From assembly GCF_000306785.1 (NCBI RefSeq), contig NC_017955.1, positions 4,092,001 to 4,156,000 of the forward strand: 64,000 nt of DNA, written 5' to 3'. The position numbers and the translations under genes are program-made. Below, in pieces: positions 1-64,000 of the stretch. The notes under the pieces were generated by a model that was not told the origin of the DNA, ran no database searches, and was given only the letters and a program-made list of their open reading frames with translations. Positions within the stretch are counted from its first letter, which is position 1. Every line of letters starts with the position of its first letter. This DNA comes from Modestobacter italicus. Its GTDB lineage: Bacteria; Actinomycetota; Actinomycetes; Mycobacteriales; Geodermatophilaceae.

Positions 1-1
1 G

Positions 2-466
2 CTGGCCGCGACGCTAGACGGCCGTCCGACGGTCCGGCACGTGGCGAGTCGCAGCCCGCGGATCGAGCCCCGGGAGGTGGCCAATGGGGTGTGGGCGTCC
101 GACCTGGACGGCGCGCGAGCCAGCTCCCGGGACTTCGCCGTCGTCTCGCTGTCCCGCACCGGTGAGCCGTTCGGTCATGAGGTGCAGCGGTACGCGTACC
201 TGACCGACGACGACGCGAACAGCGAGGTGGACGCCGTGCTGGCCGACGTGCTCGACGACATCGCGGCACTGCGCGCGGAGGGCCGGCCGGTGCTCGTGCA
301 CTGTCACGGCGGAGCGTCTCGCACCGGGCTGGTGCTGCGGGCGTGGCTCCGCCGGACGGAGGGCGTCTCGCCTGAGGAGGCGACGGCCGCCGTCGCCGAG
401 CGGTGGCCGCACCTCGGACTATGGAACGACAGCTTTACCGCTGCGCTGTACCGAGTGAAGGTGTGA
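2..466 (+). CDS. Dual-specificity/tyrosine phosphatase-like domain protein, 5' partial
   Basis: The reading frame is open to the left edge of the window, so this is probably the C-terminal part of a longer protein; an internal GTG at 41 would give 141 residues but has no clear ribosome binding site. The motif VLVHCHGGASRTG is the HC-x5-R phosphate-binding loop of cysteine-dependent phosphatases, with Cys as nucleophile and Arg binding phosphate. It is followed by a helical tail typical of dual-specificity phosphatases. In actinobacteria this domain is often the C-terminal module of ADP-ribosylglycohydrolase fusions, which would fit the open 5' end, but that half lies outside the window. The substrate is unknown. 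It may be the left boundary gene of the defence island. Confidence 0.7.
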   Translation: MAATLDGRPTVRHVASRSPRIEPREVANGVWASDLDGARASSRDFAVVSLSRTGEPFGHEVQRYAYLTDDDANSEVDAVLADVLDDIAALRAEGRPVLVHCHGGASRTGLVLRAWLRRTEGVSPEEATAAVAERWPHLGLWNDSFTAALYRVKV

Positions 467-714
467 GACTGCTCATTCGCCGGTTCCGTCGATTGCAGCT
501 CGCAGCGCGCTAGCGGCCTACGTCCCCGGTGAGGAACCCGCTGTGGCACGGGCACTGACAAGCCTCCCCGGTCAAAGGCTGTTCTGATCCTCGGCGGGGT
601 TCCAATCGACGGGCATGAGTCGTGCTTACAGTTCTGCCGGAGAGTCGAGCGGACAACGGGGGACACATGGGTGGGCACGTCGACATATGGGGCGCCAGTC
701 CGGGAGAGGACGCC

Positions 715-2271
715 ATGGATGGCGGTGAAGATCCCGCCGCCGTGGCACTAGTCGAGACCTCCGTGCCCGGCGTCTACCTTGCCAGCGGGGACCTGTCCGT
801 CCTCGGCACCCACGTCGTGCCGCTGACCTTCGACCCCGGTGCGGCAAAGTCGAAGGCAGCCGACGTGGCGGCCATGGCGGTGGGGGGCGCAAGCCTGGCC
901 GCCCAGGTAGCCCACGGCATCAATTCGGCCCGGGGCCTGGTTCGTCTTTCCCCGGAGACCATGGCGGCCTTGAAGGCGGGGGCTAAGCCGTTCACCAAGG
1001 ACGGCTGGAACCTCGGCACGCTGAAGGACGGCAATCAGTTCGCACACTCGGTGCGCTGGGCTCCGGCCGGCGCCCAGGGTGCCACCTCGGTCGCGGCGTC
1101 CGCCGGTCCGGCGGCGGCAATCATGGCCATCCAGATGCAGCTCGCTGAGATCTCCGCGCTGGTGGAGGAGAACATCGCCCTCACCCGGTCGCTGCTGCAG
1201 GCGGTCGAGGACGAGCGGTGGGCGAGCGCCAAGTCGCACTTCGATGCGATCGCCGAGGAGTTCGGCCACGCTAACGCGCTGGGGGAGGTGACGCCCAGCA
1301 TCTGGGGTCAAGCGCAGGCACAGGCCAGCGAGACGAAGCTGCGCGAGCTGCTGGAGCTGTCTTTGCGGGCCGCGCGGCGGCATCACGAGGAGCTCACCGC
1401 ACTGGAGACCTCGCCGGCCCGCCGCACGTGGCTCGACACGAACGCCAGGAGCGTCACGCAGGAGGCGCAGACGCTGCTGATGGCGCACAGTGCGTGGCTC
1501 CGCTACCAGGCGCTGCGCGCGGGCTACCTCCACCGGACTGCGGCAGAAGATCCTCAGGACGCTGCTCTTCTCGAAAGGGTGATCGCGGGGGCCCAGCGAA
1601 GGGATGCGGAGGTGCGAGCCGTGGCCTTCCCTCTTCTCGAGGACGTCTACCGGCTGCTGCGCATGCTGGAGGAGGGCACGGGATCCGCCTGGAAGAAGCT
1701 CTTCCCGGGTGTCCGGAATCGAGAAGCGGTGCGCGCGGCGGCCGGCTACGTCGCGACCCAGCTGGGCGCACTCGCCGGCCATCACGGCGCCTACCAGGCC
1801 GATCCCCCACCGGCCCCGGTGGAATTCACCCTCCTTCCCCTCAACCCTTTGAAGGCGGTCACCTCGCGGCTCCGCTGGATCCTCCGAGAGGGCGAGACGC
1901 TGGTGGCGGTGACGAAGTCCGGTGGCTGGCGGGAGCTGGAGCGCTACCTCGTGTTCACGAGCAGCCGCATTCTGATCGTTCGCGAGGGCAATTTCCTCAG
2001 TGACGGCGATGTCGACCAGGAGCTCCCGTGGACCTCGGTGCGGACTGTGGCCAAGGTTCCCGACAGCGATCGGGACGACGGGTTTGACCTCCGGATCCAG
2101 CACGGGCCTGTTGAGAAGCCGGATGTCCGCACGTTCGCGCTCCGGGACTCATCGCTTACACACCGCGGCGATGCTTTCGTGAAGCGGTTGACCGCCCTGG
2201 TGGGCGAGGAGACAGGCATCGGGTCCATCTCGTCCCCGGACGCGGCAGTTGCGACCGTGCGCACTGATTGA
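715..2271 (+). CDS. Hypothetical protein with C-terminal PH-like domain
   Basis: I do not recognise the full-length family. The frame is open from GTG 622, but ATG 715 is preceded by the purine-rich GGGAGAGGA, so I prefer it (518 residues); ATG 667 is also possible. An N-terminal Ala/Gly-rich stretch (about 50-80 from the 715 start) and another around 140-160 are mildly hydrophobic. The middle is long, helical and rich in Glu/Arg, and probably coiled. The last 110 residues (including YLVFTSSRILIVREG) resemble bacterial PH-like folds, which often sit in membrane-associated or stress proteins. It lies 270 bp upstream of the Azaca-like trio on the same strand. Membership in that defence unit is possible but not shown. 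Confidence 0.6.
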   Translation: MDGGEDPAAVALVETSVPGVYLASGDLSVLGTHVVPLTFDPGAAKSKAADVAAMAVGGASLAAQVAHGINSARGLVRLSPETMAALKAGAKPFTKDGWNLGTLKDGNQFAHSVRWAPAGAQGATSVAASAGPAAAIMAIQMQLAEISALVEENIALTRSLLQAVEDERWASAKSHFDAIAEEFGHANALGEVTPSIWGQAQAQASETKLRELLELSLRAARRHHEELTALETSPARRTWLDTNARSVTQEAQTLLMAHSAWLRYQALRAGYLHRTAAEDPQDAALLERVIAGAQRRDAEVRAVAFPLLEDVYRLLRMLEEGTGSAWKKLFPGVRNREAVRAAAGYVATQLGALAGHHGAYQADPPPAPVEFTLLPLNPLKAVTSRLRWILREGETLVAVTKSGGWRELERYLVFTSSRILIVREGNFLSDGDVDQELPWTSVRTVAKVPDSDRDDGFDLRIQHGPVEKPDVRTFALRDSSLTHRGDAFVKRLTALVGEETGIGSISSPDAAVATVRTD

Positions 2272-2541
2272 CAGCCCGCACCAGCGAGTATTCGACGCCA
2301 GGCACCAAGGCTGCAGCAGAAGCCCCACCCCGGGAGTGTTCCCGCGTCGCGGACCGATGGAGGCGCTGCCGGGCGTATGGCGGCCCACCTCGACAGGGCG
2401 CGGTGCAGCGAGAAGCCCCACGAGCGTGCCGGTCGTGGCGCTGCCCGAGGATGTGAAGACGTCGACATTCCAAGCGTAGGACCGTCAGTACCGCTAGATG
2501 CCTTCTCCTGATGAGCGCTGACGGAAGCGGAGACCGATTTC

Positions 2542-3720
2542 ATGCCGAGCACCATCGCCTGGCTCGATTCCAGCCGGGAAGAGCAGCGCCGAATGCGCGA
2601 GGTGATCAATCTCTTCGCTCAGACGGAGAGCCGCGACGAACTCGGCATCGGTCAGGTCCGGGACGCGTTCAGCGATCTGCTCTTCCCGGGCACGTCCACG
2701 CTGCACACCCGCGCGAGATATCTGCTCCTCATCCCGTGGTGTTACCGATCGGCCGCCAAGGCGGCCCGGGATGCCGAGGATCTTGAACGGCGGGCAAGCC
2801 AGAACGAACGGCGCCTCATCGTTGCCCTGAACGACGCCGGCGCCACCGACGGCCTAATCGGCCGCCAGGTGCTGACCAAGCTCAAGACGCTTCCGTCCAC
2901 GCTCTACTGGTCGGCCCTCGGCCAATACGGCGTTCTGGTTGGCGGCCTCGCCGACGAGTGCGATCAGCGCGCACCACACCAGGAAGCCGACGAACTCGTG
3001 GAGCGGGCCCCGCACATGTGGGACGTGCCTCCGCCACCCGAGGGCTTCCCTGAGACCGCCTCAACTTTGGACCTCTCCTTCGACGAGGCCGTCTGGGTGA
3101 AGGACCATCTCGTCCGTGGTAGCCGGGGGTCGCTGCTCGAGGTGCTTCTGACAGGGCAGGCAAGCGACTGGCTTCAGCTGGAACACGCTTGGGACGTCCC
3201 GACTAACGACCCAGATCTGACCGCGCTTCGCCAACACGCCAGGCTCTTCTCGCTCTGCGTCCACGGAGCCGCGCTGTCGTACAACTTGGCGCTCGCGAAG
3301 AAGTACGACAGCGCGGGCTACGACACGGTCCCGAATCCGGTGGATCGCTACAGCGACGAGATCACGGGCTGGATCGACCGAGTCAAGGAGGAGGCGACGA
3401 CGCTAAGTGACTGGGATCTGCCCGACATGTGGAGCAGGGTCAAGGCGAAAAATCCCAACGTCAGCTGGGCGACCCGACGGTTCTTCGAGGACTGGGTCGA
3501 GCTCCTTCGGCAAGGGGCATCTCCGGATGACGGGTCGGCAATGTCCCTGGTGTGTGCGCGCGAGCGGGCAGTAAAGAAGACCCAGTCGCGCTTGATCAAC
3601 GAGAAGCTTCTGCGTGGTTGGTCAGGAGCCTCGGGGACGCGACCATTGACTTACCGCTGGAGCAATGTTCAGCAGCTGGTGGGCGACGTGGTGGATGGGT
3701 TGTCGCGTGCTACCCCCTGA
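2542..3720 (+). CDS. DUF6361 family protein, ZacA-like first gene of a three-gene defence operon
   Basis: The 392-residue protein has the features I associate with DUF6361: an N-terminal IAWLDSS start, the block GIGQVRDAFSDLLFPGTSTL and the hydrophobic RARYLLLIPWCYR segment near residue 60. The function is unknown. It starts at ATG 2542 with purine-rich GCGGAGA upstream. It overlaps the next gene (PLD nuclease) by about 14 nt, and that gene overlaps a helicase, so the three are translationally coupled. DUF6361, PLD and helicase in this order match my recollection of the Azaca anti-phage system (ZacA-ZacB-ZacC). The family call is from memory; the operon is seen directly. Confidence 0.8.
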   Translation: MPSTIAWLDSSREEQRRMREVINLFAQTESRDELGIGQVRDAFSDLLFPGTSTLHTRARYLLLIPWCYRSAAKAARDAEDLERRASQNERRLIVALNDAGATDGLIGRQVLTKLKTLPSTLYWSALGQYGVLVGGLADECDQRAPHQEADELVERAPHMWDVPPPPEGFPETASTLDLSFDEAVWVKDHLVRGSRGSLLEVLLTGQASDWLQLEHAWDVPTNDPDLTALRQHARLFSLCVHGAALSYNLALAKKYDSAGYDTVPNPVDRYSDEITGWIDRVKEEATTLSDWDLPDMWSRVKAKNPNVSWATRRFFEDWVELLRQGASPDDGSAMSLVCARERAVKKTQSRLINEKLLRGWSGASGTRPLTYRWSNVQQLVGDVVDGLSRATP

Positions 3721-5452
3721 CGTCCGGGCGATCCTGAGCGACCTGCTCAGGCCACCGGTGGGCGCCGAGCTTGTCCAGGCGGTGGGGACGACGTTCACCG
3801 TCGACCTCGCTACGGCCCTCGCTGTACCTCTCAGTTTCGCCTCTCGCGACCTCGGCTCCGTTCCGGATCCAATCGGTGTCATGGAGGCCGTACGCAGCAC
3901 CGCAGATCGCATCGACGTCTTCTATCAGGCCGGGCAGGCCGCCGTGCCACCGCAGGCGAGCGATGTGCTCGCGTTCCTGGAGCCGGTCCTGCACCCGGTG
4001 ACTGCCTCGCGGGCTGGCCACCTCTTCCATCCAAAGCTCTGGCTGATCAAGTTCCAGGACGTCGAGAAGAATGTCTCGTATCGCCTTGTCTGCATGACGA
4101 GAAACCTCACTGGCGACCGCAGCTGGGACGCGGTGATCTCCCTTGACGGCGGGCCGGGTCCCCGTCGCGAGGCGGGCAATCAGCCGCTCAGCGACCTGAT
4201 CAGCGCTCTCCCCCGCCTGTGCACCACGCGGCTACCGGACGAGCGCCAGCAGCGGATTGAAGCCTTCGCGGCTGAGATTCGCCGTGCGGTCTGGGAGCTT
4301 CCTGACGACGTCAAGGAGATCGCGTTCCACGCGCTCGGCGTCAGCAGGCGCGCCACGCCGCCCGACTACTCGGGCTACCGCCGCCTCGTCGTCTCCCCGT
4401 TCGTCGACGAGGAAGGGCTTGCGATCGTGGCCCCCCAGACCAGGGACGGCGGGTTCCTCGTCAGTAGGCCAGAGCACCTCGACCGGCTGCCCGAGCTGCC
4501 GAACGACCTCCATCCCAAAGTGGTCAGTGTCCTGGCGGAGTTTGAGGACGAGCGAGCCGCAGGCGAACTCGGTGGACTCCACGCAAAGATCGTCGCCGTG
4601 GAGCGTGCGCGCCTGACGCATCTGTTCATCGGTTCGGCGAACGCGACCCGCGCCGCCTTTGATGGCAACGTGGAGTTCGTGGTCGAGCTTGTTCTTGGCG
4701 CAGCCAAGTACAGCGTTGACTCGTACCTCTCGAGCGACACCGGCCTCGGCGCCCTGCTCGAGGACTACACCCCGCAGACGCGGCCCGAGGACCCGGAGGA
4801 GAAGCAGCGCGCTGTCCTGCGCAGTCGCCTGCGACAGCTGGCCGAGCTTCCGTGGACGATGCAGATTGGGCAGCCGGCTGAGACGACCTACGACCTCCGC
4901 CTCCGGTCCGGCAAGCCGCTGTCCGATTGGGCGCATGACCTCTCTATGGAGCTGCTCAGCCGACGCGGGGAGGCGGTCAGACCGCAACCGGGGCAGGAGG
5001 CGGACGAGACGTTCACAAGGGTGGAGCTAGCCGACATCACCCCATTCCTAGTCGCCACTCTGCGAGAGGGGGATGTCGCGGAGTCGAGCGTCATTCCCGC
5101 GGGGCTCATTGGGGATCCTGAGGACCGACTGGATGCTGTCCTCGCCAGGCAGGTGGACACGCCTGAGAAGTTCCTGCGCTTCGTCCTCCTGCTGCTAAGT
5201 CTGACCGGGCAACTGGCGCAAGCACCCGCGGCCGGCAGCAGTACCGGCTCTTGGGCATCGACGGCCGCTCAGGGAGTCTTCGAACTCCTGGCCCGCGCCC
5301 TGGCCGACGAGCCGTCAGTTCTCGATGACCTTGAGCGCATCGTTGACCGGCTCGGACGGACCGAGGCAGGTCGAGCGGTGATGCCGGAAGGCTTCGCCGA
5401 CGTTTGGGCGACTATCCAGGAGGCTCGCGGCCTGATGGGGGCCCGGACATGA
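3707..5452 (+). CDS. Phospholipase D-family nuclease, ZacB-like
   Basis: This is a probable PLD-superfamily nuclease of about 580 residues with two HxK half-sites. The first is FHPKLWL in the N-terminal third, followed by a TRNLTG segment. The second is LHAKIVAVE with the downstream GSANAT, close to the canonical HxK-x4-(D/E)-x6-GSxN motif. The frame is open from ATG 3665, but that would overlap the upstream gene by 56 nt. I choose GTG 3707, giving a MLPPDVRAILSDLL start that leaves a 14-nt overlap. Its 3' end overlaps the helicase by ATGA. It presumably supplies the nuclease activity of the DUF6361-PLD-helicase unit; this is inferred from the domains. Confidence 0.8.
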   Translation: MLPPDVRAILSDLLRPPVGAELVQAVGTTFTVDLATALAVPLSFASRDLGSVPDPIGVMEAVRSTADRIDVFYQAGQAAVPPQASDVLAFLEPVLHPVTASRAGHLFHPKLWLIKFQDVEKNVSYRLVCMTRNLTGDRSWDAVISLDGGPGPRREAGNQPLSDLISALPRLCTTRLPDERQQRIEAFAAEIRRAVWELPDDVKEIAFHALGVSRRATPPDYSGYRRLVVSPFVDEEGLAIVAPQTRDGGFLVSRPEHLDRLPELPNDLHPKVVSVLAEFEDERAAGELGGLHAKIVAVERARLTHLFIGSANATRAAFDGNVEFVVELVLGAAKYSVDSYLSSDTGLGALLEDYTPQTRPEDPEEKQRAVLRSRLRQLAELPWTMQIGQPAETTYDLRLRSGKPLSDWAHDLSMELLSRRGEAVRPQPGQEADETFTRVELADITPFLVATLREGDVAESSVIPAGLIGDPEDRLDAVLARQVDTPEKFLRFVLLLLSLTGQLAQAPAAGSSTGSWASTAAQGVFELLARALADEPSVLDDLERIVDRLGRTEAGRAVMPEGFADVWATIQEARGLMGART

Positions 5453-8400
5453 CCGAGGCCTTCACGGCGGCGCCACATCTCGCCCGGCTCAAGGACTTCC
5501 AGCGACAGACGGTGCGGCACGTCGTGAACCGGTTCTATGACGGCCCCACGCCCACCCGTCGCTTCCTCGTCGCGGACGAGACTGGCCTCGGCAAGAGCGT
5601 TGTCGCCAGGGGCGTCATCGCGGAGACCGTTGAACGGCTACTGCGCGATGACCACACCGAGCGCATCGATGTCGTCTACGTGTGCTCCAACAGTGACATC
5701 GCAGCGCAGAACCTGGCCCGGCTCAATGTCGTCGGCAGCGACAGGGTCGAGTTCAGGACTCGTCTCACCATGCTTGCGGCCCACTCACACGATTTGAACA
5801 GCGGGGCCGAGCGCTACGGGAAGGCCATCAACCTGATTGCGTTCACCCCTGCCACGTCGTTCGAGAAGGGTTGGCGCACCGGCAAGGCCGAGGAGCGGGC
5901 TCTGCTCGCGGTTCTCGTGGAACGGATGCTCGAAGTCTCCGGATACGAGCGGACCGCCCTGCACCGGGCCCTGCAGGGCGGGGTGCATACGTTGGATCGC
6001 TTCCGCGGAGAGATTGAGCGGTACCGAGCCCTCGACTTGGACCAGACGATCGTCAACGCCTTCGCGACGTCCCTACAGGGGAGCCCTCCACTTGCCCAAC
6101 TTGAACGACTCATCGTCGATATCGGCCAGAAGCGCCACCTGACGGAGGAACAACGCGAACGCACTCGCGTGATTACCGGCGAGCTTCGCGACCATCTTGC
6201 TCGCGCGAGCGTCCATGCCCTCGAGCCAGACCTGATCATTCTCGATGAGTTCCAGCGATTCCGGCACCTTCTCGCACTAAATCAAACGGGCGGGAAGAGC
6301 GAAGCAGCCGAGCTCGCGCACCATCTCTTCAACTGGGACCAGGCGCGCACGCTCCTGCTATCGGCGACTCCCTACAAGGCCTTCACGCTCGCCGAAGAAG
6401 ACGATGCGGGGACCGACCACTACACCGACTTCATGACGACCCTGGAATTTTTGTCGGCAAACGACGAGGCGTGGCTGGCGAGCGTTCGCGGTGCGCTTGC
6501 CCAGCACCGGGGCCAGCTTCTCGCCGGACAGGACGTCCGGCAAGTCGCCAACGAGCTGCGCAAGCTCCTGCTGCAGTTCATGTGCCGTACGGAGCGACCC
6601 ACTGTGGACGGGGCGCGCATCGAGGTCTCCACACCGGCAACCGGCGTGACGGCCGCTGACCTTGTCGACTATGTCGGCTTGCGCGACCTTGCCCGAGCCG
6701 TCGACGGGCAGGTGCAGGTCGAGTACTGGAAGTCGGCGCCGTACTTCGTCAACTTCCTCGAGGGCTACCAAGTCGGTGAGCGACTCAAAAGCCGGCTCAA
6801 GCAGAACAGTCAAGATGAGGCCCTGAACGCCGCTCTGGCGCGAGTGTCCCGGCTAAATCCCTCCGGACTGACTCGCTACGAGCCCTCCGACATGGGCAAC
6901 GCCCGATTGCGGGCTCTCGCCGCACGGACCGTCGGTGACAGTTGGTGGCAACTGCTGTGGATCCCTCCGTCAATGCCCTACATCGGCCCAGACGGCCCTT
7001 ACGCCCAGCCCTTCGCCGATCGCATCACCAAGCAGCTGGTCTTCTCGTCATGGTCAGCCACCCCCACGGCCATCGCAAGCCTCCTGAGCTACGAGGCGAA
7101 CCGGCTACTCGCCGAGGGATCCAGCAAACTGACCGAGAACACCGCGACGGCGCGCGGGCGGCTCGCAACGTTGTTGGACTACCGCATGGAGCAAGGTCGG
7201 CCGGGCGCGATGAGCACTCTCGCCCTCTTCTGGCCGCACCCCGAACTAGCACGCGTAGCTGATCTCTTGGAGGCGGCGCGTAGCTCGCCGGCTAGGTTAC
7301 TTGAGGCGACGGACGCCGAAGCATGGGTCCTACAGCGGTTGCGGAACGCGGCGACGACGGACAGCTCCGGAAAATCCACCGACGTGATCAGCGACTTCTT
7401 CGCGTGGCCTGGGTCGATTCCCTCTGGGGCGCGCCAAGGGGCTGCGAACGTACTGAGCGGAAGCCTCCAAGAAGAGGAGCGGCCAGATGATGACGAGCAC
7501 GGCCAGCACCACAGCGCCCGGCTTGCCGCACACGTGCATGAAGCACTCTCTGCGGCATCCTCGCGTCACCCCTCACCCGACCTCGCTCATCTGGCCGCCT
7601 TCAGCCCTGGAAATGCGGCCTGGCTCGCTCTCAACCGCCTAGTGACGGCCGACGATGATGTCGACGAAGAAGCCCTGTGGTCGGCCGCGGCGGTGCTGGC
7701 CAACGGTCTACGTTCGCTGTTCAACCGGACCGAGAGCACGCTGCTTTTGGAGCGCCTCTACCCCGATCTGCACTACTGGCAGGCGGTGCTGGCCTACTGC
7801 CGGGCCGGCAACCTTCAGGCTGTGCTGGACGAGTACCTGCACCACCTGCGCAGCACATCAGGAGAAGACCGGCTTACCGGCTCAACGCTGCGAGACCTTG
7901 CTCGTACGGCCGTAGCGACCTTGTCGATGCGGCCGTCGCCGTACAAGGCGTTCGACCCGGATGACCCGGACGAGGGCATTCCGTTCAGTAGCCGGTTCGC
8001 CCTCCGCTATGGGACGGCCCGGGGGCAGGCCGAGGACGTCCGTTTGCCGGAGATTCGCGCGGCGTTCAACAGCCCCTTCTGGCCATTCGTGCTGACCAGC
8101 ACAAGCGTCGGCCAGGAGGGAATCGACTTCCACTGGTGGTGCCACTCGGTCGTGCACTGGAACACGCCCTCGAATCCGATCGACTTTGAGCAGCGCGAGG
8201 GACGAGTCAACCGCTTCGGGGGGCATGCCGTGCGCCGCAATCTGGCTTCCAGCCACCGCGAAGACGTCCTCCGGAGCGACGAGCCGGACCCGTGGAAGGC
8301 GGCCTACGACGCAGCGAAGGGCACCCTGCCGGCACTCGGCGACTTCTGCCCCTACTGGGTATTTCCAGGCCGATATGCGGTCGAGCGGCACTTGCTTCCA

Positions 8401-8556
8401 TTCCCCTTGAGCAAGGACGGCGCGCGAGCGAGGGCGCTGAAGCGCGACCTCGTCCACTACCGGCTGGCACTCGGTCAGCCGCGCCAGGAGGACCTGCTCG
8501 CAGCGCTAGGAGACGCAATGACGGTGACACCGATCGACCTGCGTCCCCCCGTTTGA
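5449..8556 (+). CDS. SF2 DEAD/DEAH-type helicase, ZacC-like
   Basis: The start is ATG 5449, overlapping the PLD gene stop as ATGA; an upstream ATG at 5404 in the same frame is less likely. The protein (1035 residues) has all main SF2 motifs: Walker A DETGLGKS near residue 45, Walker B ILDEFQRF near 265, motif III LLSATPYKAF near 305, and the C-terminal motifs TSVGQEGIDFHWW and QREGRVNRFGG near residues 890-930. The long insert between the two RecA halves is typical of defence helicases. It would couple ATP-driven DNA or RNA translocation to the neighbouring PLD nuclease. It converges on the minus-strand nuclease gene downstream. Confidence 0.85.
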   Translation: MTEAFTAAPHLARLKDFQRQTVRHVVNRFYDGPTPTRRFLVADETGLGKSVVARGVIAETVERLLRDDHTERIDVVYVCSNSDIAAQNLARLNVVGSDRVEFRTRLTMLAAHSHDLNSGAERYGKAINLIAFTPATSFEKGWRTGKAEERALLAVLVERMLEVSGYERTALHRALQGGVHTLDRFRGEIERYRALDLDQTIVNAFATSLQGSPPLAQLERLIVDIGQKRHLTEEQRERTRVITGELRDHLARASVHALEPDLIILDEFQRFRHLLALNQTGGKSEAAELAHHLFNWDQARTLLLSATPYKAFTLAEEDDAGTDHYTDFMTTLEFLSANDEAWLASVRGALAQHRGQLLAGQDVRQVANELRKLLLQFMCRTERPTVDGARIEVSTPATGVTAADLVDYVGLRDLARAVDGQVQVEYWKSAPYFVNFLEGYQVGERLKSRLKQNSQDEALNAALARVSRLNPSGLTRYEPSDMGNARLRALAARTVGDSWWQLLWIPPSMPYIGPDGPYAQPFADRITKQLVFSSWSATPTAIASLLSYEANRLLAEGSSKLTENTATARGRLATLLDYRMEQGRPGAMSTLALFWPHPELARVADLLEAARSSPARLLEATDAEAWVLQRLRNAATTDSSGKSTDVISDFFAWPGSIPSGARQGAANVLSGSLQEEERPDDDEHGQHHSARLAAHVHEALSAASSRHPSPDLAHLAAFSPGNAAWLALNRLVTADDDVDEEALWSAAAVLANGLRSLFNRTESTLLLERLYPDLHYWQAVLAYCRAGNLQAVLDEYLHHLRSTSGEDRLTGSTLRDLARTAVATLSMRPSPYKAFDPDDPDEGIPFSSRFALRYGTARGQAEDVRLPEIRAAFNSPFWPFVLTSTSVGQEGIDFHWWCHSVVHWNTPSNPIDFEQREGRVNRFGGHAVRRNLASSHREDVLRSDEPDPWKAAYDAAKGTLPALGDFCPYWVFPGRYAVERHLLPFPLSKDGARARALKRDLVHYRLALGQPRQEDLLAALGDAMTVTPIDLRPPV

Positions 8557-8628
8557 GAATCAACGCCTCCCCCCGATTGGGAGCCTTCGGACTTTCCGCC
8601 AACACGTGGTCGGCCCTCACCACGCGAG

Positions 8629-9399
8629 TCACGTAAACGTTGGATCCACAAATCGCGACCCTGATTCAAAGATCACCGATATGTGAAGTTGGCTAAGCAG
8701 CTCCAACATATCCCTTGCGGGGGCTTCCGGCAGGAGGACCGCAAGGCTCGGAGGTGGAGAAATCCGTCGCCGATAGTCCATCAACTGACCGATTGCATAT
8801 CGGATGTACTCCCGCGAACTCTTGGCTTTCGCCTCGATGAGGAGGTTCTGCGCGGGGTCGAAGAGATCGACACGTAGCGCACCTGATTCGGAGGGCAGGA
8901 GCACGCTGCTCATGTCCCGTCCCTTCTTCGCGAGCCAGGCGAGGTAGCGAGTCACGAGTTGCGCCTCGGCGCGGACGACGATCCGAGTAACCTCCGACAG
9001 CGTCACTTCTGTCTCGGTGATGCGCATCTGCTCCGTGTCGACAAGCCTGGTGACCGAGCTACCGGGGACCTGCATGACGCCGGGAGGTAGGCCGGCTAGC
9101 AGCCGCTCTCGGGCCTCGGCGGCCAGCCGCTCGCGCACCTGGCGGTCGGCCGCCATGGCCCTGAAGACCGCGAGCGCTTCGCCGGTTACCGGCTTGAGTC
9201 CTGTTCCGGGGTGGAGCGTCCCTTGGAAATTACCAAGCCGGCGACTGATCGACCCCGTAGTACGCCTGGTGAGCTTGGCAAGCTGCTCGACCTCGGGGTC
9301 GCGAGCACCTGAGCTATGCCCGCGCCTCAAGTAGAGGTCGGCCGCGACGATGTATTCATCCAAGGACCAAAGCTGACCGGTTGGGTCTTGTTCTGTCAC
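8629..9399 (-). CDS. PD-(D/E)xK restriction endonuclease-like protein with N-terminal DNA-binding domain
   Basis: The first 65 residues (WSLDEYIVAADLYLR ... SISRRLGNFQ) resemble the helical DNA-binding region that precedes nuclease domains in some HNH and Mrr-like restriction enzymes. The C-terminal half has a PD-(D/E)xK core: Asp178 in RVDLF and Glu189-Ala-Lys191 in LLIEAKAKS, followed by a YIRYAIGQLMDYR helix of the Q-x3-Y type. The catalytic residues are intact. It is the last gene of the minus-strand run that starts with hsdM and lies 86 bp after the preceding gene, so it may be read from the same transcript. Exact target and family are unknown to me. Confidence 0.65.
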   Translation of the reverse strand: MTEQDPTGQLWSLDEYIVAADLYLRRGHSSGARDPEVEQLAKLTRRTTGSISRRLGNFQGTLHPGTGLKPVTGEALAVFRAMAADRQVRERLAAEARERLLAGLPPGVMQVPGSSVTRLVDTEQMRITETEVTLSEVTRIVVRAEAQLVTRYLAWLAKKGRDMSSVLLPSESGALRVDLFDPAQNLLIEAKAKSSREYIRYAIGQLMDYRRRISPPPSLAVLLPEAPARDMLELLSQLHISVIFESGSRFVDPTFT

Positions 9400-9485
9400 G
9401 CGCGCATCGTGGCATGGCGAGGAGTCCCTAACAGCAGCTAGACGGAATGCGCCGCTCCTCCCGCGCGGGCGCCGCCAACCGCGGC

Positions 9486-10064
9486 TCAGCCGTGGTGCAG
9501 CCGGTCCAACGCCGGGGCAGCCAGGTCCCAGAGCTCTCGGAAGCTAGCGAGGACCTGCAGGACAAGTGCCGACGGGTCCAGCGACGCACCCGGCGGCGAC
9601 TGCACGTATCGCCAGAACGGGAAGGTCCGACCCGACGAGCCCTTGAGCTGCGCCCGCACCGGTCGCATGGCCTCGCTGATCTGCCGACGGCGTTCCTCGT
9701 CGGCCGTGTCGGCGGGAAGTCGCACGGCGACGTAGGGCCACTCGTTGGAGCCCGTGGCAAGTAGGCGGGCACGCTCCCACTGGATGACGACGCTGACATC
9801 CGCGGTTCCGTTGTGCTGCCAGATCGGACGGCGCAGGCCACCTCTGGGCCAGGAGCCGGAGTCCAGATCGTTGGTCTCCAGCTCGGCGTCGAGTTCCTCG
9901 GCGAGTTCTTCCAGCTGGGTCACGACGCCGACGAGGTGCTTGTCCAGGAGCTGGCGGCCTTCTGTGCGCAGAGCGGCCCAGGTCTCGATGTCGTGCCGGT
10001 GATCGAGGTAGAACCACGCCTTCGCGTCGGCGTCTTCGCGCGCAGAGATGATCGGGTCAGACAC
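9486..10064 (-). CDS. Hypothetical protein, third gene of an hsdR-linked cassette
   Basis: I do not recognise this 192-residue protein. It is acidic and helical, with a LEELAEELDAELE stretch near residues 52-64 and a Trp-rich middle. It has no signal peptide, membrane segment or catalytic motif I can name. It starts at GTG 10064 inside the end of the upstream PD-(D/E)xK gene (8-nt overlap), so translation is coupled. That coupling makes it a likely partner, inhibitor or specificity factor of the nuclease, but this is inference from arrangement only. Confidence 0.6.
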   Translation of the reverse strand: MSDPIISAREDADAKAWFYLDHRHDIETWAALRTEGRQLLDKHLVGVVTQLEELAEELDAELETNDLDSGSWPRGGLRRPIWQHNGTADVSVVIQWERARLLATGSNEWPYVAVRLPADTADEERRRQISEAMRPVRAQLKGSSGRTFPFWRYVQSPPGASLDPSALVLQVLASFRELWDLAAPALDRLHHG

Positions 10065-10776
10065 GGTGGTAGGCCTCCAGGGTGGCGATGTAGTCGTGGA
10101 CGCCGGGTGCCACCCCGGTGATCAAGGTGGCGGCCGTGCGGGCGATACCGGCGACCTGCTCCCAGGTGAGTGCTCGCCACCGGCCCCGGCTGTCCACGGC
10201 GGTGGTCGGCAGCCGCTGGCCGCGGGTGAGGAAGACGAAGCACGGCGCCGGCTCGACCTGCCAGTGCGCGTACAGGCGGTCCAGCTGACGGTCCTGCTCG
10301 ACGGCGAAGGTCTTGGCCTCCACCACGATCGTCCAGTCGCCGCCGTAGACGACGAGGTCGGCGCGGGTCTCGTCCCGCTGCTCCTCCAGCGCCACCCGCA
10401 CGCCGGCCTCTGTACCGGAGCCGTCGATCGCGAGGTACTCGAGCAGCCCGTCGAGCACAGCGGGGCCGAGGCCGTGGTGGCCATCCGAGCGCAGCAGCCA
10501 GGCAAGCCCGGCGGTCATCGCCAGTTCCCGGTATTGCTGAACGAGGGCCGCGAGCAGCGTCCGCGGGCCGCCCCGCCAGCAGCCCGCCTGCACGAGATTC
10601 CGCTGCCTTTCCTGCAGCTCTCCCAGGCGGACCTTCCACTGCGTCACCACGGCAGCGTCGCGCGCCCGATCGGCAGCGCTGAGCGCCCGCCACTCTTCGG
10701 CTACCGTCGCGCGGCGCTCTCGCCATCCCTGCACAACTTCGACGGGCGCTGCCGGCGCCGGAGGCAGCGCCGTCAC
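10057..10776 (-). CDS. PD-(D/E)xK nuclease superfamily protein
   Basis: The 239-residue protein has a helical N-terminal half and a C-terminal nuclease core. Asp140 (in TRADLVVYGG) and Glu153-Ala-Lys155 (VVEAKTF) form the D-(E)xK triad, followed by DRQLDRLYAHW. The architecture is like small PD-(D/E)xK defence nucleases that cut DNA under control of a partner. GTG 10776 overlaps the stop of the upstream gene (GTGA), and its own end overlaps the next start, so it is the middle gene of a tightly coupled trio. The substrate is not evident from the sequence. Confidence 0.7.
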   Translation of the reverse strand: MTALPPAPAAPVEVVQGWRERRATVAEEWRALSAADRARDAAVVTQWKVRLGELQERQRNLVQAGCWRGGPRTLLAALVQQYRELAMTAGLAWLLRSDGHHGLGPAVLDGLLEYLAIDGSGTEAGVRVALEEQRDETRADLVVYGGDWTIVVEAKTFAVEQDRQLDRLYAHWQVEPAPCFVFLTRGQRLPTTAVDSRGRWRALTWEQVAGIARTAATLITGVAPGVHDYIATLEAYHRV

Positions 10777-11594
10777 TGGGCGGGGGCGAACGTCGCGTCC
10801 ACCGTGAACGCGAGGTCCTCCCAGCGCTTGTACTCGCCGCCGAGGCTGAATCCGAGATCCTGCAGCTGCAGAGCCGCGCCGGCGTTCACCGACGTCGACT
10901 GCTCCGTCTTGATGCCGAAGTGGAACTGTTCGGCCCCGGCATCGGCTGCGGTACGCATCAGCTTGAACATCGGATCCCGGTCAGGCCAGATCAGGTCGTC
11001 GAGCAGTGGCTTCGCCTTACCGGCACCGGCGATGCGGATGGCGAGCTTGCCGCTGTCATCGCGGCCCAGCCCCATCGTCAGTGAGACATCCTCGACGTTA
11101 GGCAGTCCGATCCCGCCCTCAGCCTTCGCTGCCTTGCCGATCGACTCGCGCCAGGTGATCTCGACGTCCCGTGCGCCCAGCGACAGCAGGTACCTGGTCG
11201 CCTCGATCGACTTCTCGTTCAGCACAAGGCGGTGGAAGCCGGCGTAAGGCATGTAGTCGCGGCGCCGCAGCGGGTGACGGGCGTACACGTCACCGACGTT
11301 CGGCCCACTCTCCGGGAAGAAGAGTAGATCGCGCTTCATGAGTTGCCGGGCATCCTCAAGGGCGATCAACGCAACATGCGGTGACGACCCTCCCGAGCGC
11401 AAACCCTTCCATGCCAGTGAAACGAGGGGCACTACGAACCCAGCGCTCAGTCCTGCCACAAAAGCCTCTACCGCTACCTTCTGCCAGGTGGGTTCGGGCG
11501 CGGGAAAGGCCTCTGGCTGGTCGACGACAGCGACCACATCGCCGAAGTCCCAGCCATCCAGGTCCACCATCTGACCACGCGGCGCGTTGGTCAC
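10773..11594 (-). CDS. Hypothetical protein with one putative membrane segment, first gene of an hsdR-linked cassette
   Basis: I do not recognise this 273-residue protein. Residues about 41-62 (AVEAFVAGLSAGFVVPLVSL) form the only strongly hydrophobic stretch and could be a single transmembrane helix with a short N-terminal tail. The rest is soluble, mixed alpha/beta and lacks obvious catalytic motifs. It begins 94 bp after hsdR on the same strand and overlaps the next gene by GTGA. A membrane-anchored sensor or anchor for the downstream nuclease is a reasonable guess, no more. Confidence 0.6.
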   Translation of the reverse strand: MTNAPRGQMVDLDGWDFGDVVAVVDQPEAFPAPEPTWQKVAVEAFVAGLSAGFVVPLVSLAWKGLRSGGSSPHVALIALEDARQLMKRDLLFFPESGPNVGDVYARHPLRRRDYMPYAGFHRLVLNEKSIEATRYLLSLGARDVEITWRESIGKAAKAEGGIGLPNVEDVSLTMGLGRDDSGKLAIRIAGAGKAKPLLDDLIWPDRDPMFKLMRTAADAGAEQFHFGIKTEQSTSVNAGAALQLQDLGFSLGGEYKRWEDLAFTVDATFAPAQ

Positions 11595-11687
11595 TCTGCG
11601 ACCTCGGCGGCGATCCTCTCGGCCTGCTGCACGACCATCAAAACGCGCCTCCTGGTTCTGGGGTGAAGTACCTCGTCATCCGTGCCG

Positions 11688-14600
11688 TCACGCAACCGTG
11701 GCGTCTGGAAGAGCACGGTCTCTGACCTGGTGGAGAACGGTCACGATCCCGTCGACCTCATCCTCGGTGAAGATCGAGTCCGGGCCGTGCGGTGCGCTGT
11801 CGATGAACGGCGACTCGTAGAGCCGCTCCACCTCCATCGCCCCGTTGGCGGTCAGGTGCTCGACGATGAGCTGGACGAACCGGATCTGGTTGGCCGAGTA
11901 CGCGCCGTCGGACAGGTAGCGGTCGAACGCGGCGGTCGCGGCCTCGCGGTCGAGGCCGACCAGGGAGCGGATGAACAGCCCGAGCCCGTGGGACTCCTCG
12001 CGGGCGCGGGCGATGTCGGCCTCGCTGCCGGCGCCGGACGTCACCAGCATCGCCTCCAGGGACGCCAGGTCCTCCGGGGTGAGCTGGAGGTTGCGGCGGA
12101 GCCGCTGCAGGGCCAGGTGGTCATCGTGGTCGCGGAGGTAGGCGCGAGCCTTCGCGCGGAACCGCTCCCAGTTCGTTCCGGGGGTGACGCCGGGCAGTTC
12201 GACGATGCTGCTCTCGCCGAGCTCGTCCGCGAAGTTGGAGTAGACGACTGCGCGCCGGGACTTCTCCACGAAGCGCACGAGCCCGCGGATTCGGCGCCGG
12301 GCGAGCTCGAGCATCGGGAGGGTGACGTCGACCCACCACTCGTCGCCGGAGAGCTCCTCGAGCAGCTGCTCCTGAGCCTTGACCGAGGGGATCGCGGTCT
12401 GACCGAGCAGGGCGGCGGCGATGTCCTGGACCTGCGTGCGTAGCCGCTCGAACTGGATGGCATCGCCATCGAGCTGGGCGAGCTGCAGCCGCAGCAGGAT
12501 CAGGTCGAAGCGCTTGGCGTCCTCGTCGTCGTCCCGCTTGGTGGAGGGCAGGCCAGCGAGGTGGTGCGCGATGTCGCCGGCCTTCTCCGGGGTTAGCTGA
12601 TGCCAGGCATCCCAGTTGGAGTACGTCTCGACCCACTGCCGGGCCGGGCGGACCAGGAAGTTGTCGACGTTCATGCCGACCACCACCTCGTGCAGCGTCC
12701 AGGCCGCGTCCACGCGCAGGCCGCGTTCGCTGACCTCACCCTGGCCGACCTCGGTCTGGCCGCCGGAGTCGGCGCCGGCGCCGGTCTGGTCCAGTGCGGC
12801 GAGCAGTCCCAGGCGTGCCTCGAACAGCCGCTCGGCGAGCGACTTCTGCAGCGAGCCGCCGGAGTCGGGCAGGTCCTGGCTAAAGAATTCGAGGTTGCCG
12901 CAGAAGTCGAAGACGTAGAAGTTCTTCTTGTCCTCGCCCGGCCCGTAGAGGTCAGGGCACAGGCGGGTGCCGCGGCCGATCATCTGCCAGAACTTGCTCT
13001 TGGCGCGCACCAGCTTGAAGAAGACCAGGTTGACAACCTCGGGGACGTCGATGCCGGTATCGAGCATGTCGACGGAGATCGCGATGTGAGGCGCCTTCTC
13101 CTTGCTCGAGAAGTCGTCGATGAGGCTCTGGGCGTAGGTCACCGAGTGGGTGATGACGCGGGCGAAGTGACCGGCGTACTCGGGGTAGTTGGCGTCGAAG
13201 CGCTTCTGGATGAACTCGGCGTGGGCCTGGTTCTTGGCGAAGATGATGGTCTTGCCGAGCCGGTCGCCGCCGGCGACCTTGTGGCCGTTCTGCATGAGGG
13301 TGGCGAGGACCTTGTCGACGGTGTCGGCGTTGAAGAGGAACTTGTTGAGTTCCTCGGCCGTGACGGCGTCTGGGACGTCGCCGTCCTCGCTCCACTCGAT
13401 GGAGTCCCAGTCGTCCTTCTCCTGCTCGCTGAGCTCGTTGTAGCGGATGCCCTCGCGGAGGAACTTCGTGGGCACCGACACCGCCACGGGGGGCACGAGG
13501 TAGCCCTCGGCAACGGCCTCATCGAGGCTGTAGGCGTCGGTGGGCACCCCGTCCTCGAGGTTGAACAGCGTGTAGGTGTTGCGGTCGACTTCGTCCTTCG
13601 GAGTGGCGGTGAGGCCGACCAGCAGGGAGCCGAACCAGGAAAAGATCGCCCGGTACTTCTGGTAGACCGACCGGTGGGCCTCGTCGATCACGATCAGGTC
13701 GAAGTAGCCGGGCCCGAACAGCCGGAGGCCGCCATCGGTCTCGTTGATTAGGTTCATCATCGTCGGGTACGTCGAGACGTACACCCGGCCATCGGCGACC
13801 TTCTCGGTCACCAGGTTGACCGTGGTCGCGTTCGGCAGGTGCGCCTTGAACGCCCCGACGGCCTGGTTGACCAGGGCGGTGCGGTCGGCGAGGAACAGCA
13901 CCCGCTTGACCCAGCCCGCCTTCATGAGTTGATCGACCAACGCGATGACCGTCCGGGTCTTGCCGGACCCGGTGGCCATCACGAGCAGCGCGGCCCGCTG
14001 CTTGGCGGCGAACGTCTCCCCCACTGTCCGGATCGCGCGCTGTTGGTAGTGCCGGCCGACGATGGTCTTGTCGATGGACGCGTCTGCCAGCGGCAGACGG
14101 CCGGTGCGGCGGTGCACCATGAGTTCGAGCTCGTCGGCGGCGAAGAAGCCCTCGACCCGACGCGGCGGGTAGCCGGCGGCGTCGTCCCACAGCCAGGTCT
14201 GGTAGCCGTTGGTGTAGAAGATCACCGGCCGGCGGCCCGTCATCTTCTTGAGGCTGTCGGCGTACAGCTTGGCCTGCTGCTGACCCACGGCGGGCTCGAC
14301 GGTGGTCTTCTTCGCCTCCACCACCGCCAGCGGCAGCCCGTCGCTCCCCCACAGCACGTAGTCGACGTAGCCCTTGCCCTCGGCGTTGGGCATGCCGGTG
14401 ACCTCGAACTCGCGGTCCCGGGTAGCGGTGAGCTGCCAGCCCGCCTCGCGGAGGAGCTCGTCGATGATGAGATCGCGAGTCTGAGCTTCGGAGTAGTCGT
14501 GCGTGTCGGTCAGCGTGTTCGCGGCCTGCACGGCCTTGATCTGCTGGCGCAGCTCTTCGATCTCGGCGTCCTTCGCCGCGGCGACCTCGTCGCGCTCCTT

Positions 14601-15107
14601 CAGCGCGCGGGCGTGGGCCTCGTCCTGCTGGTGGAACTTCTCCGCCAGCTTGACGACGTCGGCCCGGCTCAGCGGGGCCTGACTGCCGGCGAGCTTCGGG
14701 TCGAAGACAGCACCGGTTGGCACCGCCGCCGGGTTGGTGGAGTAGCGGAAGGCCGTCCACACCACCACGTGGTGCAACTCGCGGAGAACGTCCACGGCGG
14801 CTCGGGCCGGGATGGGTTGCGTGTCATGGACTGCCCGGTTGCCGAGCTTGCGGATCAGATTCAGCTTCTGGCCGATGCCGACGCCGACCCGGCGCTGGAA
14901 GGCCGGCTCGTTGACTCGGGCCGCGAGGTCGTCCCTGTATGGGGTGGTCAACCCGTCAACGTCATAGATGAGCCCGACAAGCTGCTCTGCCGCACGACGA
15001 GCGTAGAAGCAGGCCGATCGAGGATCAGAGCCGAGATGGCCTTCGGCCCGCGTGCAGTCGGCGTGAATGGAAGGCCATTCTTCCTTCACGAAGTAGAAGT
15101 TGCTCAC
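11688..15107 (-). CDS. hsdR: Type I restriction enzyme R subunit (HsdR, EcoEI-like)
   Basis: This 1139-residue motor and nuclease subunit cuts unmodified DNA after translocation. Residues 1-120 look like a DUF4145-type N-terminal domain, followed by a coiled coil (about 155-195). The nuclease core has Asp249 and Glu264-Ala-Lys266 (VVEAKKT). The helicase has Walker A ATGSGKT near 378-384, the DEAH box VIDEAHRS near 455, LTATP, and motif VI MIGRGTRLCPD. The C-terminal part resembles the EcoEI R C-terminal region. The start is GTG 15107, 38 bp after the hsdS stop. All key residues are present, so the enzyme looks functional. Confidence 0.93.
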   Translation of the reverse strand: MSNFYFVKEEWPSIHADCTRAEGHLGSDPRSACFYARRAAEQLVGLIYDVDGLTTPYRDDLAARVNEPAFQRRVGVGIGQKLNLIRKLGNRAVHDTQPIPARAAVDVLRELHHVVVWTAFRYSTNPAAVPTGAVFDPKLAGSQAPLSRADVVKLAEKFHQQDEAHARALKERDEVAAAKDAEIEELRQQIKAVQAANTLTDTHDYSEAQTRDLIIDELLREAGWQLTATRDREFEVTGMPNAEGKGYVDYVLWGSDGLPLAVVEAKKTTVEPAVGQQQAKLYADSLKKMTGRRPVIFYTNGYQTWLWDDAAGYPPRRVEGFFAADELELMVHRRTGRLPLADASIDKTIVGRHYQQRAIRTVGETFAAKQRAALLVMATGSGKTRTVIALVDQLMKAGWVKRVLFLADRTALVNQAVGAFKAHLPNATTVNLVTEKVADGRVYVSTYPTMMNLINETDGGLRLFGPGYFDLIVIDEAHRSVYQKYRAIFSWFGSLLVGLTATPKDEVDRNTYTLFNLEDGVPTDAYSLDEAVAEGYLVPPVAVSVPTKFLREGIRYNELSEQEKDDWDSIEWSEDGDVPDAVTAEELNKFLFNADTVDKVLATLMQNGHKVAGGDRLGKTIIFAKNQAHAEFIQKRFDANYPEYAGHFARVITHSVTYAQSLIDDFSSKEKAPHIAISVDMLDTGIDVPEVVNLVFFKLVRAKSKFWQMIGRGTRLCPDLYGPGEDKKNFYVFDFCGNLEFFSQDLPDSGGSLQKSLAERLFEARLGLLAALDQTGAGADSGGQTEVGQGEVSERGLRVDAAWTLHEVVVGMNVDNFLVRPARQWVETYSNWDAWHQLTPEKAGDIAHHLAGLPSTKRDDDEDAKRFDLILLRLQLAQLDGDAIQFERLRTQVQDIAAALLGQTAIPSVKAQEQLLEELSGDEWWVDVTLPMLELARRRIRGLVRFVEKSRRAVVYSNFADELGESSIVELPGVTPGTNWERFRAKARAYLRDHDDHLALQRLRRNLQLTPEDLASLEAMLVTSGAGSEADIARAREESHGLGLFIRSLVGLDREAATAAFDRYLSDGAYSANQIRFVQLIVEHLTANGAMEVERLYESPFIDSAPHGPDSIFTEDEVDGIVTVLHQVRDRALPDATVA

Positions 15108-15145
15108 GGCCCCATCCTGGTACGACAGCGGCTAAAGTCAGGCAT

Positions 15146-16330
15146 TTAGAGCCGCCCCGAGAAAGCCTGATCATGAAGCGAGGCAAAGACAGAGTCGAGC
15201 GCTTGTCTGTGCGCCAGAGCGCGGTCCACATGCTCCCTGACCAGACGGAGCCTATTCGCATACTCGCGCTGCAGACTAAGCGGCGCCACAGGCAGTTCTA
15301 TCGTCGCCAGGTTTTTCGCGTAGACAGCGAAGACGCTTGTGGTCCCAGACTTCCTCGAATCCAACTGTCGGCGTCCGTCTGAAGACCACAGGAAACCGTG
15401 CACATAGTCCGATAGGACTGCATCAGTAAATCGCAAACGCAACAGGTTGTTATTGAACAGCCGCGAGCGTCCCCGGTAGACAACACTTTTTCCCACGAGT
15501 TCCCGGGTGTTGCGGGTATTGAACAGCAGGTCGCCGTCCTCAACAGAGCATCGCTCGACTTCATCTGCATTGGCTGCCACTCTGGTCGGCGATGACAGCG
15601 CGAGGTCCCCATCGCGTGTTATCGCGTCCATCTTCACGTACTCGTAGGGTAAGTCACCTCCCTGTTCGGATGCAGACCTAACGAGGCCCAGGCGGCTGTC
15701 ACTGATCAGGGAACCCAATCGCACCACTGGCCAGGACGCGCAACTTCTGAACATGACCGAATACAGAGACCGCCTCATGTCAGCGAGGATGGCGAGGGTC
15801 GCCCCACGCTTTTCACACACGGCGCTCGCTTGATCCAGGATGGTCGCGATACGGCGCTGCTCCTCGAATGGTGGTAGCGGTATGATCAAGTCATCCAGGT
15901 GCTCATTCTTCAAGTTGTTTATGTTGACACCCTCAGCGAGGGAAGTCACCTTTTTTCTATAAGCTCGAGTCTGGAAGTAGTGAGCAAAGTACGAAGGGTG
16001 CACGTCGGCAGTGGGGCGCAAGACCTTGCAGAAAGCCCCAAATCCTCCTTCGAAGTCGAAGAGGCTGCGCGCAGCCTTCCCAACGACTTCCAGACTTCCA
16101 CTGGAAGCGGCGATGACGATGTCGTTTCTCTTTACCTTCTGCTTGTCGCGCACATAACTGGCAGGCACGTACAGCAAGTCCGTAAAGTCTAGGCGCCCAT
16201 CTTGAATGTTCCCGGCCCGCAGAACAGGCAAGTACCCCGGAGTTGACCCTGGGGACGAGTCCGCCTTCGCAAACGTGACGCCACGGATCTGTTCAGCAAT
16301 CTCCCCGACGCGCACACGACGTACCGTCAT
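15146..16330 (-). CDS. hsdS: Type I restriction enzyme specificity subunit (HsdS)
   Basis: The 394-residue protein has two target recognition domains, each ending in a conserved helical spacer. The first half ends with LPPFEEQRRIATILDQ (around 155-170); the second starts with WPVVRLGSLI and ends with APLSLQREYANRL. It sets the DNA sequence recognised by the HsdM/HsdR complex. Its start overlaps the hsdM stop by ATGA. Base composition is visibly less GC-rich than in hsdM or hsdR, which is usual for specificity genes that move and recombine. The recognition sequence cannot be read from the protein. Confidence 0.92.
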   Translation of the reverse strand: MTVRRVRVGEIAEQIRGVTFAKADSSPGSTPGYLPVLRAGNIQDGRLDFTDLLYVPASYVRDKQKVKRNDIVIAASSGSLEVVGKAARSLFDFEGGFGAFCKVLRPTADVHPSYFAHYFQTRAYRKKVTSLAEGVNINNLKNEHLDDLIIPLPPFEEQRRIATILDQASAVCEKRGATLAILADMRRSLYSVMFRSCASWPVVRLGSLISDSRLGLVRSASEQGGDLPYEYVKMDAITRDGDLALSSPTRVAANADEVERCSVEDGDLLFNTRNTRELVGKSVVYRGRSRLFNNNLLRLRFTDAVLSDYVHGFLWSSDGRRQLDSRKSGTTSVFAVYAKNLATIELPVAPLSLQREYANRLRLVREHVDRALAHRQALDSVFASLHDQAFSGRL

Positions 16331-17787
16331 GACAGCATTGCCTTCAGTTCTGCAAGGCCTCGCGCAATCTCAACTTCCAACTTCTCGAGGTCGGCAATCA
16401 TCTCAAGTGGCGCCTGATGCTCGACCTCGTCGTGGACCGTCTCCTTGTAGCGGTTGAGCGAGAGATCGTACGCCTGGGCGACAATGTCCGATTTGGGCAC
16501 ACAGAAGCTCTGTTCGGTGCGCCCACGATGCAGTTCGCCACCGCCCCGCTCCCACCAACGCGCAAGCACATCCGGAAGGTCATTCATTTCGGTCGGAATG
16601 CGTTTGTCGTCAAGACTGAAGCCGTCGGCCTGCACGTCGTAAAACCAGACATTATCGGTGCCGCCGCTGTTGGTCTTCGTAAACAGCAGGATCGCGGTCG
16701 ACACGCCCGCGTACGGCCTGAACACCCCCGACGGCAGCTTGACCACGGCGTCAAGCTTCTGGTCCTCAACGAGAGCCCGGCGGAGGGCCTTGTGCGCAGT
16801 GGATGACCCGAAAAGCACCCCGTCAGGGACGATGACGGCAGCCCGCCCACCGGGCTTGAGCAGCCGCAGGAACAGCGCCAGGAAAAGCAGTTCCGTCTTC
16901 TTGGTCTTGACGACCCGCTGCAGGTCCTTCGACGTGGACTCGTAGTCGAGGCTGCCAGCGAAGGGGGGATTCGCGAGAATCAGGGAGTAGACGCCCTCCT
17001 CGCCCGTCGCGCCCTCCGAAAGGGAGTCGCGGTAGCGGATGTCGGGCTGCTCGACCCCGTGCAGCAGCATGTTCATGCTGCCGATGCGGAGCATCGTTGA
17101 GTCGAAGTCGTAGCCGTGGAACATGCTGCGGTGATAGTGCTGTCGCTGCCGGTCGTCGGTCATGACCGTGGGGTGCTCGCCACGCACGTACTCGGAAGCG
17201 GCCACGAGGAAGCCGGCGGTGCCGCAGGCCGGGTCGCAGATCTCGTCCGACGGCTGCGGGGCAGTCATGGCCACCATCAGCTGGATGATGTGCCGCGGCG
17301 TCCGGAACTGGCCGTTCTGACCCGCGCTGGCGATCTTGCTGAGCATGTACTCGTAGAGGTCGCCGTTGGTGTCGCGGTCATGCATAGGGACGTCGTCGAG
17401 CATGTCGACGACACGGGAGAGCAGCGCCGGTGTCGGGATAGTGAACCGGGCGTCCTTCATGTGCTCGGAGTAGGTGGACCCATCGCCGCCGAGTCGACGC
17501 AGGAACGGGAAGACGCCCTCACCGATCACCTGGTGCATGACCCCGGGCTCGAAGTCCTTGAACCGGGACCAGCGCAGATCCGCCTCGCCGGGCTGGAAGA
17601 TCGGGTCCTCGATCGGCTTGCCAGTGCGGTTCGCCTTCCGCTCCTGCAGGGTCTGCAGGTCGTCAAGCCGACGGATGAAGAGCAAGTAGGTGATCTGTTC
17701 GATGACCTCGAGGGGGTTGGAGATGCCTCCGGACCAGAAGGCGTCCCAGACTCTGTCGATCTGGCTCTTCAGCTCACCGGTGATCAC
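16327..17787 (-). CDS. hsdM: Type I restriction-modification DNA methyltransferase subunit (HsdM)
   Basis: This is an N6-adenine methyltransferase of the HsdM type. It has an N-terminal helical domain (ITGELKSQIDRVWDAFWSGG), the SAM-binding motif DPACGTAGF near residue 185, and the catalytic NPPF motif (LILANPPFAGS) near 275. I choose GTG 17787 because the family usually starts close to ITGELK; a TTG at 17799 would add four residues. It is the first gene of the hsdM-hsdS-hsdR operon, and the 324-bp gap upstream holds the divergent promoter region shared with the Druantia-like operon. Confidence 0.93.
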   Translation of the reverse strand: MITGELKSQIDRVWDAFWSGGISNPLEVIEQITYLLFIRRLDDLQTLQERKANRTGKPIEDPIFQPGEADLRWSRFKDFEPGVMHQVIGEGVFPFLRRLGGDGSTYSEHMKDARFTIPTPALLSRVVDMLDDVPMHDRDTNGDLYEYMLSKIASAGQNGQFRTPRHIIQLMVAMTAPQPSDEICDPACGTAGFLVAASEYVRGEHPTVMTDDRQRQHYHRSMFHGYDFDSTMLRIGSMNMLLHGVEQPDIRYRDSLSEGATGEEGVYSLILANPPFAGSLDYESTSKDLQRVVKTKKTELLFLALFLRLLKPGGRAAVIVPDGVLFGSSTAHKALRRALVEDQKLDAVVKLPSGVFRPYAGVSTAILLFTKTNSGGTDNVWFYDVQADGFSLDDKRIPTEMNDLPDVLARWWERGGGELHRGRTEQSFCVPKSDIVAQAYDLSLNRYKETVHDEVEHQAPLEMIADLEKLEVEIARGLAELKAMLS

Positions 17788-18066
17788 GCTGCGTCCCAAG
17801 CGTCTGCCGGGGTCCCGGCCACCACACCGCAGAGCCCAGCTGCCCCCAGCAGCCCGCCCCTCAGCGCCCGCCGTCCAGCCGCGTTCATCCCATCGCGCGG
17901 TGCCACCAGCTACTCCCTTGATCGGCCCCCCAACGGGAGCGCCACTGGCACGGTAACTGGCGGCCGTCCCACAGTGGGCGACCCGACACCGTCAGTGACA
18001 CCAAGGAGCGGGTGGCTCCCGATGCACCGTCTTCACGCCATGTGGGGGAAGTGCGTGCGATTTGCG

Positions 18067-18090
18067 CCTGGGAACGCATAAGTTCCCTGG
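18067..18090. promoter_or_regulatory. Inverted repeat between hsdM and the Druantia-like operon
   Basis: The divergent intergenic region (17788-18111) carries CCTGGGAAC, a 6-nt spacer, then GTTCCCTGG: 9-nt arms with one mismatch. It lies 22 nt upstream of the TTG start at 18112. A purine-rich GGCGGAGG at 18097-18104 serves as ribosome binding site. The repeat is a plausible operator for the rightward operon, or both directions. No regulator gene for it is evident. Apart from this the gap shows nothing I can name. Confidence 0.4.
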
Positions 18091-18111
18091 CAACGGGGCG
18101 GAGGTTGGCGG

Positions 18112-20271
18112 TTGCCAGACGATAGACAGTGGAGCGAGGCGCTCTGCGACTGGTTCTTTAGGCCTGAGTTCGCTGGTCAACCGGCATACCTCTCGTGCGA
18201 TCCAGCAGTCCCCTCACTGATCGCAGAAGCCCACGGCTGGGGACTGCCCGATTCGCTCAGTGACTTGCTGAGGGCCGTCAGGGCTCGCGTCAAGCACAGC
18301 CAGCCCCTGGACCCATGGGTGCGACAAGCCATCCAGTGGCGCCGAGAGGGGAGCGTCGGGAACCCGCCGTGGGTGGCCGTGCTCGCAGTGACCGTGCTAG
18401 CCGCGTCGGGGGCCGGCAGGGAAGAAGACGGCCGCGTGCTGCACGAGCGGGCCTACTACCGTCCACTCCGACAGCTCCTGGGACTTCTGGCCGGTGCCCA
18501 ACCGCCCGGGTTCGACAGCGACATCCGAATGCTCTGGACCTTCCTGAAGGAATGGCTGGACGACCACCTCGAGGGCTCTCGAGGGCTCTCGACGGCACGC
18601 GCTCCCCGTCACCTGTCGAACGTGGGCTGGGCTATGTCGCAGGTCGTGCTGACATCGGCGGAGCGGTCCCGACTGCCAGAGTTCTTCCAGCTCATCGGCG
18701 CCGTCCCAGGCGAGGACATCACCCCCGACGCACTGCTCGCGAGCTACCTGCGGTGGGGATCGAGGCGCAGAGCGTCTCGGATCCATGACGACGTCCGTGC
18801 GCAATCGAACTTCGCGGAAATGCTCGGGGCAGCACTCCACCAAGCCCTGATTTCCTGGGATGGGCGTCCGCGTGACGAGCGCGGACGGACCACGCTTCCC
18901 CTTCTGCTCGGCTACTACAGCTCACGAGGGCAGCTTCGGCTCGTCTCCCGGGCGGCCCACGGACTGGAGAATCGTGGTCTGAAGGTCGGTGCGGACGAGG
19001 TCTACATCGGAGCGCGAGACGAGCTGTTCGTGGTGCCCGGTGATCCGGACACGGCCCTAGCTGGTCGCCCTATTCGAGCATCACTCTCTCCGTCGGAGCA
19101 GGACCCCGTCTCGGTGGCGATCGATATCCAGATGCGACTCCTTAGTACGGACATCCACGTGCTCGCCTCCAACGGCGAGCTGGGGATGTGGGTTGAGGTG
19201 GCCGCCGCGTCACTCGACCAGGAACACGTGATCATCGTCCGCGATCAAGTCGCCCCGGAAGCCGAGCGCGCGATGACGGATCTGGGGGGCGGGGCCATGC
19301 GGCTGCCCCGCATCCGACTGCCGGCGGGCTGGTGCGCGTATCACCGTTTTCACCCAACGCGACTGGCACAGGTCCCGGTTCACCTCTCAGCCCTCGTCCC
19401 TGGCCGAACGGAATTGGCCCAGTTGACCGGGGGGCTCCCCGTCGATCGCCTACGGAAGCTCTGGCTGACCGACGGCCCTCCTGACGTGATCCTGCCGGAA
19501 ATTCTAGATGCGCAAGCAGGCCGAGTGCTGCGGCTGGACGGCGCCGAGCTGCCGTGGCCCGACGACAATCGCCTGCGGCTGCGGTCCCTTGGGCTTCACT
19601 CCGGCGATCACGAACTGAGCGTCGCCGGGCGCACGATGCGACTCACTCTCCTCGACGAGGTGGTGGACCACGCGGGCCACGGCGACGCTCGGCTCACGGT
19701 CGAGCGACAGCCCGTCGAACAAACCTTCCTGGCGAGAGCCCGGGCGGCCGGCGCCAGCCACGGGTCACCGACGTCCCCCACCGACGCATGCATCACCGTC
19801 ACCCTGTGCGGCGCCCGGCTAAGCACGACCGAAGGCAGCCTGCCGCTTCTTCCGCGCCCACACCAACTGCGGGTTGGCGGGTGCTACTACGTGCTCGGGG
19901 CTCCTGGGCAGGCCGCTCGACTCCGGCCGGTCGCGCCGCCCTGGCTCACGGCCGTCGAGCCACCGCTGTATTCGCGCGACGCTGACCTTGAGTCGACCAT
20001 TGTCGGCCTTTCCTTCGCGCCACGCTGGTTGCTCTACGTGCCAGCAGGCCGACGGGCGACGGTCACCGATATCTCGGACGTCTCCGCGCGTGCCGGCCGT
20101 GACACTGCAGTTCGCGCGCCCGATTTCGGCGCGGAGATCTGGCAGCAAGCTTCACGGCATCTTGAACTCGCCGAAGTCGCGCCTCAGGACATGTCGGCCT
20201 GGCGGGCCTGGTTGTCTGCTGCTGGCTCGGCGGGCCAGTACCGCCGCTCAACTATTGGACGGCAGCCGTGA
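18112..20271 (+). CDS. Large hypothetical defence protein, DruF-like position in a Druantia type II-like operon
   Basis: This 719-residue protein starts at TTG 18112 with a good GGCGGAGG site 7 nt upstream. I see no catalytic motif, signal peptide or membrane helix. The N-terminal third is helical; the remainder is beta-rich with many Arg/Leu-rich strands. It overlaps the next gene by GTGA. The order unknown - unknown - giant helicase with DUF1998 matches my recollection of druF-druG-druE in type II Druantia, so I place it as DruF-like from position, not from recognised similarity. A tandem 10-bp repeat at 18571-18590 lies within the gene; gain or loss of one unit would shift the frame. Confidence 0.6.
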   Translation: MPDDRQWSEALCDWFFRPEFAGQPAYLSCDPAVPSLIAEAHGWGLPDSLSDLLRAVRARVKHSQPLDPWVRQAIQWRREGSVGNPPWVAVLAVTVLAASGAGREEDGRVLHERAYYRPLRQLLGLLAGAQPPGFDSDIRMLWTFLKEWLDDHLEGSRGLSTARAPRHLSNVGWAMSQVVLTSAERSRLPEFFQLIGAVPGEDITPDALLASYLRWGSRRRASRIHDDVRAQSNFAEMLGAALHQALISWDGRPRDERGRTTLPLLLGYYSSRGQLRLVSRAAHGLENRGLKVGADEVYIGARDELFVVPGDPDTALAGRPIRASLSPSEQDPVSVAIDIQMRLLSTDIHVLASNGELGMWVEVAAASLDQEHVIIVRDQVAPEAERAMTDLGGGAMRLPRIRLPAGWCAYHRFHPTRLAQVPVHLSALVPGRTELAQLTGGLPVDRLRKLWLTDGPPDVILPEILDAQAGRVLRLDGAELPWPDDNRLRLRSLGLHSGDHELSVAGRTMRLTLLDEVVDHAGHGDARLTVERQPVEQTFLARARAAGASHGSPTSPTDACITVTLCGARLSTTEGSLPLLPRPHQLRVGGCYYVLGAPGQAARLRPVAPPWLTAVEPPLYSRDADLESTIVGLSFAPRWLLYVPAGRRATVTDISDVSARAGRDTAVRAPDFGAEIWQQASRHLELAEVAPQDMSAWRAWLSAAGSAGQYRRSTIGRQP

Positions 20272-21365
20272 GCGTTGACCATGACCTCCTGCTGCGGTGG
20301 TGCTCCGAACGCGGTTCCGGCTCGTTGACCGCATTCCGGGAGGCCCACGATTGGCTCCGCGATGAAGCGGCTGACCCAGACTCGGGAAGCCCCGAAGCCC
20401 GTCCGCTCCAGGAGCGGTGGACCTGGGCGCTGCAGTCCCTGCAAGCCCTCGGACACGTAGAGGTGGATTGGCTGAAGCGACGATGGCACGTCGCTCCTCC
20501 CGTCGTGAGCACGCTGACGGACGGCGGAGGTTTCGCGCTCCTCTGTGGCGCCAGGCCTGCAGCCCTCGTCCGCCGACTCGACAACATCGTCGAGGATCCA
20601 GATCCGCGGCTACGGGAACTTTCATCGAACGTGGTATTCGACCTGCCGGTTCCCCAGCGCGGCGCCCCCGCATTGCGCCTGCTTCAGGTCCCTGCCCTGA
20701 AGGACGTTAAGGAACTGTGCTCGAAGCTAGGCATCTCCTTCGTCGACCGCGTCGCCGACCAGCTTCTGGGGCTCGTCCCTGATCTGAACGGGCTTCTGCG
20801 CCCCGGGAGGAGAGAGGACATCCCCGGGGGCATCGCTCCGGCGAAGATGACCGACTTGCCGGGTCGGCCGCTGTTCGTCGACCTCGACGCGGACCCCGGT
20901 GAGGCGGGGGCCTACGAAGTTCGACTCTATGACTCACCCCGCTACTTCTATCGACACAGTCCCGGCAGGGTCTTCGAGGCAGAGCGAGGAGCGGTCGTGT
21001 GGGCTGAGCTGCGCCGGACGGAACGGCATGTCCTTCGGTACGACGCCGCCCGCCACAGCCTTCTCGTGCCCCCCAGGATGCGCCTGCCCTCCCTGTACGA
21101 CCGGGCCGCCACGCTGCGCAGCGGACTGCTGCCCCAGCTGGAAAAAGTCGAGGTCCCGGCTGGCGTCGAGCGTGTCCGCCCACTGGCGCTCCTGCGGTAC
21201 GCGAACATCGACGTGCCGTTCGCGGAGCGGCTCGCGGGTTTGCTGGATCAACCTCTCCAGCAGCTCGGCCCCCCGGCCCCGAGACCGGGAGCATTCGCGC
21301 CCCCAGTCCCACGCCGCTCGACGCAGGCGTCGTCGCCCCCTCAGGGAAGGTTGCAGCAGAAGTGA
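20268..21365 (+). CDS. Hypothetical defence protein, DruG-like position
   Basis: The 365-residue protein starts at GTG 20268 and overlaps its neighbours on both sides by GTGA, so it is translated with the helicase. The N-terminal 70 residues are helical and could be a small winged-helix domain. The middle is beta-rich, and the last 40 residues are a low-complexity Pro/Arg/Gln tail. No catalytic motif is visible. It occupies the DruG position between the 719-residue protein and the DruE-like helicase. It probably binds the helicase or DNA; that is inference from operon structure. Confidence 0.6.
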   Translation: MSVDHDLLLRWCSERGSGSLTAFREAHDWLRDEAADPDSGSPEARPLQERWTWALQSLQALGHVEVDWLKRRWHVAPPVVSTLTDGGGFALLCGARPAALVRRLDNIVEDPDPRLRELSSNVVFDLPVPQRGAPALRLLQVPALKDVKELCSKLGISFVDRVADQLLGLVPDLNGLLRPGRREDIPGGIAPAKMTDLPGRPLFVDLDADPGEAGAYEVRLYDSPRYFYRHSPGRVFEAERGAVVWAELRRTERHVLRYDAARHSLLVPPRMRLPSLYDRAATLRSGLLPQLEKVEVPAGVERVRPLALLRYANIDVPFAERLAGLLDQPLQQLGPPAPRPGAFAPPVPRRSTQASSPPQGRLQQK

Positions 21366-24300
21366 CTACGGAAAGAGCCTTGAGCGTCGAAGCCCTGAGT
21401 CACGACCTGACCGACACCTTCCTGCGGTACTACGACACTGCGTACGGGCTTCGCGACGAAGCAATCATGCGCGAGCGAAGAGAACTCCTGCGCGGCCAGA
21501 GTGCTCTGTTCCAGGAGCCGTTCCTTGAGCTGCTCCCTGACTACGTCCTGGCCGATGCCGACCTCGCGGCAAGCTGCCAGCGCGCCGGGGTGCCTGAACT
21601 CGCTGGCTTGGCTGCCGCCGGCCTCTTGGCCGGGCGCGACCGGCTGTTCGCCCACCAGGAGCGGGCGCTGCAAGAAGCACTGAGCGGCCGCCACACCGTC
21701 GTTACCTCGGGCACGGGCTCGGGCAAGACGGAGGCCTTCCTCTTGCCGGTCCTGGCGCGTCTTGTTCGCGAATCCGCATCCTGGAGTTCTCCCCCGCGCG
21801 ATGGTGGTTCGTGGTGGACCGGCCCTCAAGGATGGGAGCCACAGCGGGCGGGGAGCCCCAGCCGGCCCGCAGCCATCCGGGCGCTCGTCCTGTATCCGAT
21901 GAACGCCCTTGTTGAGGACCAGCTCGTGCGACTTCGCCGGGCCCTTGACGGTCCCGCCGCGCGCCGGTGGCTGGACAGCACCCGAAGGGGAAACCGGTTC
22001 TACTTCGGTCGGTACACGGGCCGGACACCCGTATCTGCCGTCCGGAGCAACTCCAGCACGACAGAACTTCGGGCTGTCCTCCGGAAGCTGGACGAGCGCG
22101 GTCGACGGCTGAGGGCACGGATTGAAGCCGAGCAGCGCGCTGGCCTTCCGGTCCGGGAAGACGACGCCTACTTCCTCCCCCGGCTTGACGGCGCGGAGAT
22201 GCGGTCGCGCTGGGACATGCACGATGCACCCCCGGACATCCTCATCACCAACTACAGCATGCTGAACGTCGTCCTCATGCGGGACCGCGAAGAGGACATG
22301 CTGGCGGCGACCCGCGCCTGGCTCGACGCCAGCCCTGATCACGTATTCACCCTCGTCGTCGACGAGCTGCACTCCTACCGCGGCACGTCAGGCACCGAAG
22401 TCGCCTACCTCTTGCGCAAGCTCTTGGACCGCCTTGGTCTGCACGAGCGCCCCGAGCAGCTGTCGGTGCTCGCCGCCTCCGCCTCACTCGAAGCCGGGCG
22501 CGCCCGCGACATGGCCTTCCTGGAGCAGTTCTTCGGCCAGCCTCAGGACCGGTTCGCCGTCGTTCCCGGCGCTCTTGCCCGCCCGGCCGGCACGGGGTCC
22601 GTAGATGGGGCCGCTCCAGCGCTTGCAGAGGCGCGCGAAGCCCTCATGGACGGTCAGCTGCCCTCCGGCCTCACTCGACGGCTCGGAGTGCAGGCGGCCA
22701 TGTTCAACGCCGGCCAGGACGAGGGCCGACTCCGGGCACGCAGCTTCGCTGACTGGGCTTCCCGACTCTTCCCCGGATTGGCCCCGCAGGACCAGCGGGA
22801 GGCGATGAATGACCTCCTGGCCTGCATGGATGCGGACCCCGACGGGACGCGGCTCCGGATGCATTTGTTCTTCCGAAACCTCAACGGCCTGTGGGCGTGT
22901 GCCGATCCGGCCTGCGCGCTCGTGTCAACACGAGAACAAGACGACAAGGCACCACGGCAGCGCCCGATCGGACGCCTCTACGCACAGCCCCGGTATCGAT
23001 GCGACTGTGGAGCGCGCGTCCTGGAACTCCTCTACTGCCAGACTTGCGGCGAGCTCTTCCTCGGCGGGTACCGATCACCGGTCGCCGACCAAAGCCAGTA
23101 CCTCGTGTCTACCGTCACCGACCTGGAAGAACTTCCCGAGCGTGCTGCGCTGGCGCGCAATGCCGCGAATTACACCCTCTTCTGGCCCACATCGGACCCA
23201 ACTCAGAAGCCGCTCACCAGCAAGTGGACGCGCACCCCCTACGAGATGGGCATGGCCCGACGCCACCTGAACGTCCACACCGGTGAGGTCGCTGCTCCCG
23301 AACCAGGGAGCAGCGGGAACGGCTGGGGGTACTACGTGACGGCCGGAAAGAACGGCGACCCCAGCCGCCTGCCTGCATTCCCGAACAAGTGCCCGCACTG
23401 CGGCGACGACCGCGAGCTGAAGCTGAACTGGCTGAAGGCCGAGGACCCCAAGCGGAACCGCTCCCCGATCCGGACGATGGGTACCGGTTTCGAGAAGGTG
23501 AACCAGCTCCTGTCCGACGTCCTCATGCGCGATCTCGGCGACGAACGCAAGCTCGTCGTCTTCTCCGACAGCCGTCAAGATGCGGCACGGATCGCCGCCG
23601 GCCTGGAGAAGTCGCACTACCAGGACCTCGTCCGCCAGCTGGTCGTCGCCGTGCTCGACAGGCCCGTCGATATAGACCCACAGAAGGCGGCGGAGTACTG
23701 GTCGAACCCGGACGCCGGGGCCGACGCCCAGAGTGCATGGGACGCCGTCTCGCAGGCCGACAAGGCGCTGGCCGACGCGGTCCGCCGTGTCGGCATGGGA
23801 AAGCCTCAAGCGGACGACGAATCGACGATCGCGAGTCGTTTGGAGGAACTCCGCAGCCGGGGCTACACCCTGGCGGAACTCGCGAACCTGGTTGAACCGC
23901 TGCTGCTCTCGCTTGGGGTCCACCCAGGCGGACCGGCCCCCAGCTTGCAGAGCTATGACGCCGCTGCGTGGACGGACCTCTACGACTGGAAGGCGACGCC
24001 GCCGGCACGCCGACCCACCAACCTCCTCACCCCCGCACAACAGGCCCTATCGGACCGAGTTCACGGAGCCCTGCTCGAGGAAGTGCAGAGGAGCGTCTTC
24101 TCCAGCACGGGTAGGGACGTCGAGGCACTAGGCCTCGCCCGGGCGACCAGTCCAGTGGAAAGCAGTGCTCCGACTGGCATGTCGTCGACGACCTTCCAAG
24201 AGGTGTGCGACAGCGTCGTACGCCTCATGGGCCTGCGCCGACTTTTTCCCGAACAGGAAAAGAACGGTCGTGACCAGCTGCCGCGCAATGCCCGCGAGTA

Positions 24301-26797
24301 CCTGGGAGTCATCGCGGAAGGCGACCGCGGCATGACGGACGAACTCATACAAGCGGTTCGTCGCGCCCTCGGAGTCGGCGACAAGAACTTGCTCGACAGC
24401 ACACGCGTGCGGCTGCGACCCGCCGGCGCCACACAGTGGCGATGCACACGCTGCCGAAGGAGGCACCTGCAGCCGTCCGGTGGACGGTGCACGCAGTGCC
24501 GAGGGCTCCTCGGCCCCGCCGAGGAACGACGACTGGCGGGCTCCGACACGAGCATCGAGGCAGCTGACTACTACGCATGGCTGGCACGGGATGCGGGTGA
24601 ACCGTTCCCGCTCCGGGTGGAAGAGCTGACTGGCCAGACCGACACCAACGACGGTCAGGCGCGACAAGCTCGCTTCCAGAACGTCTTCCTCGACGAGGAG
24701 GTCCCCCAGACCAGTGCAATCGATGTGCTCAGCGTCACGACGACCATGGAGGCCGGCGTCGATATCGGCGGTCTGCGAGCGGTGGTCCTCGCGAACATGC
24801 CGCCGATGCGCTTCAACTATCAGCAGCGCGTCGGTCGCGCCGGTCGACGAAACGACAGGCTCTCGGTCGCCATGACGGTCTGTCGTGGGACTCGCAGCCA
24901 CGACGAGCACTACTTTGCCCACCCGGAGCAGATCACGGGAGACCCGCCCCCGGCTCCATACGTCGACCTCGCCAGGCCGGACATCCTCAAGCGAGCGATG
25001 GCCGCTGAGTTCCTTCGGCGAGCCTTCCTCGCCGCTCGCGAGGACTCACCGGGCTTCGCCCCTGGGAGCAATGCCCACGGTCAGTTTGGAGATGTCGCCG
25101 CCTGGCCGGCAGTGCAGCAGCACGTCGTGTCCTGGCTGAAGGCCAATGCGCCCGAGGCTGAGCACATTCTCGATGTGCTGTTGCAACATGCTGCGCCACC
25201 CCTGCAAGCACGCCGCGCCGAGCTGATGAGCTGGGCGGTGACGGAACTGCCAGCCGCGGTCGACAGGATCGCCCACGCGGACACCGGCAACTCTGCGCTC
25301 GCACAGCGTCTTGCCGAGGCCGGCGAGCTGCCGATGTTCGGTTTCCCGACTCGCGAGCGCACGCTGTATCACGAACAGCCGCATGGACGCGAGCCCGATG
25401 GCACGATCAGCCGGCAGCTCGACATTGCGATCAGCGAGTTCGCGCCAGGGAGCGAGATCGTGAAAGACAAGTCGGTCTACGTGCCTGTGGGCCTCGTCGA
25501 GTACGTCCGGCGCGGGACGCGTTGGGTGCCGATCGGCGATCCCCGCGGTCCCATCGCCAAGGTGGGGCTCTGTCGCGCCTGTGGTGCGGTCGACCCCTCG
25601 GGCACTCCTTCAGCGTGCCCTACTTGCCGAACGCCGGCGAGCGATGACGGCGTCTACCGGGTGGTCGAAGTCGGCGAGCCCGAGGGCTTCAGGACCAGCT
25701 ATCAGAGGCCCGCTGACTACGACGGCACGTACGAGTTCACTCCTCGAGCGGGCCATGCACGCCTGTCGCTAGAGAACGCCGGTGAACTAGAGGTACGTGG
25801 ACACCACGAGCTGGACCTCCGTTTCGGCAAGGCAGACGTTCTGGTGGTAAACGACTCGGCCGGCGCGGACTTCCGCTTCACCAGCGTCGCGGCCCAGGAC
25901 GGGCTCCTTTCTTTGGACTTGCTTGCCGACGACGAACGTCGCAAGGAGCTTGGACTGCCGAAGCCGGTCGGGGACCACAGCGGCGTGACCCCGATCGCCC
26001 TGGGCGCCTGGTCCCGAACTGACGCCTTGCTCGCCGGGCTTCGGTCAGTGCCAGACGGGCTCGATCTCAACCCGATGCGGACGTCGGCACGGGCCGCGTG
26101 GCTCTCGTTCGGCTTCCTGCTCCGCAACGCGGCGAGCAAGCTTCTCGACGTGGGGGTCGGCGAGTTCAAGGTGGGCGTCTTCCCGCGACCTGGGAAGGGC
26201 AACGACGCTGTCAGTGGAGCGGCGTTTCTCGCAGACAGCCTTGAGAATGGCGCTGGATACGCAACCCATCTTGGGCAGGACGCGGGGCCCTTGCTGTCTA
26301 CCGCGCGTCAGCTGGCAGTCGAATACGCGGAGCATGCTCGTACTGGGGCTGGCTGCGATAGCAGTTGCTACCGGTGCCTACGCGACCACACGAACGCCGC
26401 TTACCACCCTCTGCTTGACTGGCGGCTCGCCCTCGACCTCCTCGACGCTGCGGAGGGTCAGCCCGTCAGCCTGGACAAGCTGGACCAGCTGGCCGCCCAA
26501 CTTGCCGACACCTTTGCCGCGAACTTCGGCGGCGTGGTCCACTCGGCCGGCGGCCTGCCGCTGATCGAGGACGACTTTGGCAGCACTCTGCTCGTCGTTC
26601 ATCCTCTCGAGAGCTTCCGCGAGGGGACTTCGAGCCAGCGTGTTATCGCCGCGCACAAGGAGATGGCCGAGCGAGGCCACGGTATCTCGATGATCACTCA
26701 CACCTACGATCTCGTAAGGCGCCCTGGAGTCGTATGGACGCGGCTGGCCGCCACTAACGGATCTGCGCCGTGGGGTTCGCTGGGAAGCTCCCGGTGA
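21362..26797 (+). CDS. Giant DEAD/DEAH helicase with DUF1998 region, DruE-like
   Basis: The 1811-residue SF2 helicase has Walker A SGTGSGKT at 116-123, a DELHSYRG Walker B near 340, VFSDSRQDAARIA near 730 and motif VI QQRVGRAGRRND near 1160. Several zinc-binding clusters follow the CxxC pattern: CDCGA/CQTCG near 550, CPHCG near 675, CTRCRRRH/CTQCRG near 1025-1045. The C-terminal CDSSCYRCLRDH is typical of DUF1998. Length and domain order match DruE of Druantia rather than DISARM, where helicase and DUF1998 are separate proteins. GTG 21362 overlaps the previous stop. Its 3' end overlaps the convergent AspBHI-like gene by 44 bp. Confidence 0.85.
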   Translation: MTTERALSVEALSHDLTDTFLRYYDTAYGLRDEAIMRERRELLRGQSALFQEPFLELLPDYVLADADLAASCQRAGVPELAGLAAAGLLAGRDRLFAHQERALQEALSGRHTVVTSGTGSGKTEAFLLPVLARLVRESASWSSPPRDGGSWWTGPQGWEPQRAGSPSRPAAIRALVLYPMNALVEDQLVRLRRALDGPAARRWLDSTRRGNRFYFGRYTGRTPVSAVRSNSSTTELRAVLRKLDERGRRLRARIEAEQRAGLPVREDDAYFLPRLDGAEMRSRWDMHDAPPDILITNYSMLNVVLMRDREEDMLAATRAWLDASPDHVFTLVVDELHSYRGTSGTEVAYLLRKLLDRLGLHERPEQLSVLAASASLEAGRARDMAFLEQFFGQPQDRFAVVPGALARPAGTGSVDGAAPALAEAREALMDGQLPSGLTRRLGVQAAMFNAGQDEGRLRARSFADWASRLFPGLAPQDQREAMNDLLACMDADPDGTRLRMHLFFRNLNGLWACADPACALVSTREQDDKAPRQRPIGRLYAQPRYRCDCGARVLELLYCQTCGELFLGGYRSPVADQSQYLVSTVTDLEELPERAALARNAANYTLFWPTSDPTQKPLTSKWTRTPYEMGMARRHLNVHTGEVAAPEPGSSGNGWGYYVTAGKNGDPSRLPAFPNKCPHCGDDRELKLNWLKAEDPKRNRSPIRTMGTGFEKVNQLLSDVLMRDLGDERKLVVFSDSRQDAARIAAGLEKSHYQDLVRQLVVAVLDRPVDIDPQKAAEYWSNPDAGADAQSAWDAVSQADKALADAVRRVGMGKPQADDESTIASRLEELRSRGYTLAELANLVEPLLLSLGVHPGGPAPSLQSYDAAAWTDLYDWKATPPARRPTNLLTPAQQALSDRVHGALLEEVQRSVFSSTGRDVEALGLARATSPVESSAPTGMSSTTFQEVCDSVVRLMGLRRLFPEQEKNGRDQLPRNAREYLGVIAEGDRGMTDELIQAVRRALGVGDKNLLDSTRVRLRPAGATQWRCTRCRRRHLQPSGGRCTQCRGLLGPAEERRLAGSDTSIEAADYYAWLARDAGEPFPLRVEELTGQTDTNDGQARQARFQNVFLDEEVPQTSAIDVLSVTTTMEAGVDIGGLRAVVLANMPPMRFNYQQRVGRAGRRNDRLSVAMTVCRGTRSHDEHYFAHPEQITGDPPPAPYVDLARPDILKRAMAAEFLRRAFLAAREDSPGFAPGSNAHGQFGDVAAWPAVQQHVVSWLKANAPEAEHILDVLLQHAAPPLQARRAELMSWAVTELPAAVDRIAHADTGNSALAQRLAEAGELPMFGFPTRERTLYHEQPHGREPDGTISRQLDIAISEFAPGSEIVKDKSVYVPVGLVEYVRRGTRWVPIGDPRGPIAKVGLCRACGAVDPSGTPSACPTCRTPASDDGVYRVVEVGEPEGFRTSYQRPADYDGTYEFTPRAGHARLSLENAGELEVRGHHELDLRFGKADVLVVNDSAGADFRFTSVAAQDGLLSLDLLADDERRKELGLPKPVGDHSGVTPIALGAWSRTDALLAGLRSVPDGLDLNPMRTSARAAWLSFGFLLRNAASKLLDVGVGEFKVGVFPRPGKGNDAVSGAAFLADSLENGAGYATHLGQDAGPLLSTARQLAVEYAEHARTGAGCDSSCYRCLRDHTNAAYHPLLDWRLALDLLDAAEGQPVSLDKLDQLAAQLADTFAANFGGVVHSAGGLPLIEDDFGSTLLVVHPLESFREGTSSQRVIAAHKEMAERGHGISMITHTYDLVRRPGVVWTRLAATNGSAPWGSLGSSR

Positions 26798-27971
26798 GCC
26801 AATCTGTGAGCCGGCCAGGCGTGGTGAGATCTGCTTTCTTCAGGATGTTCACCAGGTCGACTCCGGCCAGGATGACGACGGGATGGCCGTCTTCGCGCAC
26901 TTCCTTATAAGCCTGCTCGTGGACGTGCGAAGTCGTGACGAGCACACCGAACTGCCGATGCTTGAGTCTGCTGATGAGCCGGGCCACTTCGCGGACGCCG
27001 ACGGAGTTGCCGGGCTGGTAGCACTTGGCCTCAAGCGCGAAGTCGAGCCGGACTCGGTCGGCCTTTGGACCAATCGCGTACAGACCCACCGCGTCACGGC
27101 CCCCATCGCGGCTGGGTCGAGTTACGTCGATGACTTCGACGGCCGAAGCAGCCGAGAGTCGGAACAGCTCAGCAGCACACGCTTCAAAGTCGATTGGTCG
27201 CTCGGCGAAGTAGCTCCAAAGGATTCGCAGCAACTCCGAGTCGCCTGGAGTCGTGGGTTCCTGCTCGCTACGGCTGCGATGCTGAGTTGTTGGAGGGGCG
27301 ACCAGAGATTTGTAGACATCGCCTTCCACCCAGTTGCGCCAAGCCGGCGGTGACCCCGGACCGGTGGTCTTGAGTGGGCCTGGCCCGAGCAGTTCTTCGA
27401 GCCATGCCCGAGTGACCGTACGCTCATCGAGCACGGTGAAGAGCGCCCGGTAATTCTGGAATCGCAGGCCCTCGCGACTACGCCAGATGGCCGAAAGATG
27501 CTCATCCGGCGGCGCCGAAGGCGAACCCGGCGCGAGGAGGCCGCGAAAGCGGACTGCCCTGCTAGTCGTAGATGCGCGCTCGAACAGTAGGAACGGCGGG
27601 ACTGTCGCCCGCCCGACCGTGCCACCGTGAGCTCCGTCGAAAGCAGCCCGCAAGATCCCGTTCCCGCGTCGGGGCGTGTCGTGCAAGTCACGACCGGGCT
27701 GCCTGTTGTCGCCGTAGTAGGTGAATGAGCCAGTCGTTGGGTCAAGGACGTCCGGCCAGTCTGGGTTTACGCCTGACGTGTAGAGGACGACCAAGCGGAC
27801 TGTCCCCTGAGCAGGAGACCCGGCATAGCGAAACCCCCCTTGATTTCCGACCGGCAGCAGCACCGCTAGGGGGTCATCGCCAGCATGACCTGCCGTGCCA
27901 GCCCGGTAGACCTGGTCGAGTTGGAGGTCGGCGAACCGAAGATCCGCGAAGGGCACGCCAATGGCCGTCAT
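26754..27971 (-). CDS. AspBHI-like modification-dependent restriction endonuclease with Mrr-type catalytic domain
   Basis: Residues 1-190 resemble the N-terminal DNA-binding domain of AspBHI (LQLDQVYRAG, GDDPLAVLLPVGNQGGFRY), an SRA-like module that recognises 5-methylcytosine or 5-hydroxymethylcytosine. Residues 265-385 form an Mrr-like nuclease: GGRDAVG supplies the Asp, FALEAKCYQ the Glu-x-Lys, and later strands end in VVILAGVDLVNIL. Enzymes of this group cut modified DNA a fixed distance from the site. It overlaps the Vsr gene by ATGA, so the two form one minus-strand operon. A C5-methyltransferase is encoded 1.7 kb away, so the two must differ in sequence context, or one must be silent. 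Confidence 0.8.
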   Translation of the reverse strand: MTAIGVPFADLRFADLQLDQVYRAGTAGHAGDDPLAVLLPVGNQGGFRYAGSPAQGTVRLVVLYTSGVNPDWPDVLDPTTGSFTYYGDNRQPGRDLHDTPRRGNGILRAAFDGAHGGTVGRATVPPFLLFERASTTSRAVRFRGLLAPGSPSAPPDEHLSAIWRSREGLRFQNYRALFTVLDERTVTRAWLEELLGPGPLKTTGPGSPPAWRNWVEGDVYKSLVAPPTTQHRSRSEQEPTTPGDSELLRILWSYFAERPIDFEACAAELFRLSAASAVEVIDVTRPSRDGGRDAVGLYAIGPKADRVRLDFALEAKCYQPGNSVGVREVARLISRLKHRQFGVLVTTSHVHEQAYKEVREDGHPVVILAGVDLVNILKKADLTTPGRLTDWLTGSFPANPTAQIR

Positions 27972-28495
27972 ACCGGCAGGCTCCCATGCCTCTTCCCCCG
28001 GACTGCGACGCGTCGCTCATGCACCGCCTCGATCACCCGTGCTGCGACTTCAGTTGGATCCTCGTGCTCCCATGCCCGGATGACGAGCCAGCCGGCCGCC
28101 CGCAACTGACGGTCCGTGTCAGCGTCGCGCTCTCGGTTCCGCTTGAGCTTGGGCATCCAGTAGTCGGTATTCGCGCGGGGCATGTTGCCGTGCAGGGGGC
28201 AGTTGTGCCAGAAGCATCCGTCGATGAAGACCGCGACTCGCGCAGGCCCGAACACCAGATCTGCTCGGCGGCGCATGGTCCGGAGCGGTGGGCTGTCGAC
28301 TCGGTACCGGAGGCCCGCGGCATGAAGCAGCTTGCGCACCGCTAGCTCAGGCGCAGTGTCTCGAGCCTGTTGAGCCTGCATCTTCGCTCGGACGACGGAA
28401 CTGCTCGCTCTCGACGACTCTGCCCGGTTGCTACGGGGAACTCTCCGAGATGAGCGGGGACGACCCGCGCGAGCTGCCTCATGGGATGGCGCCAC
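27968..28495 (-). CDS. vsr: Very short patch repair endonuclease (Vsr family)
   Basis: The core matches Vsr: SVVRAKMQAQQARDTAPELAVR at the N-terminus, the catalytic RRRADLVF (Asp), and FIDGCFWHNCPLHG with the metal and active-site His residues, then YWMPKLKRNRERD. Vsr nicks next to T:G mismatches that arise when 5-methylcytosine deaminates, so it normally accompanies a C5-cytosine methyltransferase; one is encoded at 29639-30706. The GTG start at 28495 gives a long basic N-terminal tail; translation could also begin at the Met near residue 39 (28381). It is coupled to the AspBHI-like gene by an ATGA overlap. Confidence 0.88.
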   Translation of the reverse strand: MAPSHEAARAGRPRSSRRVPRSNRAESSRASSSVVRAKMQAQQARDTAPELAVRKLLHAAGLRYRVDSPPLRTMRRRADLVFGPARVAVFIDGCFWHNCPLHGNMPRANTDYWMPKLKRNRERDADTDRQLRAAGWLVIRAWEHEDPTEVAARVIEAVHERRVAVRGKRHGSLPV

Positions 28496-28738
28496 GCAGG
28501 CAGCTTTACACCGATCGCTGGAGGGCTCCCTACCGATCTCGCCTTAGGGCTGTCCATCGCGTCGCCGCGGTCACGTCTCACCCAGTCGCGCAGCAGGAGG
28601 TTGCCGGCCGCAAGCGCCGTGTCGCTATCACATGCCCCCCTGCCCTAGTCGCCAACCCCAACGCACGCACGCCCCGGGCACGCGAAGCAGGCGCGAGACC
28701 TCATCCCCGGACCGCATAGCCCCCGGCGAGGCGTACCA

Positions 28739-29602
28739 GTGGGCAACGACGGCCTCACGTACGGTGTCTCTGTGCCGCATGACATTCTTGCGTGGTTCCG
28801 AGCTCAGTGCGCAACCTATGAGTTTAATGTGGCCGGCGCTCTTCGCCGTGAGGGTCCGGCAAGCACGTGGCCGCTCGTGGCGTCGAACGCTGAAGAACTC
28901 GAGGCGCGCCTGGCCGCGGGCGGGCATCTGCTGCCGCTGCCGAAAGAACCGGCGGCGCTCGCCAACGTGATCGAAGTCGACATCGTGGATTTTCTCCTCG
29001 CGCGACTGCAGCTGCTTCCCGATGCGGAATACCAGCGGGGCAGCGAACGTGGCTATCCTGATCTTGAAGTGGGCGGGCGCGCCTTCGGCGGGGCTTGGCA
29101 CGCTATCGACGTCAAGGTGGCCCAGCGAGCCCGGCGGTCGGCTGCAGCTCGCCCGGGCACCACCGAGCGCACGCAGAGTCGCATCACGCTTTACACCGGG
29201 AACACCTACTTTCGGCACCCCACGCTGCACTGGCCGGGGACTTTCCGACCGTTCGACGACTACCGCAGCCACGCTGACGTGATCGTCATCTACACGCTCA
29301 CCGATTCCGCAAGCCGCGTAGCCGACCTCGAAGTGATCATCCAGGAGCCGTGGCGCGTCGGGAGCTCGAAGCGGTCGTCGACGACGCGGGAGTACATCGG
29401 TGCTGTCGACGGCCTCGATGATCTTCGCGCCGGCCGCGGAGAGTTCGCCACCGCTGAGGACTTCTACCGCTTCTGGCGCAGGTTCCCCTTCCGCACGAGC
29501 CCTGGGGTGCAGCGGATCTACGAACGGCTGGTAGCAGAGCAACGAGCGGAGCTGGAGACACTGCGTGCGGCGCACCCCACCGACCGAGCGGAGCGCGCCT
29601 GA
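28739..29602 (+). CDS. EcoRV-family type II restriction endonuclease
   Basis: The order of motifs follows EcoRV: a Pro-Asp at 107-108 (RGYPDLEV), Asp124-Val-Lys126 (AIDVKVA), then RPFDDYRSHADVIVIYT, VIIQEPWRVGSS, and TAEDFYRFWRRF near the end. The corresponding EcoRV segments are PFDQYIAHW, VFLQDKWVIAG and SEDEFLDYWRNY. It should make a blunt-type PD...DxK cut at a palindromic site. The GTG start at 28739 is uncertain; a second GTG at 28772 would shorten it by 11 residues. A C5-cytosine methyltransferase begins 36 bp downstream, so the pair reads as a restriction-modification unit, although EcoRV itself is paired with an adenine methyltransferase. Confidence 0.78.
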   Translation: MGNDGLTYGVSVPHDILAWFRAQCATYEFNVAGALRREGPASTWPLVASNAEELEARLAAGGHLLPLPKEPAALANVIEVDIVDFLLARLQLLPDAEYQRGSERGYPDLEVGGRAFGGAWHAIDVKVAQRARRSAAARPGTTERTQSRITLYTGNTYFRHPTLHWPGTFRPFDDYRSHADVIVIYTLTDSASRVADLEVIIQEPWRVGSSKRSSTTREYIGAVDGLDDLRAGRGEFATAEDFYRFWRRFPFRTSPGVQRIYERLVAEQRAELETLRAAHPTDRAERA

Positions 29603-29638
29603 GCTGTTCTGTCGTAGGCGCATGGCACCCTCAATGCC

Positions 29639-30706
29639 GTGAGCCACGGTGTTGCCATCAGCCTGTTCTCCGGATGCGGCGGCCTCGACGTTGGGGTCGA
29701 GCAAGCCAACTACGAGGTCCGCGCCGCCGTCGAGTTGAATCAGGACGCAGCCGACTCGCACGAGAAGAACTTCTCGCACCTCGGCGCACCTGTCATCCGA
29801 CGCGACATCCTTGACGTACCGACCCGCGACATCCTCCGTGCGGCCGGCTTGACTGGCCGCGAACGCCCAGACCTACTTATCGGTGGCCCCCCATGCACCC
29901 CCTTCAGTAAGAGCGGGTTCTGGCTCGACTGGAAGCGCGCGGGCCTGGACCCGGACGCCTCACTTCTTCAGGCCTACACCCGGGTGCTCGCGGAGGCGAA
30001 GCCGCGACTGTTTGTCCTGGAGAACGTGTACGCACTCACCTACAACAACAAGGCGTCTCGGCCGGCATTCGACCGGCTGCTCCGAGAGATCGACGACGCC
30101 GGGTACACCTTCACCTGGCGTGTGCTCAACGCCGCCGACTACGGCGTCCCGCAGGCTCGCCCGCGGTTGATCATCGTTGGTGCACCGAAGAGCCGTCGAA
30201 AGACGCCACTGCTACCTGAACCCACGCACACCGGCAAGTGGGAGCGCCGCTCGACCGGCTCCGCCGAAGGGCTCCCCCACGTCTCGGCGGGTAAGGCGCT
30301 GGCCGGGCTCATCACCGAGCCGGAGCCGAGCGAGATCGTCGGCGGCCAATTCGGCCACCTGCTCCCGGGCGTCCCTCCCGGGGACAACTATCTCTTCTAC
30401 ACGGCGGAGCGTGGGCACCCCGACCCGCTGTTCAAGTGGCGCAGCCGGTTCTGGTCCTTCCTCCTCAAGCTCGACCCGGAACGCCCCGCTCCGACAATCC
30501 AGGCACAGCCCGGCCCATACGTCGGCCCCTTCCACTGGGAAAACCGCCGGCTGCGCGTGGCAGAGATGAAGCGGCTGTTCGGCTACCCTGACGACTTCCA
30601 CCTCGTTGGGAGCCGCAACTCCGCACAGGCGCAGCTCGGCAACAGCGTGCCGCCGCCCCTCGCCCGCCAGGTCGTCGAAGCTCTACACACTTCAACCTCG
30701 TCCTGA
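29639..30706 (+). CDS. DNA (cytosine-5-)-methyltransferase, Dcm family
   Basis: All the canonical C5-methyltransferase motifs are in order: SAM-binding LFSGCGGLDVG at 9-19, catalytic GGPPCTPFS with Cys86, ENV at 128-130, and the C-terminal QLGNSVPPPLA. The target recognition region lies roughly at 190-300. The 355-residue length is typical for a single-specificity enzyme. The start is GTG 29639. It follows the EcoRV-like nuclease and probably protects host DNA from it; it may also act as the DruM methyltransferase of the nearby Druantia-like operon. A pair of hairpins follows the stop codon. Confidence 0.93.
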   Translation: MSHGVAISLFSGCGGLDVGVEQANYEVRAAVELNQDAADSHEKNFSHLGAPVIRRDILDVPTRDILRAAGLTGRERPDLLIGGPPCTPFSKSGFWLDWKRAGLDPDASLLQAYTRVLAEAKPRLFVLENVYALTYNNKASRPAFDRLLREIDDAGYTFTWRVLNAADYGVPQARPRLIIVGAPKSRRKTPLLPEPTHTGKWERRSTGSAEGLPHVSAGKALAGLITEPEPSEIVGGQFGHLLPGVPPGDNYLFYTAERGHPDPLFKWRSRFWSFLLKLDPERPAPTIQAQPGPYVGPFHWENRRLRVAEMKRLFGYPDDFHLVGSRNSAQAQLGNSVPPPLARQVVEALHTSTSS

Positions 30707-30719
30707 AATCGGTATTCAA

Positions 30720-30759
30720 CCCCGCTAACCTGATTGCGGGGCGCGACCTAGAGGTCGCG
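30720..30759 (+). terminator. Tandem hairpins after the C5-methyltransferase gene
   Basis: Two stem-loops follow the stop at 30706. CCCCGC/GCGGGG has 6-bp arms and a 10-nt loop (30720-30741). CGCGACCT/AGGTCGCG has 8-bp arms and a 2-nt loop (30742-30759). There is no clear T run, which is common for actinobacterial terminators. Confidence 0.5.
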
Positions 30760-30878
30760 GCCGCGCTATATCGTATTCGCTACGACCGCGATTGAGGTAC
30801 TAAAGCGTTCAGTATCACGGCTGGAGCAACCCATTACCAGCCCCAACCAGGAGGGAACGCGCCACCCAACAGGGGCGT

Positions 30879-32586
30879 CTACAGAGGCAGCTTCCAGATC
30901 TGGTCGTAGGCTCGCTCAGCGAGGAGACGAGTACGCATTACGACCTGCGCCCCCGTCCATTCCTCTACGTCGAGCACGCCGCCAATGTCGTACGAGGATC
31001 CCTCATCGGCGAGAATCCTCTTCTTCTCCGCGAATGCCTTGGATCCGAGTTTCTCGTTGAGAGCCTGATTGACGAGCAGCAGGTTCCCCAACGACGCCAC
31101 CGTCTCGAAAGCCGCACCCCGGCGGAGTTCCGACTGGGGCATAATGTGCTCAATCGCCAGATCATTCGTCGCAGTTGCAGGAGACGCCTCACGAAGGAAG
31201 GCCTCAAGCACGTAGCGGACTAGCTTGCTGTCGCGCGTATGCTCATTTGTGAAAAAGAATCGTTCTTCGAAGGACAGAATGAACTGCTCCCGATCAGGCC
31301 TCCGCGCGATGAGTTTCCCGCGGATCTCCTTGAGAACGTCCGCCCTCGCTTGCTGGTCCGAGCCGGCTGCGTGAAGTTCACGGGCAGCCTTGGCATACAT
31401 CTCTGACACGCCACCACTACTGCGCAGTTGGCTGACAATAGTATGCTGAAAGTGGAACCGCTCCACCACCTGCAGCGTCTTGATCAATTGCGCGGCGCCG
31501 AGTTTTGTCGAGTCCGTCCGGGCTCGCATAATTGAGAGAAGCAGCGGAGCGGGCTGCACGATCCCGAATACGGCAAGAGCCTCGAGACTGCGACGCGCCG
31601 GAATCTCTTCCATGGGCCATATTCTGGAAGTCGGCTCGATGACTGCGCGATACAGCGGGGCATCACGGACGAGCGAGTCGAGATGCGTGCGCGCCTGAGC
31701 CTTCGACTTGATCTTCTTTTTGACTCCCTCTGGGAACAATTTTCGCTCTGCCACATAGTCTTCCTGTGACAGCCACCAGTGCAAGATGAATCGGTTCGGA
31801 TCGACACGCCTTCGGGTATCGCTCGCCTCAAGTTCATTGCGCATCTTGTCCCACTTAGTGCGGGAGGTGTCTGCCGCCGAGTTCCCAGTACCACGCAAGC
31901 GATTTAGAAGGTGGTTCTTCAGCAGATCGACGACCTCTAGGTCCTTACCGCGACTATTCAAAGTCTCGAAGATCACGTAAGCGTCATCTTCATTACTGTG
32001 CTCGATCCAGATTACGCGCAGCCCAAGAAGCCGGTCCCGAAGCTCAAGTAGCCAATCGAGAGGGCTCTGTCGCTTATCAACCTCTTCTGCCACGCGGCGG
32101 GCCAGGGCATCGAGCGCCTTAGAGAGAGCCACCTCTTCCTCGGTGGCTGGCTGGACTGTGGGGTCGGGGGGGGTATCTGAATATCGCCTGGCCGAGGAAC
32201 GGTGATGCCACTTCAGTTTGAAGCGTAAATTGGCGTTCGTTATTCCGGTTCGCTTTCTCAAGATATCTGTGCACGCCCTCCGCAAGGTTTCGCTCTCCCA
32301 GTGCCGAGAACTGATCACGGAGGACTGCAAAAAGTATGGAGATCGTGGTTATCCGCTGCTGACCGTCCACCAGGCGACGTATCGGACTGCTCGGCTCTCG
32401 CCAGGCAACCATCGGCCCGATAAAGTAACCAATATCGTTGTCATAAACGACATCCCGCCAGAAATCGTCGAGGTTCGACGCATCCCAACTATACGGTCGC
32501 TGAAATCGCGGAATGACGTAATAGTCGGCACCTACAAAGAGTTCTTCGATGGTGCGCTTGTCGGGCTGGAAGTCAATCTCGGGCAC
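30879..32586 (-). pseudogene. GmrSD-type DUF262/DUF1524 modification-dependent nuclease, frameshifted in a G8/C8 tract
   Basis: Two overlapping minus-strand frames make one gene. The 5' part (32586 down to about 32166) has the DUF262 motifs IPRFQRPYSWD and VDGQQRITTISIL. The 3' part (to 30879) has the DUF1524 HNH-type motif AIEHIMPQSELRRG and GNLLLVNQALN. They join in the run of eight G on the plus strand at 32166-32173. Deleting one base gives a smooth ...AIFRYPPDPTVQPATEEE... reading. GmrSD-like enzymes cut glucosylated hydroxymethylcytosine DNA of phages. The gene is lower in GC than its neighbours. It may be a real pseudogene, a phase-variable switch or a sequencing error. Confidence 0.8.
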
Positions 32587-32979
32587 TGGTCCTCCAAACA
32601 GTGGTACGCCACCTCGCGTTTATCGACCTATGTGCAAAACTGGCAAACCGTCCTCGACTGCGCCAAACAAATGCGCAGACAGAATTCCGGCGTCGCAATT
32701 GATTTTCGCACACACGCGCAACGCGTCGCGCATGATTCGACGGACACAGCGCACGTCTTGCCGTGGGCGGTCATCCGCCGACGACGTCACCCTAGTATCC
32801 CTGCGCGAACTCGCGGATCGGCGCATCGACTATCTCCGCCTCGGGGCGCTCGGAGGGCACTTCGCGGTCTGCCGCAACTGATCGGCCGCGAGGCCGTGGC
32901 TGCACTCCACCTCGTCTCCCTCGGGTGACAAGCTCGGTCCGCTGGTCCGGCTTCACGCGCACGCGACCGAAGAGACAGC
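32587..32979. other. Intergenic stretch between the GmrSD-like gene and the NERD gene
   Basis: About 390 bp between divergent genes. It should hold promoters for both, and a GGAGGA site precedes the GTG start at 32586 on the minus strand. I see no convincing small gene, repeat or RNA in it. Confidence 0.4.
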
Positions 32980-33657
32980 GTGGGCTCCCTTCGCGATCGA
33001 CGTCGCTACGGCGCACTTCGGCTACCGGTGGACCGTCGCCGTCACGAGCGCGTCTCCTGGCTCGACACCGACCTGCGGACCCGCCGAAAGACGCTGCTGC
33101 GCAGCCGCTGGAAGGACCTCGCCGTCATCCTGGTGGCGCTGGCTGCGTCCGCCCTCGGGATGTGCGTGACGGTGCGCCACTCCCCTCTGCTCCTGGGCCT
33201 CGTCCTCGGCGTCTACCTCGGTGCCATCGCCGTCTCGACAGTCGTCTTCCTGTCCGTCGTCGACGGGAGCTTCCACCCACGCCTCGGCCGACTGGTCGAG
33301 CGCAGCATCGGCACGAATCTCCGTCGGATCCCTGGGATCTATGGCGTGATCAGCGACGTCTCGTTCGAGCACGTGAACGTCGACCACGTCGTCCTGACGT
33401 CGGACGGCTGCCTGGCGATCGAGGTCAAGAGTTCGTTCTCCCGGCGCCAGGACCTCGCCAAGGTCCCCGACCTCGCCGGCAAGGTGTCACAGGCGCGGGA
33501 CGGTGCGCAGCGGGTGCAGCGGCTGCTCCGCAGCCGGGGCGTCGACCTGGCGGTGAGACCTGTCCTCCTGTTCACCGGCCCCGGGGCGCCTTTCATGCCC
33601 CCCGTCGTCCAGTACGACGACGTGACCATCACCGGCTTCACCGATCCGGCAGTCTAA
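32980..33657 (+). CDS. NERD domain protein with two membrane helices, truncated by an in-frame stop
   Basis: A basic N-terminal region is followed by two hydrophobic segments (about 48-65 and 69-93), then a nuclease-related NERD domain: SIGTNLRRIPGIYGVISDVSF, HVVLTSDGCLAIEVKSS with Glu-Val-Lys as the putative catalytic pair, and LLFTGPGAPF. The frame stops at TAA 33655-33657 but then stays open for 56 more codons to TAG 33823, with plausible coding sequence (DLDTARRAADALLANRKQRT) like the usual NERD C-terminus. A nonsense mutation has therefore probably cut off the tail. The GTG start is uncertain. The role is unknown, likely DNA processing at the membrane. Confidence 0.6.
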   Translation: MGSLRDRRRYGALRLPVDRRRHERVSWLDTDLRTRRKTLLRSRWKDLAVILVALAASALGMCVTVRHSPLLLGLVLGVYLGAIAVSTVVFLSVVDGSFHPRLGRLVERSIGTNLRRIPGIYGVISDVSFEHVNVDHVVLTSDGCLAIEVKSSFSRRQDLAKVPDLAGKVSQARDGAQRVQRLLRSRGVDLAVRPVLLFTGPGAPFMPPVVQYDDVTITGFTDPAV

Positions 33658-33992
33658 GTCGCGGGGGCTGCGGGCGACCCGCTCGACCTCGACACGGCTC
33701 GCCGCGCGGCGGACGCGCTGTTGGCCAACCGCAAGCAGCGCACCGCGTACGAGCAGTCTCGTCTCGCACGACGGGTTGCACGGCGGCAACGCTCGTCCGT
33801 GGGCACGTTGCGTTTGAACGGGTAGTCCCGGCTGGCGTCTCCCCCTTCCGATGGGGACGCCGCCCCACCGCCCGGCCGAGGTCCGACCGGCTCGGACCGC
33901 ATCGGTTACGGTGGTGTTACGTCCTGAACCAGTTCGTGTGCAACTACCTGCTGTTGGAGCAAGGCGGCACGCCTGATCCGCCAGCAGAGGTC

Positions 33993-35246
33993 ATGTTCCA
34001 CACGCGCTCATCGAGCTACGAGCTCATCCGGCACGCCGGGCCGTCCTACTTCCCGCTCGCCTTCATCGCCCGTCTCCCCTTCGCGATGATGACCGTCGGC
34101 GTCCTCACCCTCGTCGTCGCCGAGCGCGGCTCGGTCACCCTCGGCGGGCTCAACTCCGCCGCCGCCGGCATCGGCACCGCCCTCGCCGGTCCGCTTCTCG
34201 GCGCCGCCGCCGACCGGCTGGGCCAGCGCCGGGTCCTCGTCCCGGTCGGCCTGGTCAACGCCGTCCTGCTCGGGGCGTTCGTCCTCGTCGTCAAGAGCGC
34301 CACCCCGGACCTCGTGCTGCTCGCGATGTCGGTGCTCATCGGCGCCTCCGCGCCGCAGATCGCGCCGATGTCCCGCACCCGGCTGGTCGCCCTCATCAGG
34401 CGGAAGATCCGCCCCGCGGACCGCGAACAGGTGCTCAGCTCGACCATGGCCTACGAGTCGGCCGCCGACGAGACCGTGTTCATCGTCGGCCCCTTCCTCG
34501 TGGGGCTCCTCGCCACCGCCATCGCGCCCTGGCTGGCCATCGCCGGCGCCTCCGCGCTGACCTTCGTCTTCGTCACCCGCTTCGCCCTGCACCCCACCGG
34601 CCGGCTCGACCCCGGCACGCGGGACGACAAGCGCCAGCAAGCCCCCGCCCGGGAGCTCGCCCGCTATCCGCTGCTCACCGTTGTCGCCGGCGCGCTCGGC
34701 GTCGGCCTCTTCTTCGGCGCCACCCTCACCTCACTCACCGGCTTCCTCGCCGTCGACGGCGACGGTGACCGGGCCGGCCTGCTCTACGGCGTCATGGGCA
34801 TCGGGTCGGCCGCGCTCGCCCTTGGCTCCGCTGCGTTCCCCGCCCGGTTCAGCCTGCGCACCCGCTGGCTGGTCTTCGGCGCGCTGATGCTCGCCGCTGC
34901 GGTCCTCTACGCCACCGCCCGGTCCGAGCTGACCATCGTCATCGCCCTGGCGGTCCTCGGCTGCGGCATCGGCCCTACCCTCGTCAGCCAGTACAGCCTC
35001 GCCGCGCAGCTCAGCCCGGCCGGTCGCTCGGCGACCACCATGACGATGCTCGGCTCCGCCGTCGTCGTCGGCCAAGCGGTCTCCTCCGCGGTCACCGGCG
35101 CCGTCGTTGACCGGCTCGGCGCGTCCACCGCACTAGTGTTCCCCGCGCTCACCGCGGCCTTCGTCGTTGCCGCCGGCATTGCCCACGTCCTGTCAGCGCG
35201 CACGGCCGCCCTCTCCAATTGCAAGCGGGAGCCCGTGCCGGCCTGA
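33993..35246 (+). CDS. MFS transporter
   Basis: The frame is open far upstream, but ATG 33993 has an AGAGG site 3 nt before it and starts a normal MFS protein of 417 residues with about 12 hydrophobic segments. The motif GAAADRLGQRR near residue 70 is the conserved MFS loop 2-3 signature. A middle cytoplasmic loop (DPGTRDDKRQQAPARELARYP) separates the halves. The substrate is not evident; drug or metabolite efflux is typical. It has no obvious functional link to the defence genes on either side. Confidence 0.85.
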   Translation: MFHTRSSSYELIRHAGPSYFPLAFIARLPFAMMTVGVLTLVVAERGSVTLGGLNSAAAGIGTALAGPLLGAAADRLGQRRVLVPVGLVNAVLLGAFVLVVKSATPDLVLLAMSVLIGASAPQIAPMSRTRLVALIRRKIRPADREQVLSSTMAYESAADETVFIVGPFLVGLLATAIAPWLAIAGASALTFVFVTRFALHPTGRLDPGTRDDKRQQAPARELARYPLLTVVAGALGVGLFFGATLTSLTGFLAVDGDGDRAGLLYGVMGIGSAALALGSAAFPARFSLRTRWLVFGALMLAAAVLYATARSELTIVIALAVLGCGIGPTLVSQYSLAAQLSPAGRSATTMTMLGSAVVVGQAVSSAVTGAVVDRLGASTALVFPALTAAFVVAAGIAHVLSARTAALSNCKREPVPA

Positions 35247-35721
35247 CGCAGGCGAGCGGTCGCCGGACGGTGTGCCACGGTATGTCCCGCCCTCCTCCCC
35301 CCGCAGTGGTGAAACCGGCGATGACAGCAGTCCGTCTGCAGCGCGGCGTCATCCGGAGCCAGCGCGGCGGCAAACTCCTTCGCTGCGCGGATGACGCGAT
35401 TCGCGTGCACGCCGCCGGCGCATCCCAGTGAAGTCCTAGGAGCTATCCGGATAGCCACGGGACTGCCGGCCAAGGCCAAGTCTGTGATCTCAATTGAGGT
35501 GGTCTCAATTCTGGCCCCGGCCTAAGCTCACCGATGTCGCTCGCTTGACGCGTCCACACTCTCAAGACGGCTGAGGCGGCCATCTTGAAACGAAGCCGCT
35601 CATTCCGGACCCCGCTCTCAGGCGGATGGCGGGCAGGCCGAGCGCGAAATTTACGATGAGGCCCACCTCCGACAACTCCACCGGGCGTAGCAACGAGTAG
35701 GGCCCATGTCGCCGCCTGCCC
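35247..35721. other. Convergent intergenic region with a short palindrome
   Basis: This 475-bp gap lies between the 3' ends of the MFS gene and the NACHT gene. It contains the 10-bp palindrome CTCAATTGAG at 35489-35498 and a nearby second copy of TCTCAATT at 35503-35510. No coding frame with good codon use is seen. It may be a junction of inserted DNA. Confidence 0.35.
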
Positions 35722-38055
35722 TCACTGACCAGTCACCATCGCCACAGCACCTGACAACGTAAACAGCTGGGGATCGCTTAGCATCTCCGTAACCGCTTTT
35801 CGATGCGCCTTGATTGGCACGACAAGATCGCGGCCGCGACCTGTGACTCGACCGAGCAATCCGGCCGCCACGAGCTGGGCTGTAACTGGGGACACGGCCC
35901 CACGGTCGGTCAACGGCATACCTCGATAGAGCGCCGCAATCATGCGCCCACTTCCGGGCTGAAGGTAAACTTTCTTCAAAATCAGGAGAGCTACCCTGTC
36001 CTCGACGGCCAGGTCTAGGTCCACAAGCGCGTCCGTCGTGGTCAGGCGCGCAACAAAGTGACCGATCTCAGTCCCGGCGAAGTTGCCGGCAAGGATTTCC
36101 GGCATATCCACCCAGCCGTCCACCCTGCCGATGATGCAATTCTGAAATTTGGGAAAGACGTCGTATGTCAATGAGTCTACGGACACGGACTCGATCACAC
36201 AATCCGAGAAGGTTGCCGTCGCCAGGACCTTGGCATCCCCCGAGAGGTCGAGTGATCGGATCAATAGTTCAGAGAAGAAGGGAGTCAGCTCGGTCCCAGA
36301 ATCGAGACCCATGTAGTCGACGGTTCGCACGGTGTCAAGCAGCACTGCATCAAACAACGCATGATCGAGCCGCTTTGACAACGCCCCCAATAGCGAGCCT
36401 CCCCCGAAACCACGGTCCGCAAGCTCGACCGCAGCCACCCCAGCGGAGAGATCACCTGAAGCACTGGTCCACGCCACCGGTCCGGCAAGAGGATGAGCTC
36501 CGTAGGGAGCCATGAGAAAGCCAGACAAATCTAGCCCGTAGCTCGCGTCCGCTAAGTCGAGATCAATGAAGCGCCGGCTCTCCGCCTCTCCGCCCTCTGC
36601 AGAGGCGAGACCAGGGAGGCGAAGGAGTAGCTGCAACCCCTCTTCATCAGCCTCATAACCACATACCTCGCGGAAGACTCCGCGCATATCCGTGACGGAG
36701 ACAGCGCCATTGGGGTCGGCGCTAGCCTTGGTAGTGGTGGCGACCCTAGCAATCAAAGTCCGAATCGTGGTCGGCGTCAGGGATCCCACCCGCTGCGCCT
36801 CTCTTTCCGCGACAAGATCGAGAATGGCATGCCAGGCACTATTACGCTCAGTGTTTGGCTCGCCAGCGGCCGACAGCAGACCATTGTCGGCCAGGAAGCG
36901 CAGCAACAATGGGCGGGGCGGCAACCACTCGGGAAGATCGGCAGCGTCACGCCCCAAGAGCTCGGAGGCCTGATCAGTATTGAAGTCCAATAGTGCGAAG
37001 TGTCGGCCACCCTGCAAGCCGAGAGACTTCAACAGTTCGTCTGCGTCGTTGAAATACTGAGCGCGTCCTGCGGCGACGATGCCTGAAACGTCGGGCGTCT
37101 CTTGAATGAGTCGGCGGACCGGCTCCAACGCCGACCATCGAACCTGTTTCAGGTCTCGAGCCCCGCCGACCCAGCGCGCTGGAATTAGCTCGTCGAAGCC
37201 ATCTAACAGGAGGGTGCAGTTGCCCGAGCGCCAAGCGGCAACGAGACTGTCTTCGTTCTGGAAACCAATCTCCTCAGCGTGCCGACGGAGAACCTCACGC
37301 GGCGTCCTCAAGCCATAAAAATCCCGCAAATTCAGATGTACGGGGATACGCTCCGCGTCGGGTCGTTTAAAGAACCGACTTCGCAAACGGGCGAATGCTT
37401 GCCGCAGTGCTTCGCTTTTTCCCGATCCGTAGTCGGCACTCACCGTGAGACGACCACCTGCGGCCAACGCGTCGACCAACTCATCCAAACGGACCGCACC
37501 GACGGATCGACCATCAGCCACGTCTACGAAACGGGGTTCAACGTAATTCGGCTGATCTGCCCGGGCGCGCCCACGGGCGTATCCCGTCAGTTGGGGAGGC
37601 GTCCCGAACGAAGCGCTTCCAAAAGGAGCCTGAAGCCGGAGCGCTATATATGCCTCACTGTCGATCAAACTCTTTTGAAGCGTCACATAGCTAATTATCT
37701 GCAGTTGCATCGCGGCCGCCGCCGCAACCTTAGCAACCGCATCTCGTTGGTCAGCTGAAGGCTCACGCATGGTCACCACGAGGCCTTGGGTCGACTTCAG
37801 ACGATGCTCCGCCTGTCCGGAGAGGTGCCGAAGCAAGTCCCGCAACTTCTCCGCATCTTTCCGCACCTTTTCTTTATCACCCCGAGTGGTGAACTCAAAG
37901 GCGACGATAGAGCGATCCGAGATGAAGACAGCGTCTCGCTCCTGACCCAGCACGTTGACCGCACCTTGTATGCCCGACGGATCATAGATAGCCCGCGCCA
38001 TCGCGAGCGCCCGGGGCTCGAAGTCGGGACCGCGGTCGTTTAACTCGATAGCCAC
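35722..38055 (-). CDS. NACHT-type NTPase with N-terminal nuclease-like domain, putative anti-phage sensor
   Basis: The 777-residue protein has three parts. Residues 1-140 look like a PD-(D/E)xK-like domain: a helical start, Asp41 in GQERDAVFIS, and Glu54 in IVAFEFTTRG, where Thr replaces the usual Lys. Residues 185-470 form a NACHT NTPase with Walker A ADYGSGKS (208-215) and the NACHT Walker B TLLLDGFDEL (281-290). The C-terminal 200 residues include a repeat-like region (FSDCVIESVSVDSL, FQNCIIGRV) and a final winged-helix-like domain. Such proteins sense phage products and then cut nucleic acid. The gene is alone and clearly lower in GC than its flanks, which suggests recent transfer. The start is GTG 38055. 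Confidence 0.78.
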   Translation of the reverse strand: MAIELNDRGPDFEPRALAMARAIYDPSGIQGAVNVLGQERDAVFISDRSIVAFEFTTRGDKEKVRKDAEKLRDLLRHLSGQAEHRLKSTQGLVVTMREPSADQRDAVAKVAAAAAMQLQIISYVTLQKSLIDSEAYIALRLQAPFGSASFGTPPQLTGYARGRARADQPNYVEPRFVDVADGRSVGAVRLDELVDALAAGGRLTVSADYGSGKSEALRQAFARLRSRFFKRPDAERIPVHLNLRDFYGLRTPREVLRRHAEEIGFQNEDSLVAAWRSGNCTLLLDGFDELIPARWVGGARDLKQVRWSALEPVRRLIQETPDVSGIVAAGRAQYFNDADELLKSLGLQGGRHFALLDFNTDQASELLGRDAADLPEWLPPRPLLLRFLADNGLLSAAGEPNTERNSAWHAILDLVAEREAQRVGSLTPTTIRTLIARVATTTKASADPNGAVSVTDMRGVFREVCGYEADEEGLQLLLRLPGLASAEGGEAESRRFIDLDLADASYGLDLSGFLMAPYGAHPLAGPVAWTSASGDLSAGVAAVELADRGFGGGSLLGALSKRLDHALFDAVLLDTVRTVDYMGLDSGTELTPFFSELLIRSLDLSGDAKVLATATFSDCVIESVSVDSLTYDVFPKFQNCIIGRVDGWVDMPEILAGNFAGTEIGHFVARLTTTDALVDLDLAVEDRVALLILKKVYLQPGSGRMIAALYRGMPLTDRGAVSPVTAQLVAAGLLGRVTGRGRDLVVPIKAHRKAVTEMLSDPQLFTLSGAVAMVTGQ

Positions 38056-38671
38056 AGCCTCACGCTATGCCTCGTGCGGCTCGCCAGCCGAGAGGCGGGG
38101 CCGCTAAGTCCCCATGGGCTAACACAGAGCGCGCCCGTCCAAGACGTCGGAGCCGCGATCAGGCGAGGATCAGTGTCATGCGCGGGGCAATCCACTACAG
38201 AGTGGCGACCAGAGCTACCCTGCTTAGCAGCTGCTGCGGCTACGGCTGCCCCTACCGGGACAGTCGGAGCAGGGTGGTGACTGACTCAGAAGCCGCCGTC
38301 CGGGTCAGATACTTCAAACGCGTGGCCAAAGCTTGCTATTCGACGCAGGGCCCACGTGGTGATCGTTTAGGCTCAACTATCGCTCACAGTGCAGACCATC
38401 TGGGCCTCGTGAACGACTGTGGACACAGTCTGGGCACTTCCCCTCTACGGCGTGCCACCCGCGACCGTCCAAGGCCGTGGTCGCGTCGTTGCCCTGCCCT
38501 TGCCGCACATCCCCCGGCCCGACTTGGTTTGCCGGAGCTGCCCGCGTGGCCTCGGTAGCTGTCTAAGGCCAAGTACGTCGTCCCGGTGGTGGTCGCTTTC
38601 GTGCTGGCGCGGGTCGAGGTCCGCCGGCGGCACGCACAGAACGAGCGCAAGCGGGATGACGCCGCCTGACC
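38056..38671. other. Intergenic region with a possible gene remnant
   Basis: This 616-bp stretch separates the low-GC NACHT gene from the transporter operon. Most of it shows no coding pattern. At 38559-38669 (plus strand) a start-less frame encodes a hydrophobic stretch (YVVPVVVAFVLARVEV) and a basic tail (RRRHAQNERKRDD), perhaps the end of a lost membrane protein gene. The region probably marks the right border of the island. Confidence 0.35.
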
Positions 38672-39124
38672 TCAGGGCTCGCCGATGTCCTCGTTCCACA
38701 GGCCGGGCTCGCGGGCGATGAAGTCCTCCATCAGCGCGATGCACTCAGGGTCGTCCAGCACCGTGACGTCCACCCCGCGGGCGCGCAGCAGGTCCTCCCC
38801 GCCATAGAAGGTGCGGTTCTCCCCGATCACCACGTGCGGGATCTTGTACAGCAGGATCGCCCCCGTGCACATGTCGCACGGCGACAGCGTGGTCACCATC
38901 GTGGCCCGGGCGTAGACCGACGCGGGCAGCCGGCCGGCGTTCTCCAGGCAGTCGGTCTCGCCGTGCCGGATGGCGCTGTCCAGCTGCACCCGCCGGTTGT
39001 GCCCGACCGCGACCACCTCCCCGTCGACGACGAGCGCGGCACCGATCGGCACCCCGCCCTCGTCGCGGCCCTTGCGGGCCTCGGCGACGGCGTGGGCGAG
39101 CAGCTCCGCGGGTGTGGACGACAT
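38672..39124 (-). CDS. Yeast-type cytosine deaminase (zinc-dependent)
   Basis: The 150-residue protein has the zinc motifs HGETD (His and catalytic Glu) and TLSPCDMCTGAI (two Cys). It follows the yeast Fcy1 pattern closely, including EGGVPIGAALV, LENAGRL, the VVIGENRTF strand and the C-terminal WNEDIGE, where Fcy1 has WFEDIGE. It should convert cytosine to uracil in the cytoplasm. It is the last gene of the BMP-family transporter operon, 25 bp after a permease gene, which suggests that the importer brings in cytosine or a pyrimidine nucleoside for salvage. Bacteria more often use the unrelated CodA type. Confidence 0.88.
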   Translation of the reverse strand: MSSTPAELLAHAVAEARKGRDEGGVPIGAALVVDGEVVAVGHNRRVQLDSAIRHGETDCLENAGRLPASVYARATMVTTLSPCDMCTGAILLYKIPHVVIGENRTFYGGEDLLRARGVDVTVLDDPECIALMEDFIAREPGLWNEDIGEP

Positions 39125-39149
39125 GGCAGACCTCCAGGAGTCGAGGGGT

Positions 39150-40049
39150 TCAGGCCCGGCGGTACGCGGTCAGGTACGACCCCGGGTAGCGCACCCCGCG
39201 GCCGCGGACGGCCAGCGCGGCGATGACGACGAGGTAGGGCAGTGCGATCAGCAGCTCGTTGGGCACCGAGCCGAACGCGGGGGTGATGGCCAGCTGCAGC
39301 TGCAGGGCGTCGAACAGGCCGAACAGCAGCGCGCCGAGCACCACCGGCACGACCTTCCAGCGGCCGAAGATGACCAGGGCGATGCAGATCCACCCCCGCC
39401 CGCTGACGATGTCCAGGGTGAAGGTGCCCAGCAGCGACAGGGTGAGGAACGACCCGCCGAGCGCCATCAGCGCCCCGCCGACGACCAGCGCCGTCCACCG
39501 GGTGCGGGCCACCGAGATGCCGGCGGTGTCCGCGGCCTCCGGGTTCTCCCCCACCGCGGTCAGCCGCAGGCCCGCCCCGGTCGACCGGAGCACCCACCAC
39601 ACCGCCGGGGCCAGCACCAGGAAGGCCACGAACGTCATCGGGTACTGCGCGGGGATGCCGCTCCCGGCGAACCACCGGTCGAACTTCTCGGTCACCGTCT
39701 GCTGGCCGCCGCCGAACAGCTGCCGGTTGGAGAAGTCGCAGGCCGCGACGAGCAGCAGCGTCGTGCCGATGCCGGCGACGTGCTGGTTGACCCCGAGCGT
39801 CACCGTCAGCAGCGCCATCAGCGCCCCGGCGAGCGCGCCGGCGACCACCGCCGCCAGCGTGGCCACGGCCAGCGAGCCGGTGCGCGCCGCGACGTAGAAG
39901 CCGACGAACGCACCGGCGTACAGGGTGCCCTCGATGCCGAGGTTGAGGACGCCGGTCCGCTCGCCGAGCAGCGCGCCGAGCGCGCCGAACACCAGCGGGG
40001 TGGCGATGGTCAGGGTCGCGGCGAGCACCGCGATCACGGGGAAGTCCAC
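39150..40049 (-). CDS. ABC transporter permease, nucleoside type (NupQ/YufQ-like)
   Basis: A 299-residue inner-membrane permease with about nine hydrophobic segments. It has the family markers GERTGVLNLGIEGTLYAGAF near the N-terminus, LGVNQHVAGIGTTLL, and VGENPEAADTAGISV in the cytoplasmic loop near 170-185. These are typical of the BMP-family (YufOPQ/NupOPQ, guanosine or purine nucleoside) transporters. It begins 3 nt after the upstream permease stop, so the two pores are made together. Confidence 0.88.
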   Translation of the reverse strand: MDFPVIAVLAATLTIATPLVFGALGALLGERTGVLNLGIEGTLYAGAFVGFYVAARTGSLAVATLAAVVAGALAGALMALLTVTLGVNQHVAGIGTTLLLVAACDFSNRQLFGGGQQTVTEKFDRWFAGSGIPAQYPMTFVAFLVLAPAVWWVLRSTGAGLRLTAVGENPEAADTAGISVARTRWTALVVGGALMALGGSFLTLSLLGTFTLDIVSGRGWICIALVIFGRWKVVPVVLGALLFGLFDALQLQLAITPAFGSVPNELLIALPYLVVIAALAVRGRGVRYPGSYLTAYRRA

Positions 40050-40052
40050 GGC

Positions 40053-41126
40053 TCAGCCCCTCACCGGTTGCGGGGACCTAGGTGTTCGCCGGACCAGCCG
40101 GTAGTGCCGCACCGACAGCGCCGCCACCACGGTCAGCAGCAGCACCGAGGTGAGCACCCCGCCCATCTGGCTGGGCAGCTGCAGCGCGATCGAGGCGCCC
40201 TGCGCCCCGACCTGGACGTCGCCCAGCAGCAGCGCGACGGCCAGCACGCCGAACGCGGACAATCCGCCCAGCGTGGCGACGACGACGCCGGTGTAGCCGT
40301 AGCCGGCGGCCAGGCTGCCGGTCAGCTGGTGCTGCACGCCGAGCACCTGGGACGCCCCGCCGAGCCCGGCCAGCGCGCCGGAGACCAGCGCGCTGCGCCA
40401 CTGCAGCAGCCCCACCCGGACGCCGGAGAACTCTGCCGCCGCCGGCGACTGCCCGGCCGCGCGCAGCCGCACGCCCAGCGGGGTGGCCCGCAGCACGACG
40501 GCGGTGACCACGACCAGCACCAGGCCGATCAGCAGCCCGGCGTGCACCCGGCTGCCGAACAGCGCGGGCAGCCCGTAGCCCTCGCCGAAGGTCGCCGAGT
40601 CCGGGAAGCCGGTCTCCGGGTTGCGCCACGGCCCGTTCAGCAGCCCCTGCAGCAGCAGCACCGCGACCGGGTTGAGCAGCAGGGTGGTCACGACCTCGTC
40701 GATGCCGGCCCGTCGGCGCAGCAACGCCGGCAGGAACGCCCACGCCACCCCACCCAGCGCGCCACCGATCAGCGCCAGCGGCAGCGCCGCGCCGGCCGGC
40801 AGGTCGGGCAGGGCGAGGGCCACCGCGGTGGTCGCCATCGCGCCGGCCAGGAACTGGCCCTCGGCGCCGATGTTGTAGTAGCCGACCCGGAAGGCGATGG
40901 CCACGGCCAGGCCGGTGAAGATCAGCGGGGTCGCCGCCAGCAGCACCTCGGCGATGCCGTTGGCAGTGGTCAGCGGGCTGATCACGTACCGCTCGAACGC
41001 CGACACCGGCGCCGCACCGGCCAGCCGGATCGGCCCGGCGGTCAGCGCCAAGGTGGCCACGATGGCGAGACCGACCGCCGCGGCGGCCAGCCAGCGGGGC
41101 TCGCGGCCGCGCAGCACGAACCTCAT
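40053..41126 (-). CDS. ABC transporter permease, nucleoside type (NupP/YufP-like)
   Basis: The frame is open well upstream, but ATG 41126 overlaps the ATPase stop as ATGA and begins a normal permease (357 residues) with several membrane helices. Family features are VGYYNIGAEGQFLAGAM, RRRAGIDEVVTTLLLNPVA, and LRAAGQSPAAAEFSGVRV in the coupling loop. It pairs with the smaller permease downstream to form the channel of a BMP-type nucleoside or nucleobase importer. Confidence 0.88.
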   Translation of the reverse strand: MRFVLRGREPRWLAAAAVGLAIVATLALTAGPIRLAGAAPVSAFERYVISPLTTANGIAEVLLAATPLIFTGLAVAIAFRVGYYNIGAEGQFLAGAMATTAVALALPDLPAGAALPLALIGGALGGVAWAFLPALLRRRAGIDEVVTTLLLNPVAVLLLQGLLNGPWRNPETGFPDSATFGEGYGLPALFGSRVHAGLLIGLVLVVVTAVVLRATPLGVRLRAAGQSPAAAEFSGVRVGLLQWRSALVSGALAGLGGASQVLGVQHQLTGSLAAGYGYTGVVVATLGGLSAFGVLAVALLLGDVQVGAQGASIALQLPSQMGGVLTSVLLLTVVAALSVRHYRLVRRTPRSPQPVRG

Positions 41127-42739
41127 GCCGCGTGCTCCCTCGAGCCGGTCATCAGCACGCCCAGCGCCTCGCGGGTGGCGTCGGCCGCGGCGACCTCGCC
41201 GACCAGCCGGCCACCGGACAGGACGACGATGCGGTCGGCGATGCCGATCAGCTCGTCGAGGTCCTCGGACACCAGCAGCACCCCGCTGCCGGCGTCCCGC
41301 AGCGCGCGCAGCTGGGCGTAGACGTACTGGCAGGCGCCGACGTCCAGGCCGCGGGTGGGCTGGGAGGCGACCAGCACGGTGGGATCGCGCTCGATGGCCC
41401 GGGCCAGCAGCACCTTCTGCATGTTGCCGCCGGACAGCGACCGGATCGGGTCGCCGGGGGCGGCCCGGATGTCGAACCGCTCGATCAGCGCCTCGGCGTG
41501 CGCCCGGACCCGGCGGCGGCTGAGGAAGGGCCCGGTGCGGAACCGGTCCAGGTCCTCCAGCACCAGGTTCTGCTCCACGCTCATGCCCAGCACCACGCTG
41601 CCCCGCCGGTCCTCGGTCAGCCGGCCCAGCCCGGCGCGCAGCCGCGCGGCGACGTCCAGGCCGGTGACCTCGGTGTCGCCGACGTGCACCGTGCCGGCGG
41701 TGGGCGGGGTGGTGCCGCACAGCAGGGCGACCAGCTCGGTCTGGCCGTTGCCGGAGACCCCGGCGACGCCGACGATCTCGCCGGCGCGCACGGTCAGCGA
41801 GACGTCGTCCACCCGCGGCCGGGGGTCGCCGGCCTGGGTGAGCCCGCGGACCTGCAGGGCGGCCGGGCGGTCGCCGGTCGGCGCCGGAGCGGCCGGGGCC
41901 GACGGTGCGCCGTCCAGGCCGACGGCGGTGGCCAGGGCCTCCTCGTCGACGCGGTCGGTCAGCGCCGTCTCGACGGACGACTCTGTCGCGCCCACCATCA
42001 GCGCGGCGATCGCGACCGGGTCCAGGCCCTCGGCGGGCAGGTCGGCGACCAGCTTGCCGCGGCGCAGGATGCCGATCCGGTCGGCGAGGTCGACCACCTC
42101 GTGCAGCTTGTGCGAGATGAACACGACCGCCATGCCCTCGGCGGTCAGCCGCCGGATCGAGGCGAACAGCAGGTCGACGTCGGCCGGGACCAGCACCGCG
42201 GTGGGCTCGTCGAGCACCAGCAGCCGGCAGTCGCCGAGCAGCGCCTTGAGGATCTCCACCCGCTGCCGCTCCCCCACCGACAGCCGCTCGACGACGGCGT
42301 CCGGGTCGACCGGCACGCCCAGCCGCTCGGACGCCGCCAGCACCCGGGCGCGGGCGGCCTTGCGGTCGATGCGGCCCAGCGGGGAGCCGGCCAGCATCAG
42401 GTTCTCGGTGACCGTCATCGGGCCGACCAGGGTGAACTCCTGGGTGACCATGCCGATCCCGGCGGCGAGCGCGTCGGCCGGCGAGGTCATCGTCACCGGC
42501 TCCCCGGCGATCAGGATCTCCCCGGCGTCGGCCCGGCTGAGCCCGTAGAGGATGCGGGTCAGCGTGCTCTTGCCCGCGCCGTTCTCCCCGAGCAGGGCCA
42601 GCACCTGGCCGGCGTCGACGGACAGGTCGATCGCGTCGTTGGCCAGCAGCGACCCGAACCGCTTGGTGATGCCCCGCAGCTCGACCAGCGGGGTGGCCCG
42701 GGACGCCGACACGTCCCGGGCCACGGCCGCCGGGGTCAC
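41123..42739 (-). CDS. ABC transporter ATP-binding protein with two nucleotide-binding domains (NupO/YufO-like)
   Basis: The 538-residue protein carries two fused ATPase domains. The first has Walker A LLGENGAGKST, signature LSVGERQRVEILKAL and Walker B LLVLDEPTAV. The second has the looser Walker A GVSGNGQTELV, signature SLSGGNMQKVLLARAI and a degenerate Walker B (LVASQPTRG). This asymmetry is normal for sugar and nucleoside importers of this group. GTG 42739 overlaps the binding-protein gene by GTGA. Confidence 0.9.
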   Translation of the reverse strand: MTPAAVARDVSASRATPLVELRGITKRFGSLLANDAIDLSVDAGQVLALLGENGAGKSTLTRILYGLSRADAGEILIAGEPVTMTSPADALAAGIGMVTQEFTLVGPMTVTENLMLAGSPLGRIDRKAARARVLAASERLGVPVDPDAVVERLSVGERQRVEILKALLGDCRLLVLDEPTAVLVPADVDLLFASIRRLTAEGMAVVFISHKLHEVVDLADRIGILRRGKLVADLPAEGLDPVAIAALMVGATESSVETALTDRVDEEALATAVGLDGAPSAPAAPAPTGDRPAALQVRGLTQAGDPRPRVDDVSLTVRAGEIVGVAGVSGNGQTELVALLCGTTPPTAGTVHVGDTEVTGLDVAARLRAGLGRLTEDRRGSVVLGMSVEQNLVLEDLDRFRTGPFLSRRRVRAHAEALIERFDIRAAPGDPIRSLSGGNMQKVLLARAIERDPTVLVASQPTRGLDVGACQYVYAQLRALRDAGSGVLLVSEDLDELIGIADRIVVLSGGRLVGEVAAADATREALGVLMTGSREHAA

Positions 42740-43851
42740 TCCCCGACCGTGGTGGAGCCGGCCGGCTCGTCCTCGTTCACCGGCGTCTCGAAGCTGCCGT
42801 CCATGATCGCCGCCTGCCGCTCCTCGACCGCGGCGATCAGCTCGGCGGGGATCGGAAAGGCCGTGCCGGTGTTGATCGGGGCCAGCGAGCTGCCGCCGTT
42901 CTTCATGAACGAGTACTCGGCCAGGTTCGAGGCCTCGTAGCTGCCGTCGGCGACCGCGGCCACGACCGCCTCGATCGTCGGGCGCATGTCCCAGACCAGC
43001 GAGGAGACGACGTGCTCGGGGGCCTGCTCCTGCTGGTCGACCATCATCCCGAACACCGGCAGGCCCTTCTCCTCGGCTGCGGCGATGACGCCGTCCCGCT
43101 CGGCGAACAGCACGTCGGCGCCGCCGGCGACGGCCGCCTCGGCGGCCTGCTTGGCCGTCGCGGGGTCGAAGAAGGAGTTGATGAAGGAGACGGTGACCGT
43201 CGCCGACGGGTTGGTCTCCTGCGCGCCGGCGGTGAACGCGTTGACGATCCGGTTGACCTCGGGGATGGGCATCGCGCCGACGACGCCGATGGTGCCGGTC
43301 TTGGTCAGCCCGCCGGCCAGCATCCCGGAGAGGTACGCCGGGTCCTGCAGCCAGTTGTCGAAGACGCTGAAGTTGGGGGCCTGCTCGGTGCCGCCGGAGC
43401 CGAAGGCGAACGCCGTGTCGGGGAACTCCGCGGCGACCTCGCGCACCGCCTCCTCCGCCGCGAACGCGTCGCCGATGATGATGTCCGGGTCCTCGGTGGC
43501 GATGATGTCGCGCAGCGCGCGCTCCATCTCGTCGGCGGTGCCCAGGTCGTCGACGTGCTGGTACTCGATCTCGCCGTCGTCGGCGACCGAGGTCAGCGCC
43601 GCGTGGATGGCGCCGTCCCAGGGCTCCTCCAGCGGCGTCGCGAACGCGCCGAATACCGAGATGGTGTCGTCGTCGCCCGAGGACGACGAGCTCGTGTCCT
43701 CCTCGCCGGTGGTGCCGCCGCAGGCGGCCAGCACCAGGGCGGACACCGCCAGGCCCGCGACCAGCCCCGGCCGCGCCTGGCGTCCCCGCCGCCGTCGGCC
43801 GGTGGTCTGCTCCGTGCTGGACATCGAGACCGTGCTGGACCTCGAGGACAT
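42736..43851 (-). CDS. BMP-family substrate-binding lipoprotein
   Basis: A secreted lipoprotein with a basic N-terminus, hydrophobic core and lipobox ALVLAAC, then a Ser/Asp/Glu-rich linker. The mature part has the BMP/PnrA fold markers: PDIIIGDAFA, PDTAFAFGSGG, AYLSGMLAGGLTKTGTIGVVGAM, and VLFAERDGVIAAAEEKG. BMP proteins bind purine nucleosides or related compounds. I choose ATG 43851, with AGGGAGGG just upstream, over the in-frame GTG at 43866. It is the first gene of the five-gene uptake operon. Confidence 0.88.
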   Translation of the reverse strand: MSSRSSTVSMSSTEQTTGRRRRGRQARPGLVAGLAVSALVLAACGGTTGEEDTSSSSSGDDDTISVFGAFATPLEEPWDGAIHAALTSVADDGEIEYQHVDDLGTADEMERALRDIIATEDPDIIIGDAFAAEEAVREVAAEFPDTAFAFGSGGTEQAPNFSVFDNWLQDPAYLSGMLAGGLTKTGTIGVVGAMPIPEVNRIVNAFTAGAQETNPSATVTVSFINSFFDPATAKQAAEAAVAGGADVLFAERDGVIAAAEEKGLPVFGMMVDQQEQAPEHVVSSLVWDMRPTIEAVVAAVADGSYEASNLAEYSFMKNGGSSLAPINTGTAFPIPAELIAAVEERQAAIMDGSFETPVNEDEPAGSTTVGE

Positions 43852-43902
43852 GGGGCCCTCCCTCACTGTGGCGACCCGGGCGGTCGGCTGGCGAGGACGC
43901 TA

Positions 43903-43917
43903 GGCCCGCGCCGGGCC
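43903..43917. promoter_or_regulatory. Palindrome in the divergent BMP/PucR promoter region
   Basis: GGCCCG-CGC-CGGGCC (6-bp arms, 3-nt spacer) lies in the 129-bp space between the binding-protein gene and the divergent PucR-family gene. It is a candidate operator for that regulator, but such GC palindromes also arise by chance in this genome. Confidence 0.3.
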
Positions 43918-43980
43918 GCTCCCAAGAGACGCCGCGTCATCAACGGCCGGTTAACTGTGGACGGTCTGTACGGTGCGCGC

Positions 43981-45519
43981 GTGCCGTTCACCCTCCGCGA
44001 CCTGCTGGCGCTGCCGGCGGTGCAGGGCGCCCGCCCGGAGCTGGCCGGGCACCGGGACGGGATCGACGACCGCGTCGTCCGCTGGGTGCACACCAGCGAG
44101 ATCCAGGACATCGCGCCGCTGCTCAAGGGTGGCGAGGCGCTGCTCACCACCGGGCTCGGGCTGGTCGCGCTGCCGCCGGAGGCGCACCGGGCCTACGCCG
44201 CCGCCCTCGCCCGGGTGGGGTTGACCGCGCTGCTGCTGGAGCTGGGGCGCAGCTTCCCGACCGCACCGCCCGCGCTGCTCGACGAGGCCGCGCGGGTGGG
44301 GCTGCCGGTGGTGCTGCTGCACGGCGTGGTGCCCTTCATCGAGGTGACCGAGGCCGCTCACGCCGCGATCCTCGAGCAGGAGGTCACCGCATTGCGGGAG
44401 GTCGCCGAGCAGCGCAACCGGCTGCTGCAGGCGATGGCCGAGAGCCCCGGCGTCATCGGGCTGGTCGGCGCCTGCGCGCAGCTGAGCGGCCAGCCGGCCA
44501 GCCTGGTCACCGCCGACGGCGAGCTGGTCGCCGGGTCGGCGGACGCCGGAGCCGGAGACGGCGTGGACGTCCTGGTCGGCGGGCGGGTCTGGGGCCGGCT
44601 CGCCCTTCTCGGGCCGGCCGGCCCGCGCACCCGGGCCACGATGGAGGCGGCCGGACCGCTCGTCGCGCTGGAGGTGCAGCGGTCTCCGTCGGGCACCAGC
44701 AGCCGGCGGCTGTCCGCCGCCCAGCTGCTCACCGACCTGATCACGGGCCGGTACTCGTCGTCCGGTGACCTGGCGTCGCGGGCGCTGGGCGTCGGGTTCG
44801 TCGTCCGGCCCGGGCACGCGGTGATCGGCTGCGTGGTGCGGCCGCGATCGCACCGGTCGGCGCTGCCCGGCTGGCTGCAGACGGTGCAGGAGCGCTCGGC
44901 CCGCCACCTGCCCGCGACGATGGTGGCCGAGCGGGACGGGCACGTGCTGCTCGGCGCCGCGGTGCCCCGCGCGGGCGCGCGCCGGCTGCTGGCAGCGCTC
45001 ACCGCCGACCTCAACGCCCGGCTGGGTGCGATGGGCGGGGTGCTGGTGTGCGCCGGTCCGCTGGTCGACGACGTCCCCGCGCTCGCCGGGTCGCTGCAGT
45101 CGGCGGTGGACACCTCCGACCTCGCGGTGCGGATGGCGACGGCGTCGGACCTGGTGCTGTCGGAGGACGTCGCGCTCTACCAGCTGCTGCTCACCATGGT
45201 CGACGACGCGGCGCTGGAGCGGTTCACCCTGGCGCAGCTGGGCCCGCTGCTGCAGCACGACGCCCGCACCGGCGCCGGCCTGGTGATGACCCTGGACACC
45301 CTGTTCGTCGCCGGGATGAGCAAGAGCCGGGCCGCGGACATGCTGGGCGTGCGGCGGCAGACGCTGTACGGGCGGGTCGAGCGCATCTCGCAGTTGCTGG
45401 GCGGGGTCGACCTGGAGCAGCGCGAGATCCGCACCGCGCTCGACCTGGCCCTGCTGTGCTGGCGGCTGCGGCTCAACGGCGGGCGTGCCGGAACCGACGC
45501 TGGCGCGGCGCCGCGCTGA
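43981..45519 (+). CDS. PucR-family transcriptional regulator
   Basis: The N-terminal PucR domain (FTLRDLLALPAVQG, VRWVHTSEIQDIAPLLKGGEALLTTG) spans residues 1-120. A GGDEF-like central region (about 260-380) follows, and a C-terminal helix-turn-helix (VAGMSKSRAADMLGVRRQTLYGRVERI) binds DNA. PucR-type proteins control purine and other nitrogen-source genes in response to a metabolite. It is divergent from the BMP transporter operon and very likely regulates it. The start is uncertain: GTG 43981 gives 512 residues, and GTG 43960 would add seven. Confidence 0.88.
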   Translation: MPFTLRDLLALPAVQGARPELAGHRDGIDDRVVRWVHTSEIQDIAPLLKGGEALLTTGLGLVALPPEAHRAYAAALARVGLTALLLELGRSFPTAPPALLDEAARVGLPVVLLHGVVPFIEVTEAAHAAILEQEVTALREVAEQRNRLLQAMAESPGVIGLVGACAQLSGQPASLVTADGELVAGSADAGAGDGVDVLVGGRVWGRLALLGPAGPRTRATMEAAGPLVALEVQRSPSGTSSRRLSAAQLLTDLITGRYSSSGDLASRALGVGFVVRPGHAVIGCVVRPRSHRSALPGWLQTVQERSARHLPATMVAERDGHVLLGAAVPRAGARRLLAALTADLNARLGAMGGVLVCAGPLVDDVPALAGSLQSAVDTSDLAVRMATASDLVLSEDVALYQLLLTMVDDAALERFTLAQLGPLLQHDARTGAGLVMTLDTLFVAGMSKSRAADMLGVRRQTLYGRVERISQLLGGVDLEQREIRTALDLALLCWRLRLNGGRAGTDAGAAPR

Positions 45520-45528
45520 GCCCAGCGC

Positions 45529-45876
45529 CTAGAGCTGTAGATGGACCCGCAGCGCCTCGTCCAACTCGCTCATCAGGTCCACGGGCACCTGGCCCAGCAC
45601 AGCACCGACCCGCTCGACGGCCACCGCCCGAACCTGCTCCGCCTGGGCCTTGGAGTCGGCGGTCAGCCCTGTCCGGTCTGCCGGGAGCAGTGTCTGAAAG
45701 GCGAACACCCGTGACACGTTGCTGGTCACCGGCACGACCGTCACCACGCCGCGCCCCAGCCTCGCGGCCGTGGCGTTGGCGCGGTCGTTGCTCACCAGCA
45801 CGGCCGGCCGCCGCTTGCTCGCCTCGCTGCCCCGGACGGGCTCCAGGTCGACGAGCCGGACCTCACCGCGGCGCAT
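45529..45876 (-). CDS. MazF/PemK-type mRNA interferase toxin
   Basis: The 115-residue protein shows the MazF pattern: [41 protein letters not shown], and [17 protein letters not shown]. Such toxins cut mRNA at short sequences and arrest growth. It is coupled to a ribbon-helix-helix antitoxin by a 14-nt overlap. It converges on the PucR gene, only 9 bp from that gene's stop. Confidence 0.9.
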
Positions 45877-46093
45877 CGATCAGGCCGTCTCCCGCGGTGG
45901 TGTCCCATGTCGACTGCTCGCCGGAGGCTTCCCATTCCTCCCACGCCGCGGCGTAGTCCTGCTCGAGCTCGACCTGGCGGAGCAGTCGCAGCGCGTGCTG
46001 GATCACCGCGGACCGCCCCCGCAGACCGGCGGTGCGGGCGTACTCGTCGAGGAGGGCCACATCGTCGTCGGGCAAGCTGACGCTCAGCTTCAT
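45863..46093 (-). CDS. Ribbon-helix-helix antitoxin partner of MazF
   Basis: The 76-residue protein starts with a MetJ/Arc/CopG-type ribbon-helix-helix ([35 protein letters not shown]). An acidic, Trp-rich tail ([17 protein letters not shown]) would occupy the toxin's active site. It should both neutralise MazF and repress the operon. The order antitoxin first, toxin second is usual. Confidence 0.88.
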
Positions 46094-46214
46094 ACCGGGA
46101 TGCTACCTGGGGTAGCAATGCAGTAGCAACGGAGCGCCAGTCGAGGCGAGTACCCAGCCGCTCCTGTGGACAGAGCCAGCAGCGGACGGCCGATGTGCAG
46201 CAGAGTCCCCCGCC

Positions 46215-46649
46215 ATGACGACCCTCCCGCACCCCAGCATCCCCGTCACCAGCGATGCCGAGCTCACCGAGCGCTGGCGCACCCTGCTGCACCTCGACGG
46301 TTCGCCGTCCCAGCGCCGGCTCTTCCTCGCCTGGCTCCGCACCGACGGCACGATGGTCCCGCTGTTGATCCCAGTCGAGGAGCTCCCGGTCGAACCCGAC
46401 CGGGTGGCGATCGGCAATGTCCACGAGCTGCACTCCGTCGTGGCCGAGTCCGAGGGCCTCCACCCGGCCGACCTGCACCTGGCCATGTGCCTGGAGCGGC
46501 CCGGGCCCGCCACCGCCGACGACGACGCCTGGTGCGCAGCGATTGAGTCGATCGTCCGCGGACGGGACGGCATCGACTGCAGCCTGCATGTCGGTGACGG
46601 ACGCATCGCCCACCTGCTGCTGCCCCGTCGGCGGTGGCCGGCCGGGTGA
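46215..46649 (+). CDS. Small hypothetical protein, paralogue of the gene at 50050
   Basis: I do not recognise the family. The 144-residue protein shares a clear pattern with the protein at 50050-50502: ELTERW near the start, LAWLRTDGTMVPLLIPV, LHLAMCLERPGP, and a C-terminal HVGDGRIAHLLLPRRRWP. There is no signal peptide or membrane segment. It is followed at once by a strong hairpin. The two paralogues flank the ABC importer genes. Confidence 0.72.
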   Translation: MTTLPHPSIPVTSDAELTERWRTLLHLDGSPSQRRLFLAWLRTDGTMVPLLIPVEELPVEPDRVAIGNVHELHSVVAESEGLHPADLHLAMCLERPGPATADDDAWCAAIESIVRGRDGIDCSLHVGDGRIAHLLLPRRRWPAG

Positions 46650-46684
46650 TCGTGCTCTGCTGCCGTGGGGGCAGCAGAGCACGA
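46650..46684 (+). terminator. Perfect hairpin after the hypothetical gene
   Basis: TCGTGCTCTGCTGCC and its exact complement form 15-bp arms around a 5-nt loop, starting one base after the stop codon. The same 15-nt arm recurs in the hairpin at 49941-49975. It lacks a T tract but is a likely terminator or RNA-stabilising element. Confidence 0.65.
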
Positions 46685-46723
46685 GCGTGGCGAGGACGGA
46701 GGGCACGAGCCCGGTCGCCGTGC

Positions 46724-46748
46724 TGACGTCAGGTCACGCGGAGGTCAC
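46724..46748. promoter_or_regulatory. Direct repeats upstream of the ABC importer operon
   Basis: AGGTCAC occurs at 46731-46737 and 46742-46748, exactly 11 bp apart, and the palindrome TGACGTCA (46724-46731) precedes them. One helical turn of spacing fits a dimer binding on one DNA face. About 60 bp further down a 7-bp hairpin (CCAGCGC/GCGCTGG, 46811-46829) precedes the ribosome binding site. Confidence 0.35.
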
Positions 46749-46851
46749 TTCACGGGGTCGTTACAGCGCGGACACGGGCAGCGCTCAGACGGGCCGTTGA
46801 GTGCAGGCCACCAGCGCACCCCGCGCTGGCGCCGCCCTCAGAGGAGACCCG

Positions 46852-47826
46852 TTGAGCCCCTCCGCCGTCCGCCGCGCGATCGCCGGCAGCGCCGTCGCCA
46901 CCGTCGTCCTCTCCCTCGCCGCCTGCGGCTCCGACTCCGACTCCGCGGAGGCATCCGGGGGCAGCGGCGAGACGCAGACGGTCACCGTCGGCACGCTGCG
47001 CGGCCAGCCGCACTTCTACGCGCCGTTCCTCTACGAGGACCACGCCGTGGACGGAGTCGAGTTCGAGGTCGTCACCCTGGACAGCACCCCGGCGCTGACC
47101 GACGCGGTCTCCTCCGGCACGGTCGACTTCGCGATCACCGGCATCACCGCGACCATCTCCGGCATCTCGCAGGACCGCGACCTGACGATCGTCGCCTCCG
47201 CCGCCGACGGCGGGTCCGGCTTCATCGGCGGCGACGACATCCAGAGCGTCGCCGACCTGGCCGGCAAGAAGGTCGGCTACATCCAGGGCAGCGCGCCCGA
47301 GGTGGCGATGCGGCTGATCCTCGCCGAGAACGACGTCGACCCGAGCAGCCTCGAGCTGGTCGCCGTCCCGCCGCCGGAGATGGCCTCGGCGTTCAACAGC
47401 GGCTCGGTCGACGCGTTCTTCGGCACCGAGATCGCCGTCTCGCTGGCCACCGCCGCCGGCGGCCACGCCATCACCGACCCGTACGACACCCCGATCGGCA
47501 AGGTGAACATCGGCCTGGTCACCACCGGCTCGATGGTGACCGACGACCCGGAGCTGGTGCAGAAGGTCGTCGACACGCACGCCGCCACCACCGAGTACAT
47601 GACCGACAACATCGACGAGTGGCTCCCGGAGATGGTCCAGGAGTTCGGTGGTGACCAGGCCGTCCTGGAGTCGGCGCTGGAGAACTTCTGGCTGCGCGCC
47701 GACCTGAGCGAGGAGTACCAGGGCCAGGTCGAGGCGCTCGCCGGCGCGATGGTCGACCTCGGGCTGATCGAGACCGCCCCGACCGCCGACGAGCTCGTCG
47801 ACGCGTCCTTCGCCCCCGAGTCCTGA
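46852..47826 (+). CDS. ABC transporter substrate-binding lipoprotein, NMT1/SsuA-like
   Basis: I choose TTG 46852 because GAGGAG lies 5 nt upstream and the protein then begins with a clean lipoprotein signal (basic MSPSAVRRA, hydrophobic core, lipobox LSLAAC). The mature part has features of aliphatic sulfonate/taurine/thiamine-precursor binding proteins: VTVGTLRGQPHFYAPF, LTDAVSSGTVDFAITG, SVADLAGKKVGYIQGSAPE. It is first in an SBP-permease-ATPase operon. The ligand cannot be read from the sequence; nearby selenoprotein and LLM oxidoreductase genes hint at an organosulfur or organoselenium compound. Confidence 0.85.
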   Translation: MSPSAVRRAIAGSAVATVVLSLAACGSDSDSAEASGGSGETQTVTVGTLRGQPHFYAPFLYEDHAVDGVEFEVVTLDSTPALTDAVSSGTVDFAITGITATISGISQDRDLTIVASAADGGSGFIGGDDIQSVADLAGKKVGYIQGSAPEVAMRLILAENDVDPSSLELVAVPPPEMASAFNSGSVDAFFGTEIAVSLATAAGGHAITDPYDTPIGKVNIGLVTTGSMVTDDPELVQKVVDTHAATTEYMTDNIDEWLPEMVQEFGGDQAVLESALENFWLRADLSEEYQGQVEALAGAMVDLGLIETAPTADELVDASFAPES

Positions 47827-47884
47827 TCTCCACCGGGGCGCCGGCGCGGACCGCGCCGGCGCCCCCTCCCGGGAGGAACGCCCC

Positions 47885-48751
47885 ATGACCACCGCCACCG
47901 TCCCGGTCGAGGCCGCGACCCCCACCGCCACCGCACCTCCGCCTCGCAGAGGGCGCGGCCAGCTGCGCACCGTCCTGCTGGGCCTGCCCGTGCCGCTGCT
48001 GTTCCTGCTGCTGTGGCACGTCGGCCGGGAGAACGCCTGGGAGCTGCCCTTCGGCATCCGGATGGGCTTCCTCCCCTACCCCGCCGACGTCGCCCGCGGG
48101 CTGGCGAACTACGCGTTCGGCACCCGGGACGACGCCTTCAGCAACCTGCTCTGGGAGGACCTCCCGGCCAGCGCGCTGCGGGTGCTCTCCGGCTTCGCAC
48201 TGGCCACGCTGGTCGCCGTCCCGCTCGGGGTGCTCATGGGCCGCTTCACCACCGCGCACGCCCTGTTCGACCCGATGATCAACCTGTTCCGGCCGATCCC
48301 GGCGACCGCCTGGGTGCCGCTGGTCGCGCTGCTCATCGGCTACGGCGACCAGGCCTCGATCTTCCTGATCACGCTGTCGGCGTTCTTCCCGATCGTGCTC
48401 GGCACGATCAGCGGCGCCCGGCAGGTGCCCGAGCGGCTGCTGGAGGCCGCCCGGATGCTCGGCACCTCCGGCGTCGGCACGCTGCTGCTGGTGGTGCTGC
48501 CGGCCGCGGCCCCGGCCATCGTCAACGGCATGCGGGTCGGCCTGGGGCTCTCCTGGGTGATCCTCGTGCTGAGCGAGACCACCGGCGTGCCGACCGGGCT
48601 GGGCTCGACCATCTTCCTGGCCCGCGACGTCGTCCAGACCGACCAGATCGTCGTCGGGATGATCTGCATCGCCGTCGCCGGGTTCCTCTCCGACCGGCTG
48701 CTGATGCTGGTCTTCCGCGTCCTGTTCCGCGACCGCCCGCTGATCAAGTAG
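47885..48751 (+). CDS. ABC transporter permease, SsuC/TauC type
   Basis: A 288-residue permease with a Pro/Thr-rich N-terminal tail, six or so membrane segments and the coupling-loop motif EAARMLGTSGVGTLLLVVLPAAAPAIVNGMRVGLGLSW, typical of sulfonate, taurine and nitrate importers (BPD_transp_1). It begins 58 bp after the binding-protein gene and is followed 10 bp later by the ATPase gene. Confidence 0.88.
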   Translation: MTTATVPVEAATPTATAPPPRRGRGQLRTVLLGLPVPLLFLLLWHVGRENAWELPFGIRMGFLPYPADVARGLANYAFGTRDDAFSNLLWEDLPASALRVLSGFALATLVAVPLGVLMGRFTTAHALFDPMINLFRPIPATAWVPLVALLIGYGDQASIFLITLSAFFPIVLGTISGARQVPERLLEAARMLGTSGVGTLLLVVLPAAAPAIVNGMRVGLGLSWVILVLSETTGVPTGLGSTIFLARDVVQTDQIVVGMICIAVAGFLSDRLLMLVFRVLFRDRPLIK

Positions 48752-48761
48752 GAGCCCGACC

Positions 48762-49547
48762 ATGGAGCAGCTCACTGCTGGCCGCACGGCCGACGTCCGG
48801 ATCGCCGGGCTGACCAAGACCTACGCCGGCGCCGTCACCGCGATGGCCGACGTCGACCTGACCATCGCCTCCGGTGAGTTCGTCGCCGTGGTCGGCGCGA
48901 GCGGCTGTGGGAAGAGCACGCTGCTGCGCATCCTGGCCGGCTTCGAGCGGCCCTCGGCCGGCGTCGTCGAGGTCGGTGGGACGCCGGTCACCGGGCCCGG
49001 CCCCGACCGCGGCGTCGTCTTCCAGGACTACGGCCTGTTCCCGTGGCTGTCGGTGCGGGAGAACGTCGCCTACGGCCCGGCCCGCAAGAAGCTGCCGAAA
49101 GCCGAGGTCGCCGCGGTCACCGACCGGTTCATCGCCGCGGTCGGGCTGACCCGGTTCGCCGGCAAGTACCCCTCGCAGCTGTCCGGCGGGATGCAGCAGC
49201 GGGTGGCGATCGCCCGGGTGCTGGCCAACGACCCGTCGCTGCTGCTGATGGACGAGCCGTTCGGCGCCCTCGACGCGCTCACCCGGTCGGACCTGCAAGC
49301 CGAGCTCAAGCGCATCCACGTCGACACCCGGACGACGGTCGTGTTCGTGACGCACTCGATCGAGGAGGCTGTCTTCCTGGCCGACCGGGTGGTGGTGATG
49401 ACCGGCGGCGCCTCGCACGGCGTACCCGGCCACATCAGCCGCATCGTGCCGGTGGAGCTCGCCGACCGGGACGTCACCTCACCGGCGTTCAACGCGGTGA
49501 AGCGGGAGATCGCCGAGCTGGTGCACGCCGTCCCCGAGCCGGTGTGA
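48762..49547 (+). CDS. ABC transporter ATP-binding protein, SsuB/TauB type
   Basis: The 261-residue ATPase has Walker A GASGCGKST, the Q-loop FQDYGLFPWLSV, signature LSGGMQQRVAIARVLAND, Walker B LLLMDEPFGALDA and the H-loop VFVTHSIEEAV. The FPWL after the Q-loop is typical of the nitrate/sulfonate/taurine family. It powers the importer formed with the two upstream genes. Its last bases overlap the start of a small membrane protein gene. Confidence 0.92.
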   Translation: MEQLTAGRTADVRIAGLTKTYAGAVTAMADVDLTIASGEFVAVVGASGCGKSTLLRILAGFERPSAGVVEVGGTPVTGPGPDRGVVFQDYGLFPWLSVRENVAYGPARKKLPKAEVAAVTDRFIAAVGLTRFAGKYPSQLSGGMQQRVAIARVLANDPSLLLMDEPFGALDALTRSDLQAELKRIHVDTRTTVVFVTHSIEEAVFLADRVVVMTGGASHGVPGHISRIVPVELADRDVTSPAFNAVKREIAELVHAVPEPV

Positions 49548-49912
49548 CGGCGTCCGCCATCGCTGTCCGGTCGGGGGCGCTCGCCCTCGGCCGGGCAGCC
49601 GCCGTGCTGGCGCTGTGCTCGGCGCTCGTCCACCTGCTCCTGCTGGACGGCGGGTCGCTCGGCTCGGTGACGATGGTCGCCATGGCGGCGGCCTGCCTGC
49701 CCTGCGCCTGGCACCTGTGGCGGTCGCCGACGGGCTCGGTGTGGCGGGTGACCGCCGGGGTGGACGCAGCGATGCTGGTGCTGCACGTCCAGCTGCTGGG
49801 CTCGGGCGAGCACCTGCACGGCGCCGGGCCGTCGTCGCTGATGTGGCTCGGGCTGGCGCTGGTCAGCGGGCAGCTGGTGCTCGCCGGCGCCGCCGCCCTC
49901 CGCCGTCCCTGA
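49544..49912 (+). CDS. Small membrane protein
   Basis: Starting at GTG 49544, in GTGTGA overlap with the ATPase stop, the 122-residue protein has three to four hydrophobic segments separated by short loops, including AVLALCSALVHLLLLDGG, TMVAMAAACLPCAWHLW and LMWLGLALVSGQLVLAGAAAL. I do not recognise the family. The coupling suggests co-expression with the importer. A strong hairpin follows. Confidence 0.6.
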   Translation: MTASAIAVRSGALALGRAAAVLALCSALVHLLLLDGGSLGSVTMVAMAAACLPCAWHLWRSPTGSVWRVTAGVDAAMLVLHVQLLGSGEHLHGAGPSSLMWLGLALVSGQLVLAGAAALRRP

Positions 49913-49938
49913 CCCGCCCCGTGGGTGTCAGGCCGCGT

Positions 49939-49977
49939 GCTCGTGCTCTGCTGCCCTGGAGGCAGCAGAGCACGAGC
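49939..49977 (+). terminator. Perfect hairpin after the importer operon, copy of the one at 46650
   Basis: The core arms TCGTGCTCTGCTGCC and its complement (49941-49955 and 49961-49975) enclose a 5-nt loop; two more pairs extend the stem to 17 bp. The arms are identical to those at 46650-46684. It closes the importer operon and lies 73 bp before the next gene. Confidence 0.65.
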
Positions 49978-50049
49978 GTCCCGCAGCCGAGGTGCCGGAC
50001 CTGTGGACAACGGCAGCGAGCGACACGCGTCCTCTGCCACGGTCGGGGC

Positions 50050-50502
50050 ATGACGACCGCACCCCCCGCCCCGACCTCGCCGGTGACCGACGACGGTGAG
50101 CTCACCCAGCGGTGGGCCGAGCTGCTGACGCCCGGCCGGCCGCAGGAGGCCACGCTGTGGCTGGCCTGGCTGCGCCCCGACGGAACCATGGTGCCCACCC
50201 TCATCCCGATCGACGAACTGGCCGAGCACGACACGTCCGCGCTCGGCAGCGGGCTCCTGACCCTGCACGACGCCATCGCCATAGCCGAGCGCTGCGACCG
50301 GGACGCTCTGCACCTGACCCTGACCCTGGAGCGACCCGGGCCGCTGGCCGAGGACCCCTCAGAGATGGACGAGGAGTGGTGCGAGCTGCTCGAGGAGGCC
50401 GTGACGCGGGGGCTCGACCAGGGGTGCAGCTTCCACGTCTCCGACGGCCGGTCGGTGCGGCAGCTGATGCCCCGGCGGTTCTGGCCACAGCCGCGCCGGT
50501 GA
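50050..50502 (+). CDS. Small hypothetical protein, paralogue of the gene at 46215
   Basis: The 150-residue protein matches its paralogue in ELTQRWAELL, LWLAWLRPDGTMVPTLIPIDEL, LHLTLTLERPGPL and the C-terminal HVSDGRSVRQLMPRRFWP. It has no recognised domain, signal or membrane segment. It is preceded by a copy of the hairpin that follows the other paralogue, so gene and hairpin may have been duplicated together. Confidence 0.7.
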   Translation: MTTAPPAPTSPVTDDGELTQRWAELLTPGRPQEATLWLAWLRPDGTMVPTLIPIDELAEHDTSALGSGLLTLHDAIAIAERCDRDALHLTLTLERPGPLAEDPSEMDEEWCELLEEAVTRGLDQGCSFHVSDGRSVRQLMPRRFWPQPRR

Positions 50503-50686
50503 TCAGGCGGCCGGTGGAGGGACCTCGCAGCCATCCCGGTGGCGCTCCTCGCGTCCGCAGGCTCGACCACCGCGCTGACGCTCCCCGCCGTCTCCGAGTG
50601 GGTTCTTCCGCCCCACGGGACGAGGGCGTGTGCTGTCGCACGCCGACGCATAGCGTGACGTGGACCACTGCGACCGAGGAGCAGAC

Positions 50687-51223
50687 ATGCCCGTGGGCTT
50701 CGAGATGCTGGACCCGACCGTGCAGGCCGAGGGTGCGGCGGTGCTGCTCGCCGACCGGCCCGCCGACCTCCGCGGCAAGCGCCTGGTGCTGATGGACAAC
50801 GGCAAGCACAACGCCCGCGAGCTGCTGGAGGCGGTCTTCGCGATCGTCGGGCCGGAGCTGGCGCCGTCCTCGGTGACCTGGAAGACGGTGCCCGCCACCT
50901 GGCCGGCGGACGACGCGCTGCTCGACGAGATCGCCCGGGACTGCGACCTGGTCCTCGAAGCGGTCGGTGATTAGGGCAGCTGCAGCGCGGCCAGTGTGGC
51001 CGACGTCATCCTGATGGAGAAGCGCGGAATCCCTTCCGCAGCGATCTGCACCGACGCACTGACGATGAGCGCCGACGCCATGGCGATCATCCAGGGCGCA
51101 CCCGACTACCGGTACGCCGTCGTCCCCCACCCGGTGAGCAGCCTGGACGCCGACGGCATCGCCGCGGTCGCGAAGCTGGCGGCACCGCAGGTGATGAACA
51201 TCCTGCGCGGAGAGGCCCCGTGA
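50687..51223 (+). CDS. UGSC-family selenoprotein with selenocysteine encoded by TAG
   Basis: Two adjacent frames form one protein if TAG at 50972-50974 is read through. The upstream part ends ...DCDLVLEAVGD, and the downstream part continues in the same frame as GSCSAASVADVILMEKRGIPS. The TAG falls exactly at the U of the UGSC motif that defines this (seleno)protein family, where other members have Sec (TGA) or Cys. Residue 96 would be Sec, with Cys at 99, a redox pair. Start ATG 50687 has GAGGAG 5 nt upstream. The stop overlaps the next gene by GTGA. UAG-directed Sec is, as I recall, reported in Geodermatophilus and Blastococcus. The biochemical role is unknown, probably redox chemistry. Confidence 0.85.
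50985..51006 (+). promoter_or_regulatory. Candidate bacterial SECIS hairpin downstream of the TAG selenocysteine codon
   Basis: CGGCC-AGTGT-GGCCG forms a 5-bp stem with a 5-nt loop at 50988-51002. With A51003 bulged the stem extends by three pairs to 50985/51006. The loop begins 18 nt after the TAG and has G as its second base, which fits the bacterial SECIS consensus as I remember it. It lies within the coding sequence, as expected for bacteria. Confidence 0.65.
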
Positions 51224-52305
51224 CCGAACAACAGACCGCCCTCACCCCCGAGGACCTCGTCGCCGCGATCGAGCAGTGCCACGAGAACGGCTGGACCGAC
51301 GGCCTGCCCGTCGTCCCGCCGATCCCGAGCCTGGTCAACCGGTTCCTGGAGCACACCGACCGCTCGCCGACCGACGTCATCTGGACGATGAAGCAGGTCA
51401 AGCGCGGGTGCACCGTGCAGGCCGCCGCGATCAACGCGGCGATGGCCGGCTGCAAGCCCGAGCACTTCCCGGTCGTCCTGGCCGCGCTCGAGGCGACGGT
51501 CGACGAGGGCTGGCCGGGCCTGGGCGGGTGGCAGAGCACCACCGGTGGCGGTCCGCTGCTCATCGTCAACGGCCCGGTCCGCACCGAGCTCGGCTTCAAC
51601 GCCAAGGGCAACGTGTTCGGGCCGGGCTTCCGGGCCAACGCCACGGTCGGCCGGGCGCTGCGGCTGATCATCATGAACGCCTATGGCATCCGGCCGCACG
51701 AGCTCGACCAGGCCACCCAGGGCTTCCCCGGCAAGTTCTCGATGTGCATCGCGGAGAACGAGGAGGAGAGCCCCTGGGAGTCGCTGTCGGTCACCCTCGG
51801 GCACGAGGCCGGCGTCAGCACCGTGTCGGCGCTGCACACCCGTAGCACCGAGCACGTCGACAACCGCAACGTCGGTGACGCCCGGTCGGTGCTCAACGAC
51901 ATCGCCGACACCTGCGGCCGGATCGGGCCGATGACCCGCCGGTTCCGCCGGGTCGGGGTGGTCATCGGGCCGGAGCACGCGCAGCTGCTGGCCAGGCAGG
52001 GATTCTCCAAGCAGGACGTCCGGGAGTACCTGGCCGAGCACAGCGGGCGGACGGCGGGCGCGCTGCGCGCCGCCGGCCGGGGTGAGTCCACGGCGGTCTT
52101 CCAGTCGCCTGGACCCGCGGCGTTCGACGAGGCGGCGGCCTCAGACCTCACCCACGTGCCGGACGACGAGCTGGTGACCGTGCTGCGCACCCCGGAGGAC
52201 GTGGTCGTGGTGGTGGCCGGCGCCGCGAACGCCGGGGTCTCCACGGTCGTGCAGACGCTGGGCTTCCCGACGAAGACGATCGGGACCGCCGTCGTGCGGT
52301 CGTGA
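51220..52305 (+). CDS. Conserved partner protein of the UGSC selenoprotein, function unknown
   Basis: The 361-residue protein starts at GTG 51220, in GTGA overlap with the selenoprotein stop. It has conserved-looking blocks near the N-terminus (HENGWTDGLPVVPPIPSLV), a Cys-containing MKQVKRGCTVQAAAINAAMAGCKPEHFPVV, and GFNAKGNVFGPGFRANATVGRALRL. I do not recognise a catalytic family. Such proteins are, as I recall, common neighbours of UGSC genes, and the two probably act as one complex or pathway. Cys residues in the first third could take part in thiol/selenol chemistry. Confidence 0.75.
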   Translation: MTEQQTALTPEDLVAAIEQCHENGWTDGLPVVPPIPSLVNRFLEHTDRSPTDVIWTMKQVKRGCTVQAAAINAAMAGCKPEHFPVVLAALEATVDEGWPGLGGWQSTTGGGPLLIVNGPVRTELGFNAKGNVFGPGFRANATVGRALRLIIMNAYGIRPHELDQATQGFPGKFSMCIAENEEESPWESLSVTLGHEAGVSTVSALHTRSTEHVDNRNVGDARSVLNDIADTCGRIGPMTRRFRRVGVVIGPEHAQLLARQGFSKQDVREYLAEHSGRTAGALRAAGRGESTAVFQSPGPAAFDEAAASDLTHVPDDELVTVLRTPEDVVVVVAGAANAGVSTVVQTLGFPTKTIGTAVVRS

Positions 52306-52350
52306 CCGGCCGGGCGGAGGGGCTCATGCTCGGGTCCCCCCTCCGGGTGC

Positions 52351-53364
52351 TCAGGCGGTCGGCGACCAGCCCAGCGCGGGGCCGAGGTGCTGGGCCGTGT
52401 CGGTGAGGATCTGCACGTAGTCCTCGTGCTCGAAGCTGAACGGCAGCGCGAACACCACCTCGCTGACCTCGCGGAAGCCGGCGTGGGCGTACAGCCGCTC
52501 GGCGATCTGCTCCGACGTCCCGATCAGGTCGACGGCGAACATCATCCGCGCCGGGCCCTGCGGCGACGTCGTCCGCGGCGTGCGGGCGTCGACGTAGGCC
52601 TGGTACTTCTCCCGCTGGGCGTCCGACGCCGAGTCGGTCGGGATGACGACCAGCCCCTGCGACACCCGGCCGGCCGGGTTCGCTGCCTTGAACGCCTGCA
52701 CCTGGGTCGCCTGCTGGGTCGCGAAGTCCTCGTCCGTGTCGGCCTTCAGCACGCTGGAGGTCAGGAAGTTCATCCCCTGCTCCCCCGCCCACTGGGCCGA
52801 CTTCAGCGACGCCCCGCCGTACCAGAGCCGGTCGGCCAGGCCGGGCGCGTGCGGCTGCACCCGGTCCGACCACTCCTCGACCACGCCCTCCTTGCCGCGG
52901 AAGGACGACGCCGGTTCCCCCGCGATCAGCCGCCGCAGCCGGGCCACCCGCTCGTAGCTGAAGTCCTCGACGTCGGCGGTGTCCGGGTACAGCGCGGCCT
53001 TGACGTCGTCCCAGTGCATCGGCTGCCCGACGCTGACGCCCGGGTTCAGCCGGCCGCCGGACAGGACGTCGACCGTGGCCAGGTCCTCGGCCAGCCGCAG
53101 CGGGTTCTCCCACGCCAGCGGGGTCACCGCCGTCCCGAGCGAGATCCGCGACGTCCGCTGCGTCGCCGCGGCCAGGACGGCGACCGGCGAGCTGATCCCG
53201 TACTGCAGGTGCCGGTGCCGCAACCAGGCGCTGTCGAAGCCGAGCCGCTCGCCCAGCTCGATCACCTGCAGCGTCGACTCGTGACCCGCGCCCGGGTCGT
53301 CCCCGTCGAACAACCCGATCGTCAGGAAACCCAGCTTCTCCAGCGGCACCCCAGGCAGCGGCAT
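52351..53364 (-). CDS. LLM-class flavin-dependent oxidoreductase
   Basis: The frame opens at 53454, but ATG 53364 begins the family-like MPLPGVPLEKLGFLTIGLF, giving 337 residues. Luciferase-like motifs include LGFDSAWLRHRHLQ, RISLGTAVTPLAWENPLRLAEDLATVDVLSGGRLNPGVSVG, and DRLWYGGASLKSAQWAGEQGMNFL. These enzymes use reduced flavin and O2, for example to desulfonate alkanesulfonates (SsuD). It converges on the selenoprotein operon and lies close to a Ssu-type importer, so it may attack the imported compound. The substrate is not known. Confidence 0.85.
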   Translation of the reverse strand: MPLPGVPLEKLGFLTIGLFDGDDPGAGHESTLQVIELGERLGFDSAWLRHRHLQYGISSPVAVLAAATQRTSRISLGTAVTPLAWENPLRLAEDLATVDVLSGGRLNPGVSVGQPMHWDDVKAALYPDTADVEDFSYERVARLRRLIAGEPASSFRGKEGVVEEWSDRVQPHAPGLADRLWYGGASLKSAQWAGEQGMNFLTSSVLKADTDEDFATQQATQVQAFKAANPAGRVSQGLVVIPTDSASDAQREKYQAYVDARTPRTTSPQGPARMMFAVDLIGTSEQIAERLYAHAGFREVSEVVFALPFSFEHEDYVQILTDTAQHLGPALGWSPTA

Positions 53365-53477
53365 GTCCTGATCATCCCCGACCCCTGAGTGCCGGCGTCG
53401 GCATGGCACGGAGGCGGGGACGGGTTGCCCAGTGGATTGCGCGCCCCCGCTCAAGAAGGAGCTGTTACTAGCCGAAT

Positions 53478-53496
53478 AGTTATCTGGCAGATAACT
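53478..53496. promoter_or_regulatory. Palindromic operator candidate upstream of the AbiEi-like gene
   Basis: AGTTATCT-GGC-AGATAACT is a perfect 8-bp inverted repeat with a 3-nt spacer, 45 bp upstream of the ATG at 53541. A further half-site (CCAGATAGCAAC) follows at 53499-53510. The AT-rich palindrome stands out in this GC-rich region. AbiEi antitoxins repress their own promoters through inverted repeats, so autoregulation is the likely role. Confidence 0.55.
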
Positions 53497-53540
53497 TTCC
53501 AGATAGCAACATGGACGCGAGCGGGTAGGAGGGAGTCGTC

Positions 53541-54164
53541 ATGACCGGATTGCCTGCCGCGATCACGCGTGCGCCGTTGCGGACCTTCCGTCCGCAGGAC
53601 CTGGCCGACGTCTACACGCAGCCCAACGTCCAGGTGCACCGCCTCACCCGTCAGAACCTGGTGCGGAAGGCAGGACCCGGCCTCTACTACACGGTTCCTG
53701 ACGACCAGGACCCCACCTGGGTGCCGACCCTGGAGGCTCTGGCCGCAGGTGTCGCCACCGCCGTCTTCGGCGAGCGCGTCCCGGTGCTCATGCACCTGAC
53801 CGCGGCGCGCCTGCTGGGGGCACTACCGCGAGCCATCGGCCAGGCCTTCGTCGCGGCTCCCCGCCAGCACGCTCCCATCCGGGCCGCCGACAGGGAGGCG
53901 GCCACGATCGTCTTCGTCGCTCGCGACGTCGACAAGCTCGACGCGGCGCTCCTCCCGACCGATCTCGGCCCGGCACTGGTCACGACGGCGGAACAGACGG
54001 TGCTGGACCTGACCAAGCGTCCCGAGCTCGGGGGGATGCCGGAGGAGTGCCGGGCGGCGATCAGGGTGCTGCTCCCCCGCTGCGACGAGGACCGACTCCT
54101 CGACCTCGCCCGGGAGCAGCGCATGGTCCGGCCCCTCGACCGGCTACGCGCCGAGAACCGCTAG
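53541..54164 (+). CDS. AbiEi-type antitoxin/transcriptional regulator, orphan
   Basis: The 207-residue protein has an N-terminal winged helix (FRPQDLADVYTQPNVQVHRLTRQNLVRKAGPGLYYTV) like the AbiEi antitoxin of type IV toxin-antitoxin systems. A C-terminal domain follows (LVTTAEQTVLDLTKRPELGGMPEECRAAIRVLL). ATG 53541 has a strong TAGGAGGGA site. No AbiEii nucleotidyltransferase gene follows, so it is an orphan here; the next gene is a small protein of unknown type. It may act only as a repressor at the palindrome upstream. Confidence 0.75.
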   Translation: MTGLPAAITRAPLRTFRPQDLADVYTQPNVQVHRLTRQNLVRKAGPGLYYTVPDDQDPTWVPTLEALAAGVATAVFGERVPVLMHLTAARLLGALPRAIGQAFVAAPRQHAPIRAADREAATIVFVARDVDKLDAALLPTDLGPALVTTAEQTVLDLTKRPELGGMPEECRAAIRVLLPRCDEDRLLDLAREQRMVRPLDRLRAENR

Positions 54165-54379
54165 AGCCCACCAGGGGTTGATCCGGGTCCCCGCCGCACA
54201 GGCGCTGACCGAGGTCCGCCAGATGTGGTTGCGCGCCAGTCCCGCGGACGCCGGCTGACCTGGTCACGAGCAGCCCCGAACGTCTGAACGCGAGTGACGC
54301 ACGGGACAGGTGGGGCGCCGCGGATCGATCGGCCCCGGTTCCCGGCGATCCACCCGCCCCACCTGCCGACAACAACACC

Positions 54380-54610
54380 GTGAGGTTCCAGAAGAGGTCG
54401 CCCGAGGTCGCCCCGACGGACGAGGGCGAGCTGCAGACCTGGTTGCAGGACCTGGTGGACGGCGAGACGACGGCCCGCCGGTTGCGCAAGCGGCTCGACG
54501 AGTCCGGCGAGCGCCCCGAGGCGACCTGCGAGGTCTGCGACGGCGCCGCCACCGGCAAGATCTACTTCGGCCTCGACGGCCACCTGCACGGCCGCCGCGT
54601 CACCGCCTGA
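54380..54610 (+). CDS. Small hypothetical protein with CxxC motif
   Basis: The 76-residue protein starts at GTG 54380. The N-terminal part is helical and charged, and the C-terminal part has CEVCDGAATGKIYFGLDGHLHG, where a Cys pair and His residues could bind zinc. I do not recognise the family. Confidence 0.55.
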   Translation: MRFQKRSPEVAPTDEGELQTWLQDLVDGETTARRLRKRLDESGERPEATCEVCDGAATGKIYFGLDGHLHGRRVTA

Positions 54611-54623
54611 CCGGTCGCGGGAG

Positions 54624-54971
54624 TCAGCCCGTCCGCTGCAGCGTGAACCGGACCGTCTGCACCCGGATGGCGTCGCCGGTGAAGACGAAGGTGTCCACGC
54701 CGTCGGTCACCCGGCTGTCCTTGGCGACGGCCGACCACTCGATGAAGAGGACGTCGTCCTCGAAGACCTGCGTCGGCACGTCCCAGCTCGCGTCGGGCAG
54801 GTCGGCGAGGATCTCCTCGAACGCCTTCCGGACGCCGTCCCGGCCGCGGACGGCCCCGGCCGGGGTGATGAGCACGGCGTCCTCGGCGTAGTCGGCGACA
54901 ATCCCGTCGACGTCACCGGCCATCAGGGCGCTCGCGTGGTGGGCGAAGATCTCCTGCGGGGTGCGGGTCAC
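54624..54971 (-). CDS. NTF2-like/SnoaL-type protein
   Basis: The 115-residue protein has the NTF2-like fold pattern: IFAHHASALMAGDVDGIVADYAEDAVLITPAGAVRGRDGVRKAFEEIL, then strands ending in FVFTGDAIRVQTVRFTL. The family includes small enzymes and binding proteins, often annotated as SnoaL or DUF4440. It is probably a cytoplasmic monomer or dimer. Its start is at 54971 (GTG). Confidence 0.75.
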   Translation of the reverse strand: MTRTPQEIFAHHASALMAGDVDGIVADYAEDAVLITPAGAVRGRDGVRKAFEEILADLPDASWDVPTQVFEDDVLFIEWSAVAKDSRVTDGVDTFVFTGDAIRVQTVRFTLQRTG

Positions 54972-55057
54972 GGCTGCCTCCCGGCCACGGACGGCGGAGT
55001 GCCGTCGCCGCGGAAGCTAGTCCGCTCTGGCTCGTCGAGCTACGAGTTCGGCCGCCG

Positions 55058-55345
55058 TCAGCCGAGGCCGCGGTGCGCAGCCCACAGCTCCCCAGCCCGA
55101 CCAGCCGCCGCGGACACCAGAGCCGCCAGCTCCGGACGGTCCGGCACCGGGAACGAGACATACGTGCCCCGCCCGCCCGCGGTCGGCCGCCCGTAGGCCT
55201 TCGCCGCCAGGTGCCCGTCCGGCAGCAGCCGCACGTTGAGCGTGCTCAGCAGGAACTCCTCGCCGCGCCGGACGTCGGTCCAGCGCAGCTCCGCCGGCAC
55301 CGTCACGTTGATCGCCAGCGCGGTCACCTCCACGGGACTGCTCAT
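55058..55345 (-). CDS. Small hypothetical protein
   Basis: ATG 55345 starts a compact 95-residue protein (MSSPVEVTALAINVTVPAEL ... RRGEEFLLSTLNVRLLPDGHLAAKAYGR ... WAAHRGLG) rich in beta-strand patterns. The frame is open much further upstream across the serine-hydrolase gene on the other strand, but that part is not coding. I do not recognise the family. Codon use and composition fit a real gene. Confidence 0.55.
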   Translation of the reverse strand: MSSPVEVTALAINVTVPAELRWTDVRRGEEFLLSTLNVRLLPDGHLAAKAYGRPTAGGRGTYVSFPVPDRPELAALVSAAAGRAGELWAAHRGLG

Positions 55346-55504
55346 GCCGTCAGCGTGGCACCGCACGACGACGACATCACCAGGGCGTAGGGACGCGCCG
55401 CCTGCGCCTCCGCACCGCGATCCCCGGGCGCCACAGGTCGCTGCGCCCGCGGAACGGTGGGCCACCCGCTCGACAACCTCTGATGTCGCTGGCTGGAGCC
55501 CGCC

Positions 55505-56725
55505 TTGGCCGAACACCGAGCACGTTCCCTGACCACCCGCGCCCTGCTCGCCGCGCTGCTCGCCCTCACGGGCCTCGTGGCCCCGCTGGCCGGGACCGCC
55601 GCCGCGCACCCCGCGCCGTCCACCGGCGTCGCCGCGCAGCTGCGCGCCGACCTCGACGCCTACCTGCAGGAGCGCGGCGCGGCGGAGCACGTCTCCGCCG
55701 CCGGCGTCAGCGTCAGCCTGCCCGGCCGCCGGTCGACGATCGACGTGACCACCGGGACGACGACCTTCGGCGGCTCCGTGCCCGTGCGAGCGGACGCGGT
55801 GTGGCAGATCGGCAGCAACACCAAGGCGTTCACCGCCGTGCTGGTGCTGCAGCTGGAGGCGCAGCACCGGCTGTCCATCGACGACACCCTTGGGCAGTGG
55901 CTGCCGCAGTACCCGCAGTGGCGGGACGTGACCATCCGGCGGCTGCTCAGCATGACCAGCGGCATCCCGACCTACGACGACCAGCCGGCCTGGTACGCCG
56001 ACTACGCCGCCGACCCGCACCGCTCCTTCTCCCCGGAGCAGCTGGTCGGCTACGTGGTCGACGCCCCGGCGACGTCGGGCTACAGCTACTCGAACACGAA
56101 CTACGTCCTCGCCGAGATGATCATCGAGCGGGCGGCCGGGCGCAGCTACGCCGAGCAGCTGTACCGCCGCATCATCGAGCCGCTGGGCCTGCGGGACCTG
56201 CACTACCGCCCCGACGTCTACCCGGCGTGGGTGACCGACCGCGAACCCGCCGGCTACCTCTTCAACCCCGACTTCCCGCTGCCGGGGCTGCTGGGCCAGG
56301 ACGTCAGCCGGGACACGCTGTCCTGGGCGCGCTCCGCCGGCGCCATCATCAGCACCACCAGCGACATGACCCGGTGGGAACGCGCGCTCTACAGCGGCCG
56401 GCTGCTGCCTCCGCAGCAGCAGGCCGAGCTGGAGAGCCTCGTCTCGACGACGACCGGCCAGCCCATCGCCAGCACGTCGGCGACCGACCCGCAGGGGTTC
56501 GGCCTGGGCATCGCCCAGCTCTCGACCCCGCAGCTCGGCACGTTCTGGTTCTACGAGGGTCAGACGCTCGGCTTCCGCGCCGTGCACGCCTTCTTCCCGG
56601 AGTCGGGGCTGATCATCGCCTTCGCCCTGAACAGCTCCGTCGAGGGCTCGAACGACCAGATCGGGCCGCTCATGCAGACGTTGTACGAGACGGTGGAGGC
56701 GGCGGGGTTAATCCCGGGAGCTTGA
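55505..56725 (+). CDS. Secreted serine hydrolase, beta-lactamase/D-Ala-D-Ala carboxypeptidase family
   Basis: TTG 55505 starts a signal peptide (MAEHRARSLTTRALLAALLALTG..., Ala-rich cleavage region near residue 34). The catalytic SxxK is SNTK in VWQIGSNTKAFTA, and YSN in GYSYSNTNYVLAEMI is the second motif. LGLGIAQL...GTFWFYEGQTLGFRA holds the third motif region. The 406-residue length fits class C-like serine hydrolases. It may trim peptidoglycan peptides or hydrolyse esters outside the cell. Confidence 0.88.
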   Translation: MAEHRARSLTTRALLAALLALTGLVAPLAGTAAAHPAPSTGVAAQLRADLDAYLQERGAAEHVSAAGVSVSLPGRRSTIDVTTGTTTFGGSVPVRADAVWQIGSNTKAFTAVLVLQLEAQHRLSIDDTLGQWLPQYPQWRDVTIRRLLSMTSGIPTYDDQPAWYADYAADPHRSFSPEQLVGYVVDAPATSGYSYSNTNYVLAEMIIERAAGRSYAEQLYRRIIEPLGLRDLHYRPDVYPAWVTDREPAGYLFNPDFPLPGLLGQDVSRDTLSWARSAGAIISTTSDMTRWERALYSGRLLPPQQQAELESLVSTTTGQPIASTSATDPQGFGLGIAQLSTPQLGTFWFYEGQTLGFRAVHAFFPESGLIIAFALNSSVEGSNDQIGPLMQTLYETVEAAGLIPGA

Positions 56726-56752
56726 CCGGCTCAGGCGGCCCGTCGCCGTCCG

Positions 56753-57334
56753 TCAGGCCGGTACGCCGGTCACGGTGAGCGCGTCGTGCAGCCGGCGCAT
56801 GCCCAGCAGCATCCGGGTCTTGACCGTGCCGAGCGGCGTGCCGGTCCGGGCCGCGATCTCGGTCTGCGTGGACCCGCCCCAGTAGGCCAGCACGAGCGCT
56901 TCGCGCTGGGGGGCCGGCAGCGCGTCCAGCGCCGTGCGCACCCGGGCGTCGGCCAGCCGGTCGGCCACCACCTCGGCGACGTCCGTCCCGATCGCGTGCC
57001 CGTCCCGCACGGCCAGCGCGGCGGACCTCCGGCGGTGCGACGCCTCGTGCCGGACGGCGTCCACCGCCTTGTGGTGCACCAGGGCCAGGAACCAGGTGCC
57101 GAACGACCCCCGGCCGGCCTGGTACGCGCCGGGGTGGCGCCAGTAGGCGACGAACGCCTCCTGGACGACCTCCTCGGCCAGCCGGTCGTCGACGACGATG
57201 CGCCGGGCGAGGGAGAGGGCGGGCCGCGTCCAGCGGTCGAGGAGCTCGGCGATCGAGTCCTCCGGGATGCGGCCCTGGGCTGGACCGGCGGCGGTTGTCA
57301 CCTCAGGTGGATGCCGCACAACCAGATCGCGCAA
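56753..57334 (-). CDS. ECF-family RNA polymerase sigma factor
   Basis: The 193-residue protein has sigma region 2 (ARRIVVDDRLAEEVVQEAFVAYWRHPGAYQAGRGSFGTWFLALVHHKAVDAVRHE) and region 4 (LDALPAPQREALVLAYWGGSTQTEIAARTGTPLGTVKTRMLLGMRRL). TTG 57334 or GTG 57319 may be the start. No adjacent anti-sigma gene is evident, though the downstream plus-strand neighbour is the convergent serine hydrolase. The target genes are unknown. Confidence 0.9.
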   Translation of the reverse strand: MRDLVVRHPPEVTTAAGPAQGRIPEDSIAELLDRWTRPALSLARRIVVDDRLAEEVVQEAFVAYWRHPGAYQAGRGSFGTWFLALVHHKAVDAVRHEASHRRRSAALAVRDGHAIGTDVAEVVADRLADARVRTALDALPAPQREALVLAYWGGSTQTEIAARTGTPLGTVKTRMLLGMRRLHDALTVTGVPA

Positions 57335-57419
57335 ACTGCTCTCCCCCGGAGGGGTGAACGCCGACCGGCCCCGACCCGGGCGGGATGCCAGGGTCGGGGC
57401 CGGTGCGGTCCGGGGTGGG

Positions 57420-58919
57420 TCAGCGGTCGCGGGTCTCCACCGGGGTGAAGAGCTCGGCAGCCGGGCGCGGGGCCGGCAGCGGCCACGGCCGGACGGCGGA
57501 CGGGGCGGTCATGAGCGCCTCGAGCTCACCGGTGTCCAGCGTGGGCTCGGCGACCTCGGTGGCCGAGGGGACCGGCCGGTCGGCGCCGACGACGTTGCGC
57601 AGGACCCGGGTGAACCGGCCCCGACGGGCCTGCCGGCGGGCCTCCCGGCGCTCGGCCTCCTCGCGGGCGGCGATCTCCCGGTCCAGGATCTCCCGGGCCA
57701 TCCGGTCGGTCTCGGCGGCGACCACCAGGTCGGCGCGGGCCTGGACCGCGCGCTGGCGTCCCTCGCGGCGGATCTTCTCCGCCTCGACGTCCTCCTCGTC
57801 GCGCAGCTTCTCCAGCACCTCGTAGGCGTTGGGCTCACCGAAGTTGAGCAGCGTCTTCATCAGCACCGGCAGCAGCTCCACCGACAGGAAGAGCAGGAAC
57901 AGCATCACGTGCGCGGTGCCGGCCGCCGGCCGGTCCTCGGCGAGCCGGTCCATCGCCTCCAGCCGGGCGAGCAGGCCGTCGGCCTGGGAGTTCTGCGCGG
58001 CGAACGCGTCCTGCTCGGCGGTGCGCAGCGCGGTCAGCCGGGCCAGCTCGGCCTGGTCGGTGGCGAGGTCGGCCTGCGCCATCGCGACGCTGCGGGCGCC
58101 GTTGCTGGCGGCGTCCGCGCCGGCCGTCGTCCGGGCGGCGAGGAGCGCGGCGTCGGCGGCGTCCAGCTCGTCCTTGGCGGCGTCCCGGACGGTGGCCTGC
58201 TGCGCGGCGGCCGCGGCGGCGGAGACGTAGGCGTCGCCCTCGCCGGGGTCGCCGGAGCCGCAGGTGCCGTCGAGCTCGCACTGCGCCTTCGCCTGCAGCT
58301 GGCCGTAGCTGGCCAGCGCGGCGTCGTAGGCCTGCTGCTTGGCGTCCCGGTCGGCCTGCGCCGCGGTGACCCGCGGGTCGGCATTCGAGTCGGTCTGCCC
58401 GCCGCCGGCCAGCACGGCCTGCTCCTCGGCGATCTTCTGCTGCAGGTCGGGGATCTGCGCGTACCGGGCGTCGGCGTCCAGCTCGGCGGTGAACCGGTCG
58501 GCCGCCTCGGCCTGCAGCGTCACGATCGTCGCGTCGATCTCCTTGTTGAACACCTGCAGCGTCAGCGGCATCGAGATGACCGTGCCGAGCAGCACGCCCA
58601 GCGCGATCCGCGGCACCGCCATCGCGACGTTGCGGAACACCGAGGCGTCGTGGCCCATACCGACCAGCAGCATCCGGTCCAGGTTGACGATCACCAGGCC
58701 CCAACCGAGGCCGATCACGCTGGCCAGCAGCCACGGCGCACCGAGGGCCATGTGCACGGCGAAGGCCGCGGACACCGCCGCCAGCCCACCCGTGCTGAGC
58801 AGCACACCACCGAGCGCCACGTACTTGGCGCGTGAGCCCGGGGCGACCGAGAGCACGTCCAGCCGTGCTCCGGCGAGCACGGCCAGGCGGTCACCGACGG
58901 ATCTGTTGCGGGCCCTCAT
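57420..58919 (-). CDS. DUF4407 membrane protein with long coiled coil
   Basis: The 499-residue protein has two hydrophobic helices near residues 35-60, two more near 65-120, a long Ala/Glu/Gln-rich coiled coil (about 130-320, with DAAKDELDAADAALLAAR), another hydrophobic segment (HVMLFLLFLSVELLPVL) near 340 and a charged helical tail. This matches DUF4407 proteins. The function is unknown; topology suggests a large extracytoplasmic coiled coil between membrane anchors. Confidence 0.82.
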   Translation of the reverse strand: MRARNRSVGDRLAVLAGARLDVLSVAPGSRAKYVALGGVLLSTGGLAAVSAAFAVHMALGAPWLLASVIGLGWGLVIVNLDRMLLVGMGHDASVFRNVAMAVPRIALGVLLGTVISMPLTLQVFNKEIDATIVTLQAEAADRFTAELDADARYAQIPDLQQKIAEEQAVLAGGGQTDSNADPRVTAAQADRDAKQQAYDAALASYGQLQAKAQCELDGTCGSGDPGEGDAYVSAAAAAAQQATVRDAAKDELDAADAALLAARTTAGADAASNGARSVAMAQADLATDQAELARLTALRTAEQDAFAAQNSQADGLLARLEAMDRLAEDRPAAGTAHVMLFLLFLSVELLPVLMKTLLNFGEPNAYEVLEKLRDEEDVEAEKIRREGRQRAVQARADLVVAAETDRMAREILDREIAAREEAERREARRQARRGRFTRVLRNVVGADRPVPSATEVAEPTLDTGELEALMTAPSAVRPWPLPAPRPAAELFTPVETRDR

Positions 58920-59028
58920 GCAGACGACGTCCTCTCCCAGGTCTGTTCAGATCCGGTATCGGTCGTCCAGCCCCGGATCGGTACCCCCTGGCGCCGCCCG
59001 TCGCCGACGTCACGCCCCCTTCGCGCCA

Positions 59029-59073
59029 AAGGCGCGCTCTCGGTGGGAGTACGTCCCGCCGAGAGCGCGCCTT
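59029..59073 (-). terminator. Strong hairpin after the NUDIX/DUF4916 gene
   Basis: Arms of 20 nt (59029-59048 and 59054-59073), with one G-T pair and a 5-nt loop, start 10 bp after the stop of the minus-strand gene at 59083. On the minus strand it is followed by TTT. Its left arm, CCAAAGGCGCGCTCTCG, recurs at 62799-62815. Confidence 0.7.
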
Positions 59074-59082
59074 CGGTGGTCG

Positions 59083-59613
59083 TCAGACGCCGAGGTGGGC
59101 GAGGGCCTGCAGCAGGAGGGTGCTCTGACCGTTGGCGAGCTCGGCGAGCACCGCCGGGTCCCGGACGTCGTCCGGGGAGAACCAGGTGAGCTCGAGCGCG
59201 TCCTGCTGGGGAGCGCAGTCGCCCTCGACCGGGACGACGTAGGCCAGCGACACCGCGTGCTGGCGCGGGTCGTGGAACGGCGTCACGCCCGGGGTCGGGA
59301 AGTACTCGGCGATGGTGAACGGCTGCGGCGCCGACGGGACCCGGGGCAGCGCGAGCGGGCCGAGGTCCTTCTCCAGGTGCCGGAGCAGCGCCGAGCGGAC
59401 CCGCTCGTGGTAGAGCACCCGGCCGGACACCAGCGCCCGCTTGACCTGGCCGTCCTGCCCGATCCGCAGCAGCAGGCCGACGGAGGTGACGACGCCGTGG
59501 TCGTCCACCCGCACCGGGACGGCGTCGACGTAGAGGATCGGCAGCCGCTCGCGGGCGGCGTCCATCTCCTCACGGGAGAGCCAGCCGGCATCGGACACGT
59601 TCACGTCGGTCAT
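59083..59613 (-). CDS. NUDIX-like protein, DUF4916 family
   Basis: ATG 59613 gives a 176-residue protein with the DUF4916 pattern: WLSREEMDAARERLPILYVDAVPVRV, LVSGRVLYHERVRSALLRHLEKDLG and HAVSLAYVVPVEGDC, then ALELTWFSPDDV. The fold is NUDIX-like, but the classic GX5EX7REUXEEXGU box is not clear, so hydrolase activity is uncertain. An in-frame start at 59619 would add two residues. Confidence 0.78.
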   Translation of the reverse strand: MTDVNVSDAGWLSREEMDAARERLPILYVDAVPVRVDDHGVVTSVGLLLRIGQDGQVKRALVSGRVLYHERVRSALLRHLEKDLGPLALPRVPSAPQPFTIAEYFPTPGVTPFHDPRQHAVSLAYVVPVEGDCAPQQDALELTWFSPDDVRDPAVLAELANGQSTLLLQALAHLGV

Positions 59614-59717
59614 GCCCACTGTCTAGCCGACGGCAGCCGGAGTCTCACGACGAGAACGGGGTGGAACTCCTCACCTCTGGTACTTGAATCTTCATGCACA
59701 AGGCGTAGGGTCCTGCC

Positions 59718-60581
59718 ATGGCCGCGCACCCGTTCAGCACGCACCTGCAGCGCCACGCCCAGCTCGAGGCCGTCGCGCCCCAGCAGGTCTGGACGCCGGA
59801 GGACGGCGCGCTGCCGAGCCTGTACCTCAGCCACGGCGCCCCGCCGACCTTCGAGGACGCCGCCTGGATGACCGAGCTGCACACCTGGGCGCGGTCGCTG
59901 CCCAAGCCGCGGGCGATCCTGATCGTCAGCGCGCACTGGGAGTCCGCGCCGCTGTCGATCAGCAGCACCCAGGCCGGCACCGAGCTGGTCTACGACTTCG
60001 GCGGCTTCGCGCCGGTGTACTACCGGATGCGCTACGACACCCCGCCGGCCACGGACCTCGCGCGGCTGGTCATGTCGGTGCTGCCGGACGGCGAGGAGCT
60101 GCACGAGCACCGCAGCCGCGGCCTGGACCACGGCGCGTGGGTGCCGCTGAAGGTGATGTACCCCGACGCCGACGTCCCGGTGCTGCAGCTGTCCATGCCG
60201 ACCCACGACGCCTCGATGCTGCTCGACCTCGGCCGGCGGCTGCGCACCCTGCGCGAGCACGGCGTGCTGGTCATCGGCAGCGGGTTCATGACCCACGGGC
60301 TGCCGTTCCTGACCCGGGAGATGTTCACCGGCAACGTCGTCCCCGAGTGGTCGCGGGACTTCGACGCCTGGGCCGCCGACGCGCTCTCTCGCGGGGACGT
60401 CGACGAGCTCGCCCGCTTCCGGTCGGCAGCCCCCGGCATGCCCTACGCGCACCCGACGGTCGAGCACTTCACGCCGCTGTTCGTCACCCTTGGTGCGGCC
60501 AGCGACCCCGAGGCGCCGGTCGCCACCGCGATCAACGGCTACTCGATGGGGCTGTCGAAGCGCTCGTTCCAGGCCGCCTGA
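59718..60581 (+). CDS. Class III extradiol ring-cleavage dioxygenase, DODA/YgiD type
   Basis: The 287-residue protein has the metal-binding and catalytic His pattern of the LigB superfamily: YLSHGAPPTF near residue 35, VSAHWES near 75, LDHGAWVPLKVMYPDADVPVLQLSM near 135, and PTVEHFTPL near 255. Such enzymes open catechol-type rings or act on DOPA with non-haem iron or zinc. The start is ATG 59718. It stands alone, divergent from the DUF4916 gene. Confidence 0.88.
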   Translation: MAAHPFSTHLQRHAQLEAVAPQQVWTPEDGALPSLYLSHGAPPTFEDAAWMTELHTWARSLPKPRAILIVSAHWESAPLSISSTQAGTELVYDFGGFAPVYYRMRYDTPPATDLARLVMSVLPDGEELHEHRSRGLDHGAWVPLKVMYPDADVPVLQLSMPTHDASMLLDLGRRLRTLREHGVLVIGSGFMTHGLPFLTREMFTGNVVPEWSRDFDAWAADALSRGDVDELARFRSAAPGMPYAHPTVEHFTPLFVTLGAASDPEAPVATAINGYSMGLSKRSFQAA

Positions 60582-60657
60582 CCCGCGGCCCTGTACAGCC
60601 GTCGCCACAGGTGGCTACTCTCGATGCCCAGAAGTGGCGACAATCGAGGACGTGGTC

Positions 60658-60915
60658 ATGCCTGCCATCGGGATCAAGCAGCTGCGTGACGGGCTGAGCC
60701 GGCACCTCGCCGCCGTCCGGGCAGGCACGACCGTCACTGTCACTGATCACGGGCGACCCATCGCCCGGATCGTGCCGGTCGACGCGTCCACCGTCCTCGA
60801 CGAGCTGATCGCGGAAGGCGTCGTCCGGCCTGCGGCGCAGCCGGTCCGCTCCCGACCGCAGCCCGTGCGCGCCACGGGCCCGGTCACCGAGCTGGTCGCC
60901 GACGAGCGAGGATGA
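60658..60915 (+). CDS. Phd/YefM-type antitoxin of a VapC pair
   Basis: ATG 60658, with CGAGGA 7 nt upstream, starts an 85-residue antitoxin. It has the Phd/YefM pattern GIKQLRDGLSRHLAAVRAGTTVTVTDHGRPIARIVPVD, followed by a basic, Pro/Gln-rich toxin-binding tail. The stop overlaps the VapC start (ATGA). It should repress the operon with its N-terminal domain. Confidence 0.88.
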   Translation: MPAIGIKQLRDGLSRHLAAVRAGTTVTVTDHGRPIARIVPVDASTVLDELIAEGVVRPAAQPVRSRPQPVRATGPVTELVADERG

Positions 60916-61337
60916 TCGCTTACTTCGACACGTCCGCGGTCATCCCTCTCCTGGTGGACGACGAACCGGGCGGGCCCATCTGCCGGCGGACCTGGGACTC
61001 CGCGGCCACCCTGGTGACGACCAGGCTGACGTACGTCGAGGCCGCCGCGGCGCTGGCCCGCGCGGCTCGGTTGGGCCGCCTGGGACCCGAGGAGCACGAC
61101 GCGAGCATCCGAGGGCTCGATCAGCTGTGGCCCCAGTTCGACCTCCTCGATGTCGACGACGACCTGGTGAGCTCGGCAGCCGAGCTGGCTCGGCGGCACG
61201 CGCTCCGCGGGTTCGATGCCGTCCACTGCGCCGCCGCCGCACGTCTCGCCGACCCGTTGACCGTCGCGCTGTCGGGTGACCACGCCCTCGTCACCGCCTG
61301 GTCGGCCGAGGGGCTGGCGACGATCACCACCTCCTGA
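60912..61337 (+). CDS. vapC: PIN-domain ribonuclease toxin, VapC family
   Basis: The 141-residue PIN protein has the acidic residues expected: YFDTSAVIPLL near the start, TYVEAAAAL, and FDAVHCAAAARLADPLTVALSGDHAL near the end. VapC toxins cut tRNA or rRNA and stop translation. Coupling with the upstream Phd/YefM-type antitoxin is by a 4-nt overlap. Confidence 0.9.
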   Translation: MIAYFDTSAVIPLLVDDEPGGPICRRTWDSAATLVTTRLTYVEAAAALARAARLGRLGPEEHDASIRGLDQLWPQFDLLDVDDDLVSSAAELARRHALRGFDAVHCAAAARLADPLTVALSGDHALVTAWSAEGLATITTS

Positions 61338-61384
61338 CCGCATCCGCCGAGGACGCACCTCCGGCGCTGGTTAGGGTCGCGGCC

Positions 61385-62791
61385 ATGTCGCCGTCCGACC
61401 CGCTCGTCCAGGCCGTCGCCGCCGTCACCGGGCTGAGCACGGACGACGTCCTCGCCGATCCGCGCTGGCCGGACCTGGCACCGGCGCTCCCCCGGCTGGC
61501 CGACGCGATCACGGCGCTGCAGCAGTCGATCGCGGACGGCGAACGGACGCCACAGCTGGCGAACCTCACCCTGCTCGCCGCCTACGAGGGCCTGGAGCGG
61601 CTCGGCCGCCCGCTGCGCGCGGTCGTCCAGGTGCTGCCGGCGCCGCCGCGCGCGGCCGAGGGGCCGCTGCTCGGCACGCCGGTCGCGGTCAAGGACATGA
61701 TCGACGTCGCCGGCTCCGTCCGCGGCGACGGCAACCCCAGCGCGATGGGCGGCTCCCCCGCCGCGCACGACGCCCCGGTCGTCGCCCGGTTGCGCGCCGC
61801 GGCAGCGGACGTCGTCGCCACCTCGTCGCTGCTCGAGTACGCCGCCGGCGCACCGCACCCCGACCTCCCCGAGGCGCTCAACCCGGTGCGACCCGACCGC
61901 ACCGCCGGCGGCTCGAGCGGCGGGTCGGCCGCGCTCGTCGGCGCGGGGGTCGTCCCGGCGGCGCTGGGCACCGACACCGGCGGGTCGATCCGGCTGCCGG
62001 CGCACTACTGCGGCGTCGTCGGGGTCAAGCCGAGCTCCGGGCTGGTACCGGTCGACGGCGTGACCCCGTTGTCGCCGACCCTGGACCACGTCGGCGTGCT
62101 GGCGGCGACCGTCCGCGACGCAGCCCGGGTGCTCGCGGTGATCGCCGACCAGCCGTCGATGGCAGTAGCGGCCGACGACCCGGCACCGGTGCGCGGGCTG
62201 CGGATCGGCGTCCTGATCGGTCAGCTGGCCCACCCGGCGCTGGAGCCGGAGCTCGCCAAGCGCACCGGCGCGCTGCTGGACCGGCTCGCCGAGGCAGGTG
62301 CCGAGCTGGTCGACGTCCGGGACGACGTGCTGACCGAGCTCGGCGACCTGTTGGTGCCGATCCTGCTGCCCGAGGCCTGGGCGGTGCACGGCGAGCGGGT
62401 CGCCGGCGAGCCCGGCTGGTACGGCCCGGAGACGCTGCGGCTGTTCGAGGCCGCCCGGGACGCCGACCCCGCCGCCCGGGACGCCGCGCTGGCCCGCCGG
62501 ACCGAGCTGCTGCCCGCAGCCGAGGCGCTGCTCGACGGCGTCGACGTGCTGCTCGGGCCGGCCGCGCCCTACGTCGCGCCGGAGACGACGCCGCCGATCG
62601 ACACTCCCGAGGGCGAGGTCGAGGGGCTGTTCACCGGACCGTTCAACGTCTCCGGCCAGCCCGCCGTCGCCCTCCCGGCCGGGCGCACCGACGACGGCCT
62701 GCCCTACGCCGTCCAGCTGATCGGCCGCACCGGCGCGGACGCCGCCCTGCTCACCGCCTGCGCCCGCATCGAGCACCTCCTCACCCCCTGA
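61385..62791 (+). CDS. Amidase signature family hydrolase
   Basis: The 468-residue protein shows the Ser-cisSer-Lys catalytic set: Lys in AVKDMIDVAG near residue 102, the Gly/Ser-rich GGSSGGSAALVGAG near 180 (cis-Ser), and GTDTGGSIRLPAHYCGVVGVKPSSG near 200 (nucleophile Ser). It hydrolyses an amide, perhaps an aliphatic or aryl amide. The N-terminal 90 residues are helical. It is followed by a partial hairpin repeat and the promoter of the next gene. Confidence 0.9.
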   Translation: MSPSDPLVQAVAAVTGLSTDDVLADPRWPDLAPALPRLADAITALQQSIADGERTPQLANLTLLAAYEGLERLGRPLRAVVQVLPAPPRAAEGPLLGTPVAVKDMIDVAGSVRGDGNPSAMGGSPAAHDAPVVARLRAAAADVVATSSLLEYAAGAPHPDLPEALNPVRPDRTAGGSSGGSAALVGAGVVPAALGTDTGGSIRLPAHYCGVVGVKPSSGLVPVDGVTPLSPTLDHVGVLAATVRDAARVLAVIADQPSMAVAADDPAPVRGLRIGVLIGQLAHPALEPELAKRTGALLDRLAEAGAELVDVRDDVLTELGDLLVPILLPEAWAVHGERVAGEPGWYGPETLRLFEAARDADPAARDAALARRTELLPAAEALLDGVDVLLGPAAPYVAPETTPPIDTPEGEVEGLFTGPFNVSGQPAVALPAGRTDDGLPYAVQLIGRTGADAALLTACARIEHLLTP

Positions 62792-62798
62792 CCTGCCA

Positions 62799-62815
62799 CC
62801 AAAGGCGCGCTCTCG
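62799..62815 (+). repeat. Second copy of the 17-bp CCAAAGGCGCGCTCTCG repeat
   Basis: The sequence is identical to 59026-59042, where it is the left arm of a full hairpin. Here the right arm is missing or decayed, so only a weak terminator is left just after the amidase stop. Confidence 0.55.
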
Positions 62816-62982
62816 ATGGGGACGTCGACCCCCACAGGCGCGTGCTGGGCGGAGGTTGAGGCCAACTCCTGACAGTTGGGCGATGGGTTTGTATCGGAAC
62901 ACGCCCGGCCGTTCCGGGTGGATCGGGTGGGCTCTTTGCCGAGACTCAGGTCACACACCACGATCTCTTTCCAGGAGTGACC

Positions 62983-63402
62983 ATGCGTCTCCGCAGCACC
63001 GCCGCAGCGGGCGTGCTCTTCGCCGCCGCCCTTTCCTTCGGCATGTCCGGCACCGCCAGCGCCGCCGACCTCGACTGCAAGGACTTCCCCACCCAGTCAG
63101 CGGCCCAGGCCGACCTGGTCGCGAATCCGAGCGACCCCAACGGACTCGACGCCAACGACAACGGCGTCGCTTGCGAGGATTTCGACTACGCCGCCGCCGG
63201 TGCACCGGCGCCCGTCAGCACGACGGCCCCCACCAGCGCGACCACTGGGCAGGTCTCCACCCGTCCCGTGGGCGCCGTCGCGGCCGGTGACGGCAGCTCC
63301 TCCACCGACGCCGGCGCGCTGCCCTACGTCCTCGGTGGCCTGGCGTTCGCCGGTGCCGGTGGCGCTGCGCTCGCCGCACGCCGCACCCGCTCCGCCGCCT
63401 GA
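62983..63402 (+). CDS. Secreted excalibur-domain protein
   Basis: ATG 62983 with AGGAG 5 nt upstream starts a 139-residue protein with a signal peptide (MRLRSTAAAGVLFAAALSFG, cleavage after ASA). The excalibur domain (DCKDFPTQSAAQADLVANP, then NGLDANDNGVACEDF) has the DxDxNG-like calcium site and conserved Cys. A Thr/Ser/Ala-rich linker and a C-terminal hydrophobic segment followed by RRTRSAA suggest membrane or cell-wall anchoring, perhaps with the sortase encoded next. Confidence 0.85.
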   Translation: MRLRSTAAAGVLFAAALSFGMSGTASAADLDCKDFPTQSAAQADLVANPSDPNGLDANDNGVACEDFDYAAAGAPAPVSTTAPTSATTGQVSTRPVGAVAAGDGSSSTDAGALPYVLGGLAFAGAGGAALAARRTRSAA

Positions 63403-63432
63403 CCGACACGGGCGTGCAGCACCGCGCACCTC

Positions 63433-63475
63433 GGGCCGACCGCCCGGGTCCCCACGGGACCCGGGCGGTCGGCCC
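63433..63475 (+). terminator. Perfect 20-bp hairpin between the excalibur and sortase genes
   Basis: GGGCCGACCGCCCGGGTCCC (63433-63452) and its exact complement (63456-63475) enclose a 3-nt loop. It starts 30 bp after the excalibur stop and ends one base before the GTG at 63477, so it would terminate the excalibur transcript, or block or regulate the sortase start. Confidence 0.7.
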
Positions 63476-63476
63476 G

Positions 63477-64000
63477 GTGCGCATCGAGGGCGTCTATCCC
63501 CCACCCCTGGCACCACCCCCATCGGCGGACCTGCTCGGCGTCGACCTGACCAGCTACCCGCGCGTCACCCGCTACGACCGGTCCCGGCCCAGCTGGCCGG
63601 TCGCCGCCAGGGCGTGGACCGGGGTGAGCGCCGTCCTGGCCGTCGCCGGGGTCACCGCCGTCGTCCTCGCCCCCTCCGACCGGCCGGCACCTGCCCGGCT
63701 CGACGTCCCGGTCGTCGCTGCCGTCGCGCCGGTGGCCGTCCCGGCCGGCGGGTCGAGCACCGCGCCCGTCCTGCAGCTGCCCGCGAGCGCGCCGATCAAG
63801 GTCCGCATCCCTGCCCTCGGCGTCACGTCCAAGGTCATGGAGCTCGGGCTCGAGCGCGACGGCTCGATGGAGGTCCCGCCGGGTGCCTACCCGGTCGGCT
63901 GGTACGACCGCAGTCCCACACCCGGTGAACTCGGGCCCGCCGTCCTCGCCGGGCACGTCGACTGGGGCGGGGAACCCGGCGCCTTCTACGGCCTGCGTGA
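63477..64000 (+). CDS. Class F sortase, 3' partial
   Basis: The frame runs off the right edge. After a cytoplasmic stretch there is one membrane anchor (ARAWTGVSAVLAVAGVTAVVLAP), a Pro/Ala-rich linker, and the sortase core start: IKVRIPALGVTSKVMELGL, GAYPVGWYDRSPTPGELGPAVLAGHVDW, with the His of the active site in GHVDW. The Cys and Arg lie beyond the window. GTG 63477 is one possible start, and GTG 63414 another; the hairpin just upstream makes the first uncertain. Class F sortases attach surface proteins in actinobacteria. Confidence 0.8.
   Translation, partial: MRIEGVYPPPLAPPPSADLLGVDLTSYPRVTRYDRSRPSWPVAARAWTGVSAVLAVAGVTAVVLAPSDRPAPARLDVPVVAAVAPVAVPAGGSSTAPVLQLPASAPIKVRIPALGVTSKVMELGLERDGSMEVPPGAYPVGWYDRSPTPGELGPAVLAGHVDWGGEPGAFYGLR

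Follow-up and report, generated by a model that had tools for sequence, protein, structure and literature searches.

Does a TAG codon in the middle of an otherwise open bacterial reading frame end the protein, or is it read as selenocysteine (Sec)? The question is raised by a gene in the window, i.e., the whole stretch of 64,000 nucleotides analysed here (positions 4092001-4156000 of a single-contig genome of 5,575,517 bases). Comparison with related sequences makes it highly probable that this gene makes a UGSC-family selenoprotein, the UAG being read as Sec by means of a tRNASec with CUA anticodon, SelA, SelB and a hairpin behind the codon, and that the protein works together with the product of the next gene.

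The UGSC gene and its in-frame TAG

50687..51223, plus strand: UGSC-family selenoprotein gene (PF24696 and NF041046 matches of the read-through; ATG start, TGA stop)
50972..50974, plus strand: in-frame TAG, putative selenocysteine codon (aligned codon in relatives TGA, TAG or TGC)

The TAG is the sole interruption of the frame, whose read-through product is 178 aa long with Sec as residue 96. The original prediction had joined the two frames separated by this codon into one UGSC-family protein. Indeed, the part preceding the TAG covers positions 1-92 of PF24696 and the part following it positions 94-171, i.e., consecutive portions of one model, and the read-through matches positions 1-171 with 177 bits (cut-off 25). 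It also matches the NCBIfam model NF041046, 'UGSC family (seleno)protein', with 131.7 bits (cut-off 125), so that reading through restores, as had been claimed, a protein of full family length with a U-x-x-C pair. The U/C-G-S-C motif of the family appears at the locus as GD-TAG-GSC, with the TAG at the U/C position; among the 31 named relatives listed, the codon aligned with it is TGA in 26, TAG in four and TGC in one, which places the TAG exactly at the U of the motif. Among these listed matches the four TAG-bearing loci are those titled Geodermatophilaceae or Geodermatophilus, the other 27 having TGA (26) or TGC (one), and the closest relative, L008 (94% identity over query residues 1-81), carries the same TAG. 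The homologues do not end at this codon: past it the family sequence goes on in 30 of the 31 named relatives, and in the 31st (L038) it likewise continues beyond the Sec codon, with the frame lost further down. In every TAG copy that was fetched and aligned, the TAG lies exactly at the Sec codon. The sharing of the TAG with L008, the conservation of the protein downstream and the covarying hairpin behind the codon (see below) together argue that this TAG is not there by chance.

Two more UGSC copies were observed in the same genome (G000:C1:2912838-2913353 and 2917493-2918008; loci L130 and L051, respectively), both having Cys (TGC) in place of Sec and a partner gene of the kind described below beside each.

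Decoding of this kind is known from this bacterial family, as the original prediction had noted. In its available passages, PMC5330540 (2017) describes a tRNASec with CUA anticodon in three Geodermatophilaceae genomes of its set, credits Mukai et al. 2016 with the report of formate dehydrogenases and UGSC-motif selenoproteins in the Geodermatophilaceae genomes using UAG for Sec, and adds AhpC in Blastococcus saxobsidens; UAG for Sec in Blastococcus is also stated in the portion of PMC5133445 at hand. The available portions of PMC10778597, PMC13188914, PMC9312934 and PMC5029168 hold no mention of UAG-Sec in Geodermatophilaceae, and full-text searches led to no further account among those opened. 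Since UAG-Sec in the UGSC-motif proteins of this bacterial family is thus already known (PMC5330540, available passages), the locus is not new in kind. It shares with the system of Mukai et al. 2016, as rendered in those passages, a tRNASec with CUA anticodon, and its named TAG relatives belong to the same bacterial family; as far as that text goes, nothing essential differs at the locus. With the UGSC selenoprotein family (PF24696, NF041046; excerpts of PMC2398784) it shares the family profile and the UxxC motif, the difference being a Sec codon UAG instead of UGA. The results of the present analysis are the hairpin covariation, the codon and anticodon table of the bacterial family and the separate gene lineages, for which an overlap with Mukai et al. 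2016 is possible, and further the partner gene, the GrdB/PrdB lead and a genome with two tRNASec genes. The bacterial family offers a clean natural case in which the Sec stop codon changed across most sampled genomes, and one in which gene callers using the standard code would split or truncate the TAG-Sec genes.

Decoding machinery and the hairpin behind the codon

The genes that the original prediction had named as the ones to look for, a tRNASec with CUA anticodon together with selA, selB and selD, are all in the genome, each over its cut-off. Five matches to the Rfam tRNA-Sec model (RF01852) were found, two of them over the cut-off of 47: the tRNASec(CUA) at C1:1725480-1725571, with 65.8 bits, and a second one with 47.9 bits that is called tRNA-Ser(UGA) by ARAGORN; the three below the cut-off are tRNA-Ser and tRNA-Leu. 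The tRNASec(CUA) gene lies between selD (on the other strand; 377.1 bits, cut-off 125) and selA (412.8 bits, cut-off 267.9), the end of which is overlapped by selB (279.4 bits, cut-off 242.25). Release factor RF1 is present (476.3 bits, cut-off 423.25), and UAG serves as an ordinary stop too: among 31 genes of the window, roughly picked, the stop is TGA in 26, TAG in four and TAA in one, which speaks for a recoding of chosen UAGs and not for codon reassignment. The retention of RF1 opens to study the competition of SelB and hairpin with RF1 instead of RF2. Besides the UGSC gene, a second selenoprotein gene of this genome has a TAG at the Sec position, a formate dehydrogenase from C1:411068 onward with the sequence NQARI-TAG-HSSTVPG, in which, judging from the family motif, we take the TAG to be the Sec site of formate dehydrogenase.

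50988..51002, plus strand: predicted bacterial SECIS apical hairpin (supported by covariation in 43 distinct sequences)
50993..50995, plus strand: rare Ser codon AGT within the hairpin (retained where the gene has Sec, largely missing from Cys genes)

Behind the UGSC codon, 14-28 nt after the TAG, a 6-bp stem (CGGCCA/UGGCCG) closed by a GUG triloop was found. Its conservation was assessed over 43 distinct sequences (18 TAG, 25 TGA), after dropping identical 45-base rows, rows without an aligned codon and rows short of flank, with the window sequence representing the identical L008. Nucleotides 14-19 pair with nucleotides 23-28 after the codon in 99.6% of the 258 cells, and cells changed on both sides number 41, against a shuffle mean of 13.2, with none of 500 shuffles as high. 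The covariation value is 0.475, compared with at most 0.042 when the partner strand is slid by 1-3 bases; as the hairpin was derived from the tested sequences, it is favoured over the slid versions on cells paired, and more weight lies with the double-sided changes. Pairing at the same positions falls to 34-81% in the 32 Cys (TGC) sequences that have GSC, except for one invariant C-G pair. The Ser codon AGT at nt 19-21 is found in 18/18 TAG, 24/25 TGA and 1/32 of these Cys sequences, some of the latter having another residue at the hairpin Ser position, while its background use in this genome is 5 out of 782 Ser codons (39 roughly picked genes). The pairing and the AGT pattern, as they distinguish Sec from Cys genes, point to a constraint on the RNA as well as on the protein.

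A simple hairpin score prefers a longer alternative, with its loop at nt 14-19, in five of 18 TAG sequences (L066, L068, L072, L073 and L074) and in one of 26 TGA sequences (L119), and a shifted hairpin in L025 (TGA; 2693-2737); the common triloop pairs can still form in sequences that score for another hairpin. The formate dehydrogenase, too, has a hairpin behind its TAG, a 7-bp stem with GGUCU loop that starts 19 nt after the codon. Folding energy compared with shuffles was unremarkable for both genes, with z values of 0.00 (49 nt) and -1.09 (64 nt) for UGSC and of -1.40 (44 nt) and -0.56 (64 nt) for the formate dehydrogenase, the stretches of the latter starting one base inside the TAG. In the formate dehydrogenases of Escherichia coli, the SECIS is a short stem-loop that lies some 18-20 nt 3' of the codon and whose loop opens with G. 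The hairpin described here resembles it in being a short stem-loop at a similar distance, likewise with G as the first loop base, and differs in sitting behind UAG and in having a GUG triloop.

Codon and anticodon across the Geodermatophilaceae

UGSC genes are found in 54 of 112 genomes of the same bacterial family. The 95 hits comprise 72 with one in-frame TAG, 23 with no stop and none with TGA or TAA, a tally made by hand from the scan table, with codons read directly only at fetched loci. A tRNASec was detected in 108 of the 112 genomes, and the 110 tRNASec genes read divide into 102 with CUA (101 genomes, G037 having it twice) and eight with UCA. Seven genomes, of genera g6, g7 and g8, have the UCA form only, and one (G059) carries both. 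A tRNASec(CUA) is present in each of the 48 genomes that carry a TAG copy, and in the two UCA-only genomes with a UGSC gene (G067 and G073) this gene has no in-frame stop. Formate dehydrogenases with an in-frame TGA occur in at least four genomes (G072-G075, all of genus g8 among the matches listed), of which three are UCA-only and G072 has no detected tRNASec; beyond the matches listed there are further formate dehydrogenases with in-frame stops, e.g., the TAG gene of the genome studied here. Of 394 genomes sampled from the class, 23 contain UGSC, and the sole in-frame UGSC stop outside the bacterial family, among the matches listed, is one TGA (G197). By eye, the change from UCA to CUA is accompanied by one from U-A to C-G in the last pair of the anticodon stem. 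UCA was presumably the ancestral anticodon in the bacterial family; the scan puts the change from UGA to UAG between the UCA and the CUA genera, which makes the order of events testable.

Two loci from genomes with UCA-tRNASec, L058 (243-2007) and L059 (965-1465), have a Cys-form UGSC with the divergent motif C-AGCC, and L058 has a more diverged UGSC copy in tandem.

A quick tree of 90 UGSC proteins, 24 of them TAG rows, places the latter in four groups, and at least four label changes are needed to explain its well supported branches. Six TGA genes from Actinomycetes and Acidimicrobiales bins form the sister of the group of four TAG genes that includes the window's gene (support 99), the TGA gene of G197 that of a group of 14 TAG genes (support 84), and the remaining two groups lie among mainly Cys genes. 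The tree is a rough one, with support below 80 at 35 of 87 inner branches and a warning of the tree program on long branches meeting at the group of 14 and at a group of four (L061-L064). With four TAG places on the tree, two of them having TGA sisters, the codon seems to follow the organism and not one gene, as judged from this tree; its adoption by several gene lineages is what would be expected if the tRNA decides.

The simplest other account of the TAG, that it is a plain stop and the locus a pseudogene or two separate proteins, has on its side that the standard code terminates at TAG and that UAG ends ordinary genes in this genome too. It would leave unexplained the 72 UGSC hits with TAG in 48 genomes, the alignment of the fetched copies at the Sec codon, the conservation of the protein downstream, the covariation of the hairpin and the matching tRNASec(CUA); we hold it to be very unlikely, and it was rejected on the family-wide TAG copies, the aligned Sec codon and the covariation. 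Pyrrolysine would be suggested by the label 'tRNA-Pyl' that ARAGORN derives from the CUA anticodon. On the contrary, this tRNA scores with the tRNA-Sec model, its gene is flanked by selD and selA, the homologues carry TGA or Cys at the site, and no PylS over cut-off was found in the genome (best 20.5 bits against 178.15; as a control, 13 of 14 control genomes also give matches, one of them over cut-off). Pyrrolysine was ruled out by the tRNA-Sec score and the PylS result, and we give this reading hardly any credence. An explanation of the TAG by a sequencing error, or by a general suppressor tRNA for UAG, is just as hard to believe, given the number of TAG copies and genomes, the specific tRNASec, the SECIS-like hairpin and the retained RF1.

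All 102 CUA tRNASec genes of the bacterial family are labelled 'tRNA-Pyl' by ARAGORN (e.g., L001 1501-1594), a trap for automatic annotation.

Under the selenocysteine reading, we infer Sec insertion, SelB binding and the reaction at this locus as follows. The tRNASec with CUA anticodon would be charged with Ser, as in the known bacterial route, and the Ser converted to Sec by SelA with selenophosphate from SelD. SelB would then deliver the Sec-tRNA and recognise the predicted hairpin just 3' of the codon, SelB and hairpin outcompeting RF1 at UAG 50972-50974 only, with other UAGs still terminating genes. The product would be a redox protein of alpha/beta type that carries a U-x-x-C pair and works with the product of the next gene.

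In addition to a CUA tRNASec on C11, G059 carries a UCA tRNASec at C17:1173-1263 (L216 1169-2157). About 0.3 kb from it lies a TGA-containing gene (C17:1579-2157; CFY-TGA) for a peroxidase-related protein (TIGR01926, 112.6 bits against 81.8), in which the TGA is followed by a possible 7-bp hairpin with a GUU loop and an energy no better than shuffles. Over 1-6 kb, the C17 region has a GC content of 59-65%, and next comes a gene with transposase-type domains; one SelB match is over the cut-off (259.5 bits) and one below (206.4). No TGA was seen among the 27 matches listed for the peroxidase-like protein in the 394 genomes of the class. The C17 region with its UCA tRNASec may be contamination. 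That G059 uses both UAG, with its native tRNASec(CUA), and UGA, with an acquired tRNASec(UCA), the single SelB over the cut-off serving both, is a tentative and rather unlikely proposal; if true, horizontal transfer of one selenoprotein along with a tRNA could bring UGA-Sec back.

Partner gene, fold and possible function

51220..52305, plus strand: partner gene, 361 aa (its GTG start overlaps the UGSC stop, GTGA)
46801..49547, plus strand: ABC transporter genes (SsuA/NMT1-like binding protein, permease, ATPase), upstream of UGSC

At the thresholds applied, the partner gene was assigned to no family of Pfam or NCBIfam, and searching all 31 of its members against both with E up to 10 gave scattered weak matches, with at most three members per family. 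All 30 named loci examined (L038 left out) have a homologue next to UGSC, and a profile search limited by the flank found one in 89 of 91 sources, before or behind UGSC; in that flank-limited search it was not found in L132 and L136 and gave fragments only in L038 and L058. In L029 and L034 the partner is fused in frame to UGSC. The available passages of the GOS paper (PMC2398784) report that UGSC occurs joined to Unknown_1, an unknown domain, which may be the same as the partner. Foldseek returned no convincing match for the partner, the best rows being cyclic amide hydrolases and fumarases (TM about 0.2, E about 0.01), and no relatives of partner or UGSC were confirmed in viral contigs. Two partner copies were observed near one UGSC gene in each of two Bacillota bins (L017 6368-12114; L018 6289-8460), with a third copy in L018 cut by the end of the locus.

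The AlphaFold model of the UGSC protein is alpha/beta with a mean pLDDT of 91.6 and, by eye, a Rossmann/flavodoxin-like order of strands and helices. No convincing fold was found for it in the PDB with Foldseek (best E 4.2e-4, TM 0.38); a PDB search with its sequence gave nothing up to E 1, and one with its profile gave weak matches, the best (E 0.023) being a designed protein. A possible resemblance was tested to GrdB and PrdB (PF07355), the selenoprotein subunits of glycine, betaine and proline reductases, for which a phylum scan gave at least 72 matches in at least 63 of 296 genomes; the set used held 19 proteins, near-copies and incomplete ones being left out of 25 fetched, and in all 19 a TGA lies within three codons after the model end. 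With 91 UGSC rows, hhalign aligned Sec with Sec at 80.8% for GrdB-like, 58.1% for PrdB-like and 93.4% for a joint profile, which was tried after the single ones; as controls, 50 column shuffles of the joint profile gave at most 1.92%, the reversed profile 0.27% and the partner family 0.23%. When 27 UGSC rows were used, the GrdB-like profile gave 47.5%, the PrdB-like one 23.1% and 20 shuffles at most 0.40. HMMER matched none of 27 UGSC members to Pfam GRDB at E up to 10.

This one kind of profile comparison suggests a distant kinship of UGSC to GrdB/PrdB, likeness being found in the alignment of Sec with Sec and in an ExxGIP-like segment behind it. The Cys at +3 of UGSC is shared with PrdB-like sequences, while the GrdB-like sequences used are without it (UGTGTRC); UGSC also lacks the long N-terminal part of GrdB, has a partner other than that of GrdB/PrdB and has no HMMER match to them. 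In the available abstracts on UGSC with glycine or proline reductase, no link is drawn between them. Earlier authors guessed a Trx-like fold (PMC2398784, available passages). A thioredoxin-like thiol oxidoreductase instead of a GrdB/PrdB-like reductase would suit the UxxC pair and agree with the missing HMMER link to GRDB; on the other hand, the model has a Rossmann/flavodoxin-like order at high pLDDT, no thioredoxin is named among the best 50 PDB rows of Foldseek, the profile similarity sets Sec on Sec and a near-constant partner gene lies beside UGSC, so that we regard the thioredoxin-like role as conceivable and somewhat improbable. As for the GrdB/PrdB-like role, UGSC and partner would probably form a two-subunit reductase distantly related to GrdB/PrdB, and our best guess from the aligned motifs is that the selenolate attacks an activated substrate, with the +3 cysteine as the resolving residue. 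The possible kinship and the near-constant partner provide a concrete biochemical hypothesis for an orphan selenoprotein.

The sulfonate-type ABC transporter was considered as a further part of the system and rejected, as it is complete beside UGSC only in L008 out of 30 named loci, where its parts are found one (binding protein), three (permease) and seven (ATPase) times. The genes flanking the transporter in the window (46560-46650 and 50420-50502) end alike by eye, with HVGDGRIAHLLLPRRRW and HVSDGRSVRQLMPRRFW, respectively, and are perhaps a duplicated small gene.
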